Assembly: GCF_000003815.2 (NCBI RefSeq)
Contig: NC_049981.1
Coordinates: 23,418,273 to 23,482,272 of the forward strand
DNA length: 64,000 nucleotides
Direction: 5' to 3'
Source: Branchiostoma floridae
Lineage: Eukaryota; Chordata; Leptocardii; Amphioxiformes; Branchiostomatidae
Below are positions 1-64,000 of this stretch, piece by piece; within the stretch, counting starts at the first letter, position 1, and the number at the start of each line of letters is the position of its first letter. Both the position numbers and the translations under genes were made by a program. The notes beneath the pieces are model-generated. The model had not been told where the DNA came from. It did not search any database and saw nothing but the letters and a program-made list of their open reading frames with translations.

Positions 1-571
1 TATCCCCGCGACTCAACCTCTGCTTGGAGAATAGCAAAACAACTAGTGCAAAACTAGAAATCGGTCTTGACAACGCCTAACGGTTAAGAAAAAGTAAGGA
101 GGACCGATGACGAATGTAAATTGACTTGCACTCGTGAAAGGTATAGATAGAGTCCATTGGATTATCAAAATGAATAATGACCGCGGTGTTCATGTTTTTT
201 TTATATAAATGAATTACCAACGTACAGATTACTATATGTTTCTGACTATTACAGGTACAGTATACAAATGCCATTCTTGACTGATACTCTCTCATCTTAC
301 ACTACTTACACTAGCAACTACTACCGTTTTGGGGCTCCTTCTAGTGTGTTGCCGTTTCACACACTCTACATACTCTACTCAGCTCTATCGTCATGACACA
401 CAACTATAAATTCTAACTGGTTAATATAGATCAACCATAGACCCTGACCGCCAGGCAGTAGGATGGGACCAGCTTAAGGTGATAAACATCTAGCCACACA
501 GCCACACAGTAAAATGCAGAAACACTCCACGAAACGGAGTAACAGGTGGCTTGTGATAGATATGATACAGT
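1..571. other. Sequence 3' of the GLUT gene
   Basis: No coding exon is supported. On the minus strand this is the 3'UTR and downstream region of the GLUT gene. Composition is ordinary; no polyadenylation hexamer stands out. Short frames here have no recognisable protein features. Confidence 0.5.
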
Positions 572-3500
572 CTACAAGGCAGACTCGACCTGAGTGTTGT
601 TAACTCCACCGCCCCCCTCCCCCACCTCCTCCTTGCTGAACGCAGTGTTGCCCACCCCCTCCTCTTCTTCCTGCTGCTCCACGCCGAACAGCGTCTGGAT
701 CTCGTCAAACGTTTTGTTCTTGGTCTCCGGGAGACGGAAGTAGAAGTAGAGTCCGCTCAAAGCACAGAACACCATGAAGATGAGGAACACGTAGGCGCCC
801 ATCGCTTCCTAGCGAGAGACAATGTTACAGGGTTAAGTACTATTCGAAACGTTGACTTAGACTTAGACTTAGACTTAGGGGCTCCCGTGTCGTCCGACAC
901 ATGAGGCAGTCAGGTGGGCCCAGCAGGCTCTGTCAGCAGCTATCTACCTTACATCCTTCCATTGACGTTGGTTCACTTTCATTTGCAGGGTAATCTATAT
1001 CCGTTGCCAATAAAATCAGGGTATTAAGGGATATCAAGTTGACGGATGGTACATGTAGTTCTAAATAACAATACATATGTATTTTCAAAATATTGCAGTT
1101 TGAAACCACTATCCGTCAACTTGATATCACTCAATATCATGTCTGAAAACAACGGATATAGGTTACCCCACAGATCAATGTGAACTAGCGCTGTAAGATA
1201 AGAACATCCTAGGTACATTATGTATCATTAAACAAACTTTAAACTCACTCTCTACAGCAATGAAGAAGGCGGTATACTGGCCACCATGTTGGTGTCTCTA
1301 TTTGCATATGTCATTGAAACATAGCTAGAGCGACGGCAACTTTTTACGGATCTCTTCTTTGACAACTGATATTTAGCTGTCGCATAACGCCTGGGATATG
1401 ATTAACTAAAATCCAAAGAGAGACACCAACATGGCGGCACGGACAGCTATGACGTCACGTTAAAACGTTCAAAATCCTCCTGGTCCCGTGCGTGTGTTAC
1501 GCTTTACAAATAGATAAATGTGTTGAATAGAAAATTGTACATATATCAAGTTTTAAATACGAAACATTTTACCATCAATATAACTGTGGATCTCGACTAT
1601 AATCTTTTTTACCTTCAAGTTAACATTCTTGCTTCCTGACGCATTTTTTAAAAATTTTAATCTTTCAACGAAAACTTCGATTATAGTCATTTGCATACAC
1701 CTAGGCGCCTCCGTTGGGCATGCCACAGCTGTGAAACTTAAAGGTTCTTGCGTTTACTTATATTTTAAATACCTGTAAGATTGGGAAGACGAGCCCGATG
1801 ATGAAGTTACAGATCCAGTGAGTCACACTCTGTATGCTCATGGCGGCAGGTCGCGCCCCCTGGCGGAACAGTTCTCCACCAAACACACCAGGCATCGATC
1901 CTGTAAACAGTGCAAACAACAGTTGTAATCAGACAATACCATTATAATTTTCCTGCAAAACGTCGCGGCACAGAATTAAACGTTGATTCTTGCGACATTT
2001 TGTTCTAATGTACTAAGAAAACTACAATCGAAGGACAACCTGATCACTACATTGTGTATATGCCCTATGAGATTCTCAATATTGGGCACAAGAAAAGAAT
2101 CAGCAACATATTGACCTCGCTATATGTCCTTCTACCTTAGCAAAGTTTTCAAATAGCATGATCATACATCTGAAAAAAAGTTAAAGGAGTAGTATGTCTA
2201 AAACAGACTCTCAGTGGACAATCTCTATGGAGCAACTCCCCGCAAAGTATGTGGCCGTCCACCTCAAAATCAGAGGACTTGTTCAAAAAGGAAAAGTATT
2301 CTTTATCACTTTTAAAATCAATCCAATAGGAGCGCAGGATTCTCGGTCACTATAAAAAATCGTCCAATAGGAGATCAGGATTCTCTGTCACTATGCAATT
2401 GTTTCCAATAGGGGTTCAGGATTCACTGTCAAAGAGCTCACCCAGTCCGATAGCGAAGGCGAAGATGAAGATGATGATGAAGGCGATGCTGAGATAGGAG
2501 ATCCACTGGTACGGGTTGTTGTAGGGCTCCAGGTCCACCAGGTCTGCCGGGGGACACACCTCTCCTGACGCCGACCCGAACCGCCCGTTAGGGCAGCAAT
2601 CACAGAACAGGTTCTAGGGGAGAGAAGTGTATGTCATGTTATGTCGATAAAGGTTAGGCATCCAGGTAATAAGATATGCCAAAGAGCAGTTACTAAAGCA
2701 ACTGGATATGATTTTGGAACGGTCAGGCGTTTAAACTAGCATCCACTAATTTTCGCCAGTGACACTGAAGTGATCTGGAAGAAACTGGTCTTTTATACCC
2801 TAACTATGAATGAAGATAATTTCAGCTGTCCAAAGCTATGTTATCTTTGTTTGTTCTCAAAAAGTTACACTAAGCACTTTCCATATCAAATGGTATATAG
2901 GACGGCGCCCATGTCCCTTTCCATGGCCCTCGAGCCACACAGCTGTCGCAGCATAGATAAGATTTTCAGGCAACAGATACGCTACACTCACTACCTTTTC
3001 AGTACCTTCTGTCTATATTCTGTACTTTGTATGTAGCACTGTTAAAATAACTGACTTACTAACTTGAGTGCAGTGCCACATTGTCCCAAAGTAAGTTAAA
3101 AATCAAGCAAACAAACAAAAATCTTGAGCTGTGGCTGACCTCTGTTAGAGCCTGAGTGATGGTCAGCAGGGCAAATGTGATGGTCATCACGAGCAGTGGC
3201 CAGATGAGCAGCGGCCTCCGGCCAACTCGGTCAATGATAAACACCTAGATGGTAGAGGACACAGTATTGTCACACATCCATATTATTGTTAGAATAGTCA
3301 CTTGTTTCCACTTGTCACCATTGTTATCTATACCAAAGTCTTTTGTTTTACGTATGTTTACTATGTATTCTGTATGTCCCTTGTTGCAATTAGCCCTCGG
3401 GCAAGAATTTGCAAATAAATTTTCTTTCTATCGTCAATGAAGCAACATTTAAGAGTGTGATCATTTTTTCAAGATGGCTACAATAGATACAATGTCTATC

Positions 3501-6500
3501 AAGACAATCGAACAACATAGAAAGTTACTTCTCCTAGCGGTGACAATGAGACTGCAGAATTTGAGTTGACTGACTCGTGATGGCTTCATGACAATTAGTG
3601 CGTTTTTCTCTGTTGACTAAGAAGAGATTAAAAAGGAATAAAAGCGTAAAGAATATCTTGAAATGCACATAGAAGTTAGAAAATGATGCAAATTCATTGC
3701 GTAGCCTTTGCTATAACGTTTGAACATACATAGTATATCATATCATAAGGTATAGGAAGCATAATGTTCTCACCGAGCCCAGGCACACCACACAGTTGAC
3801 CGCCCCCGTGCCTATGGTAGCGTACGCGCTGGTGTCTTCCGGCACCCCGGCATTCTCGTAAATTGACGTAACGTAGGCAAAAATCTACGCACGGAGAAAG
3901 ACAGATGATAAGTTGTATCCGACAGTATATGGTCGTATCCAGTCCGGAAAAAATAACGGTCCGGATCGATCTGGCTGTATTCGGACCCATTTTGTCCAAA
4001 GTTAATGACGTCACAAATGTGATGTCGAACTTTAATCCCTCTAACATTAGTCTTACCGCATTGATACCGCTGAGCTGATTGGCCATCATCACGCCAACCG
4101 CAATGATGAGCTGCGGACGCAGGGAACGAGATTTCAGCAGTGCTATGACGGTGATCTTCGGCTCCTTCATCTCGTTCTCATGTTCGAGCCTCATCTCCTG
4201 GATGGCGCCGTCAACCTCACTGGTCCCACGCAGCCGCTTCAAAGCTGGGATACAATAACACATTTACATTCTATCAAGCATACAAATCGATAAGGCCACA
4301 CTGACTGATTTTATGGATGACATCCGCGCGGGCAATAGGTACTATTCTCCTGTTCTAAAAAAGCATCACTCCGAGGAAACCCAGAACTTACCGACTCATG
4401 ATTATTGTTCCACAAAGGGCAGTATAGAGTACTTCTTTTATCGTTCTTGTCAATATATTGAATATCTATTACTTTAGCTGAGTCTGCTGAGATGAACAGG
4501 ACAACCTATATGTTCCTTCTGCAAATAATAACATGTTGTTTGATACACTGTGTTCTGTGGTTCGATTCGTAGTACCAGCTTTGTAGTCCTTTGGTTTAAC
4601 AGACTTTTTGCTGGGTATTTTTTTTTCGTCCTGCCGCATTTTTTGGGGGTTCTCCAGGAGATGTCAGTCTTAAGATTAAGTCAGGGTGGCCCAAGTGAAG
4701 TACAGGATAAGAAAAATCTGAAAACGGAATTCGAGGTCATACAAACGATCGCTTTAACTATACAAGAGCGCCACCTACCGCTTCGGGACGCCATTTCATC
4801 CTGTTTGTTGATGAGCAGGTACCGAGGGCTCTCCGGCAGGAAGGGCATGATGGCCAGTTGTAGGCCAGACGGCACTGCGTAAAACGCCAGCAGGACCGGC
4901 CACAGCGTTTCACTCCCTACACAGATATGAAAGGAAGTGCATCATTTTAGCCGCACGGCTAATACAATGCACCAGATTACAATGTTAACGTTAGCTTTCT
5001 TCGCCAAACATATATCCAGCAGCAGTATTATTGTCTTTTTCTCTCTCGACATGTGCCCAGATATCTTAGACTCGCTATGCCTTGCAGAAGATAGCAGCCT
5101 CTCTTTAGCATGTTTTGTCGTTAGACAGCAGTCAGAAAACCTGATATACTATTAGAAAACAATAGCCTGATAATAAGCAGTCAAAGGGTTAACTGCAAAG
5201 CTTTTATAGAGGCCACCAAGCCTACAAGGAGGGGCTCGGAAGCACTCTCCAAACAGAGGTTAGGCTCCGGCTGGAGCCTATCTTATGCTTGGAGAGTACT
5301 CGGAAGTGTCTGCTGTCTACAAAGCGCGGCACTACTTGTTTGCGTTACCCAGGATTTGCTCCAGCCCCAGAATCTGAGCAAGCAGAATGCCCACTGTCAG
5401 CATGGCCTGGTGCATCACGGATATCCCTCCGCGGAGGCTGGTCGGTGAGACTTCCGCCAGGTACATCGGCACCACGGTGATGGACAACGCTGGAGACAAA
5501 ACAAAAGAGCAAAGAAAGTTCAACATTGTCATTGAAGAAATGATAGAGCTAGTTCCATAACCATAACTTGACTGTCTAGAACACGGCAATGGATGGCGGG
5601 ACCCAACCCTCTTCTTCCATCGCCTTCTAAACATTTGAAGACAGGAACTAATCTTTATACCTAGGTGTTGTGAGGAAAGTCGGGGTAAGTACGTGACTTT
5701 CAAAAAAACAACGAAGTCTAAGCATAAATGCCAAGAATCGAACAGAGCCTTTGACCCCTCGATATCGTGTCAAGTAGCCCAGCCTATCGTAAAAATTCGA
5801 CGCAACTATTCAAGTTGACTTAACATCAATCAAACTAAGGACTCAAACTCTTTGTTTTCTGCTTTGATAAAGCTAAAAGAACGACTTGAGATAGCATTTT
5901 CTACATTGGTGTGATAAGATTACTTGCCATGTTGGACTCCAACGAAGATCCTTCCTATGATGACCATGTGGTAGGAGTTGGCCATCTTGGAGAACCCGAA
6001 CAAAATGGCGCCGATCAGAGAGAAAACGTTGCTGATCAGCAGTGCTCCTTTCCTGAAACAGAGAAAGAGAACAATCATGTCGTCTTGTCATCAACGTAAT
6101 GGAGGGGCAGATCGTTTTCCTTCGGTGGTCTTATCACATTTGATGTCATTGAAATGGACGATGGGTCTTTGTGGACAGCTCACAAACTCCAGAGGTAAAA
6201 TATTACATGACTGTGTGCATGTCTTTCCTGTAATACAAAGATGTTTTAGATTCTTTGTCATTTGCCAGGCTAAAGCTAAAGTTGCCATGCATCACATTTG
6301 GTCGAAACGTACATAACCGAACGTATACAGACGGGCTTGCGGATATGTTAAGAATATGTTGCGAGTTAAAGCCACATTTTACCTCTCTCAGAAAATACTA
6401 ATAAGTTTAGTAATAACTGAGAATACAGCATGTATTATGAGGATTTTCATAAAACGTATAGTATCCCGCCATGCACTTGAGAAAAATGAGTCGACACCGA

Positions 6501-7196
6501 CATTTGTGTGTGCATTTTTGTCCATACAAATACTTTTGCATCGTTTCCTAATCAAGCTTGTCTGAGATTTCTCACGACCCTGCCTGATTTCCAAGCAGAT
6601 GCTGGGAGGCAAAATCATTCCGTACGGATCTTTACACAGGCGGAATATTGCATACCTGCCGAAGCGTTCCGTGAGCGGCACGACGAGAAAGGATCCTAGC
6701 AGCCCGCCCAGACACATGACGGACACGGTGGTGGCCCACAGCACGGTTATACTGCTCTCCGTCAGAGGCACGCTGTAAAAACTGCTGTAAGACTGGTTGT
6801 AGAATTCCTTGATGATCTAAACCGACAAAAGAATGTGCACATTTTAGGCACAACATGTACGTTGAAGTGGGGCAAGCAATGTGAAACAAATATTTGATCT
6901 CCAAGCAGATCCTATGGTAGCATGAGATAGTATTATTAAACTGGTCAAGGAGTGTGGTGGACCAAGGTGGACCCATTTGCCTCCGGTGGCAAGCCAAGCC
7001 TGCTACTCTCGTTGGCTGGGTTTATTATAACATCACATCCTGCCACCGTAGGATCTGCTTGGAAATTGCAATTATTTATCGGACCATCTGCCAAAAAAGC
7101 AGCTGAAGTTTGTAGTATCAGCTGCTTGGTTTCCAACCGTTTATTGATTTCAAACTTGTTATTGAAAAAAAATTTCAAATACCTTTGGAATCAATA

Positions 7197-7284
<88 letters not shown>

Positions 7285-7327
7285 AGTATATATATATATA
7301 TATCCAGTATATATATCTATATATCCA

Positions 7328-7371
<44 letters not shown>

Positions 7372-8250
7372 TGGATTTCTAGAGAAATCAGAAATAGTGG
7401 CCAGTAGTGCTCAGTACCTTGGCTGTGAGGAAATCAAATTTCCCAAACCATGATGTAAATCACAACCAATTCAACATTACAAGAAACGAGAAGAAACAGA
7501 AAATATGTATTGGAACAGTTTTAGAAAGTTTGTACATATATTAGAAGTCATGTCATGTTTTATATAATTTCATTACGACTTAATACCTGTATGCCTGTGC
7601 CTAACCCGATAGAACATGGATGTTCGGGCTGATGCGCCTAAGAAGGTTGACTACAGAAAGGTGACGGCATAACATGATCGCCATGGCAACTGTTGTTATA
7701 GAAACGAACTAACTGATGGAGAACCTTTGATAACAAAGACGTCAAAAAACGGCACAATATAGCTGAGTAAGCTGTATATCTACTATACAAAACTGTGGTG
7801 AGGAAAGTGGCCAATTGAAGACAACTTTGCTAATGTATCCGTGCCATATTATCGAAGATTGAATCAAACAAAAATGCATAAAACTGAATGCAATAGCCTT
7901 CCTTGGGCAAGTATGTAGTGTTACTTGATGCGAGCTCCCGTACATGAAGTTGAGTATATCGTATGTTCGCAGCAATCGCAATGCAGCTAACAAATGCAAT
8001 AGTAAAGTTAACTTGGATATTGCATTATAATTGCAATGTATATCTTTATATATTGAATTGCCATACCCTGCACAAAAAATGCAAACATGCATGGTTTACT
8101 TACATTAGCAGGTTGGTCCACCACGCTGGAGCTGTAGCCATATTGGAAGGACGTGCCGAAGGCTGCCATAAACGCCGAGATCGCCAACATAAATGTCAGG
8201 CGCTCTGTCGTCTGATCTGGCCCGTCAGCGGCGTCACTTTTCCCGCCCAT
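572..8250 (-). CDS. Class II facilitative sugar transporter (GLUT/SLC2A family), 11 exons
   Basis: Exons (5' to 3'): 8250-8104, 6816-6656, 6052-5928, 5489-5349, 4916-4779, 4244-4057, 3884-3774, 3244-3140, 2613-2442, 1900-1773, 808-572; they sum to 1653 nt, 550 aa, with all phases closing. It is a 12-TM major facilitator of the plasma membrane. Visible family marks: FQYGY in TM1 (res. 35-39), GRKG in loop 2-3 (about 102-105), VVPMYLAE then LRGG in TM4/loop 4-5, PESPRYLL after TM6, QLSG in TM7 (294-297), GRRP in loop 8-9 and PETK after TM12 (499-502). TM1 and the TM4 region look most like human GLUT5/7 (fructose/urate class). N-A-I at 299-301, across the exon 6/7 junction, is the Ile form associated with fructose carriers. 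Exon 3 appears to use a GC donor, and exon 9 adds a Cys-rich outer loop. An alternative start lies at 8289 in the same frame; 8250 fits family length better. The substrate is not proven. Confidence 0.92.
970..1187. mobile_element. MITE family A, copy 1
   Basis: Inverted terminal repeats of about 36 bp: the left arm reads into GGGTAATCTATATCCGTTG and the right arm is its complement (CAACGGATATAGGTTACCCC). An inner inverted pair (GATATCAAGTTGACGGAT / ATCCGTCAACTTGATATC) makes almost the whole element a hairpin. No coding capacity. It lies in the last GLUT intron and matches copy 2 at 8838-9063. Confidence 0.8.
1280..1438. mobile_element. MITE family C, 20-bp inverted ends
   Basis: Ends GCCACCATGTTGGTGTCTCT and, inverted, GCCGCCATGTTGGTGTCTCT (19 of 20 match), 159 bp apart. 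Non-coding, in the last GLUT intron. Only one copy is seen in the window, so its mobile nature is inferred from the inverted ends. Confidence 0.6.
2318..2440. repeat. 41-bp tandem repeat beside a GLUT splice donor
   Basis: Three copies of a unit containing CCAATAGGAG..CAGGATTC..GTCACTAT, with CCAATAG at 2323, 2364 and 2405. The last copy touches the donor of GLUT exon 9 (exon end 2442). Confidence 0.75.
2656..2815. repeat. Dispersed repeat family H, copy 1
   Basis: Contains AGCAACTGGATATGATTTTG, a GGTCAG..GTTT block, and CCAGTGACACTGAAGTGATC, in the same order as copies near 16611, 37505, 51104 and 55075. Non-coding; class unknown. Confidence 0.7.
5246..5298. repeat. Small foldback in GLUT intron
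   Basis: CTCTCCAA..AGGCTCC is mirrored by GGAGCCT..TTGGAGAG within about 50 bp. The ends resemble family B termini (CTCCAAGCAG). It may be a relic of a short MITE. Confidence 0.4.
6897..7066. mobile_element. MITE family B, copy 1
   Basis: Ends CTCCAAGCAGATCCTATGGT and, inverted, TTCCAAGCAGATCCTACGGT. About 170 bp, no coding capacity, in GLUT intron 1. Same terminal motif as 29493-29675. Confidence 0.8.
7198..7374. repeat. Long (TA)n microsatellite
   Basis: About 175 bp of TA dinucleotides, interrupted three times by ATCCAGTATA-type breaks and ending in TATACTGGAT, the complement of those breaks, so it can form large cruciforms. The Tyr/Ile-only reading frame across it is not a gene. Confidence 0.95.
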
Positions 8251-8289
8251 GGCTGTACGTAGGTGTAACACTTGAAATTCCAACACCAC

Positions 8290-9094
8290 GTACGGATGGA
8301 AAGTTGTATCTACCGCCTGGGTATGGAGCAGGTGTGGCGTCGGGGGTGTGGTCTCCTGTTATTATCAGCTCTTCTGTCCTAAATGTTTTGTTAGGTCACA
8401 GAAGTGCGCCCAAGACCTTAAAGTAAAGTCCAAAAGTCCACCACAGGCACCGCGCGTCCTTTACGTAAGTCGACAACTCACAAAGCTTAAGTTAAACACT
8501 AACCTATTAACAAATAACGTGTTGAACTGACCTATCATTAACCTTAGCGCCAGGAGGGTTATCAGTATTGGTTCGTAAATACTTGACTCGTGTCTACTAT
8601 TTGTTTGGTTGTTGATATTATTTGTTTGTTATCAATGTCGATTAGTAAGGGGTGTTTAAAAAAGTGCACAAATATTTGCAGGAAAACATTTCAAATAGGT
8701 AAACTTTTTAATAGAAAAAAATATCACAAAGAAGTATTTCAAGTTTTAGAAATCAGACGTTTTTCCCTTCGTATGTCGATCGTTTTATACTTATAGGGAT
8801 ACGTCAAGACCTGTTGTGAAATTGGAGTGTAGGAACTATAACGTTAGCTCACCTTTATCCGAGGGGTAACCTATATTTGTTATGCTTAAAAACTGGGTAT
8901 TCAGGGATGGACGGATATCAAGTCGATGGACGTTGGCTTCAGATTAGAAAGACATTGCAGTTTGAAACCACCGTCCGTCGACTAAAATATCCCTAAATAC
9001 CCTATTTTTTAAAACAACGGATACAGGCCAAACCGCGGATAAAGCAAGGTAAACTAACGTTATATGTTTCTTTGCAACGGCGTTTCTGAAACAT
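8290..9094. other. Interval between the GLUT start and SLC35G1 stop
   Basis: Contains the GLUT promoter and first untranslated sequence (proximal to 8250) and the SLC35G1 3' side. Most of the second half is MITE copy 8838-9063. No coding exon is seen. Confidence 0.6.
8838..9063. mobile_element. MITE family A, copy 2
   Basis: Bounded by ATAACGTTAG and CTAACGTTAT, followed inward by inverted arms (CTCACCTTTATCCG..GGTAACCTAT versus CGGATAAAG..GGCCTGTATCCG) and inner arms around GACGGATATCAAGTCGA. Same architecture as 970-1187. It sits about 30 bp beyond the SLC35G1 stop and may supply part of its 3'UTR. Confidence 0.8.
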
Positions 9095-10069
9095 CTATTG
9101 CTTCTGTCTCTCGGCAAGACACTTCTTGACGGCTATAGCTATTGCAGAGGACATCACAAGCCCTGCACCACCGACGCTCAGTGGGGCTGGTATCTCTCCG
9201 AGGAACAGAAACTGCCAGGTGAAGGCAAACACGATATCCATGGTGCGAACAATCGCTACGGGGGCCGCCTTTTCCAACTGGAACGCCTTGGTCAGAAATG
9301 TCTGTCCGCCGACGCCACACAATCCAAGCGCTATCAGGTAGTACCGATCACTTCCGCAAGGCGGCATCCTGAACTCGCCGAAAGCCACCAGGAGCACAAA
9401 TGTAAGGATCATTCCGAAGACTGACAGGTACGTTATGTGCACGAGGAAGTGCACTGTTTTACCTAGCTTCCGAATCATAACCAAGGCCAGCGCGCTGAAG
9501 ACAGCACCTCCGAATGCCGAGAGCGTCCCGAGGAGGTGCTCGGTCGTATTCGGCACGCCGACGACGCTTCCGAAGATGAACGAAGGTTTGGAAATCAGAA
9601 CGACGCCTGTCAGAGTCGTCAGGGTGACCACAAAGTTGAACCATCCGTAACTCTCCTTCAGGATGAGCCATGCGAAGAGCGCGATGAAGATCGGAGAGCT
9701 GAAGATCACGGTTGTGGCGTCTCCTAGCGGAATGTGGTGAAACGCATAGAACTGCATGCACAGCGCCACCGCTCCGAAAACTCCCCTTCCTAGCAGATAC
9801 AACCGCGGAGACGTGTCCTCGGGAACGAGAGGTAGTTTCTTGTATATGATGGGAGGGAGAGCGCACACCAGCTGAGCGGCGCAGCGGAATAACGTGATCT
9901 CCAGCGGGTGGAGATCCCACACCAGTTTGACGAACAGAGAGCTCAGGGAGAAGAATAACGTGGACACCAGGGCACACACGAGTCCCAGGCCGGGGAAACT
10001 ACAAGAATTTCTCTTCACTGTGTCTCCAGAACCCGGTACCATTCTGCTCGAACTAGAACTTTCGGCCAT
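9095..10069 (-). CDS. SLC35G1: SLC35G1-like EamA/DMT transporter, intronless
   Basis: An uninterrupted 324-residue frame of very hydrophobic sequence, about ten predicted membrane segments in two EamA (DUF6) repeats (about res. 32-160 and 180-312). It follows human SLC35G1 (TMEM20/POST) closely in motif order: VKLVWDLHPLEIT and FRC in TM2, then GDATTVIFSSPIF, FAWLILKE, TGVVLISKP, VMIRKLGK, GGQTFLTKAFQLEKA, PVAIVRTMDIVFAF. Known biology of the family: human SLC35G1 sits in ER/plasma membrane and has been linked to STIM1/calcium handling and to organic-acid transport; the substrate here cannot be read from sequence. The Ser-rich N-terminus is cytosolic. The start at 10069 is the first ATG of the frame. 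It lies between the GLUT and espin genes, on the same strand, and has no visible intron, unlike every other gene here; an old retrocopy is possible, but no poly-A tract or flanking duplication is seen. Confidence 0.93.
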   Translation of the reverse strand: MAESSSSSRMVPGSGDTVKRNSCSFPGLGLVCALVSTLFFSLSSLFVKLVWDLHPLEITLFRCAAQLVCALPPIIYKKLPLVPEDTSPRLYLLGRGVFGAVALCMQFYAFHHIPLGDATTVIFSSPIFIALFAWLILKESYGWFNFVVTLTTLTGVVLISKPSFIFGSVVGVPNTTEHLLGTLSAFGGAVFSALALVMIRKLGKTVHFLVHITYLSVFGMILTFVLLVAFGEFRMPPCGSDRYYLIALGLCGVGGQTFLTKAFQLEKAAPVAIVRTMDIVFAFTWQFLFLGEIPAPLSVGGAGLVMSSAIAIAVKKCLAERQKQ

Positions 10070-10893
10070 AGTCCTGAAAAATCTAACAGTCTTAGCTACA
10101 GAACACAGCGACTTACTTTAAACCGGTAGCTTCATGTATTTTTGTTTTATTCTAAGGAAAACAAACACCTGTTGTGACGTCAGCAGACTAATCAATTCTC
10201 CGCAAGCTGTGACCCGTCATTCATATGAATATACAATTTTAGGGACCGACACAAACATAGGATAGAAGCCAGTCAGCCTTTAATATTCCCTAGCCATACT
10301 TTTTTTTAAGAAGCATAAAATCGCAGTCTTCTTCTTTTGATCCTCTACAGCTACTGTCGATTCAAGTACTGTAATATAAGATATCTAGATAGACCTTATT
10401 GGGATGCCAATGCTTTAGTTCAATACCCCAATACATGTATATATTAGCATACTAGTAACCCAGATACAGGTATTCACCATCGCCCCGACGTTTGTATAAG
10501 GCTAGGGACAGACCAGTAAGTATCGTGTCTAGGGTTGGGTAACATAGCACAACATCAAACTTTTGTAATTTACGCAGTTCTATCAAGGCAGTATTACACG
10601 ATTTTATTACCCAGTATATGATAACATATACGTACATATGACATTAACAATACAAATGAATACCGACATACGTTCCATGCATAATATGCCTAAAGCGAAG
10701 TGTCGTACGCTTATATTACAGGCATGTTTAGTTTCGATGATATGCCTACGTCGAAAAAAAAAAAATATCAACCATAGATATAATACATCAGATGCAGCAT
10801 ATACAATGGATGTTGGAATACTTTTATATAAGTACTGAACAATAGGTTGTACTATACAGGGTATATGAGAGATTAGAATTATCTTGAATCACA
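10070..10893. other. Interval between SLC35G1 start and espin stop
   Basis: SLC35G1 promoter side near 10070 and espin 3' side near 10893. A minus-strand AATAAA at 10608-10603, about 290 nt past the espin stop, is a plausible poly-A signal. No other gene is seen; AT-rich. Confidence 0.45.
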
Positions 10894-13800
10894 TTATTTG
10901 TCAGGAGGTTTGTTGCCGCATTCATGGCTCTCTATTTCTTCAAGATGGTACGGAGACAGCGATTGGCTGAGCCGTCTGGTCAACGCCCTTCTCAAGGAGA
11001 CGTAGTCTTCTAAATATGGGCATAAAGATTCGGTCCAATATATGAGAGGACAGATGTAGGTATATAGGTACTCAACAATATAGAACAACTTTATAGAGTA
11101 TTTTTGAGTTTGAGTTAACAATATAACGTCAGTGTTCTATAAAATCTTTGCAGTTGACTTGGTTAAAGAATTGAAGGAAGGCTGAATAGTAAATTCTGTG
11201 AAACATCTTCTTTTTCCTGACGTTTTTATTCAAAGACAAACCAAAGTGCACATCTTTATGTACATGGTATTGCTTCTCTGGACAGGTATATGAATCTTAT
11301 TTCGAATTCTCAACAAACACTCAAATTATCTTTTCGGATAAGAGAGGAATCATAGAAATGTATACGGAAGGAGAATAAAGTATGCAAATATTGAAATCCT
11401 ACCTTCATTGTAGTCGTCCTTTGATTGCTCAGAACCTGCCCGTCCATCTACATTTCTGGTGTTACCTCTGGTGCTAGCGGCTGTCTTCTCTTTTCCCTGT
11501 AAGTGCAGTATATGTATGTACGACATGTTGAACTTGGCCTTTTATAACTTTTTGTTTTACTTCTGAAGGCTTTTCTTGGTGAGGCAAGCTTCATAAGCTT
11601 CAATTTGTCTTCAGCATACGATAGATATAATGTAGCCTCCACCAGGCCTTCCTACGAGGAGCGGGGATCGTAAAATTCGGCAAAAAAATGGCCAGGGGAG
11701 TCAGTCCACGCTAAGGCTCATTTTGCACGGCCGACCATCTCCTCTAGTAGCAAAACTCCCCTGGCAATTTTTGCAAAATCTCCCTATAATAGTCAGCGTA
11801 GTCAGTCTGGTAGAGCTAGATACAGTGGGCTAACTCTATACTTCCTGCCACGCGCGGTGGGGAAAAAATCTGGACTGAAGTAAATGAAAATGTAACAGCC
11901 TATCCTGCCCCACAGTGACTGACCATTAGCTGAGCCTGACGGCCTACCTCTGTGTCCCGTCTCTTGGCCTGAGCGCCACTCCCACCTGTTTCCAGCTCCA
12001 ATGACGTAAAACACGTCACTACTTTCCCGTCCAGTTCAACAATAGTGATTTCTCTAGGCTTTCGTATCCGCTCCAGCTCTTGCTGTATCACACTTTTGAA
12101 ATGTGGATTCTCTCTTGTTGTAGTAGAAGTGATAGGAGTAGTAGGAGTAGTAGCATTGGGAGCGGGCCTTGGACGATGTGTAGGTGTACTGAGTGTTCTG
12201 TTTGGTGTTTCGAATGAGTCCACTTCTGTGCTTGTTTTTGTAACGTGCTTCGAGTTTACAGATAGAGAGTCTTCCTGACCGCTACTTGTGTCTGCGCTCT
12301 CTTCCTTAGACTGCAAAGGTTTGCTTTCAGTATCAGCTTCGAGGGCTCGAGATATAGCGGAATTATCTGCAGGTTCTGTCTCCTCCACGTTTTGAGTTGA
12401 AGGCACATCATTTGTAACTTCGTTAAAGGCTGGAACATCTTGGACTATGTCTATGCCATCCAACCCGTCGGCGGTAGTTGTTGCATCTGTGTCTGCATAG
12501 GGTTTTCCAAAGTGGAAATCCCATGTTTTATCCGTTCTTGTTATCAAGTCGTCGTTGTCAGCGGCCGTCTCGGTCCGTGCGCAGAGCCCGGCTATACTGG
12601 TGGGACGCTTGGTGCCCGTGGGGTCGCTGTACGAGCGGCTCGCTAGCGTCTTCTTCACTGTCACGTGCGGTGCATGCGCGCTCTCGGCGGCAGGCGACAG
12701 CACCGTCACGCCCTCCGTGTCCTTGACCTGGATCAGCTGATTGGAGAGGTCAATGTCATGGAGAGTGTTGGGGGTTTCCTCCTCTGGGGCGGCGGCGCAT
12801 GCGTCCTCGTCCGAAGAATGGACAACGGCCCTGTAGTGAAGACAGATGACTAGGTTATTAATGGTATTTTTTCAGACGCATTACGGGGAATACTAATACA
12901 GCACTGGTAGACAATTGATTACAAATAGAACCACGTGGTGTTAATCAGATGGTTGTCAACAAAACAGTTTTGCATTACCCCCGTGCAACTGTTACTACAA
13001 TCGAGGACAGCAGACAACAGCTAAGAGATCACCATGGTATACACACTGTTCTCCATTTGCTTTTCTGCTTGAGTTGCATGCGCGCCTTGTCAAATAGGAT
13101 AAATGTTCAAGAGTATCTCTCAAATGATAAACTTGTAGTTGATCTACAAAGGATAGATCAAATGGGTTAACAATTGTGAATATCCTCAAAATAAACAAAG
13201 AAATGTAAGGATCCTTTCTAGAGCTTACCTTGTGACTCTCATTATTTGCGGGGTTGCTTGTTCCTTATCACCGTAATCTCTTCTGACTGACCCTGACGGA
13301 CTGTCCCCCTCGCTGACGTGGTCCTCCAGACCCAGGTTGACCAGCGCAGTGACCAGGTCATCCGGCGCCTCGACCTCCGAACTGCTCTTTCGACGAAACG
13401 TCCAGTTGCTGTCACGGCGCTTGCGCAGTACCGCGGACTCCGGCCGGGGACTGTCCCGGATGTCGCTAACGATCATCTCGATTTGTCTGTCAGCCAATGA
13501 GAGCCTAGGAATATAAATCAGATTTCTTTAGTCTGACATATTTTAAAGTAGATAAATCAGGCAATTTTTCGAACTCAATCAATGTACATCTTTAGTCGAA
13601 GGGCCAATGCTCTAGAACACGCTTATTTTACAAAACAGCGAAAACGACGCCACGCGCCTCTCCCGTGAAACTAGCCTTTACTTAAGTACTCATAGCATAA
13701 AGTTGGTTAATTACAGGTCCATGAGATTTGTCATGCTGAAAGCGCAGGATTCAGCGCGTCTCATCATGGTCAAATCATTGGTGTTTGTTGAGTTTCACTT

Positions 13801-16800
13801 TGAAAAATCGTTCCATGAACATCGCACACTTTACGGCAAATTTGTTGGCTTTTAGCAAGCGTTGATGAATATTCTTGAAAATCTGTGTGCTGATTTTCAG
13901 AGACATAACCTTTCATTTGATATATAGCTTATTGTCGACTGGAGTGGTTGATAGCGCAGCACCAAAATAGAAAATGGCCACTCTGTTGAAATCAAGACGC
14001 CGCGCCGCGCGCGTTCCGAACACAATTGGAACGCGTCGGCCCAGTGGAAAGCACGGGACTTATGTTGATCTTTGTCAAGGGATCGTAAGCTCCTAAAATT
14101 CTCCATCCGTCTTAAAGTTGATATGATGATTCTCCAAAAACTTAGCTTTCACTTGATATAAATCTATATGTCTCTTTAAATGGTTTGTTGCACAATGGTA
14201 GAACACTGAAAATTGTCACCTCGTTATACAGACGCGGCACCTAGCGTGTTCTAACTCGGAACGCGGTCGCTCTGCATACAATCACGGAACTAGACGGTCA
14301 AATTTGTCATGGTGTTGTAAGCATGTAGAGTTCATGAATATTCTTGAAAATGTGTGTACTGATTTCTAGAAACCTTTCCTTTCATTTGATGTATAGCATT
14401 TTGTCGACATGATTGGTTGATAGCACAGCACCAAAATAGAAGATTTTCACTCCGTTATAAAGTACGCGGCTCCTCGTGCGTTCTACCGCGGAGCGCAGTA
14501 TCTGTTCGTGTAGCTGTAGAACTTGACAGTCATCTTTGTAACGGCATTACAGTCATGGCGAGTTTTCTATCCCTCTTGAAATTTCTGTGTTGGTTCACGG
14601 AAACCTTAGCTTTCATTTGATGTATAATTTATTGTCGACGCTGTTGGTTACTAGCAAAGCACTGGCATATAAAAATGTTCACTCTGTTGAAGACGCTGCG
14701 CCCCGTACGTTCTACCGTGGAACGAGGTCGCCCAACGTGTTGTCGCAGGTTTTCTGGTCTAAACTCGTTGCTCCTGAAATTAACCAGAGAACTTTGGTAT
14801 CATTGTAAAGGCAATGAAATGGACTATCACACTGTGGAATTAGATAATCGGATCTAGGTGAATTGTAAAACAGGCAAGCACAAGTAGACTGGACAAAAAA
14901 TGCTAAAGTTTCAAAAGCCATAGTGCCAGATGTCATTTTGTAACGCGCAAAATATGTACATAGTTGTGCTGGAAAAATCCTGTAGATATGAAAAAGTATA
15001 AACATTATGCAAGTCTAAGGTCTCTTTGTTGCACCACAGACAGTTGTTTACATCCATGCAGCGGCCTCAAGCTGTGCCCCGACTTGCGCCGTGTCTTTAG
15101 AGAATAACGCGTTCTATATGATCTGAGCCGTTTTAGAAAACCCCGGAAGTAGAACCAAATGTTAACATGTTCGATGCTTGGCCCTTCGACTACTTCTCCT
15201 TGCATTGAGCATCGATATAGACCATCCGAAGTAACTACCTTCTAAGAATAATCAATATTGTCCGTTTTTTGACGACGCCTTAGGGGAGTCGTCAATTGGT
15301 ATATATTGCGTTCAGTCTGCAAAAAATCTAGGAATTGCACAGGAATTTTTCCACAGGAATGCAGTATGCTGGGTATGCAAGCACCCCCCCCCCCCAATTT
15401 GTTCCAGATGTATCTCTGGTATGCAATTGTGGAATGTAGATCACACTGGCTCCCTGGAGGAATTTGTCCCTTGAAACTTAAGTGGTAGACAGGGAAACTC
15501 TGCACAATGGATCACGTTGTCTTGGTTGTTATGTTATGTTATGAAGGATACATTTTCTTTTCTAGAGCTTGTTCAAGCCATACGCCACAGGCAGACAGGA
15601 AATACTTCATATAGAGGTCATGATCTTGAATGATGGCATCCAAATGGTTATCATATTCAGAGCCAAATATAATTGTTCAAGGCCTATTATACTATCCAAG
15701 GACTGGAATATTACGAAGTAGGACAGCCTGTGGGTTAGGTGCAAGAAAGTCATTCAAGGACGGAAGTGCTGGAAACAGTTGGTTCTTCCTTATTTTTTAT
15801 TCTCCACTTAGATACACACTGTAGTGCTCAGCTGTAGGTTTAGGTGATCTTAGGTTACTGGCAGACCATTGTGCTGTACCTGGGATAGTACATTTCTGCT
15901 GGCTGTAGGTTTATGTAACAGGTGGGCTCGTATATTGTGCCAGGGATAGTGCGACAAGGAAGTTCCAGTCTATTTCTGATTTGAGTTGTATTGTTGTTCC
16001 CCTCAATCGTCGTCATGGCAATAATATTTTTATTGCCAGTCTTGTTTGCCTTTTCATTGAATAAATCTAACAATTTCCACCAAAAAATGCTAGTATAACA
16101 TGTAAGATCATAGAGAAAAGGGGAAAATTACGCTGCGTCCTTTGAAAAACAAGTATCTATTTGTAGTGCATATAGTTGGTCCTTTCCTTGGTGCTGAACA
16201 AGTAATCTTGGAACCAAATGCAGTTTAGTGGGTCCGCTTCAGTCAGCTAAGGTAGCCGTTTGGTACCACATTTCTATCAGAAATAGGGTTAGACAGCGGG
16301 AATAATGTTAATTTACACATGAAAGCTGAAGGTAGTGATTTTTGTATAAATGTCTGGACTACTTGCATGTATAACATCACTCCATATTAACGCCTCCTGG
16401 CGGTTCTTACAGGAACTGGACGACTGCCATACCTGTAGGCATTGTTTTGTTTTGTTACTCACCCTTCATCTGTGCTCTTGTCCCCTGCTTTACCGACAAC
16501 TTCTTCGGCGGGCAGACAGACAGGAGCGGACCCTGAAATATTGATATATATGTATCTACAAAATAGCACGTTAAATGAAAATTGACATGTTTCTTTACGT
16601 CGATGAAGATTAGACATCCAGGTAATAAGATATGCCAAAAAAGCAGTTACTCAAGCAACTGGAGTTGGAAACGGTCAGACGATTCAGATGGCATCCACTA
16701 TCTTTTGGCATGACATGTTTCTTCAATTTACAAAACGAATGGAGTGGTATGCGCACTTTGTGGTTCTTTTCAAACAACAGAATTAAAAGAAAATTTACGG

Positions 16801-19800
16801 TGCTTCTGTTGAAAAAGTGACTTTGACCCCTTCCTTCTCCAGCTGTATCCGGGTCCGTCTGGTTGATCGTGCGGGAACAGGGCGTCTTTCCTGGGAAGCA
16901 GCCTGGCCTCTAGGGAGATGTCCTGCCACTGCGATCTGATAGGGGGCGGTGTTGGCGCGCGGCCGCACGTCGGTATCGTCTTGTGGTCTGCCGTCAAAGT
17001 TTGCTCGCTGTCGTCGTCCTTCTTGCTTTTCCAGAACTTCCAACTTTTTCTTCTCGACTTTCGCTTTGTCCTCGGTAGCTGTGTTCAAAACATGACAACA
17101 GGTGTTAGTCTAGTACAAACACGATAATAAGAAAATGTTCCTCTGATATTAGTGATTTGAGGCGTAAATAAACAGAGAAAAAAGAAAACAGTTGGGAGGA
17201 AAGAGTGACTGGTGTCCTAGTTTTCCTAAGTATAAATATAAATCTTAGCTTATTCTTTTTTTAGCAGGGCCATACGTTCTTTGGATAGAAATTAGGAATA
17301 CCAACAATGACTACATTTCTGCAAACCCTTCAGGTTACGAAATGTTTTGCGCATATACGATGAAAGTAATTGTGGGCCTTAGTACGAAGACGAATTGTGT
17401 TTACTACACGAACCCTGACGTCTGAAGACCGTGACGCGGTGCTGATGAGACTGCGGGTCCGTGGGAGACGTTCCGCGGACAGGGCGGACCTGTTCAGTGT
17501 GGGGAAGGGCGACGCTGTGTCGTCTGTACTGCAGCTGATGCCACTGTCGACTGTGGGCGGTAATGGGGAAGCAATTAATAGGCGGTTGATGGTTCTAAGT
17601 ACACATGCACCGAAAATGCTATCAAAGGTGAGAACCCCTAAGACGCAACCAAACAGGTCTGTGTCTAGAAAGTTCTTGAACTTTTACAAGTAAGGGACCT
17701 TCACCTTGCATTGGCGCTGTAGAACACGTTCTGCTTACACAAATCTGTATAAACTAGATGCAGTTGGTCGGTATTGCAAAAGAAAATATAAAATTTATCT
17801 CTGTGTAAACCAAAATCATCCCAAACCATATCTTTCAACTCAGAAAGAGTTCAGTTTTCATATAAAACAGTGCCAATGCTAAACATAATTAAGACATTAT
17901 TTCCATTATTATGAGACTAAAACCAAAACAGAACACGTTTGCCTACGCAAACCTGTAATACAAACGAGTGACTAACTTGATGTAGTCGGTTTGTCTTGAC
18001 GTCGCACCCAGAAACCGCGTTGGCCGAGCATCTCGCCCTGCAAGGATGTGACGTACTGGGTACATACGTCATTTCCGCTTTGTATCGCCAGTTGATAGGG
18101 TGACACGCCATCCTATTCAATACGATATAAATGTTAAGTAGAAAATTTTAATGTTGATGAATCTTGATGAAGTATAAACCTAAAGGTTCATAGGATCTAC
18201 ATATCAATTTATCTATGAGTCAATTTCTATACCTTTGTGATCCATAAATAATATTTCTTTTACCTGGTCTTTCTGGTGAATATCCAAACCCAGTTCTACA
18301 AGTAGTTTCAGGCATCCCATGTGTCTAGAACAAAGAATGTACAAAGTTAATTAAGTTTTGTTGTTGTTTACGTTTGAAAGTCGTTAAGTCACTGTAAACA
18401 AAAGAATGGGATGACAAGTTAAAATCTAATATTTCATGACATCTTAAAGTTGTAAAATGACAGAATCTTACCCCTTTGCTGCTGCGTCGTGCGCAGCTGT
18501 ACCACCTTCCTTGTCCGTCATCTTTGCGACCTCTACCGACTTGCGCTGGGACAGCAACCAGCGCATGATGTTCGTGTGCCCCATTGCTAAAAATACGTTT
18601 CATAAAATTCATGTCACCATCAGAAGTTGAACACAATGATTTCATTTTGTCATGAAAGCGAGCATAAAGGACGTGAACAGTGTTAGACTGACACAATCTT
18701 AGACATAATAACATGTAACTAATCATATATCTTAGACCATCTTATGCTGGTTCAAGCCCTATGAGTATGACGTACCTGCCGCATAGTGCATGACGGTAGC
18801 TCCGTCCTTGGTCTGCAGTCCCAGCGAGCCAGGACCCATCCTTCCCACAAGCCACTGCACTGTTTCAAGATGGCCGCCCTGTACGGCCACGTGCAGAGGT
18901 GACTTCTCCTCATTGGTCGAGATGGAGACGTCTCCGTTCATGTCTTCCACCATGTAAGAAAGACAGTCCACGTGTCCACCTTGGGCGGAGTAGAAAATGG
19001 GCGTGGCTCCTGCAAGGAGAAAAAAACAAGCTGCATTGTCAGTTTGTAATCACGCAATAGCATAACACTTAAAGTTAAATATTGAGTCAAACTTTGACAC
19101 CTGTTGGCTCTGTAAAGTACATGCGAGGCCGTCGAACTGGCATGGGTTTAAATTCCCAAATCTATTGGTCCTCAGGCGTTGAAATCCTTATATTGCACAA
19201 TTTTCTCACTTGCCCGTGGTGAAAATGAGTACTTCTATTAGGGACGTACTTTGGATGAACTGACTGACTGAACTTTAAATCGTCCGAGTTTGTGGAGAGC
19301 ATGTTTACTCAGGTGAAAATCAGTACTGCACGTACCTTCGACAATTACATATTAGAGGTCACCCCGCATGCACTGTCAGTTGATCAGCCCTATGTCAGTT
19401 TGGCTTTACGCAACTAGCACAAAATCAAACTGGTGTGCTACAGCTTACGGCGGTATTGGAAGCTAATAGATAAGTTTAACTACCGATGTTCTGTACCTCT
19501 GACGTCCTGTGTGCGCACGGAAGAGTTGCTGCTCGTCGCCAGTGTCTTGACCAGCTGTAGGTTCCCCTTGGCGGCGGCGATGTGCAGCGCCAACAGCCCG
19601 TCGTTCGTTTTCATCTCCACCAGAGTCTCCCCGAACTGGTCCACCAGCCATAGCGCCACGGCCTCACGGTCTCTACCATGGTCAGGATGTACCACATTTT
19701 AACATCATGAACAAATCCGCTAAACTGTTTAAATCTTTTCTAATTGCATTCCAAATCAACAGATATAAACTCATACGTACATGGAAGCAGAAATGATTAC

Positions 19801-22269
19801 ATAAATGAAAATTGAGATGGAAAACACTAACTGAAGTATATCTAAACAGATGCAAACATAAACCACAGGTCCGAAGATCTCAATCCTCTATATTTCAGCA
19901 ATATCCTACAAATGTTAGTATGGACACGTTCTGGACGTTCATTCCTATGACGCTGAAGAAGAGAAAGGGTGATAGATGTCATTTCAAAAATACTAAAGTA
20001 ATCTCCGAATCTTATCCAGTTGTTCAAATATTGTTAAACTGGATGTCTTACGTATCTGTCAACGTATCTATACAAACATATCTAACATCATGAATACAGA
20101 TGTATACTCAATAAAACTAGCTTATTTATGTTTCCGGACCAATGGTTACAACGAAGAGTGGTGATTCGGCTTAGAGACTGACCTGAGCACAGCAGCATGG
20201 AGGAGTGTCAGTCCGCCGCTGTCCCGATCGAAGCCGATGTCGAAGTGGTGATCGTAGCCGTTGAAGAGGATGAGCTTGAGGCACTTGAGCTGGCCCTCAG
20301 CGGCGGCCACCATGGCGGCCGTCTCCCCGCGCACATTGGCTGCCCGGGTCGGCACCAGGTCCTGCGTCACGAGCCACCTGGGAACGAGAGCAGAGCACGA
20401 TCATCCATAATGTCGATGCTGGACTCCAAGCAGATGCTGGGAGAGGGATTGTTGGAGAGGCCCGGTCGGCACTAAACGTGGCAATTTTTCATCTGCTTGA
20501 AGATAATTACGATAACAGGCGGGTATGAACCTTTTTCCTACAGAACCGTAAATGGTGAATGTCAATGGTCAATGGCCCTGGTCAATGACTGTACAAATGT
20601 TTTGTTTTCTAAATCGGCTTGCAATTGATCGTCACTGCCATACAGAACCTAGTTCACATTCAGAAGTAACGTCATCTAGTTCTCAGGACCAATCACGTAT
20701 AGTTCTTGTTAGATAATGATAGACGAGTCCTTGGCTTCAACTCTGTAACGCTGCCCTTTAGACCCTGGCATGGATAAACGATATCCCGGATTTGCATGAG
20801 ACGGTTGGGGTCAGGGGAGGACATAGTTCTGGTGACTGTGGAGGCGTCCCTGGAAACCAGTCACACGGGTGTGACGTCATGCGTACATGCATGGCCCTGA
20901 AGTTCAAAATAGAGCCAATGTAGGCGCCGTCCAAGTTTAGAATACGCGCTCTTCCTTTGATTTGAAGCTTTTCTTGATGTTTTTCTTGATGTTTGGATAG
21001 CGACAAATCTGTAAAAGCCCAATAAAGGTACAGAATATTTGCAACCTACAGAGTATTTCTTTCCGAAAGTCTAAACAAAATGGGGGAGCAGTTTATTTCC
21101 AGTTCTTCTGAAATAAGATAGCAGTCTGTTTATCTAATTAGAGCAAGTCGTTAATGACATTTTGTGATTCTAAAGTCGAAAGACGGCAAACTTCAAACCA
21201 CAGGAAGACGATGATTTAGTACAGGTTCGCACTTAACCAATGGGTCGCATAATGTTTAGCTATACATAAAACATGTTAGAAAATATCATTAGTATAATTA
21301 CATATATCTATCTATCTTCATAATCATTCATAGTTAATATTTCTTTGCGTGCTAGGTTTAGCGGATAAAAAGTTCAGCAGAAAATCCTCAAATCCATTTG
21401 TCTGACAAGACTTGTTGAACTTGAAGGGCCGTCAGCGAGCATTAAGACTGTGTGTATAAACCCAGATCACTCCCGGACAGACGTTTACAAACTGCTGATG
21501 GTGCCCATGACGATACATCACTGCCACTCCGACAGTTTCTAACGACACATTTTCCGTGTCTCTATCTTGTGCCAAAGAATCCGATAGAAAGCGCTTTCGA
21601 GAGCGCCTCTTGTGCTATCTGTGCGACAATGGGAAAACGGCTCGACGGCAAATCGTGACGGCTGCCTTTTGTCCACCAAAACCGCGTGACCTTTTAGGAT
21701 ATTTTCAGAAGCATGGGGGTTCCAAGTAAGGATCCAGTCTACACACGAACGTGAAGTGAATATCCAGATCAGGAGAAAACTCTACCTTCTAAACATCCAA
21801 ATCATCATCATCATCCTCGCCACATATCAGTCAATGTTTACTGAGGCGGGCCGTCCCAAGAATCTTTTAACGCCCCTATTTCAATTTCCGGTTTATGTGG
21901 ATATTATCTCCTTTTGATGTTCAAAAACTCTGACACTTAAGGGAGATTTGTGATGACAAATTTGCATATTTGTGCGGCTTACTCAAAACGGAGGACCATA
22001 AGAAGGTACTTATCCTACTGCTCAATAGGCCTGTCTGTATCTATAGTAATGATGATTATTAAGAGGCACTGCGGGATGCTGTATTTTGTATTGAAAGGTT
22101 CAGCAGGGGGAGATTTACTTCTCATTCATGATGCTGATTTATTGTCTGGCGGAGACACGGGACGACTTGCTCAATTTCCTCCCTGCGTTACCAAGACAGC
22201 GGAGTGGGGAGATTTATCGATTACGTACACTTATTGTACACTTATAACACACACACACACACACACACA

Positions 22270-22301
<32 letters not shown>

Positions 22302-22850
22302 GACACTGTGTAAGACTAATCAAAAATCTTACAAAACGTTTTCTGACACGAAGATAAGTCACTCACAAATGACGGTCAGAAAAGAAATAATATTCATTTG
22401 CTTCACAGGTTACGTTCTAGTCCAATGCCATAACGGATTGACTGAACGGTAGGATTTTTATCATCTACTTAGGTCTTCGACATTTCATTTTCGAGCTGAT
22501 CATGAATTTCGTTCAAGTGTAAATCAGTGCTTATAGAGCCCGTGCCACATGTACACTGAATGACATTACCTCACGCAGTGACTGTGTCCTTTCCTAGCTG
22601 CCAGATACAGCGGCGTGCTGCCGTCCTCGTCAAACAGGGCGATATCTTCTTTCTTCTCCCCCACCACCCTCTTCAGACAGCCCAGGTGCCCCAGGGAGGT
22701 GGCATGGTGGGCGGGAAGCTCCGCTCCTCGGCACTCCTCGCACATCTCTCCGAGGAACGTCCGGACGGGCTCACGGCGGTCGTCGTCGTCGTCGGAGAGA
22801 GAAGCTAGGCTGTCCAGATCTAGGTCTGCCTCTGACTCGCTTGTTGTCAT
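10894..22850 (-). CDS. ESPN: Espin / espin-like ankyrin-repeat actin-bundle protein, 13 exons
   Basis: Exons: 22850-22570, 20377-20183, 19672-19497, 19009-18776, 18586-18472, 18324-18264, 18112-17977, 17550-17410, 17078-16799, 13504-13229, 12830-11948, 11496-11403, 11009-10894; 2988 nt, 995 aa, phases close. Residues about 40-385 form roughly nine ankyrin repeats whose order follows vertebrate espin (LPAHHA, GSTPLYLAA, GATPIFYSAQGGHVDCL, DGATVMHYAAAMGHT, GGTAAHDAAAKGHMGCLKLL). After the repeats comes DSGISCSTDD (exon 8), matching the DSGMSSPNTT of espin. The rest is Ser/Thr/Glu-rich with a basic coiled stretch (KVEKKKLEVLEKQEGRRQR). I do not see the poly-proline runs or the C-terminal actin-bundling module of long vertebrate espins. 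Espins organise parallel actin bundles in microvilli and stereocilia and bind myosin III. The donor of exon 8 (C|GTGTAG) is the least certain junction. It could be the ESPNL-type paralogue or a pre-duplication gene. Confidence 0.8.
11678..11780. repeat. Inverted repeat (MITE-like) in espin intron
   Basis: GCAAAAAAATGGCCAGGGGAG is mirrored by CTCCCCTGGCAATTTTTGC about 100 bp away, between espin exons 11 and 12. Non-coding. Confidence 0.65.
13880..14760. repeat. About 233-bp satellite-like tandem array in espin intron
   Basis: Four diverged units anchored by TTTCATTTGATGTATA at 13911, 14147, 14380 and 14611 (spacing 231-236). Each unit carries TTGTCGAC, GCACCAAAATAGAA, CACTCTGTT..A and a GC-rich GCGTTCTACCGCGGAACG-like block. 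It lies in the intron between espin exons 10 and 9 (13505-16798). No frame is conserved among the copies. Confidence 0.85.
14761..16610. other. Espin intron sequence without recognised exons
   Basis: Continuation of the large intron. It holds a poly-C run near 15384-15396 and one possible 39-nt cassette exon (16536-16498 on minus; acceptor TTTCAG, donor GTAAAG) that would keep frame (13 codons) but has no protein support. Nothing else is seen. Confidence 0.4.
16611..16720. repeat. Dispersed repeat family H, copy 2
   Basis: Shares TAATAAGATATGCCAAA, GCAGTTACTCAAGCAACTGG, GGAAACGGTCAGACG and GGCATCCACTA with the copy at 2656. Next to espin exon 9. Confidence 0.7.
20400..22560. other. Espin intron 1
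   Basis: About 2.2 kb without a supported exon. It holds a CTCCAAGCAGAT family B terminus fragment near 20418, a full CRE palindrome TGACGTCA at 20872-20879, and the CA/CT microsatellite at 22247-22301. Confidence 0.45.
22247..22301. repeat. Compound (CA)n(CT)n microsatellite
   Basis: About 11 CA/AC units followed directly by about 15 CT units with one TTT break. Confidence 0.95.
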
Positions 22851-24925
22851 TGCTCCGCGGCGTCACTGTGGAGAGGAATGCAGGGTGGTAGGGACGGAAC
22901 AATGGCGGGTTTCAAAGCGCGATTCTTCGTCTGTCAGCGGCCGCCCACCCCCTGTGGTAGATCTACGAACAATGACGCCCGTGGGGTCACACAACGTCAC
23001 AGCCGCGCATGGATATAGTCAATGACTCAACTTTCTGAGAACGGGTTTAACAATATAGAACGTTAATATCCTTCATTGTACACCATTACTCTATTTCATT
23101 CATATTATTTTCTTTCTTAAAGGTCCTACGAAACATGTCTTATTTGGGTTGGGTTTCAGACACGCGACAGTTCCGAGTTTTTTTAGATACATGCATTTTT
23201 TTTACAGATTTTTAAAGTACAGAAAACTTACTCTTTACAAAGTAAGTTTGACATGCATAAGTTTAATTCTACAACATATCCTACAGGTCTAACTTAATCA
23301 TATTCGAACTGTCTGCTGTTTCAAGTACAATACCTTTTTTAGTTTTCGGGCAGAAGCTGATATTCTTGCATATTACTTACGCCAACAGTGTAGTTGGGGA
23401 CTACAAAAAAAATGACATTTACCTTTGATGAAACTAGAACAACGACAGTGTCCTAACCTTGTGCAGAGAGTAGGCGATGCCAGACACACCCAACTAGAGA
23501 AGATCCCAAAAGAAGAACGCGTCCGTGCTTTCCCTGTGACTGACTGGCAGATGAACTGAAAAGCGCTGCTGATCGATCGACGCTTCAGTGTGTACAGCTT
23601 TGGTGCGGTCGCCTTTCTCAAAGGGTCCATGTGTCCTCTTCAGTTCACATCTGGCTAAAGGTGTGTTTACCTGCGTATCTATTGGACTGCCTTACGGAAT
23701 ATGGGGGATAGTGTGTGTTCGGGGATCCTTCTACTTTAACCGACAACAGGCCTCGTCTTTCATGGCCATGGTGTTTTGAAACTATCGTGAGTCATAGTGC
23801 ATTTCGTGATGCTGGCTCAAAGGGAGGATTTAAAGACATGCATTGTTCCGTATGGGTACTTTACTGTAGTATGTATGTATGTATGTAAAAGTATTTTTCA
23901 ATTCCTTACGTATTTTGATTTTCAAATCAACACTAAAAGATTTATTTCGCTATTCTTGGTAGCGTACATGTATTCCAGTGAACTGTGAAGATCGTTTTGT
24001 ATATGCAAAATGTACTCCTTTTTTCACTTTATTTATGATCTTCTGCTTATCAAGTAGATTGTCTGTACGTTATGTTAACACACTCGTAACACGTCTTTTA
24101 TTTATCTTGTTCCTTCAATCAATAACAGAAGAATAAATCCCGCAAAATCTGCCGGACTTCCGACTGGTCAGGGTCAGGTGACGTTAAAACCTACCGACAT
24201 TTCGGTCTAAAATACTAGGACTTTTTTTTTCTTCAGAAAGTCTTTGAATGATTTTGTTTTCCCTGTCTGAGTTTGAAGTTGAAGTCAGAAGTATTTGTAT
24301 TGTTAAGTAGAATGATTACAGATAACACAGTAGCTTCAATATTACAAACACAACGGTGTCATAAGCAACGCGGTCAATTGTCTACAAACAAGAAAACAAA
24401 TCAAACATAAAATCAAGGAAAAAGACTCCACACGACGTTAGCGCTTACTCTCACACAGCAAATATCTCTGTAGCAAAGAATATCACTTTTTTTATGTTGG
24501 ACAGTTCCCGTGAACTACATGTGGTCTTAAATCGATACCACCGTGCCCCGGCTGCCCCCAAAGGGCCCGAAAGGTTTACACAGGTTTTCTCACCACAAAG
24601 ACACGTTCTCGTTAGTCCAGTATGTAACAACCACTGCTGGAGTACGGACAATTATCTCCTCAAACAAACACGCCTCTCCAGAGACAGGGCACTCACAGTA
24701 TTTGTACAGTAGTAGCCGGCTTAGGGACAGGACGGAATCGTTGACCAGTTGGGGCTCTCTACAAATTGATCTTTGTGTTATCCAAGGATTTAATGACGCC
24801 TAACTTTGCAAGAAGTTGGGGATGTCTTTTTATCGTGAGCGTATCATGAGTACAAGCTACGGGACTGAGTGAGCGAGTGTGTATCATGGTCTTCAAGCAG
24901 ATGTACGGTCACTGTCAGTGTGATT
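22851..24925. other. Espin upstream region / APRT 3' side
   Basis: Two kilobases between the espin ATG and the APRT stop. Near 22851-23010 it is GC-rich and probably promoter/5'UTR of espin. A small GTAT microsatellite lies near 23867. No exon is supported; untranslated espin exons cannot be excluded. Confidence 0.45.
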
Positions 24926-27219
24926 TTAAAAGTGAACGAGAGAGTGAACGTCATGTTTGATGTTTTCCCTGCCCTTGAGGTAATCTAGCTCCACCACAGC
25001 CAGACACCCCACCACGTTAGCCTGGACGGTCTCCAACAGCGTACAGGCACCTGCCATGGTACCTGTAGGGTGGACAGAATACATGTGCGTTTGGTAATGG
25101 GTTTTCTTCACATTATGCTGCCTTGATATACAATTCAATCTGATAGCTTGCATGTCTGTTTACTATGTTTCATCACACTTTTGGACGGGGCAAGGAACAA
25201 GGTTTTTCATACATTTTAAGTGGTCACTTCGAAAACTCAATTCAACAACTATATCATCATATTTGTAGAATAAAACAGTCTAAATGCTGAAACTGTGCCT
25301 ACACGCTGACTCCTTATTACCCAGTACGCGTACTAGTAAAATGAATTTATGATTCTTTAAACTGTTAAGAAATGCACTTGATGTCTTGACACTAGGTAAT
25401 ATCATGAAAATTCAACATAGAGTGTACAATGTACTTTAAAAAAACTCTATGCGTCCGTGAAGAAGAAGTAAAACATCTACGCTAACCTCCTGTCGCAATG
25501 AGATCATCCACAATCACCACATTCTGGTTAGGATGCACTGCGGTCCTCTGGATCTCAATAGTGTCCTAAAATTACATAAAGCATGTATTGAAGAAGTAGG
25601 TCTTTATTCAATTTACAGTGTTACGTACTCTCGGCATACAATCTGTCAATCGTTATACAGTTTCTGAGCCCATTTTAACGTTTATACCTGTCCATATTCC
25701 AGTGCATAGGAACACTTCACAGTTTCTCCCGGTAGCTTGCCCGCCTTCCGGATAGGTACAAACGCACACTTCAGGCGGAGAGCCAGCGGCGGGCCAAAAA
25801 GGAAGCCCCTGGCTTCAAGACCTGCAAGGAAGATAATGAGTTTTAGTACTGATTTGCAAGCTTAGTGTTGATTAATTATCAGCTGAGCTTTGAAGTAACG
25901 GTCTTTGGAATTCGTTGTTACGGTCTATATGGACTTGAAATCCTGGAGATATTGTAAGTGTATACAGTATTGTAAGTGTTAAACAGTATTTTAAGTGTTA
26001 AACAGCATATGCATTGTACGTGTAAAAAAGTGTTATAAATCCATAAAGGCACTGTCAACGGCCCTCATTCCAGCGGTTATATCATCTACCAAGATGGAAG
26101 GATGCCTTCTATTACTGCTAAACTGTGGTACACGACATTCAGATAGACTCAGAAAGTCAGTCAAGGTCATACTCACCGGCAGATAGTTAAATTCTATTGG
26201 ATACCGACAAGATGGACAAAGGAATACTGGTAGATTAGGAAATGCACCATCTATTGATTTAAGCAAATACTGCAACGGAACACCGCGCAAAATATGGACA
26301 AATAATGCAGCAAGCAGCACTACAAAAGACCTAATAACGATTCAAATACCTTACCTGCAACCACGTCCACTTTGGCTCCTGTTTCTTTCACATGCTCCTC
26401 CAGGAGAGCTATGGTATCGAAGAAGACATCAGGGTTCTGCACAATCGGCATGATATCCCTGTACAAGACATACCATGTTACATAATGTTCTGTTTAGATA
26501 CTTTTATATATCAGATATGCACAAATTACATGTTCCCGCCATTCCGATAAGGTATTATGATACCAACTTTGATAATATTTGATCATTTCATTGAGACATT
26601 TTGTGTAGACAAAATCATTTAAAAGTTCTATTGATAGCATGCTAAAATTATGCTATAAATTTACACGAATTTCTGTCCAACTATAATAATGGCCTGGCCA
26701 CATATACGTATTACTACCACAAACTAAGGGCATTCCTCTGATACACGGTCGTCTTTGTGTCTTGTAAACTTCAGCTGTCTCGTGACTGAATACACTGTCT
26801 TTGATCCTTGTCAGCGGTTGGTTCTGTCACATCTGAGGCTTGAAAATTTTACGCGGGATCAAAATCGTACGATCTACGACAAATGTGACCGCGTCATATA
26901 AATCAACCTACAATTTTTAGCAACGCTTTGACTGAACCGACCGTCTACAAGAGACAGATGTGTTTCGGAGGGCGGTTATACAAATACAACAATCTACTCC
27001 GTCACGAGCTGAATTTTGTACGACATCATAAACTGTAATATAAGCATAAGACAATACTCTCAACTTCTAATGTCATAAATCTATCTCAGGACGAACAGAA
27101 CAGGGCCCTGATTACTTGAAAGGTATGCCTGGCTTAGGAAAATCCGGGCAGGTCCGAATGAAGCTCCTTATTCTGTCAACCCTGGCTCCTTTGGATTCAG
27201 GGACGTTTTCGGCAGCCAT
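24926..27219 (-). CDS. APRT: Adenine phosphoribosyltransferase, 5 exons
   Basis: Exons 27219-27116, 26458-26355, 25821-25688, 25565-25487, 25062-24926; 558 nt, 185 aa (human 180). The enzyme joins adenine and PRPP to give AMP and pyrophosphate in purine salvage, in the cytosol as a dimer. Visible: RIRSF then [13 protein letters not shown] at the N-terminus (hood/adenine side), [12 protein letters not shown] (res. 72-81), RKAGKLPG (flexible catalytic loop), YALEYG, and the PRPP-binding signature [12 protein letters not shown] (130-141) ending exon 4, then TMAGA and the [11 protein letters not shown] tail. All introns are GT-AG. The N-terminus is a few residues longer than mammalian APRT and has a small insert near [10 protein letters not shown]. 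It is divergent from FADD, with start codons 921 bp apart. No polyadenylation hexamer is obvious just past the stop. Confidence 0.96.
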
Positions 27220-28062
27220 GTTTAAAAATCTAGAAAAACAAAATACGTACACACGCATGTTACCAACAAACAGAAATAGTTAATTATGCCAATTGGGACT
27301 GAACCTATTATAGTCACTGCAACTGTGGTTGTTCGTAGATTGAATGAATAAAGCTGCGAAATTGGGACAAGTTCTAGTTAATGAATAACGTCAAACGTTC
27401 AAGGGCGAGTGGCAAACATGTACTTTGCCAACCGACCAAAGGTCATTTAAGGTGAACATTGCATTACGTGGTGAGGAAGTACCTTGTTTAGAAGACGACG
27501 TAGAAGTAGTTTTCCTCTTGGTAGTGCCCTCAGCGCGTAGTACTTCAAAAGCGCAGATCGACTACGAACCAATGTCGCTTAAGAACATGGATTTAGCAAG
27601 TTACGCCCAGTCCGACCACTGATTGACAGTGCTAATTAAGGCCTGGTCAACTGACCTGTGACGTTTAAGGACATGACCCTGGAGGCCTCAGCTACAGCAC
27701 CCAGCTCAAAAATACAAAATGCGCAAGCTTCCCAATGATGAAGTAGTGACTCTATGCCTACTATAAAACAACGGACAAATATGATCGATCATGAGGAATC
27801 TCTTCACTTTAGATCACTTTTCTTTCGCGACCGGTGGTCGACCTGCTAAGATAATTTATCCGCCCTGGTGCTCAACCCCAAATGACCCATGAAATAACAA
27901 ATGGCATATTGCTGTATAAGTGAGAAAAAAAAACTGTGGTAAGTGGTAATAAACACACCTTGGTCACCTTGATACTCCTACGGTTTAAAGCGCCACGTAA
28001 AAAAACACCCCTACGCTGCTAGTGGTCGTTACCAACTGATCCCAGCACCCTTTGCAGAATCA

Positions 28063-28072
28063 GGAAGTGAAA
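28063..28072 (+). promoter_or_regulatory. ETS-IRF composite element (EICE) candidate
   Basis: GGAAGTGAAA matches the consensus GGAANNGAAA exactly; the preceding CA makes a good ETS core (CAGGAAGTG). It lies 69 bp before the FADD ATG. Motif match only. Confidence 0.5.
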
Positions 28073-28102
28073 CATGATGATTTCGTAGCCGACGTAAGCG
28101 CG

Positions 28103-28112
28103 GGGATTTTCC
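28103..28112 (+). promoter_or_regulatory. NF-kB (Rel) site candidate
   Basis: GGGATTTTCC fits the kB consensus GGGRNWYYCC at every position, 29 bp before the FADD ATG, either just upstream of or within the 5'UTR. Motif match only. Confidence 0.5.
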
Positions 28113-28140
28113 AACATTCTCCAAGAAACACCCCAACAAA

Positions 28141-30000
28141 ATGGGCGATGCGGAACAACGTAGGAGCATCGAATTCAAGAAATGCCTCAACGAGATAGGC
28201 AAGAAGTTAACAGAAGATCAACTGTTATCGTTGAAGTTTCTGTGTTCCGACTATATCGGCAGAAAGCGACAAGAAGAAATCAAGAGTCCGCTCCACTTGT
28301 TCCAGGCGCTGGAAGAGAGGGACAAGTTGAGGTACGACAACACTGGCTTCTTGAAGGAAATCTTGCAGACGGAGAAGAGAGAGGACCTGGTCAAGTACAT
28401 CGAGGATTTTGAATCTCGTCTGCATCTCTGTACAGACTCCAATCCGACACAGAATAGTGGAACACGACTGAATGCCAGAGGTAAACGTTATGCCCCCCTC
28501 CCCATCTCGTAGCAGATGTAGGTGGTGGCTGTGTTTTACAAGTGTTTTGTGTATTTATCATGCTGAAGAGTAAAATGCAATTTTTGTATTTGTGTTTCTT
28601 TACAAATGCTTCATATGCCTAACAAACTGCTGCTCTGTTTACTTTTACTAGGTCTACAACTTAAACGTTATATTCATATACGTGCACATATTTTCACCAG
28701 CCCCTCCAGCTCTGTCCTGCCACTTGTTACATAATCGACGTTAGCAGTTTTAATGGTGATTAGGTCATAATCATGACCATATTTGTAAAAAATGAGCAAA
28801 AACAATGTTTATTTCTACTGCATGAAACAGAAACTTCATGTCCATGATGAATTCCAACATACAATTTCTCAAGAGAAATTTGGAATATAACTTTCCATTT
28901 CTATCTTCCAGGGTCCCAAAGACAACCTCCTGTTCACCAAGATGGTAAGAAATAAATAACTGCTTCGCTATTTGGGCACACTTTTCTTCTTTTGTCTTCC
29001 GTCTCCAAAAATGATAATTCCCCCAATCTATTCAGTTGCTTGAGTAACTGCAACCTTGCAAATGTTAGAGTTGTTAAGAAACAAGTTTGAACTGCAAAAA
29101 TGCCAAGCGTATAATCGAAGGCAAAGGTAGCCTATGGACTTTTTGAGCAGTAGGGATATGCTATTGGGAGGCGGAGTTTATCCCTCTCCTTTCACCTCCC
29201 CAACCAGTTAGGTACCCATTCTTACACCTGTAAGAGGTAAGGAAAGTGGTGCCAAGTGCCTTTCCCAAGGACGGGTCTAGCCAGGAACTGAACTTGGTCA
29301 AACATACCTGTACGATTGAACAAAGTAAAACCTAAGTGGATACCATGTTTTAAACGTAGGAAACCTTGTAAATACTCCTGATTTGAGATAATTGAAAAAC
29401 AAAGAGGATAATATAATCACTAAAAATGGTAGTTGGCTTAATGATATTAGCTAATAACTTAAGAATGATAACCCAACCATGTTTGAAAATGTAATCTCCA
29501 AGCAGATCCTACGGTAGCATAAGATAGCATCAAAAGCTGCCAAAGGATTGAAGCTGTTATGGGGGTGTGTTTGGCTTCCAGTGGTTGGTGGCTCCCTTAG
29601 GCCAGCTGTACTCCTTAGCCAGCTTTGATAGTACTACTAGTAGTATCTTATGCCACTGGTAAATCTGCCTGGAGTATGAAAATGACATGGCCCTGACTGA
29701 CATGGTTTTATGTATATCTCAGCTCGTTGGCGTGAGGTGTTTGATCTCGTCGAGAACAACTTGGGCAGAAACTGGCGCCAGCTGGCCCGGAAGCTTCGCC
29801 TGACGGAGACAGACATTGAGTGCATCTCGGAAGACCATTCCCGTAAGCTGCGCGAGCAGGGTCGGCAGGCGCTCATTCTGTGGAGCGAGAAGAACGAGGA
29901 CGCCACCTTCCAGGACCTGGTCACGGCGCTCCGAAGGTGTCAGCTCAACGACATCGCAGACCAGCTGGAGAAGAAGATTGCATCCTGGGCCACCCAATGA
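28141..30000 (+). CDS. FADD: FADD death adaptor (DED + death domain), 3 exons
   Basis: Exons 28141-28480, 28912-28944, 29723-30000; 651 nt, 216 aa (human 208). The N-terminal death-effector domain (about res. 9-91) has the six-helix pattern of FADD with LKFLC (31-35), LHLFQALE and the RxDL charge-triad motif REDL (80-83) followed by YIEDFE. A 33-nt exon encodes a short Gln/Pro linker. Exon 3 is a complete death domain (about 125-208): RWREVFDLV, LGRNWRQLARKL, ITE-type helix 3 region, WSEKNEDATFQDLVTALRRCQL. The adaptor bridges Fas/TRAIL-type receptors through the DD and recruits caspase-8/10 through the DED; in invertebrates it also acts in IMD-type immune signalling. The domain order DED-DD is diagnostic of FADD. 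ATG context AACAAAATGG is good. The gene is convergent with ANKHD1 and divergent from APRT, with candidate EICE and kB sites upstream. Confidence 0.96.
29493..29675. mobile_element. MITE family B, copy 2
   Basis: Left end ATCTCCAAGCAGATCCTACG followed by GTAGCATAAGATAG; right end is the inverted, diverged match (CTTATGCCACTGGTAAATCT). In FADD intron 2, ending about 48 bp before exon 3. Confidence 0.75.
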
Positions 30001-30654
30001 TGAATAACAACTCTTGTACAGATTCAGTAGCTTAGTTTGAAGCAGTGCCTCTATCTGGTGTTAATGCATTTTTTAGGCCTAGTAAATTTTATGTTGTAAA
30101 ATTGTTTCTGATTATGGCCCTGAATTGTTTCTGATATTGGCCCAAATGATACAACAAATACGATTTAATAATTGCGCCAGGTTTTTACAAGGGTTATCGT
30201 TCTTTTTTCCCTTTGTCTTAGCCCTGGTTTGCGAAAGCTGGAATTTGTTACTGTTAACTGTGACCAAGTCAAGTCTGTACAAATATATTGAAATACAGCA
30301 TTTCTTCTACTGCGATATAAGTAAAACAGCCTTTTGTGCAGTGGCCCTGATTTGCCTGGATTTAGTTTGGAAATGATTAATGTCAAACGTATGGCAGAAA
30401 GATGAAAATTGTAGGTACATTAGGTTTACCATTTTAATTGTTGTTTTGTTATATAAGAGAACAATTGTCATGGTTATCCTCATCCGGGAGGCATGGTAAA
30501 GTCTGAAAATGCTTTGTAAAACAAGGCACTTCAGTCAAAATGACTCCTTGTCTTTCAGGTTGACGGCAAACTTTGTATTTTCATCAAAGCTGAAGCTTCT
30601 AGAGGACTTTGTGTCTTACCATTTATCAACATTACCATATACTTCTGTGGAGTA

Positions 30655-30660
30655 AATAAA
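30655..30660 (+). terminator. FADD polyadenylation signal candidate
   Basis: AATAAA about 655 nt after the FADD stop, the first clear hexamer in an AT-rich 3'UTR. Confidence 0.5.
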
Positions 30661-31777
30661 ATCTTATATCTTTAAAAGTGATTAACAAAATAAAAGATAC
30701 AGCATATGCTTTTGTTTATACCCATGAGTTTGTGGTAACTGTATATGGAATATAAAAATCTAACCCAGGGGCAGATGGTTGTTATGATCAACTGTGTCTA
30801 AGGCAGAGTAGTGGAAACCATCTTTGACTTTGACTTTATTCAGATCCACTTTAAGCTATTACACCATGCATCTTTTTACCTCCTGAACTAACGTCAAGTG
30901 CAAGTACTGTAGCCTGGGTACCATCAGATTTCTACCAGGGCTCCTTACACTCAGGGCTCCTTACACTCGCTACTGAGTGTAAGGAGCCCTGGTAGAAATT
31001 GGATGGTACCCAGGCTACATGTACATTGGATGGAGTGAGGAAAGCTGTGTTTGTTTGTGCAAGTGCATTTCCAAAGAACACAACATCCAGCCAGAAATGG
31101 AACCCACAACCATTTTATCCCATGTCCTAATCATTGATGCATCTCGGTAGCCTGTAGCATCATTGAGGTTACTAAATGATCAGTGTTCAAAATCTTTATG
31201 TCATCCACATTTTGATGGGTCATTGCTCTGCCACCTCAGGGAAGCTTCTCCACACAGACCCAAAATGAGCTTTCCTTCTTCACATCCAATGTAAAGTAAA
31301 CTCACATTGAGCCTGACATGTAGCTTAAACTTGCAGTGACTTACAATACCATTACTGTTCACGGATGGAATTCTGCTGCATTCTAGCCCTTTTAGCAGCT
31401 TATGGTGAATGTACAAACATGATACCAAAGTGTGAAAAGCCAATTTTGAAGCTTAGTGTAGTAATAATAAAGAGAATAAAAAAAAAAGAGACGGACACAT
31501 GAGAACTAACTGTCCTGACAAAGGAGAGATCTTTAATGGATGCATAATAACCTTATAATTCCTGGAACTGTCTTGTACCAAACAACATGCCTTTGCACTT
31601 TGCCAGGGGGTCCTGGACACTTTACTGTAACACATCTTAGCTATTGTCCTGCACATGTTGCAGATTGCTATAGGTAAGGGTCTTAATCTGGCTGCTGGCT
31701 GCCATTATCAACGGGTAGTTCTTGCTCCATAGAAAATTTGGGAGGGCGACAGCGGAGAGGGGACTGGTTTTATTCTT
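30661..31777. other. FADD-ANKHD1 convergent interval
   Basis: Contains the near-perfect foldback at 30909-31018 and otherwise unremarkable AT-rich sequence, including the ANKHD1 3'UTR on the minus strand. No exon is supported. Confidence 0.5.
30909..31018. mobile_element. Foldback element with about 45-bp arms
   Basis: GTAGCCTGGGTACCATC and the following TTTCTACCAGGGCTCCTTAC are mirrored almost perfectly by the second half (GTAAGGAGCCCTGGTAGAAA then GGATGGTACCCAGGCTAC). A short internal duplication of GGGCTCCTTACACTC fills the loop. Non-coding. Confidence 0.85.
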
Positions 31778-34700
31778 TCACTGCTGGTTCCACATACCCC
31801 ATCCCTGTAACAAGAATTAAGATGATAGGAAAGGACCATAATTAAGTAGCAAGTCTATATTGATATGATTATATGGATGACATACACACCAACATCAATG
31901 AAAAAAACCTCATCCATCGGCAAAACAATACATGTGGAAAAATTAGGATGGACTATGGAATTCAAAGAGCTGTTTTCTTTCTTGATTGTAAAACTTAAGG
32001 GACACGAAAGAAAGGAGCTCTCTAAAATGGAGAAGTTATTAGTATGGTAAAGATGAAAACTTACCTGGTTCTGGTTCCTGGGCTCCTCTGCATGCGGGGG
32101 GAGTTTCCCATGCGCGTGGTTCCACATGGCCTCAGGGGGGAGGGGTGGGGGACCGGTAGGGGGGTAGGAGGAGTGGGTGGAGGGGGGATGGACAGGGGGG
32201 TGGCCCATGTGGGGGTACTGCTGCATGGGCTGGCCGTAAAGTGGTGGCATCCTGCCAGCCTGTGAAGCGATCAAGAAATATCGTGGTGAATACTTGAAGA
32301 CATGAAGTCTACATTGAGTGATTCATGATACCATGCCTGTATTCTTTAAGCACTAACAAGTTTTTGTTTTTCCAGCAATCACAACAATTTGTCTGAAAAT
32401 TGTAGGAGGGCATTTTGAGCCCTTGTGTTTGCTTTTTATAGCTGGAAAACTGCCTAGGCATACACGTAAGATCAGACTGTTAAGTTTGATCCACCCACAC
32501 TGGTGTGGACCCTTCTTCTTTCCACTAGCTTTGGTAGGTTCTTAAATATGCTTGAGGCATAGCTCTCCTCAAAGTTGAAACACATGGCCTTATATTCTGT
32601 CTTTATGTCCTATCCGATTAGCAAGCTTTGGTCCCTAACCAAAACTAGGTACTCATTTTCACCCAAGTGAGGAAATGGGCATCAAGTGCTTTTGCCCAGG
32701 GCGCAACATTGGGGCCTGCCTGGCCCTTCTATCTATCTATCTATATAAATACTGGTCAAAACCCACTACGGGTATTCCCGGCCAGGTAGGTGCATAGTAG
32801 TGTAGCCGGTAGTGGTGCAAAAAAAAGTAGGTACAATAAACGAGAACCAAAAAGTGAAAAACAATTGAAGTGTCGGCCATACTATATACGTCAAACTACC
32901 TCAGTGTGTTGGGGAGGCCCATGTGCTGGGCCAGCCCCGTCTTGAAGGTATCAAGTTGAACTAGAGACAAGTGTCGAAGAGACTTACCGAGGGGTTGGAC
33001 ATGCCCATTGGTGGTTTGTCTCCCATGGGGTACGGCCCGAGGGGCTGGTGGGCAGGCAGGCTGGTGGGCGGGGACATGTGCGGCCGGACGTTGTCGGGGT
33101 GTGGCGGGTAGTTGTCAGGTAGCCCACCTGTGTTCAGCAGGTGAGAGGGTGCCACCCACGGGGAGGACGCATCTGAGAAAAGACAACAACGGTAAGTCTA
33201 CAGCATGCCTTTAGGTCTCTGAACAGATGAATACTCTTACATATAATATAAGGCCACCTATATTCATTTCCTTGGTTCTCTGACGTCACAACATTAACAC
33301 AGAAAGTAAAACTGGAATATTACAACATTCGCTGGGACACGATGATGGAAAGAATGATCCTTTGTGGTATCTTTCTGTCAATGAAAAATGGGATGACTGG
33401 CTGGAGTTCTGATTCATTCCCTGAAACTCTGTTTAACACAAGTAGTTTCTTCTCATCATTTTCATTTCAGTCTTTGAGTTAAGCCTTATTCTCTTACATC
33501 TGAGAACCACAGAATCAAAATGGCATGGCCCACACTGAGTGACTCTAGTCATCTAGACCTGCAGCTGTCTTCTCATGCATTCTTCCCTTTACAAGCATAT
33601 GCTGATGGTAAAAGTCATTTTAAGTTATCCAAAATATAGCACTGCCACGTTTAGTACTTTGTCCTGAATATAAAGCCACCTTCGATGCATTGTTTCATGT
33701 CATCTGACACCTTAGAGTGCTGTGAGGCTTCCATTAGTGCAAGACACCACAGTTACATGTAGGTGTGCTCCTCTCACAAGACAATCCAACACCAAACAAT
33801 GTACGAATTATGAAATCTTAAATGAAGACTCAATTTTTCTAAAATACTTCCAAAGACAGGGTCACAATTTTCCCTTTCAGTAGGATTTTTAACCGTTTTT
33901 TTTGCTGTGTAATTTTAGTACACGTATCCAGATTAATCCATCAACTTTGTAATCCGCGACTTTGTTATCTCCTATTGGATTGGTTTCAGAACAGGTTTTT
34001 GATAGAGAGGTGACTGTCTAAGCCAAACGACAGTCAATGACATTAAGACAGGAAGAAACAAAATTCATTCACATTGTGAAGCTTGCCCTATGGACCAAGA
34101 TTTTACAATGATCGAACAATGAAACTGTGTTGCTTTAATTTGGTGGTGTTGTGCTTTCGGTCTTATGAGGACAAGCACTGTACAAATACATGTGGGTACA
34201 GGACAGTACCTCGCAAGGTTCTCAGGAGCTCAAGGGTTGCTAAATGGGAAAGGGGAGACAGTCAGAAAATCTCACAAGTACAAACAGAACCTCAGAATAT
34301 GGGTTCTGCATTAACAAACAAAAACAGTGTCAAGCAAGATCATTTTTTTGGAAAACTTTAAATTTGCCTTCTTTCTCTCATATTTTGGGTACTAAATTCT
34401 ACCACCAGATACAAATAGATGACTGCTTGTATTAAACATATGCAAATTGTGTTTTTTTGTTGTAGGACAGATGTACCTGTAAAAGCACATTTTTGTGGAA
34501 CACTTTTGTTATTTTGCTATCTTAGGATTTTTCCCAACGACTGAGTTTTCAACATACATGTCCTATATAATTTTTGACAACCCACTTGACTTTGACATGA
34601 CTTTGCATACATAAGATAAGTCAAATGGGCATAAAAATTAAAATCGTCATAGTTTATTTTCAAACTGATACATCATGTGATTTTCACATGCATGCTTAGT

Positions 34701-36626
34701 CACAAATAACACAGATCTATGCATAAAACACACAATACAGTAAGTGGGATATGATCACAGCAAGTACAATTAAAGAAAATGGACGATAACACTGTACAGT
34801 CATGTAAAAAAGCTTACCTTACAGAAATCTTTGCAACACACTCTAAAATAAAAACCAATCAATAATATATAATAATTCACAAAAATTGCACACAACAATG
34901 GCTAGACTGGAATTCCATGCTACATTTCTCACCTCCGGTGATTGGGTAGGACCAGATGTTACTAGGTCCTAAGGGGTGAGACATCTCTCCCAGCATGGCC
35001 GAAGACCCGGCCTTTTTGTGGGCCCTCTCCGTGCCGATGGGTTTGGGCTTCCTCTCCTGGCCAGGCTTGTCCGCACCGATGGGGGTGGGGGAGGGGGACG
35101 CACTGCTGCCAATGGGGGAGGAGCGAGGGGACTGCGGGGGGATGGGGGACTCGGACGACGCGGCCGTGGAAGGGGTGGAGGATCGGGTGGAGTTGTGCGC
35201 GGGGAGGGGGGTGAAGATGTCGGACCCAGCGGGGGGAGCGGACATGGGGGAGGTGGTGTAGTTGGGAGGGGAGCTGTTGGGGTAGTGTCCCTGCGGCATG
35301 TTGTTCTGCTGCTGCTGCTGCGCGCCCCTGTAGCCTCCGGGCGCCACCGAACCGTTCATCCCCTCGGCCTGCTGAGACTGGTCCGAGGTGTAGCTGTTGG
35401 GGAACAGGAGGTTGGGGATGTCGCCCATGGACTTGGGCCGGGAGGACACCGTGAACATGGTACGGGGCTGCCCGACCTGTCCGAACGGGGAGTTCCCGCT
35501 GAATGGAGAGTACGCCGGGGCGGAGTAGTCTTGGGGCGCAGACTGAGGGACCGATGCGGACATCTGGGACTGGATCCGGTGTGGGGAGCCGACGTGAGAC
35601 GCGCTAGCGACTCCCGGCGCCATGGACATGGGAGGGTTCTCTCTTCGTCCAGGCGGACCAATCAAGCCGACAGAGCCACCGGATGAGGGCAGTCCTGACG
35701 TCACCATGGTTACAGTACTTTTGACCTCGGAGGGAAGCGTAACGTGTGCGGGTCTTGCTGCGTGCAAAATGGGCTGGGCTTGTGACGTCTGCAGTCTTGC
35801 GCCAGGTGGGCCGACCTTGTCTGCAAAGGTAGTGTTTGTTCCGGCAGTGGGGGCCTGCGTTGTGTACGTGGCCGAACCCCGAGAGAGCTGCTCCGATCTT
35901 CCTCTCATGGCGGGGGGCGGCATGTTGCCATCGGAGAAGAGCTGTCGTCTGGCGGACTCCACGTTCGGAGGCTGGGGGACGCCCGACGCGGTAGAACTCG
36001 ACACGGCGTGCGCGGTCGTGGTGGACGCTGTGGTGGTCGTCGTCGTGGCAGCTGTCACCACGGTGCTCGCTCCTTGCATGTGATGCGGTACGGACGACGG
36101 TCCCTTCTGACCCTGAGCGACGACGGCCGGCGGGGCAGGGCGTACGGGAAACGTTCCCCAGCCTGGGGCAGGGTGAGGGAACGGCGGCGGAAGCTGCGTC
36201 ATTGCCGCCTGGATCCCCGGGTGTCTCAGCGATTGGGACTGGATCTGGTTTAAAACAGCCGGGTTGGAGTATAAGGGAATACTGCTGGTGGCAGGGTTCG
36301 ACAAACTTCTCTGAGTCTTGGTACTTCCACCTGTTGTTATCTGCTTCTGCCCTGCGACGACTGTTCCGGACTGTGCCATCACGGGCGGTTTCCCCGTAAC
36401 CACGGAGACCGCCGTCATGGGAACCCTTCCTGTCGCCGTGGTCGGAACCTTTGCCGCTGACTGTTTCCCCACAGCTGGCTTGTTGGAAGGAGGGGAGGTG
36501 GATGGGGAGGTTTTCGACGCTACCTTTGGTTTTACCCTGGGGATGATCTCGGCCAACTCTCGATCCGGTTCCTTTATCAGGGCATTCAAAAGGTTTTGGG
36601 CTTGTCTCATCCCATCATTGTTTCCT
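31778..36626 (-). CDS. ANKHD1: ANKHD1 exons 33-36: C-terminal disordered tail
   Basis: Exons 36626-34933 (1694 nt), 33172-32988, 32259-32065, 31804-31778. After the end of the KH domain the tail is Pro/Ser/Thr/Gln-rich, with few conserved islands: WGTFPVRP, ESARRQLF (vertebrate SSVRKQLF), FGQVGQPR, and GTERAHK followed by GPSNIWSYPI (vertebrate GTERLARI and HSGIWSFG). The end, QGWGMWNQQ then TGA, gives a compact final exon of nine codons including the stop. An AATAAA on the minus strand (31773-31768) begins about 5 nt after the stop, too close to be the sole poly-A signal. Confidence 0.9.
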
Positions 36627-39600
36627 CTGGAACAGAAAAACAAAAGAAACATGTCAGAATAAAGGTATTGGCAGCAGCATTCAAGGAAATGCCAAACAAA
36701 GGTAGCCCCCAGCACTGCCAGCAGGAACCAATATTAGAAATGAGGTTGACTGTTAGTATCAGCTATGTTGAGTAGGAGTAGTGTAGTACAAAAACAAGAG
36801 TACAGTGTCTTAACTTCAAGTTCACAGCTTCAAAAGTAGGCCAGTCTTGCTGTCAGTGCCTTTATTGATTCTTTGTTGAAATGTCATGTAAAGAAACTAG
36901 TGAAATGACCAGTTACAAACCAACATGCGGCCAGTACAAGACATCTAAATGTGAAAGAGTTTCTCACTTGATGGTGATCCATCGGTCTCCACTGGCAGTT
37001 TTCTGTTTGTCCAGCTCAATGTGAGCTCCGGAGACTTCCCTGATGGCGTTTATATTGCACCCTCCTCGTCCAATCACACGGCTCACTGCACTTCCCGGGA
37101 CCAACATCCGCTTCGACCTTATATGGGCAAAGGGTGGATTAAACAGGTTTCAAATCACAATGTCAAAAAAAAATCAGGCTTTCCTCTTACTGTCTTACAT
37201 TTGACAAAGTTAAAACGACTTATCTGACCTTGAGCATACTAAATCTCACAACTTCTCATTTTGGGGTACCAGTAAAGAATCTAGCAATCTTTTTTATCAG
37301 TATAAACTCTTTATACACTCTATCATGCCTTAGCAACTTCTTCTATTCATAACTGCTTCTATGAAATTACAATACCAGGTCCTAATACAATTGGTTGAAC
37401 ATAACTGTGACAAGCTGTAAGTGGGTACCCCTAACAACTTGACATTACTGTGTGGGTGTGGCCATGAGTCATCCTGTCTCTCAACCGCAACATCACAGGA
37501 CCCAAGCCAAACAATTAGCATCCACATCTTCCACCAGTGACACTGAGGTGATCTGGGAGCAACTGGATATGATTTTGGAAACGATCAAGACGTTTCAGAT
37601 AGCCATCCAGTGTCCTTCGTCAGTGACACTGTCGAAATCATGTTGGAGAAAGTTTTTATACCCTAGCTGTAAACTGATATGCTTTGTCCACTTACTTTTT
37701 TGGTATGACTTCCTTCCAGCCCTCCTCCTTTTTGCTGCCCCGTTTGGGACTGATGGCGACCGTTGCCGAGGGTTTGACCGAGATGGTGGTGACGGTGCTC
37801 GTCGTGGCGATGGATTGTTTCATCATCCCGTGGGGGAGCATCACCGGACTCAGGCCAGAGTGAGATTCCGACGCACTGAGGAAGGATAACAACACAGAAA
37901 AACTGTTGATATGGTGGTGCAATAAAAGTATTTATTGTGAATACTTAAAAGATCAAACAGACAAAAAAGGGCTTAAACTTTGTAAATATATAAACATTAT
38001 AGACATTTGATGTCTGCCACTGAACAGAACTGCTTTCTTAGATTTTTACCTTTGCACTGTCTCTGAGTATGAATGGGAACATTAAAAAGCTCTGCTACAA
38101 CATAGCTGGTATACAGTTAGCCAACTTTAAAATCTCTTTTACTATACATCGGTAGACAAAGTGGATAAGTTTACAGGATGATAAAAGAAGGGCCAATGTC
38201 TTTTTAAGGGTGAAACTTTTTGATACTTACAGCGCAGTTGTCTTGATGACCTTTACCACGTCCTCCGCGTCTCTCGTTATCAGGTTTCCCTTGCTCCTCT
38301 TTGGTTTGATTGCCTCGTCAAAATCGTCCAGTTCCCCCGCTGAGCTTTTCTTTTCCTGTTTGGCGTCCTTTCTGTTCTTCTTCTGGTCTTCACTGGAGTT
38401 GTTTGCTTGAGTATTGGACTCCTCTCTCCCCTTGGACTTTTTCTTGTTCTCTCTTTTGCTCGGCCTGTCTTTAGTTTTGGGGGGCGCCGCATTTGCCATG
38501 GTCGTTTTGGCGACGTTCTTGGTGTTGCGAGATGCCACTGTGGAAACAGTGTCCGTGGTTCGAACTTTCCCTGTTACAGAGAAAGCAAAGGCTTTAACAC
38601 AAGAAGAGTCATTTCTGATGTCTTTTAAGCTGTGAAAAAAAAGTTGAATGAATCCGAACCCAAAATTACAAGTACCATTTTATTTTGTTTTCAATCTCAT
38701 CATGTTTTATGATATATTTTTTTTACCTATGGTTGTGGTGGTTGAGGCAGCTGGGGGATCCAGTGGTACAGGCTCTTCTGAAAAATGCAACACAACATTG
38801 TCAGCACTATTGAAAAATGATAGTAGAGTATTTCTGATAATCATAACAGAATGTGGCCACAGAAGCAAGGGTCACCTCCATTCACAACCTTAACACAATT
38901 AATATATACAGTCAAAACTGGAGACGAAGACCACTCAGGGGACCGATAAAATCTCGTCCCTGTGGACAGGTGGTCACTATAGATAAGGTTGTACACATGG
39001 GACAAATTATCAGAGGGACCACCAAAAAGGGGTCAGGTGGTTCTTATGTAGAGGTAGTCAGTTGTAGTAGATTGACTGTTTATATGGAGTGACTTGGAAG
39101 CATTGCAAAGGCTAGAGAAATTCTTGATATAAGGATATGTGTTTTATTTGCTTTAACTTGTATACCTTCCACCTCCTCTTCCTCTTTCTTGTTTTCTGGT
39201 GACTCGTCTTGTTGTTCCTTCTCCTTAGCCTGCTGCTTTTCCTTCCTTTTCTGCCGCTTCTTCTCCCGCCGTCTTGCTGCTGCCTCTTTCTTTTTCTCTT
39301 CGCGAGTCTGAGTAGTATAGAATGTGGTATCAAAGTAGAGCTTTTCAGGCAGCAGTGGCAAGGCCAGTATAATGAGTAACATAAATAGGTCTTCCAAAGC
39401 AATTACAATACATTTTATCAAAATACATACCATCTAACCCCACTCCCTTCACTACCCCTTACTCTTTCTGTGGAAAAATTATTGTCAAAGAAAACAAACC
39501 TTTTCCATGTCTAACTCTTCCAGAAGGATGGAGGCATTTTTGTTGGCCTCTGCTGCCTGCCTGTCCTTGGCACTCACTATGATCTCCATACTCTGGTGGC

Positions 39601-42600
39601 ACTTCTTCAACAGTTCCTACACGTCCAAAAGGTTCACAGTTGTAACTTTTAAATTCCTCATTACATTTCTTTAAGCACAACTTATCAACTTTTGACGTGA
39701 CACAACACATTCTATAGGGTATGTATACAAAACGAATATGCAGTTGACTTCAAAATTGCCATCAAAATATAGGAGTCAAACAAACTGGGGAACATAGCTC
39801 TTAAGATGAATAGTCAGTTACAGAGAAGGTTTTACAGTTATTGCTGAACTAAGCATCTTCATAGTCGTATTCCAACAAGTCACTGGTAGGGATTTTCTAT
39901 GACATAATTTAAAGATCATACTTGTGTAGTACGTACCTTATCTGAGATGGTGGCTATGTATCTCATACACTCCTGGTCTGATGGGAACTGAGTCACCTCC
40001 TTCACCAGCCATCGCACCACCTTTACATGGCCCTGGAGCACAAACACAGCACAATAAGTGTCATCACAAGAGACAGCACTTGTAATAGTTCAAATTTCAT
40101 GCGATATATGGGTTACAAAAACAAGACTGTTCTTCAAGCTTGCCTAACTGCAAGAAGTTATATTCTTTTCAGCTCCAAACAATTTTCCTCAATCAAGTAT
40201 TTTTCTGCAATCCCAAATATTTTTTCCGTAATTCAAAACATTTTTCTGCAATCCGAATGATTTTTCTGCAATACCAAATTTTTTTCCACCATCCCCAACA
40301 TTTTCTGCAATTCAAGATGATCTTCGGCAATCCTACCAATTCAAACATTCTTAGAGGAGAATATTTCCGGATGAAGTGTTTGCAAAACAAATCGTAACAG
40401 ACTACATACAGTTGCAAAACAGAAAAGGGTTACAGAACCTTTAAAAAATCTTGATAAACAAGAATTATTCAAAGCTGGTGTGATACGCTGAAGGGCGGTT
40501 ATACCGGCTATATAGATACAGATACAGAAATGTAAGGTTACCTTTCTGAAGGTGGCCATGAGGGGTGTGATCTTCCTGTTGTCTTCAGCATCCTTGTCGG
40601 CCCCAGCGCTCACCAACAACTGGACCACATCCAGGTGACCGCCATTTGCCGCCAACCACAGGGGCGTGTTGCCCTTCTTGTTTCGCACGTCGATCTGGGC
40701 TCCTCTGTAAGATAACAGACAAAAGGTTAAGTTCATTTGAGTTTGCATAGACATAATTTCAGAGTAAGAAGCAATCTCAGTAGAAACAACCCTAGTAAAG
40801 CAGTAACTATAAGCATAAAACTCCACTGCACATTTCATGACTATATATTATGGTAATATATGGCTACTTTATGACACATTGTGTCTTGTCAGTTGCTCTG
40901 TGTATCTCATGTATCTAGGTAAGAAGCTTCTTAAAAAAAAAGCTTAAACAATTTTAGGTCTAATCATATTAAAAAACCATTGCAGGCACATTCAGAATTT
41001 CTATGTGATCCATGATTCCCAATGACAATATTTTGGTATATCAAAACAGTTAAGACCTATGTCCTTGGCTAACCTCTGAATGAGAAGTTCGCAGAACTTG
41101 TAGTGGCCCTTGTCGGCTGCGATGGTGAGGGCGGTGTCGCGGGAGGACGGGACCGGAGCGGCGTTGACGTCAGCACCTTTGTCGAGCAACACACGTCCGA
41201 CCTCCGCGTACCCTCCGGACGCTGCCTCCATGAGCGGAGTCAGACCAGTCTGGGGACAGAGAACAAATAGTTTGTTAGGCAGGGGGCACAACTCATGGTC
41301 TGTTCAAGGCTAGAACGGTCCCTTTTATACACAATTTGTAGAAATAACCCTGAAGTGGGGGAACTAAAATAAACAAAAAATAAAACAAACAAACAGGTAA
41401 GATAATTATTTAATAACTTATTTAATAACTAATAAACTATCAATTCAAATGAGTTTAATGTGTGCAAGCATACACCATCAATAGTTACTCCTTGTCTGGA
41501 ATAACAGAAAGGATCTACCTTACTTTTCTATCTTCTGGCATCTAAGGACACTTTCAACAAAAGACTACCTCCAAAAAAAGGCTTTACAATCTGCAGTTTT
41601 GTGGTATGTTGTGATCTGCTAAGAAGCATCATGTCTGTGTGTTTTCAAAAAGAATCTGACCTTTGCCCTATGTTCTACATTGGCTTTGCGGTCCACCAGT
41701 AGGCTGACCACCTCATGACGTCCTTGAAAACACGCCAAGGTCAGGGCCGTGTTCCTGTTAGTCTCGATCTGCAACAGTCAATGTAGCTCTATCATGTCAG
41801 TAAATGTGAATCTTGCACTAATAAAAATGCAACTTTCTAGGCTGCCCACTACATATCCAGATCCAGACAGTGAGGATATCTTTGATGGCAAACTTCTGGC
41901 CAATTACTAGTACTAGTGGCATTTACATAAACTAAGGCTTCTTACATTCAGTGTTCATGTTATTGCAATGGTTCAGATGCACCGATTGCACGCTCAATGT
42001 TAGGGATATATTAGAAGAATCGAGTCCTAACTACTGTTGAAAGTCTGCTAAATTAATGTCATTCAAAGAAACCAAAATATAACACCGATTAAATTCAATT
42101 ACAAAAGTATTATTCAATTTATACAGATTTGTACTAAATGTACACCCTTTTCCATTTAACAAACATGCAGGGAAACTGCCCAATTTTGAATGTTACAGAA
42201 AATAGCTTTTATTGACCTTATGTGTACTTTGATGATTTTTCCTGTCTTCCCCAAGATGTCTACTTAGTCCTGAGTGGTACTTACCTGGGCATTGATGTCA
42301 CTCCCCATGTCCAGTAACAGCTTGACCGCCTGAGTGTGGCCATTCATGGCAGCCAGCATCAGTGGAGAGATGCCCAGTTTGCTCCCAGTCCTGGAAAAGT
42401 AGGCAACCAACAAACATAAGAGTATATAAGAGGTGCAACAGTGCCTCCTATGGATTTTTTTCAATAACTGCAGCAAGCAGGCTGGAACACAGCTTGAGCA
42501 ATTAAAAATTATCACATTTCAGATATAACTCTCCTTTTCGTTGGTTTAGACAACTGAATTTTTCTGGTCAGTAGGAACCATCACAACACTTCTATGGTGA

Positions 42601-45600
42601 CATGATTTTTATTCAAATGAAAGAGAGCAAAAGGAAACCAAGCAAATAGTGCTGGTAATGATGTTCTACTGACCTGGAGTTGATCTCTGCCCCGTGTTGC
42701 AGCAGTAGCTTGATGATGTTGACGTATCCACCAGATGCAGCCAGGCTCAGGGGGGTGTAGTCTGACACGTTACGGTGCTCCTTATTGGCTCCCCTGGCCA
42801 GGAGAAGTTCCACAACCTGCGCATGAAAGCAGCATAAAGTTTGAGCAAAACCTTGTTTTTGGTGATACCTCTTGGATGGATGGTGATGAAAACCAACCAA
42901 ATCACATCACATGATTACAATTTGAAAGAAATGACTTCTGGCATTAGGGCTGTCTCCAGGACTCCAAAAATTCACCCCATCCATCCCAAATTAAACCCAT
43001 CCATCCCAAAAACCTTCAGTACATAAAATTGATGAAAATGTGTTTTCCTAAGCTCAAAAAGACAGATTTTACAAGAAAAATCAACAACATTGGCTCCCAA
43101 ACTATGAGAGGGATGGAAAAAGATTTAAAGCTGGACACAGCCATGTTTGGTATCCTGTAAGTTGTTGTACTACCTCCTGCCTTCCTCCAGAGCATGCTAG
43201 TGAGAGGGGCGTGTCCTTGGTCCTCTCGGACTGGGCCTCGATGTCCGCCCCATGGTCCAACAGTACCTCCACCACGCTGGAGTGTCCCGCGGTCGCAGCC
43301 AGGATCAGGGGGGTGAACCCTGCGCAAAACGTCACAAGTGAATGAATTCTATAAACTAGATGCTACTTATTTGATTCTCTTAATATAAGATGCATACAAC
43401 AATTCTTACATGTTGAACATGTTGCCTACATGTAGCCAATAGACTTGAACCAGTGCAACACCTGTGCATGTTCAGGGTTTTTTCTAGAATAAATAATTGC
43501 AATTGAGCAGCACCACCAATTGCGGGAGATAGGGTTCTCCCTACCAGTGTGTGGTTTTTGAGCATTCTATGACTTTTTAGGGGGTAAAATTACTATCAGA
43601 CAGGTCACAGTTGAAGACTGTGGTCACATGTCATCCTTGGTCAATGAGAGTTTCATGCTTGCCAGAGGATCTGCTCCCCAGGGTAAGGGGGCGCATGGTC
43701 GGGCCCCTTTTACCTTGTTCAAAAAAATCCCTGATATTGTTGATAAACAGACTTGCAGTTTTCTTGTAACCCACAACCAGAAGCCAAAGCCGTGTTTTAT
43801 CCCACCTTTCTTGTCCCTGTGCTCCAGGTTGGCTGCCCGTGCCATCAGCTCCCTGACTAAGTCTTCATGTCCGCCCGCACACGCCAAGGTCAAGGCCGTG
43901 TCATGGTTACTCTCCGTCTGGAAGAACGGAAGAGATTTGGTTACAATTATCTTCTGTGATCTACGCACCCTTACAACAAATGGTCGCAAATAAAAATGAT
44001 TTCACAATCTGCAGTCATGATTTGCTAGAAGGTGCATGGGACGGTGACAATAATCTATGCACCCTTACAACAAATGGCCACCAATATAAACAGATCTTAC
44101 AGTCTGCAGTTTGGTAATTATCTGCTAGAAGCACAACAATCGGCCACCTATAAAATTTTAGTACTATCTGCAGTTTTATCATAACTCGCTAGAAGGTGCA
44201 AGCAACAATAAACTACCCACCTGTGCATCCACCTCGATGCCAGGGTAGATGGGGAGGCTGGGGGCGGGAACGGGGGAAGAGTTGGGGGTGAGGGGGACCG
44301 AGGAGGGCTGGGAGCCGGGGCTGCTGGTGACACACTGGGTGCCTACTGTGTGCATCTGGGGAGAGGAGTAGATCGCAGGCAGCTGGCTGGGATCTGTGGG
44401 GACAAGAGTGCCATCAACAATGTGTTAGCATTACTGGGACATACATGGGTCTCATTTCTATGTTTTACAAGAAAACATGTAACATTGTCTTGCCTTGTCA
44501 CACAACAATATTCCATCTATTCAATTCTAATTTCTGGGAGGACTAAAATATGATAAGTGGTAGCATGCAACTTTTAAATTGCCTCAGTCCCTGAGGTATC
44601 ACCAAAAAAGACATACTCTATCATGGCTCTAACTGCACTTATAGACTTATCACATAGCCATGGCCACCTCTGTCAAAATGTAGAAATGCAAACTAACAAC
44701 ATAAAAATGCAAGTACAGTCAAACCTGTCTATAGCGGCCACTCAAGGGACCGGACAAATTTGGCCACTATAGACAGGTGGCCTCTGTATAGAGGTGGTAA
44801 CTTGTAGATAAAATACCCAGGGGACCAACAAAAAGTGGCCACTATGGACAGGTGGCCCCTCTGTAGAGGTGGCCCCTAATACAGGTTTGACTGTACTGCA
44901 CAGACATGCAGCTGCTCTGTCATTGGTTGAACTGCCACTATCCCATGCTATACTGCTAATTATGATGGACAAAAGCATTGGTCTATCAGAGAGCCCTTTG
45001 AAGTCCACACAGAAGAGTCTTACCTGTAGTACTGTGAGCCAATGGCCTGTCTGGAGTCGGTACAGGAACAACTGAAACATTCCCCTCCACAACATCCCCT
45101 ACATGGGAACTGCCGGGGAGAGGCAGTGCCTGGGTAACCATGGGAACGCCCTGGAAGTTCTGACTGGTCAGCATGGCTCCCATCATGCTCTGGGAGACCA
45201 CGGGTAGCCCTGCCATGGTCTGGGAGAAGGTGAGCCCCTCCATGCCCTGGAGGGGGACCATGGAGAGGGGGGTGGGGAGGACGGGTAGAGTCGCCGGGGT
45301 CAGGGGAGGGGAGATGGGGGTGAAGTCGGTCACTCCAGGGACCATGCTGGGGAGGTATGCTGGGGCGGGGGTCCCCGCGGCCTGGGGAACCGACGCGGCG
45401 CCGTCGGGATCCTTCCGGGGACTGGGAACGGACGGGCTGATCTGGGACGCAGGGTGGACCTGCCCCTCCACCTTGAATGAATAAATGAATAAATGAGTGA
45501 GTAAATGAATTAATGAATGGTTTATTTATTGCACAACACGCCTTAATACACGCATGGAATTAAAAGCTATTGGATGAATGACACTTAATAAAGCCAAAAA

Positions 45601-48600
45601 CCTTCACCTTCTGCACCATGGTGGCCAGCAGGGGCTGGTTGGGCTGGGTGGAAGACACGGGAGCAGGCAGCAGCACAGCCTGGTGGCCTGCTGATCTCCC
45701 AGCCTGGCCTACAGCATCGGGGGCGTCCTGGTGGAGGCAGTTGGAGGCTGCCGGCTGGATCGCCATGTTGGCCGCTGGCTCTCCGGAAGCCACCGCGGGT
45801 AGCGGCTGCGAGTTTACGGGGAACGAGCCCTGGTTCTGAGACGTGGGGAGGAAGAAAGACTGCGGAGAGATGGGGACGAATGCAGTGGCCTGTCCCGGGA
45901 CGGTCGGGACGTAGATCTGCTGTTGAGAAGAAGGGATGGGGAGGGGCTGCTGCGTGAGGGAGGTGGGCAGGAAAGTGAGAGGTTGGGTGGGGAGGGGGAA
46001 GGATGTACTGGCAGCAGGCGCCCCCTGTTGGCTGGGAGCAGCACTGCACACTTCTGTTCCCTGAGGCTGGGTTGCACTGGGCATCTGTCAACAAATAAAC
46101 AAATTGTATAAGATACAAACAGCAACACTGCACATAGTTAACATCTTAGCTTTGTAACCCTCACCAGGGAACTTGCCAGTGTAGCTGAGTATAGTATGCC
46201 CCTTACGCTGTGACTTGTATATATACATTGCGTTGTGATTTGGGCAATTACTATGTGCTTCAATCTGAGTCATTTCTGTTGTTATGTAAAAAAAGGAGAA
46301 AATATTATTACATTCAATTTGACCCTCAAAATGCAGAAAGTGTTTCTAAGTGTTACAAATCCCCAGACCCATCTACAATGCTCAAGCCTTTGCTGCTTGT
46401 CACATGGCTTCCATGCACTAAGATGCCCCCTACACTGTGAAAATATCCACTGAACACTGTAACATAATGATTGTAAGACATAACACTATTGTAGAAGCTG
46501 AAGGGATGTAGTCCTAACCTGTGTCTGGGTCCCAGACTGAGTACTAGCCTGGTTCTGTAAGGCCAGGATCTCGTTCTGTAGCTGTTGGGCTGCCTTCTCC
46601 TGCAGCTCTCGCTCCACTTTCTGTAGCTCCTCTAGAATTCTCTGTTTTTTCTTCAGCTGCTCCTCTCTCTGCCGGTTCAGCTCGGCCATTCTCTCCTTAG
46701 CAGCAGGGTCATTGGGGTCAATCTGGAGACGGAACACTCAGTTAATCCAAAACAAAACAAGGTTGGAATTAAAGAGTGCAGTATCCGTAGAAGCGCAGGA
46801 CGATAAGTCTGAATTACAATGTTATCCTTCTTGCCGAACAAAATCAACGTTCAACAACAAGAAACAAAATATTGCCAGTAAAATCAAAATTCAACATGGT
46901 GGCACCTATGGACAATGGCGAAAACAAGACAGGTTTTGTCAACTGCAGACCTGTAACAATCAATAAAGACCTTCCACATTACCTGTGTGTCCAGCTCTTC
47001 TGCTTGGAGCTGGGCATTCTTCTCTATGGCTTCCTTGATTCTCAACTCCAGCTCGGTCAGCTTCTGCAGCTGGTCATAGTCCACTCCAGTGCTGCAGGCC
47101 AGCTGGGTGCTTACTGACCCATCCCCTGCTGGCACAGCCTGGGAAACCCCACCTAAACAACATGTAGCCTATTGGTTAGACTTGTAGACCGGATCTCTTA
47201 AAGTTTGTACTATACTTGGTGCGGTGGTAGCTATCATGGTTTTATTTTTAACCCTTAATTTCCTCCCCTCTAAATAAAATCAAATGAACGAAATTGTGCA
47301 TCAACTTTGCTTGGCACATGGCTTTGCCGCGCCAAGATGCCCCCCACATTGCGAAAAAATCCACTGAACATTGTTACACAATGATTGTAAGACATGATGC
47401 TTCCTGTAGAAGCTAATAGGAAAACACGTAGTGCTCACTGCTCACCCAGCCCCTGCTGGGACAGCCTTGTAAACCCCACCTAAACAACAAGTGGCCTTGC
47501 AGTTAGGGTTGTAGACAGGGATTCTAAACAGTCTGGGTTTAAACCCATAGAAGGCCTCAGCTGGATTTGTAAATGGGGATAGAAACTTAGTTTATCTGCC
47601 GCAACATAGATAATGTTTGTGTTTTTCATCAACATCAATTGTCATTCCAAAACTTTTGTACCATACTTGCCACTGTGGTAGGAATTGTGGTTTTCCCTTT
47701 AACACCTACTTTCCTCCTCTCTACATTAAATCAAATGAATAAACCTTGCAGTTATGATGCCTTACCGGTGATGTCTGTAGAGGTGAGTTGTCCAGGTCTC
47801 TGGTCTGGTTCCTGCGGGGGGACCACAGTAGGAAGGGCCTGGGTTGGCACACGAGGAGCCTACAGTACAGCAGTATAAAACCATAGCCTTGTTATCACCA
47901 TGTTATACAAGGTTCCAACAAAACTATGAATTACAAAATTCTTTGCACACAACCAAATGATTTAATACACCAATGTTTCGATGACCATCTGTCACGTTCC
48001 TCAGGACAATTCTGACCGATTCATATTGCACTGCAGCATGCTTACTGCCACTGCTTACAGATCCAGTCCAAGATTACTACTACATGAATTCCAAACATTT
48101 GATAAAAGAAAATATATTTCCACACAGTATTTTAGTTAACAATACCAAAGACTAAACAATGTCCCACTTCAGACAAATCAGCACTGAACAAAAACACGTA
48201 CATGGGGTAAATTTATATGTAGTCATAACTTCCAGGAAATTTGTTTCTTTCCAAGATTTTTTTTGGTGCTTTCTGAACAAAGAATGTTCCAAAATAGGCA
48301 GTAGAAGGGGAAGAAAACAAAACATGAAATAGTCACTTGTCATCAATCTGACATATCTTTTAACTTAATAATGTCTGGTTTAATGTTGTCAAAGATTACT
48401 TTCACCCCTCTTCAAATTACTACCTTCTACCACCTTCCCCCTCCTTTTTCTTCTGTTGGTACGGCCCACAGTGAGATGAGATACAAGGTGAAAAGAGATG
48501 TACATGTACCTGGAAGTTGGGTGAAGACACAACAGACACAAAGGGGAGGAGTGTGAAGTCTTGAGTGAACATCTTCACGACCAGGACAGAAGATGAAGAG

Positions 48601-51600
48601 ATTGAAAGAGAGAGAAAGAGTGCAAGATAGACCAGGAGAGAGAGAAGAAGGGAAGGGAAAAATGTCAGAACACCTCAAGAAACAACAGAAAAAAACATAA
48701 AACACTTAATGATATGTCTATGAGGAAATACAAAGCAATGCCAGGGATACAATTTAGGAAATCCATATTTTTATAGAGCCAGTTTTCAGTCCACTCAAAA
48801 CTTACAAAACACCTCTGTACAAAATGTTCTAAAGCTATGAGATCATATGTGGTACATCTTAAGGCAAAACTTGTGAGAATACTGACTTAGTACTTTAAAT
48901 CTTTAAATGTTTGCAATGCCTTTATTTTTGCAATCTTCACAGTAACCCCTCTACTACAAAATCCTGACACCATACATCGCTTTACTACTGTACTTAAGAA
49001 TTGTTTAAAAAGCAGACCAAAACACAACGAAAACCTCATTTCCCCTCTAACACAAAATCACGTTCCTGCAAAAATAAATGAATCCACAGAATCCAGTGCT
49101 ACCAACCTTGCCATTCTCCGAGGTGGGTGATGCCAACTGGGGCACCTCAGGAGGGGGTGGAGGGGTCAGCATGTTGTTGGGATAGTCCATCAGGAGGGAG
49201 GCAACAGTGGCATGGCCACCCTTGGCACACTCAATCAGCATGGTAGAGCCATCCTGAGGAAAATATAGCACGTAATTGAGGACTCTGTTTCAATACATTA
49301 GAGTTGCAGGTTACAAAACACTGTAATTCCTGATTTTTGCAACGTTCACGGTTTTCACTGTGATGACTGTAACGTGACCTTATCATTACCGATAACAAAT
49401 AAATTGCTAACTTTTTTTACACGCACATGCTGCCACAAAGAACACTTGGTTCCGAGAACAAGTTAAATTTTCAGACCATGAAAGTTTGGTACTGAGAAGA
49501 CAAAGTGAATTACAGTATAGTCTCAGAACATCACAGTTGAAATCAACAAAAGATAGCATGGCCTTCAGAATTGTATTTCAATTCGCTGGGGTACCATATG
49601 ACAAAACATACTGTAACACAATGCTCATAACTGTGTTTCAGGCCTCAAGTATTTAAGAAAACAAAGCACACAACATCCAGGGCATCCTCCAACATCAAAA
49701 GAAACAGTAATGTAATGTTGAATCCAAGTGTTACGCTACCTTGAGCTTGTGCGATGGATCAGCTCCATGTGCCAACAGCAGTTCCACCACAGATATGTGC
49801 CCACCAGCGCAGGCCAGGGACAGCACCGTGTGGTCATTGTTAGACGTGGCTCTGTTCACATCCGCACCTGCAAATACAAATACATCAACAATTTATAAAA
49901 GCCACTGTCATATCATACACAAAGCTGGGCAAAATGTCCCCAGTTTAACATTGTTATCTTTTGGCAAGCTAGCTAAGTCAAAGGTTTTAGCAATTGTTTG
50001 TAAACCACCGTGATCAGAAAATTGTAAAGTCTGAATTTTCTAATACATGTACATCACAGTACATGATAGCATATGAATTGCAATGCCACTAGGTTCTGCA
50101 AGGTGTCATGCATACACTGCTGCATTTGAAAAATAAGATTCTCTAAATGCATTTAAGTTCACTGGGATTTTCTTTCCCGGTAGCGAGAACATGGAGTGGT
50201 CACAATTAAGGCTGGGTACCGGTAAAGAAAATTCAGGTTCCAGGTCCGGTTCAGGTGCAGAAGATCAGGTCCAGGTTTGGACCTGAACTTGGACCTGATT
50301 CAATATGTGAGAACTTGTGAAGGGACGACACTCAAAACAATGGTCCATTTCGTAACAAAGAAATCTGTTTTGTGGAGTATTTGACTCCCACTGGCGTTTC
50401 AAAATCCTACAAGGCTAACTGCCTCTGTACTATTGACTGTAAACCTTGGTAGAAATGACTCTACTCTACTTCGCTCTTGTTATTCTCCTCGACCGGTAAG
50501 CCCTGAAACGTGTGAATGCCTGATCGCATAATCTGTTCATTTTCCAATAGGTTCAACATCCGGTCCACCGATTTTTTTCAGGTTCAGTTTTTCTGGACCG
50601 GTCCAATAAGAAAAAAACGGTTTTGTACCGGCACACTGTACCGGTACCCACCCCTAGTCACAATGGTTTTAGGTTCGCGGTAGCGCCATAGACTGTAGTC
50701 ACATACTGTAATGGAAAAATGTTCATGGTGGTTTTAAGTTTGCGGTGAAGCGGCCACTGCGAAAACCACAAATATAAAACCACCGCGAACATTTCTGCAT
50801 TAACAGTAGTCTGTTGTCTCCTACCTCTGGTAATGAGGAACTGCACAGTGCACAGGTGGCCGGCACGTGCAGCCTTCATGAGGGGGGTGCGCCCTCCCTC
50901 CGACTCGTGCTCGAGCTCGGCGCCAGCCTGGAGAAGGATGTCCGCCACGTCCGTGTGGCCGTTCTCGCACGCGTAGGTCAGGGCGGTGTCGCCGGTCGCA
51001 GTCTGGGCATGGATGCTGGCACCTATGTGGTAAACAGGTAAACAATGGATGTTATCCAGGTCCTTCATAACTATGTAAACAATGCATACAAACAGTTCAG
51101 AAACATGCCAAATAGCAGTTACTCAAACAACTGGATGTGATTTGAAGGGGGTCAGATGTTTCAGATAACATCCAGTCTTTCGTCAGTGACATCATTCAGA
51201 AACACTTTCATATAAAACAAAACAAAACTCTTCCATTTCTAGCAACAACACAAACACAGTAAAAGTACAGTCATCAAACACAACTCTACACACATGTGGC
51301 ACAGCTTGTCCTCATAACTTTCAAAGCTAAGACCATATAAAGTAATGGTACTTCATCAATTATTGTGCCAAATGGTTGGCTAATGTATTGTCACCCCCTA
51401 GCAGCTGAGATGTAGTACTGCATGCTGACCTGCTTGGATGAGCTACTTGACCAGCTCCAGGTGCCCCGCCTTCACAAAACTTACAAACCACTTCAAAACC
51501 TTTTTTGGACTTACAAAATACCTCCGTAGAAAATGTTCTGTAGTTCTATAGCTATGAGATTATGTGCGGTACATTACTGCATGCTGACCTGCTTGGATGA

Positions 51601-54600
51601 GGTACTTGACCAGTTCCAGGTGTCCCTCCTGTGCAGCCTCCATCAGAGGAGTGGAGCAGCCCAGCTCCATGTCTGCTCCGGCCTTGATGAGGAAGTCTGA
51701 CACCTCCAGGAACCCCCCGCAGCAGGCCAGCGTCAGGGCTGTCTCCTGGGTCTCCTCTGTCTGGGCGTTGATGTTGGCACCTGTGAGGACAATTTACGGG
51801 ATTTACTGTAATTCACTTTCAATTGTTTTCTTGGTACATACCAAAGTTTCACAGTCTGAGAACATTTACCTTGTTCTCGGAACTGAATGTTCACAGTGAA
51901 CAAATTATTTGTGATCGTCACCAAGACGAATTATTTGTTATTGGTAATTTTATTTGTCATTGAGGTTGAGGTTTGACAATTTAGTGTGTATCTGACCTTG
52001 GCTGAGCAGCAGTGCCACCATCTCCTCGTGCCCCTCGCGTGCAGCCTCCATCAGCGGGGTGTACCCCTCATCGTTCACCTCCTCCAGGTTGGCTCCCCGC
52101 TCGATCAGCAGGTTGGCCAGCTCCACGTGACCTCCGCAGGCCGCCAGGGTCAGGGGTGACTCGAAACTGTCTGTGGGCATGTTGACTTGGGCACCGTGGT
52201 CCAGCAGTAACCTGGCAACCTCAACATGGCCGTCCTGGGGGACAAAAACACAACCTTTCAGACACAAATAATGACCAAAACGAACAGACACAGACTATGA
52301 ATGCTGAACTTTTCGACCTACTATATATCTTGTACCATGTAGGTGTAGTGATACAGGTTGATAGATTTATTAAGACTCAATGTAATCTGTATCTCTGCTA
52401 TATTTCATCTGACTCTTACATTCCTCATGACCTCAATGAAAAGCAGCCTGCAGGCTGATTTGACCTTCTCATGAATAAATAAAGGTTCAAACAAACAATT
52501 GCCAAAACTTTGATTGCTCAAGTATAACAGCAGCTGGAGAAAAAGTGCACTTCAGAATAGCCATAATACAGTGATTTGACTTGATCATGGCCATCCTGGT
52601 GGATGAGAAGAGAACTGCAGTTTTCAGAGACAGTTGCCAAAACTTGAAGTGCTAAAATAAAACAGCAGTTCGAGAAAATGCGCACTTTAAAAGAGCCATC
52701 AAATCAAATACTGGGATATTTCATAACTTCATGTCATCACAATGACAAAGCAATGTTAGCTTCCCTCTTTCTTGGAGACTGTGGCAATGACAAGTTTCTG
52801 CCATGTCCTAGACAATCAACTTGTTTTGTGATCAAGTATTGTAGCAAGCAGCAAGGAATACGAGCTGTAGTCTGACCATAGAAGCTTCCATGAGTGCCGT
52901 GTGCATCTCATCAGTCTTGTGCTCCTGGTCTGCACCAGCTTCCAACAGGAAACGTACCATGTCCAGGTGGCCTGCAAAACAACAAACATGCTGATTGGAC
53001 AACTGGGTTACAATTAGCCATTTCAAGTGGGGATACAAGTACCTTACAACAGATAAAGCAAGCTAATTGGACAACGAACTACAAATAGCCATTTCATTGG
53101 CCAACAGTAATCTGATCATGAGGGGATACAGGTACTCACAACAGACAAGCCAAGTTGATTGGACAGCTTGGTTAAAACTAGCAATACAAAACAATAAGGA
53201 ATTTCCATACTTCCAGCGTTTTCTATTAATAGGACTTTTATCAAGAACCATGCCATTCAAGGTAGGCAGAACAATCATACATGCTGACTAAGCTGCAACT
53301 AATCACCCAATTTGCATAACTAATGCCAATCAATCAATCAATTATTCGCATGCATCAGTGGTTGATGTGTGGTGGCTACAGACAGTTCGGACAGACATAA
53401 TACATGCAAATATTTATTTTATTCATTTGAATCAGACACCTGGCCCACATATACACATAACAATACACCTATAACCTAACTTATTCTACTGTCTGTGTAC
53501 CTCCGAGCAGGCTAGTGTGAGTGCCTTATTCTACAGTCCGTGTACCTTTGTAGCAGGCTAGTGTGAGTGCCTTATTCTACTGTCCGTGTACCTTTGTAGC
53601 AGGCTAGTGTGAGTGCCTTATTCTACTGTCCGTGTACCTTTGTAGCAGGCTAGTGTGAGTGCCTTATTCTACTGTCCGTGTACCTTTGTAGCAGGCTAGT
53701 GTGAGTGCCTTATTCTACAGTCCGTGTACCTTTGTAGCAGGCTAGTGTGAGTGCCTTATTCTACTGTCCGTGTACCTTTGTAGCAGGCTAGTGTGAGTGC
53801 CTTATTCTACTGTCCGTGTACCTTTGTAGCAGGCTAGTGTGAGTGCCTTATTCTACTGTCCGTGTACCTTTGTAGCAGGCTAGTGTGAGTGCCTTATTCT
53901 ACTGTCCGTGTACCTTTGTAGCAGGCTAGTGTGAGTGCCTTATTCTACTGTCCGTGTACCTTTGTAGCAGGCTAGTGTGAGTGCCTTATTCTGCTGTCCG
54001 TGTACCTTTGTAGCAGGCTAGTGTGAGTGCCTTATTCTACTGTCCGTGTACCTTTGTAGCAGGCTAGTGTGAGTGCGCTCTCTTTGAACCCATTGGAGTG
54101 AGTGTTGATGCCGGCCCCCCTCTCCAACAGGAGCCTGGCCACACCCATAACAACACAACAATACACCTATAACCTAACCTATTCTACTGTCCGTGTACCT
54201 TTGTAGCAGGCTAGTGTGAGTGCGCTCTCTTTGAACTCATTGGAGTGAGTGTTGATGCCGGCCCCCCTCTCCAACAGGAGCCTGGCCACACCCACGTGGC
54301 CGGCGCTGGAGGCCTCCATCAGGGGGGTGTGCCCGTTCTCGTTGTGATCCTCGATCCGCGCCCCCGCCTCCAGCAGAATACGGACAACATCTTCGTACCC
54401 ACCGGCACAGGCATACGTCAGAGCTGTGTTCCCTAACAGAGCAGACGGTTATGGGTCCGGGAATTACGTATCAGAGCGCAGGACAGAAAAGAGCATCCGA
54501 GGAAGCACAGCCTGTCTAGTGTTTAACAAGGTTCAATTTTTTTTTCTTAACGCAATTTGATTCCTACTATCTGGCATATACATCTATCTGGTTTACAAAG

Positions 54601-57600
54601 TTGCATCTTTGGCTGCAATCTCAAACACTGCAAGTTAATAGAAAGTCTGTAGTCTTCTGAACAACAATCTCAGGAATCATAAAATGGAAATAACAAGACA
54701 GGATAAAAGTCTAATATACTTGAGTTGAAACAAACAAAGCTATGTTACAAAATTTGACAACATTGTCTACAGTGGGATTGGAACCCCAAACCTTTCATTG
54801 AGGTTCGTTATCTGGGCCCAGATACTGACCTGTGGACGAGCGTGAGTTGACATCCGCCCCGTGAGCGATCAGCAGCTTGACGATATCTGTGTAGCCCCCG
54901 CTAGCGGCCTCCATCAGCGGCGTGCAGTCACCTTTTAGCCCGCGGTCTTCCACATTCGCATGCATGGCCAGCAGCACCTAAGGAATTGATAAACCTTGTT
55001 GAGAGGTGCTTTTCTTTCATCAAACTAACAGATGCATCACAAAAATGTACCACCGGAAACACTTGATCACTTTACACCAACATGTAGTTACTGAAGCAAC
55101 TGGATATGATTTTGGAAACAATGAGACATTTCAGGCACCATCCGGTGTCTTTCTCCTATGACACTGGAGAGATCTTGTAGGTAAGAGTTTTTATGTCCTA
55201 GCTATGAATTGATATGCAAAACTTTATCACTTTGTAACTACTGACCTGGGCCAGCTCGTAGTACCCAGCTGAGCAGGCGAGGGACAGGAGGCTTTCCCCC
55301 TCCTCGTTGGTTTCGTGAACGCTGCGCCCCTCGTCTAGCAGTCGGCGCACCGCTGCGACATCCCCCTCATTACATGCCTCAGCAAGAGACCTATGAAAGA
55401 AAATATCTCATATTTTACAACGTTATTCCTTTTGTCATCAAAACTACACTTTCCTGTCTTCATCCTGACTGATTAATAAAGCTCTGTCAAGATGTACCCC
55501 CAAAACAGCCTACAATCACCATATCCATTTCAACTGATTCAAAAAGGTTCCGTACCCAAGGTGTCACCAAAAACACCCCACACTCATTCATCTCATCTTG
55601 ACTAATTAAAAAAGACTCCACCCAAGAGGTATCACCAAAAACACTACACTGCTGAGAGGAGCAAGGGGCCAGTCCCTAGACAGGCAGGACTGTCACCAAA
55701 AAAATCCCACCCTCACCCTTGACAGACTCAAAAAAAGTTCCGTCCCAGAGGAATCACCTTTAACCACTCCCCACTCACCCATCTCCATCCTGACTGTTGT
55801 TGCTCCTCCCGCCGTTTTCCGCTCTCATCCGTGTCAGGTCGGCGGCAGCCTCGTCCAGGGCACAGCTCACGGAGGACGTCAGACGCCGCAGGACCTCGGG
55901 GTCTGCGAAAGCCTTCCCATCAGCTGTTGATAGTTTGCCAATTCCTGTGTGAGCGTACTTGTTAAAATACTACCCCAAAGTCTCTCTACCCTGGCTCAGA
56001 AATGTTAATGACTAAATGGACTCTAATGATAAAAGCTTATTATGGGGGAAATGATAAAAGAACTTACTGTTAATAACTATTCTATGCATTGTAAGCCTAC
56101 ATGTTACCAGCATGCTTGAAGCAGGTAGAAACTATAGGCTGTGATAACACAACATGACTGATTAACCATCAACATTATGTTACAAATATTCAAACATACC
56201 ATTGGGCTTACTGATGTTTATTCAACAGCCCCTTTGGAAAAGATGTCATCAGCAAACTTGTCTTTAAAAAAATCTTGTTTCTATTTTCTTACCAGCAGCT
56301 TCCAGTAGTGCCTCCAGCCTCGCTTGGGTTTCGGGGTCAACGGCACGGAGGTCAGCGCCCTCGCTGGCAGCGGTCAGCAGGAGTTTGGACGCTGTGTCTA
56401 ACATGGGGTGGCCTTCCAAGTCCTCTGGGTCAAGGATGAAGGATTCCACCTATGAAAACACATGATAAGAGGTTGTCATTATGGATATCTTTTCATGTCA
56501 AAGACTTCATATTACATGCAGTCTGTAAACTGTGTCTAACATGGGGTGGCCCTCCAAGTCCTCTGGATCAAGGACGAAAGATTCCACCTATGACTATATA
56601 GTATAAGAAGAGGTTGTCGTTATGGATGATTTTTTCATATCAACGACTTCAAATCACATGCAGTCTATAAACTAAGAAAACATGGCAATCAGAGACGGCA
56701 GGCTTCATCCCCTTAGCGCCCACACTGTGTTGCAACCCTACTAGTCCCTAAGACAGAAATAGTGGCAAGCTCCCATGAAGATGTAAAGCCTGGGAGTCCT
56801 GCTGCTAACTACTACAAATACATCTTTATTTGGCAGATAAAAAGCCCTTTATTTTTCAAGTCACCCACATATTTTTCAACTAGAAATATTACGAATTTGG
56901 TGATTATCTATTTATGAATTCACCCAGTAGATTTTATACTTATAGATCGCATCTTTTCTATTCTAGCTTTACTTGACAAAAAAATGACATGGCAGAAAGA
57001 GAGGATTGACTAATACAGATGTGTTTCTGCATAGATGGATATATTTAGCTATAAGCGCTGTGACTGGCTAGGTTACCAATACAATGTTAAGACACATATG
57101 ACTAATACCAATATAGTCTTAGAAAGTAATGTATTAATAGTTAGCTGTTGATATCTCTATACATATATCATCCCAATCCTAGAAATACAACTCATGATCA
57201 GCTTGTACAGAATGAATGACTGAAATACCTGACCCCATTCTAGGAACAAAGAATGAAAGATAGGGTACTTAACTTCACAATCCTTAAGACGCGGACATGG
57301 TTTGTCGTAAGTAGAGCCTTGAGAGGTATCATGGTGAAGAAGTGCAAATAACCCCTTGCATTAACATAAAACTCACTGTAAGTGTAACACTGCTAGTGTT
57401 ATGTAAAATCCCACAACCTTGGAATGGAGGGCAAAGGCCATAGACTTGTTTGGTATAACTGTCACATGGCACTTTCCCAAATTGAGCATTAATGCCCATA
57501 TTCTGTGTATGGTCATATCATACTGTATATCTGCTTGGGAATTATTATATATTCATAGTAATGTCGATTGATAATACTGTGGTAATCCCACAAACTCTAA

Positions 57601-60600
57601 CATACATGTTACGAGCATACCTTTAAAATACCACTTGCATATATTGCAGGTTAGTGCAGGTATTTCTTATATCTAACCTGCACAAGCTCATGTTAAATTC
57701 AGCCCACAACACATGCCAGGGTGACAAACGAGCTACGGCCCCCAAATGCCCTGCATTCTTCATAGAACCATCCTTGAATACAGAAGATCAGAGATATGCT
57801 TGAAAATGATATAAACTATGAACATTTTCAAAACATTGTTTTTTGTCATGGACTGATTGCAGAGGCAATAAATGATTTTAATGTTACATGCACCAGTGCA
57901 TGTAGCAAGTCCAGACAGACAAGACCCAGGAAAAATTGCGTTTCTGGTTATGGCCCTGAAAAAATAAAGTCAGCAGGTAGGAAATGTCTTTTGATTGGTC
58001 TTTTTTAAAACTTCTCAGCCAAAGTTATCAAACAAAATTACAATTGAACAATGTTTCAAATGCCTCAGGACACCGTTACTGTGTTACATGATACAGATAT
58101 ACTAGTACATTTGTACAAGTGCCATATTCTAATGCAAGAGAGAAGTTCAGAAATGATTCTACAACGATTCCATCACTCAGATTCAAAATCTTGTATCACT
58201 TGCCAACAACTTACCACCATTACACTGTAATTTACAGGCTGGAAACGGCTAGGGCCAGTCGGGTAACAGAAAAACAACATGCAGTACTTTTATCTAGGCC
58301 AAAGTATTTTGAGTACTGATGCACAATATTTTTCTCTACATCTGCATGGCTTTTTCTAGCATTTTGAAGGACATTTGATTATTCAAGAGGTTATCCATAT
58401 TTGAGGGGGCTGCCCCTACACTTCAAATAGGGTCTGTCACTGTCAACCATCACTTTATGGATGGTCGCCAAATGTTAGGCAGGAGTGAGGAGGGAAAGAT
58501 AAGCGGCCTAATGACAGAGACTGGCCATTTGCACCTGTGCCTGCATCAGTTACACAGCATACACATATATCATGAATACTAACTTTTACTGGTACGATAC
58601 AAGTTATATGTTTAAACTTGCATATGTTTTCATGTAACAATGGTGTTCCACTTTCTTTAGCTATAATTTATACTAGGTTATATAAATCTATGGGAGAACT
58701 GTCTAGATTTAAACAGATTGTAACAGCTTCAGTTTTCCTTTTTACTGCACATACAGAGGAACAAAGGAAGAAGAAAATAAGAAGTCTGTTAAGTCAACAA
58801 TAATTCAATACCAATAACATAAGTGCTGTACAGCTCTAATATTTTTGTTAAATCACTACATGGCACAACAAATTTTTTATTCTGTATATAGCTCTAATAT
58901 TTTTGTTACATCACTACATGGCACAACAAAATGTTTACACATGATGGTCTTAAAATATCATTTCCAATGTTGTGCAAAAAGTTATCAATATTCTGTACAG
59001 CCAGAGGAATATAACATTCAATTCATATGGAACTTTAAAAAATGTTTTACCATTGATATTAAAATTACTATTCACAGCAACAATGCTTACCTTGCTCAGT
59101 CAATATCAAAGCAAAAGGATAATGACAAATATCCACAACTCTTTGTATAAATCTTTGTTTATTACTGCAATACATTTTGCAGTAATATCATAAGTACCAA
59201 AGATTTGTGTAGCAAGCTGTGCCGTAATGCATACTAAGTCGTACCATAATTCTTGTTAATTATATTTCTAAAAATTGGCAGCAAAACTTTCTATTGAGCT
59301 TCTTATCATCCTTTGTTTAATGTGAAGGATTACAAGATCATTTCATATTTGTAGCTATGTGTTTTCATATATGTTTGCTAGAAATAAGAACAAGCATATC
59401 TATATCTGTCTTCCTAAGAAAAAATTGAATGGGGCGGAGCAACTGAGCTGGGGGGTGGGGGTGGATGTTGCCCCTTCCAGAGTGGTGGTGAGTTTTAGCA
59501 AATTTGCAGTTACATTGGGCTATTCTAAAGCTTCTTGAGGGGGAGAAGTTTCTGTCTGACAGGTCTATGGTGATAGCGGCCTTGGAAGTGTGGTAGCATC
59601 ACTGAGTCAGACCAATCTGAATTTTATGCTCGTTACAGAATCCACTCCCCTGGGTAAGGGGGCAAGTCTTTGAGCATGGGGGCATGGTTTGAGCATGGAA
59701 TTGCAGCATGGGGGTGCAGTGGGCCTCTTCCTCTCTTCAGAACAAAATCTTGTATCTAACAAGTACAAGTTGATATCTTTTGCTGACACTACTTCATTGT
59801 AGGAGCATGATAAGCGCTCGCCAAATCAACAATTCAAACGCTGTATTTCAACGTGGTTTGACAAATTGTTTAATATTAATCAATACCAAGCCAGCCTATA
59901 AGTATAACATATCGAACTGTTGGTAAAATACATGGAGAAGTAAGTGCATTCAAATGTGTCTGCCACTGGTCAACTCCAAGTTTATTTTGTTAGCAGATGA
60001 GAAAAATAAACATTGTAAAAACGTGGGAATCCTACAGTATGTATGTACGACTAAGAGTAAGACATTTTGTAATACATAAAATATGCATCCATTGGCTTCA
60101 AGAAGTCCTAGCAAGAAATTATTAAAAATGTATGTTTTACAATTAAAAATTACACCTGCCTTAGCTTAGGGCTTGTAGTATGACCAGTAGTACTCATGCA
60201 TTTCTTTACCTTTGCCAAGAAAGTTATATTTTTGGTGTCCAGTGTGTTTGTCTATTGCAGCATAGCTCATGAGTGCATAGATCCTTATGATATTTGGTAC
60301 GTGAGTAGGGATGGGTTGGGTAAACAAAGGTCCAATTCGATAAGGGAAATGGGCCTCTTAGCGGCTTTCTTCAGTAATGCATTGAAACTTTTGGCTTTGA
60401 TATTCTGTGTTCTAGACAAGCTATTGTCATCATCTTTAACTTGAGTGGTAGATAGATCTGTTGTTATCGTAATTGTTTAGGGATAGATAGCTACAACACA
60501 CAAGCTACTATTAGACATGTATCAAACATGGACAGATTATCTATANNNNNNNNNNNNNNNNNNNNNNNNNNNNNNNNNNNNNNNNNNNNNNNNNNNNNNN

Positions 60601-63255
60601 NNNNNNNNNNNNNNNNNNNNNNNNNNNNNNNNNNNNNNNNNNNNNAGTATTGATTTAAAGAAATAACACCCACTCTCACACACTATCAGGCTTCCAGTTT
60701 GTTGGATGTATTTCATATTCAAAGATATGGATATTGTTAGCCTTCATCTTCAAATGCCAAAGAAGCTTGTACTAGCAATAGTAGCATAATTCCAAAGGGT
60801 AAGACTTATTGAAAGGAATTGGAATTTTCCCCCAGGAATCATTGACAGCAGCCGGTTGGTAAGATATAATGTCCAGGTAGAATAAAGAAAATAAAACGAA
60901 CAGTCATGGACTAAAATTCACGGTAGGTAACGTAGGTTGCACTAAAGAAATAAAAAATTCGACTAGATTTTAATTTACATGTGGGATATAACAATATCCC
61001 AGCATCAGGGATCCCAGCAGCAGTATAATCAAACAATGGATAGTGAGTGAGTGAGGTATAACAAAGAATATCAAAAAAACAATTCTGCATGCAAATCAAC
61101 ATTTACTGACCTGTAGCCAGCTCATTCTGAGAGGCAGTTGCACATGAAGGTGAATTTATTCAAGAACTGGAAAAACTTCACAATCACAGTTCACATCATA
61201 CACTCTCAAAAAGTCAAAGCCAACATATTCCTACACTACACAGCAAAGATTACAGCTAGAAGCCTCTCATGCTCGACTTTCTACCCAGTTTACATGAATT
61301 TTGGATGTGCTACTTTATATACCCGCATTACAGACCCCAGGGGTCGCAGACAAATACTGTGTTCTGCTACCTTCAATCACTTTTCACTGTTGCAATTTAT
61401 CTTGGACTATTTCCCCGCTGTATATTGCTCCTTTTCCTAGACCCCCCAATGGCGATTCTTGGTATTTGATAGATATCCAGGTACAATTTGCATTTCAAAG
61501 ACTGTCAAAACAATGCCGTTTTAAACAAGCCAGCGTAGTTACACTTGACTTACAACAAATGTATAATTTCTAGGTAACATTTACTTTACATGTAGCTGCA
61601 TATCACAGCAATTTATACTTGGATTCTTCAGGAGTGAACCAGTCTACCTACTGTTTATATATTCTATTACTGTCTATTTATATTTCCAACTTGTTTGCAG
61701 TTTTCTATTCTACCACTGACTGCAGTCAGTAGAGCATTTCACTTTCAGCCATTCACAATTTTTCTATATTAGAGTGGTACAATTACAAAACATGCTTGAA
61801 TGTTGACTTTTGGCAACATCATTTCTAATCTTTAATGAAAAGTTCTCAACTTGATTTGTTATTTTGCAATGTTATTGTGCTATCAACTGAACTTCATCAA
61901 TGATTCAATCAAAAATTTACATTACCGTACATGGTAAGCAATATTACTCAGTAAGTAACTGAGTACTAGTACTAGTATTAGCTAGTACTTTAGATTTATT
62001 AGAATTCTGTTATTTGGATTATAAAAATGTACATGTTGAGTACTGACTTCCTGAGTATCAGAATTATTCTATGACCATGCTTTTTTAGAAATCTTTTTTT
62101 CAATTCTTTATATGAATGTTAACTGTGAAAAATAACATGATCTCTTTGAAAAAGCAATGTGCACACTGCAATATTTATTATACTTTTATTTTTTATGAGA
62201 GAGGGGGCAACACATTGCCAAAGCCTAAACCATGCAATCAGAGATGGCAGACTTCACCCCATTCACATAGGTCAGAAACACACACAGACCACCAAAAAGA
62301 TGGCAACCAAGAAGACATTATCCACACTGCAATTACTATCTATCTGAATCCTGATGCATTCCTGGTCATACAAAAATTGCACCTGGTTCCAGAAAAACTG
62401 AAATATCCCTTTTCATAAAATTAGAAATCAAAAGTAACCAGAAAATATTATGGTTACAGAGTAGACTAACAAATATGCAAAACTACATAGTCATGTTGCT
62501 GGATGCCTATAATATAAAACTGAATGTCATTTTAATGTACAAAATGCTGACATCAGCCTATGAATCTACTGAATATGAAACATTCTCTATATTCTTACCA
62601 AATCAGACTTTCTGACCGATTGTGTTTTGTTTTGTTTGGCGTTTTACTGTATGTCTGGGACACAAGAGGTTTGTAATAAATGAATCGGAAAGTCAACATG
62701 CATCGACCCACCCACCCACCATGACCCCGAAAAAAATGCATTTCCCTACGTCACAAACTGTGTGGGTTTAAAGCCTATCGGGCAACGTAAACCATGACAT
62801 ATTGGTGCGTATATATTAGGATATTCTTTGTGGGTTTATGTATCATTTTTATCGGTAAGACTGGGATGTATTTTTCCGTGTGTCCGGTAGCATGCCACAC
62901 ATGATGATCGGCGTGTCTCTCAGTCTCAGGCAGGCGCCAAAAAAAATGACGACACGCCATGGTAAATTTCGACCCACAAAATCTGTTCCCTTCTGTCGTT
63001 CAGCGACCCATTCTAGACACCTGTTGGTCAGATTTCTACCGGGATAATGTCTGTTCTTACCTCAGAAACTTCTCCTTCCTCGCTGCCGGACAAATCAGCC
63101 ATCAAATCGTCCTGCATGGCAGCGGCTAGCACAGCATGGGGATCGGCGAGCTTGGTGAAGGTAACGTTCAGGGGCTCGACTTTGGACCCAGAATTCCCCT
63201 CATTCTTCGCCATCTGTTCGGGTTCCCCTTCTACATTTTGTATGTCATGCTGCAT
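31778..63255 (-). CDS. ANKHD1: ANKHD1/ANKRD17 (mask) multiple ankyrin repeats, single KH domain, 36 exons
   Basis: Thirty-six exons join in phase to 7740 nt, 2579 aa (human ANKHD1 2542, ANKRD17 about 2600). Order: acidic N-terminus; ankyrin block 1 (about res. 175-665); Pro/Gln/Ser linker with a coiled coil; ankyrin block 2 (about 1203-1545); basic coiled coil (about 1555-1640); KH domain with GRGG loop (1846-1849); long Pro/Ser/Thr/Gln-rich tail. Sequence identity to vertebrate ANKHD1 is near-complete in many repeats (e.g. GHLDMVRFLLEAGADQEHKT). Known roles: cytosolic/nuclear scaffold, cofactor of Yorkie/YAP in Hippo signalling, receptor tyrosine kinase signalling, antiviral RIG-I-like signalling for ANKRD17. 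An in-frame TGA 15 nt upstream of the ATG at 63255 fixes the start. A single gene here probably predates the vertebrate ANKHD1/ANKRD17 split. Exon coordinates are given in the block entries. Confidence 0.96.
33190..34930. other. ANKHD1: ANKHD1 intron between exons 33 and 34
   Basis: 1.76 kb of AT-rich intron with no recognised exon, RNA gene or element. Confidence 0.5.
36626..37117 (-). CDS. ANKHD1: ANKHD1 exon 32: core of the KH domain
   Basis: Exon 32 is 37117-36968; the domain continues into exon 33 (which starts at 36626). Residues about 1834-1900: MLVPGSAVSRVIGRGGCNIN, AIREVSGAHIELDKQK, RWITIKGNNDGMRQAQNLLN, ALIKEP. The GXXG loop is GRGG (1846-1849) and is intact, so single-stranded RNA/DNA binding is expected. 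Vertebrate ANKHD1 has VPASVVSRIMGRGGCNITAI in the same place. Confidence 0.95.
37505..37690. repeat. Dispersed repeat family H, copy 3
   Basis: The longest copy: GCAACTGGATATGATTTTGG, ACGTTTCAGATAGCCATCCA, GTGTCCTTCGTCAGTGACAC, then TTTTTATACCCTAGCTGTAA. A CCAGTGACACTGAGGTGATC block precedes it. Adjacent to ANKHD1 exon 31. Confidence 0.75.
37696..39616 (-). CDS. ANKHD1: ANKHD1 exons 27-31: basic coiled coil and pre-KH linker
   Basis: Exons 39616-39500, 39307-39166, 38777-38727, 38570-38231, 37875-37696. Exon 27 (ELLKKCHQSMEIIV, RQAAEANKNASILLEELDME) is highly conserved. Exon 28 is a run of Lys/Arg/Glu (REEKKKEAAARRREKKRQKR), a charged helix with likely nuclear-localisation character. Exon 29 is a 51-nt exon (EPVPLDPPAASTTTT). 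Exon 30 is Lys-rich and disordered. Exon 31 ends SPKRGSKKEEGWKEVIPK, the conserved lead-in to the KH domain (KRGQKREEGWKEV in vertebrates). Confidence 0.92.
38907..39082. mobile_element. MITE family D, copy 1
   Basis: Begins TACAGTCAAAACTGGAGACG and ends with the inverse ATTGACTGTTTA. The interior has GGACAGGTGGTCACTATAGA like copy 2 at 44714. In the ANKHD1 intron between exons 28 and 29. Confidence 0.7.
39937..43917 (-). CDS. ANKHD1: ANKHD1 exons 19-26: second ankyrin block
   Basis: Exons 43917-43806, 43319-43174, 42816-42674, 42390-42285, 41768-41661, 41249-41074, 40704-40542, 40032-39937. About ten ankyrin repeats (about res. 1203-1545): TESNHDTALTLACAGGHE, FTPLILAATAGHSSVVEVLL, SERTKDTPLSLACSGGRQE, GANKEHRNVSDYTPLSLAAS, TGSKLGISPLMLAAMNGH, IETNRNTALTLACFQGR, TGLTPLMEAASGGYAEVGRV, KKGNTPLWLAANGGH, ITPLMATFRKGHVKVVRWLV. 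Repeat order and loop residues are those of ANKHD1/ANKRD17, among the most conserved sequence in the window. Confidence 0.96.
40150..40340. repeat. Degenerate short tandem repeat in ANKHD1 intron
   Basis: Seven or so diverged copies of a roughly 20-27 bp unit like TTTTTCTGCAATCCCAAAT. The long reading frame across it on the minus strand is a repeat artefact. Confidence 0.65.
43570..43720. repeat. Dispersed repeat with GGTAAGGGGGC motif, copy 1
   Basis: Shares GACAGGTC, GAGAGTTTCATGCTTG-like sequence, and CTCCCCAGGGTAAGGGGGC with 59565-59740. In the ANKHD1 intron between exons 19 and 20. Confidence 0.5.
43964..44216. repeat. Tandem repeat filling ANKHD1 intron 18
   Basis: Three diverged units of about 80-90 bp: ACCCTTACAACAAATGG, then ACAATCTGCAGT, then GCTAGAAGGTGCA. 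The array occupies almost the whole intron between exon 18 (ends 44221) and exon 19 (starts 43917). Confidence 0.7.
44221..47859 (-). CDS. ANKHD1: ANKHD1 exons 13-18: linker between ankyrin blocks
   Basis: Exons 47859-47766, 47152-46983, 46722-46519, 46084-45608, 45471-45024, 44393-44221. Exon 13 has APRVPTQALPTVVPPQEPD, the vertebrate PRVPTHTLAMVVPPQEPD segment. Exons 14-15 form a coiled coil (LTELELRIKEAIEKNAQLQ; ERMAELNRQREEQLKKKQ; ILEELQKVERELQEK). Exons 16-17 are low-complexity Pro/Gln/Ser/Thr sequence, likely disordered and poorly conserved. Exon 18 ends GIEVDAQ, leading straight into TESNHDTALTLACAGG of the second block. Confidence 0.92.
44714..44895. mobile_element. MITE family D, copy 2
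   Basis: Ends TACAGTCAAACCTGT and ACAGGTTTGACTGTA are perfect 15-bp inverses. The interior repeats GTGGCCACTATAGACAGGTG-type blocks in both orientations. In the ANKHD1 intron between exons 17 and 18. Confidence 0.85.
45474..45520. repeat. (TGAA/TAAA)n microsatellite at a splice acceptor
   Basis: TGAATGAATAAATGAATAAA-type repeats abut ANKHD1 exon 17 (starts 45471). Read on the minus strand they are ATTCATTT repeats and serve as its polypyrimidine tract. Confidence 0.85.
47431..47760. repeat. Duplicated 5' edge of ANKHD1 exon 14 with its intron
   Basis: About 47431-47485 repeats 47109-47165 (CCCCTGCTGG..ACAGCC..AAACCCCACCTAAACAAC), i.e. the first bases of exon 14 plus its acceptor. The following intron (ending CTCTACATTAAATCAAATGA) also matches 47230-47290. 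Confidence 0.75.
48950..49046. other. ANKHD1: ANKHD1 intron 12 segment
   Basis: The intron between exons 12 and 13 (47860-49106) has no supported exon. At 48800-48865 it carries a copy of the ACTTACAAAACACCTC..AAAATGTTCT segment that recurs at 51505-51575. Confidence 0.45.
49107..55390 (-). CDS. ANKHD1: ANKHD1 exons 4-12: first ankyrin block
   Basis: Exons 55390-55246, 54977-54830, 54432-54199, 52971-52877, 52234-51997, 51780-51589, 51022-50825, 49867-49740, 49253-49107. Together they encode about fifteen ankyrin repeats (about res. 175-665), beginning SLAEACNEGDVAAVRRLL and ending DGSTMLIECAKGGHATVA then a Pro-rich PPPPPEVPQL. TPLMEAA and TALTYAC/TALTLAC alternate, as in vertebrate orthologues. 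Most introns cut within the Gly codon at repeat ends (phase 1), so exons are interchangeable modules. Ankyrin arrays of this kind are protein-binding surfaces. Introns here hold the exon-6 minisatellite, the exon-9 partial copy, a hAT element and a MITE. Confidence 0.95.
50207..50656. mobile_element. Non-autonomous hAT-type element with 8-bp target duplication
   Basis: Ends TAAGGCTGGGTACCGGTA and, inverted, TAGGGGTGGGTACCGGTA. It is flanked on both sides by GTCACAAT (50199-50206 and 50657-50664), the 8-bp duplication typical of hAT transposases. 450 bp, no transposase frame. The interior is rich in GGTCCAGGT palindromes. In the ANKHD1 intron between exons 10 and 11. Confidence 0.88.
50704..50808. 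mobile_element. Short MITE (family G) next to ANKHD1 exon 10
   Basis: Left arm TACTGTAATGGAAAAATGTT then CATGGTGGTTTTAAGTTTG; the right arm is the inverse (CAAATATAAAACCACCGCGA then ACATTTCTGCATTAACAGTA). It ends about 17 bp before the exon 10 donor. Confidence 0.8.
51104..51210. repeat. Dispersed repeat family H, copy 4
   Basis: TAGCAGTTACTCAAACAACT, GGATGTGATTTGAAGGGGGT, CAGATGTTTCAGATAACATC, CAGTCTTTCGTCAGTGACAT. In the ANKHD1 intron between exons 9 and 10. Confidence 0.7.
51411..51470 (-). pseudogene. ANKHD1: Partial copy of ANKHD1 exon 9 3' end with its donor
   Basis: Repeats 51570-51629 (exon 9 3' end plus donor) with few changes. On the minus strand it reads GHLELVK, stop, LIQAG: a TAC codon of the real exon has become TAG. 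The GTCAG donor is kept. It lies about 160 bp into the downstream intron. Confidence 0.8.
53480..54077 (-). repeat. ANKHD1: 46-bp minisatellite built from ANKHD1 exon 6 3' end and splice donor
   Basis: About 13 near-identical 46-bp units (CTTATT starts at 53525, 53571, 53617 and so on every 46 bp). On the minus strand each unit is the last 26 bases of exon 6 (ACTAGCCTGCTACAAAG) followed by the GTACACGGACAG donor and about 20 intronic bases. The first unit distal to the exon is variant (CTCGGAG). The real exon 6 end is at 54199. Confidence 0.93.
54052..54150 (-). pseudogene. ANKHD1: Larger partial copy of ANKHD1 exon 6
   Basis: Between the minisatellite and the true exon lies an extended copy reading VARLLLERGAGINTHSNGFK then ESALTLACYKG with the donor intact. 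It differs from the true exon mainly by Gly for Glu (SNGF versus SNEF). It has no visible acceptor, so it is not an independent exon. Confidence 0.85.
55075..55225. repeat. Dispersed repeat family H, copy 5
   Basis: GTTACTGAAGCAACTGGATA, TGATTTTGGAAACAATGAGA, CATTTCAGGCACCATCCGGT, then CTAGCTATGAATTGATATGC. Just downstream of exon 4. Confidence 0.7.
55450..55778. repeat. Degenerate tandem array echoing ANKHD1 exon 3 3' edge
   Basis: About four diverged copies of a 70-100 bp unit: CACTCAcccATCTcCATCcTGACTG-like start, then TTAAAAAAGACTCC, then AGGTATCACCAAAAACAC. The last unit start coincides with the exon 3 end and donor (55779). Confidence 0.65.
55779..63255 (-). CDS. ANKHD1: ANKHD1 exons 1-3: N-terminal region
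   Basis: Exon 1 63255-63061 (65 codons), exon 2 56449-56293, exon 3 55944-55779. Exon 1 ends EEGEVSE and joins VESFILDPEDLEG of exon 2, the same junction region as DEVSEVESFILDQEDLD in vertebrates. Exons 2-3 carry GADLRAVDPETQARLEALLE and GIGKLSTADGKAFADPEVLRR, an invariant segment before the first ankyrin repeat. Intron 1 is 6.6 kb, AT-rich, and holds the N gap. The 5' part of exon 2 is duplicated upstream at about 56522-56668, and the 3' end of exon 3 is echoed in the downstream intron. Confidence 0.93.
56522..56668 (-). pseudogene. ANKHD1: Tandem copy of ANKHD1 exon 2 5' edge
   Basis: Offset of about 138 bp from 56390-56515. It keeps the acceptor (ATAG) and reads VESFVLDPEDLEGHPMLDT before running into intron-like sequence with no good donor. 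Flanks (AAGAGGTTGTCGTTATGGAT) are duplicated too. Confidence 0.85.
56670..63040. other. ANKHD1: ANKHD1 intron 1
   Basis: About 6.4 kb of AT-rich intron. It contains the N gap and a repeat at 59565-59740 related to 43570-43720. No exon, RNA gene or transposase is recognised. Many scattered stops exclude long frames. Confidence 0.5.
60546..60645. other. Assembly gap (100 N)
   Basis: Exactly 100 N, the conventional size for a gap of unknown length. Reading frames across it are meaningless. It lies in ANKHD1 intron 1, so no known exon is interrupted. Confidence 1.
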
Positions 63256-63420
63256 CTTCCGCGTTCTGCTTCACATAGGCACGTTTTCTGTCTTTCTGGC
63301 AGTGCTAGTGAAAGAAATAATAGTGGAAATGTCGTGAGAGGCTGTCACCTCAGTCGCTACTCTCCGCCATTATGAAATGTGACTGACCCGGATGTAAGCT
63401 AACCGCGGGAAAACGACAGA
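63256..63420 (-). promoter_or_regulatory. ANKHD1: ANKHD1 proximal promoter/5'UTR
   Basis: On the minus strand, reading toward the ATG at 63255: an E2F-like TTTTCCCGCGG (about 63403-63413), an ETS-like CATCCGG, and YY1-like CATAATGGCGG (about 63363-63373). This is the usual mix of a TATA-less housekeeping promoter. An in-frame TGA follows just before the ATG. Motif matches only. Confidence 0.5.
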
Positions 63421-64000
63421 AGACAAATTCACCCATATATAAGAAATATAACGACTTTCTGTGTACTAATAAAATTTTAAAAAATCATCAAACAATGATA
63501 TAAAGTACATTTTGGCTTCTGGTTAAGAAATATTTTTTTTCTATTCCGTAAATACTGTTTTTCAATGCTAGTCCTACTTTCGGGTACATTTGGCAGCGGC
63601 CAATAGCAGACTTTGCATGCCGACACTTACCACGTGACTGTTAATTGGGGATCTGAAGAAAGTGAGAAATGGGATGGGCAAAAAAAAGAAATGATCCTTG
63701 CATTCGTACATGGCCCTAATCTCCGGGCAGCTGTACCGGTGGCATAAGTTAGTCAAAACTGGCCAGCCAAAGGGAGTCAGTCAGACTCTTTTGGGCTTGC
63801 TATAAAGTTGGCCAGCTTTGATACTATAAAGAGATTAGACCGCAATAAATCAAATAATAGAGTTTAACCTGGCCCTGATATTTGTATAAATAATCATATG
63901 CCATTGTTCATAATCTGTATGGTTTCTTGCAAAAAGAAAAAAAACTTCGAACTTATAATTATTATTCGACCCATTACTGTCAAGCCAAATCAAGGAGGTT
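63421..64000. other. Sequence upstream of ANKHD1
   Basis: No exon is seen to the window edge. It contains a diverged family B MITE at 63716-63838. Confidence 0.5.
63716..63838. mobile_element. MITE family B, copy 3 (diverged)
   Basis: CTAATCTCCGGGCAGCTGTA then CCGGTGGCATAAGTTAGTCA and AAACTGGCC, mirrored by GGCCAGCTTTGATACTATAA then AGAGATTAG. It has the GGCATAAGTTAGTC and AAGCTGGC words of copy 2 at 29493-29675. Confidence 0.65.

Follow-up and report, generated by a model that had tools for sequence, protein, structure and literature searches.

The window analysed here, a 64,000-nucleotide stretch of the Branchiostoma floridae assembly, contains a 46-bp tandem array that repeats the 3' edge of an ankyrin exon together with its splice donor. 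The array adds a long new case to a class that is already known, the amphioxus "mirages". With a probability of about 80%, we regard it as a mirage of the amphioxus type: a minisatellite that arose at an exon edge through slippage or unequal exchange, and whose decoy donors are silent by position.

Host gene and parent exon

The host gene is carried by the minus strand, so that "downstream" of an exon means lower coordinates. Its ankyrin exons form two clusters, at 55.4-49.2 kb and 43.9-40.6 kb, and a KH_1 domain at 37149-36967 (2e-13) lies on the same strand as these exons. Two ankyrin clusters and then a KH domain on one strand are what we take to be the ANKHD1/ANKRD17 architecture, which was mapped with a human probe. 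The domains in the window, found in that order, fit a host gene of the ANKHD1/ANKRD17 type. The parent exon of the array and its surroundings are as follows.

54199..54432, minus strand: parent ankyrin exon, 234 nt (open frame, acceptor TTAG, Pfam Ank 3e-15)
54197..54198, minus strand: GT of the real donor, AAG/GTACACGG; the frame resumes in the exon starting at 52971
52877..52971, minus strand: next exon of the host gene (continuation of the frame; edges set by hand)

Read on the minus strand from 54432 to 54199, the parent exon reads GNTALTYACAGGYEDVVRILLEAGARIEDHNENGHTPLMEASSAGHVGVARLLLERGAGINTHSNEFKESALTLACYKG to the exon end. Elsewhere in the window, 9098-10117 on the minus strand is an open frame that looks like a single exon; its 340 aa include an EamA transporter domain (9e-28). 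An assembly gap of exactly 100 N is located at 60546-60645.

Anatomy of the array

TRF assigned a period of 46 with 98% matches to 53480-54076; the score of 1145 was the top of the 17 rows for the window. The identity at lag 46 is 0.953 over this segment. As a control, 1000 single-base shuffles of the segment were scored for their best identity at any lag from 10 to 200, and the maximum was 0.361. The elements of the array and its flanks are listed below.

54148..54198, minus strand: intronic spacer from the real exon to the partial exon copy, with an in-frame TAG
54052..54147, minus strand: partial exon copy of 96 bp that differs from the end of the real exon by 1 mismatch (alignment; 115-bp repeat at 147-bp spacing)
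53480..54076, minus strand: 46-bp array, 13.0 copies (TRF)
54051, 54005, 53959, 53913, 53867, 53821, minus strand: decoy donors 1-6 (position listing)
53775, 53729, 53683, 53637, 53591, 53545, minus strand: decoy donors 7-12 (position listing)
53500, minus strand: decoy donor 13, diverged (position listing)
53439..53500, minus strand: distal intron flank; aligns, with divergence, to the flank that follows the real donor (alignment)

The original prediction had described an exon edge of an ANKHD1-type gene that was amplified, 5' splice site included, next to the parent exon, and a longer partial exon copy in between. The TRF result, the donor positions and the 96-bp copy that separates the array from the real exon all bear this out. 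Its details needed correction. There is indeed a row of decoys, but they are not about 14 identical ones: the 14 GGTACAC donors consist of the real one (54198) and 13 decoys, 12 of which contain the real donor's 11-mer AAG/GTACACGG, while the last and diverged one (53500) reads GAG/GTACACAG. The spacing claimed to be exactly 46 bp is so for eleven consecutive steps, but the first step from 54198, which leads to the decoy donor preceded by the partial exon copy, is 147 bp, and the last is 45 bp. The unit does span the boundary, as stated, but the split into 26 exonic and about 20 intronic bp is more precisely 25 exonic and 21 intronic bp, with the GT donor included in the latter. The array is regular inside, and its outer units are diverged; the distal flank aligns to the flank that follows the real donor with 58 matches, 3 substitutions and 4 gap events.

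Tandem arrays are often misassembled, and the copy number, or even the whole array, could have been made by the assembler. There are precedents in amphioxus: the excerpted text of PMC3087553 describes one mirage that was aberrantly assembled in the draft genome, and in the part of PMC3902484 available to us, the number of PGBD5 repeats varies between two assembly versions. In the latter case, however, resequencing upheld the repeats (PMC3902484, same part). The internal variants of the present array, its diverged outer unit and the partial exon copy's own mismatch would also be unlikely products of a simple assembler loop, and we consider an artefact very improbable. The exact number of copies may differ from the assembled one.

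Confinement to one locus

The whole assembly of 513,431,437 bases was searched with a 32-bp pattern across the exon/intron boundary, allowing up to 3 mismatches. All 13 matches are at this locus and correspond to the parent and 12 decoys; the reversed pattern, used as a control, had 0 matches in the whole assembly. With 13 of 13 matches local, a dispersed or mobile repeat can be ruled out. The array region as a whole has a full-length match in the assembly only to itself, and no second haplotype is present there. The DNA search omits very common words, and confinement is therefore better judged from the pattern search. Just past the array, 53302-53394 is a short interspersed element with at least 39 further matches in the assembly (81-93% identity); it is separate from the array and lies outside its limits.

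Origin of the array

A tandem duplication of the exon's 3' edge, the donor and the start of the intron probably gave rise to a local minisatellite. Its 46-bp boundary unit would have multiplied through slippage during replication or through unequal exchange, and some of the steps would have involved blocks of several units. The proposal that the array is a slipped-strand product is in keeping with its shape, which is as expected of slippage or unequal exchange. At the junction between units, intronic AATAAG abuts exonic GCACTC with zero shared bases. Units 9 and 13 have one variant in common, and a stretch of 276 nt recurs four units further on with 100% identity; together, these two observations argue for steps of several units.

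We infer that a further event, of 147 bp, put the partial copy of 96 bp where it now stands, with the real exon on one side and the array on the other. The motif GGCCAGG occurs both in the distal intron flank and near the start of the 96-bp copy, and is a possible pairing site for this event. The exon copies appear younger than the flank copies. The difference in divergence has a Fisher p of 0.30 when substitutions are taken over the whole flank, and of 0.018 when gap events within the first 49 nt are counted. Exchange between haplotypes might, tentatively, account for such a difference in age.

Donor strength and the outcome of decoy use

The real donor and each of 12 decoys pair with U1 at -5.6 kcal/mol, and the last decoy at -5.7 kcal/mol. 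The other donors of the host gene range from -13.5 to -3.9 (10 measured of the 15 other delimited ankyrin exons), and 5.8% of random GT sites (n = 500) pair with U1 equally well as, or better than, the real donor. The weak U1 pairing of the real donor leaves room for competition by the decoys. Since this donor equals 12 of the decoys in strength, the choice of site must rest on position or on the wider exon context.

Use of a decoy would retain between 147 and 698 nt and yield exons of 381-932 nt, compared to 234 nt via the real donor. According to the original prediction, a distal donor would retain a segment whose length is not a multiple of three. This fails for four of the 13 decoys (147, 285, 423, and 561 nt); moreover, the frame of the retained segment is not decisive, because an in-frame TAG, which ends 20 nt past the end of the real exon, is reached first in all 13 cases. 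An early stop of this kind would lead to nonsense-mediated decay (NMD), or else to a truncated product. Occasional use of a decoy would presumably result in an immediate stop and then in NMD.

These properties could make the array a splicing rheostat: the decoys would be rivals of the weak real donor, and the length of the allele would determine what fraction of transcripts terminates at the built-in stop and enters NMD, and would thereby tune the output of the gene. The weakness of the real donor, the 12 decoys that equal it in strength and the TAG 20 nt into any retained segment all speak for such a role. When donors are duplicated in vitro, the intron-proximal one is often preferred, which would favour the decoys. 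Even the first decoy, however, demands an exon of 381 nt, and the published mirages are reported, in the excerpts of PMC3087553 and PMC3902484, without interference with splicing. We give a regulatory role of this kind a small chance; if true, each extra unit would place, beyond a weak constitutive donor, one more site that competes for U1 on equal terms.

Judged from the sequence, the array is most likely a neutral minisatellite, with decoy donors that are probably largely silent, be it through position or through the wider exon context. Even silent decoys would be of use. The donors follow one another in steps of 46 nt and at growing exon length; their 25 nt of exonic context are the same, and their 21 nt of intronic context nearly so. 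With 12 of them equal to the parent, the series offers a natural experiment on how splicing selects one among many identical 5' sites, and on whether position is enough to decide the choice.

Other duplicated exon edges

The host gene contains a second exon-edge duplication.

51589..51780, minus strand: ankyrin exon, parent of the second exon-edge duplication (edge 51575-51630)
51416..51471, minus strand: second exon-edge copy, 56 bp, 93% identical, donor GT at 51429 intact

This copy sits 159 bp from the parent edge, and its exonic part holds a new stop. Two further cases involve myosin exons. At 722-1301 of locus L050, a myosin exon has its 3' edge and donor (FRHR, GTAAGT) recopied downstream at about 138 bp, and the donors of the downstream copies read GTAAAC, GCAAGG, and GTAAGC. 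At 2685-2806 of locus L057, the edge of a myosin exon has been copied downstream once; this copy is decayed, with TT in place of the donor GT.

These cases are from a survey of 120 of the 142 myosin-head exon matches (108 + 12), many of them in close paralogues, and the 16 ankyrin exons of the window; 22 myosin matches and 60 TCP1 exon matches were left out. A duplication was counted when it was at least 80% identical and at least 25 long, lay no further than 1000 bp away and shared 8 bp or more with the exon match. Four of the 136 exons had a duplicated edge, a count that may miss some duplications where a profile match stops short of the true exon edge. The share among the ankyrin exons, whose edges were set by hand, is biased (2 of 16), as this gene prompted the search; the figure for the myosin exons alone (2 of 120) is fairer. 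By this survey, duplicated exon edges do not seem to be rare in this assembly.

All four duplications are on the donor side and none is on the acceptor side, as might be expected if a dedicated process duplicated exon edges such as donors in this genome, with the array as its product and perhaps as a step towards intron gain; mirages have been put forward as the raw material for new introns in a published model (PMC3087553, in excerpt). The bias of 4 to 0 is, however, not significant (two-sided sign test, p = 0.125), and an acceptor-side mirage does exist, in the globin gene BflGb6 (PMC3087553, as excerpted). Background local duplication also has to be considered. It covers 1072 of 134,320 bases in the myosin stretches (0.8%) and 1594 bases of the window outside the array (about 2.5%); these counts include both myosin cases and, in the window, the long TA dinucleotide repeat at 7200-7370 (84 copies), and the scan of the window ended about 800 bases short of its end. 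From this background, about 2 to 7 of the 272 edges would be duplicated by chance. The observed 4 of 272 edges fall inside this expectation, with no sign of enrichment at exon edges, and thus reveal no special mirage-forming process. We hold a dedicated process to be very improbable.

Comparison with known mirages and related minisatellites

What places the array among the mirages is that its tandem unit crosses an exon/intron boundary, splice site included, and that the copies adjoin the parent exon at 54432-54199 inside that exon's own downstream intron. A literature search that joined amphioxus, ANKHD1 and tandem repeat found no report in the collection of papers searched. The array is long and sits in a conserved ankyrin-KH gene, and it lengthens the short list of described amphioxus mirages. 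Outside amphioxus, a human interferon-induced transcript is said, to go by the title of Turri et al. 1995, to contain a minisatellite with multiple splice donor sites. Its repeated donors resemble those of the array; by the same title, they are used in transcripts there.

In amphioxus, tandem repeats of exon/intron boundaries have been described under the name of mirages in the Adh3, globin, TnC, and PGBD5 genes (PMC3087553 and PMC3902484, in the excerpts available). They cover 5' or 3' boundaries and are unstable in length, and regular splicing is reportedly undisturbed (PMC3087553, in excerpt). The Adh3 mirages (Canestro et al. 2002, as relayed in the excerpt of PMC3087553) consist of boundary-spanning tandem units of 10-72 bp, a range that includes 46 bp. 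Adh3 is a different gene, and the same text reports instability and normal splicing for Adh3.

The globin genes BflGb6 and BflGb9 have boundary duplications beside the real exon, as is the case in the array (PMC3087553, excerpted text). In BflGb9, a unit of 157 bp duplicates the 3' boundary of the exon, which is near the 147-bp step of the array. The BflGb6 repeats are on the acceptor side and number 6 and 3 units in two haplotypes (same excerpts), whereas the array is on the donor side and comprises 13 decoys. The repeats in PGBD5 and TnC contain the splice sites of real exons, as do the units of the array; those in PGBD5 are imperfect and 60 and 108 bp long (PMC3902484, in the part available), whereas the units of the array are 46 bp long and nearly identical.
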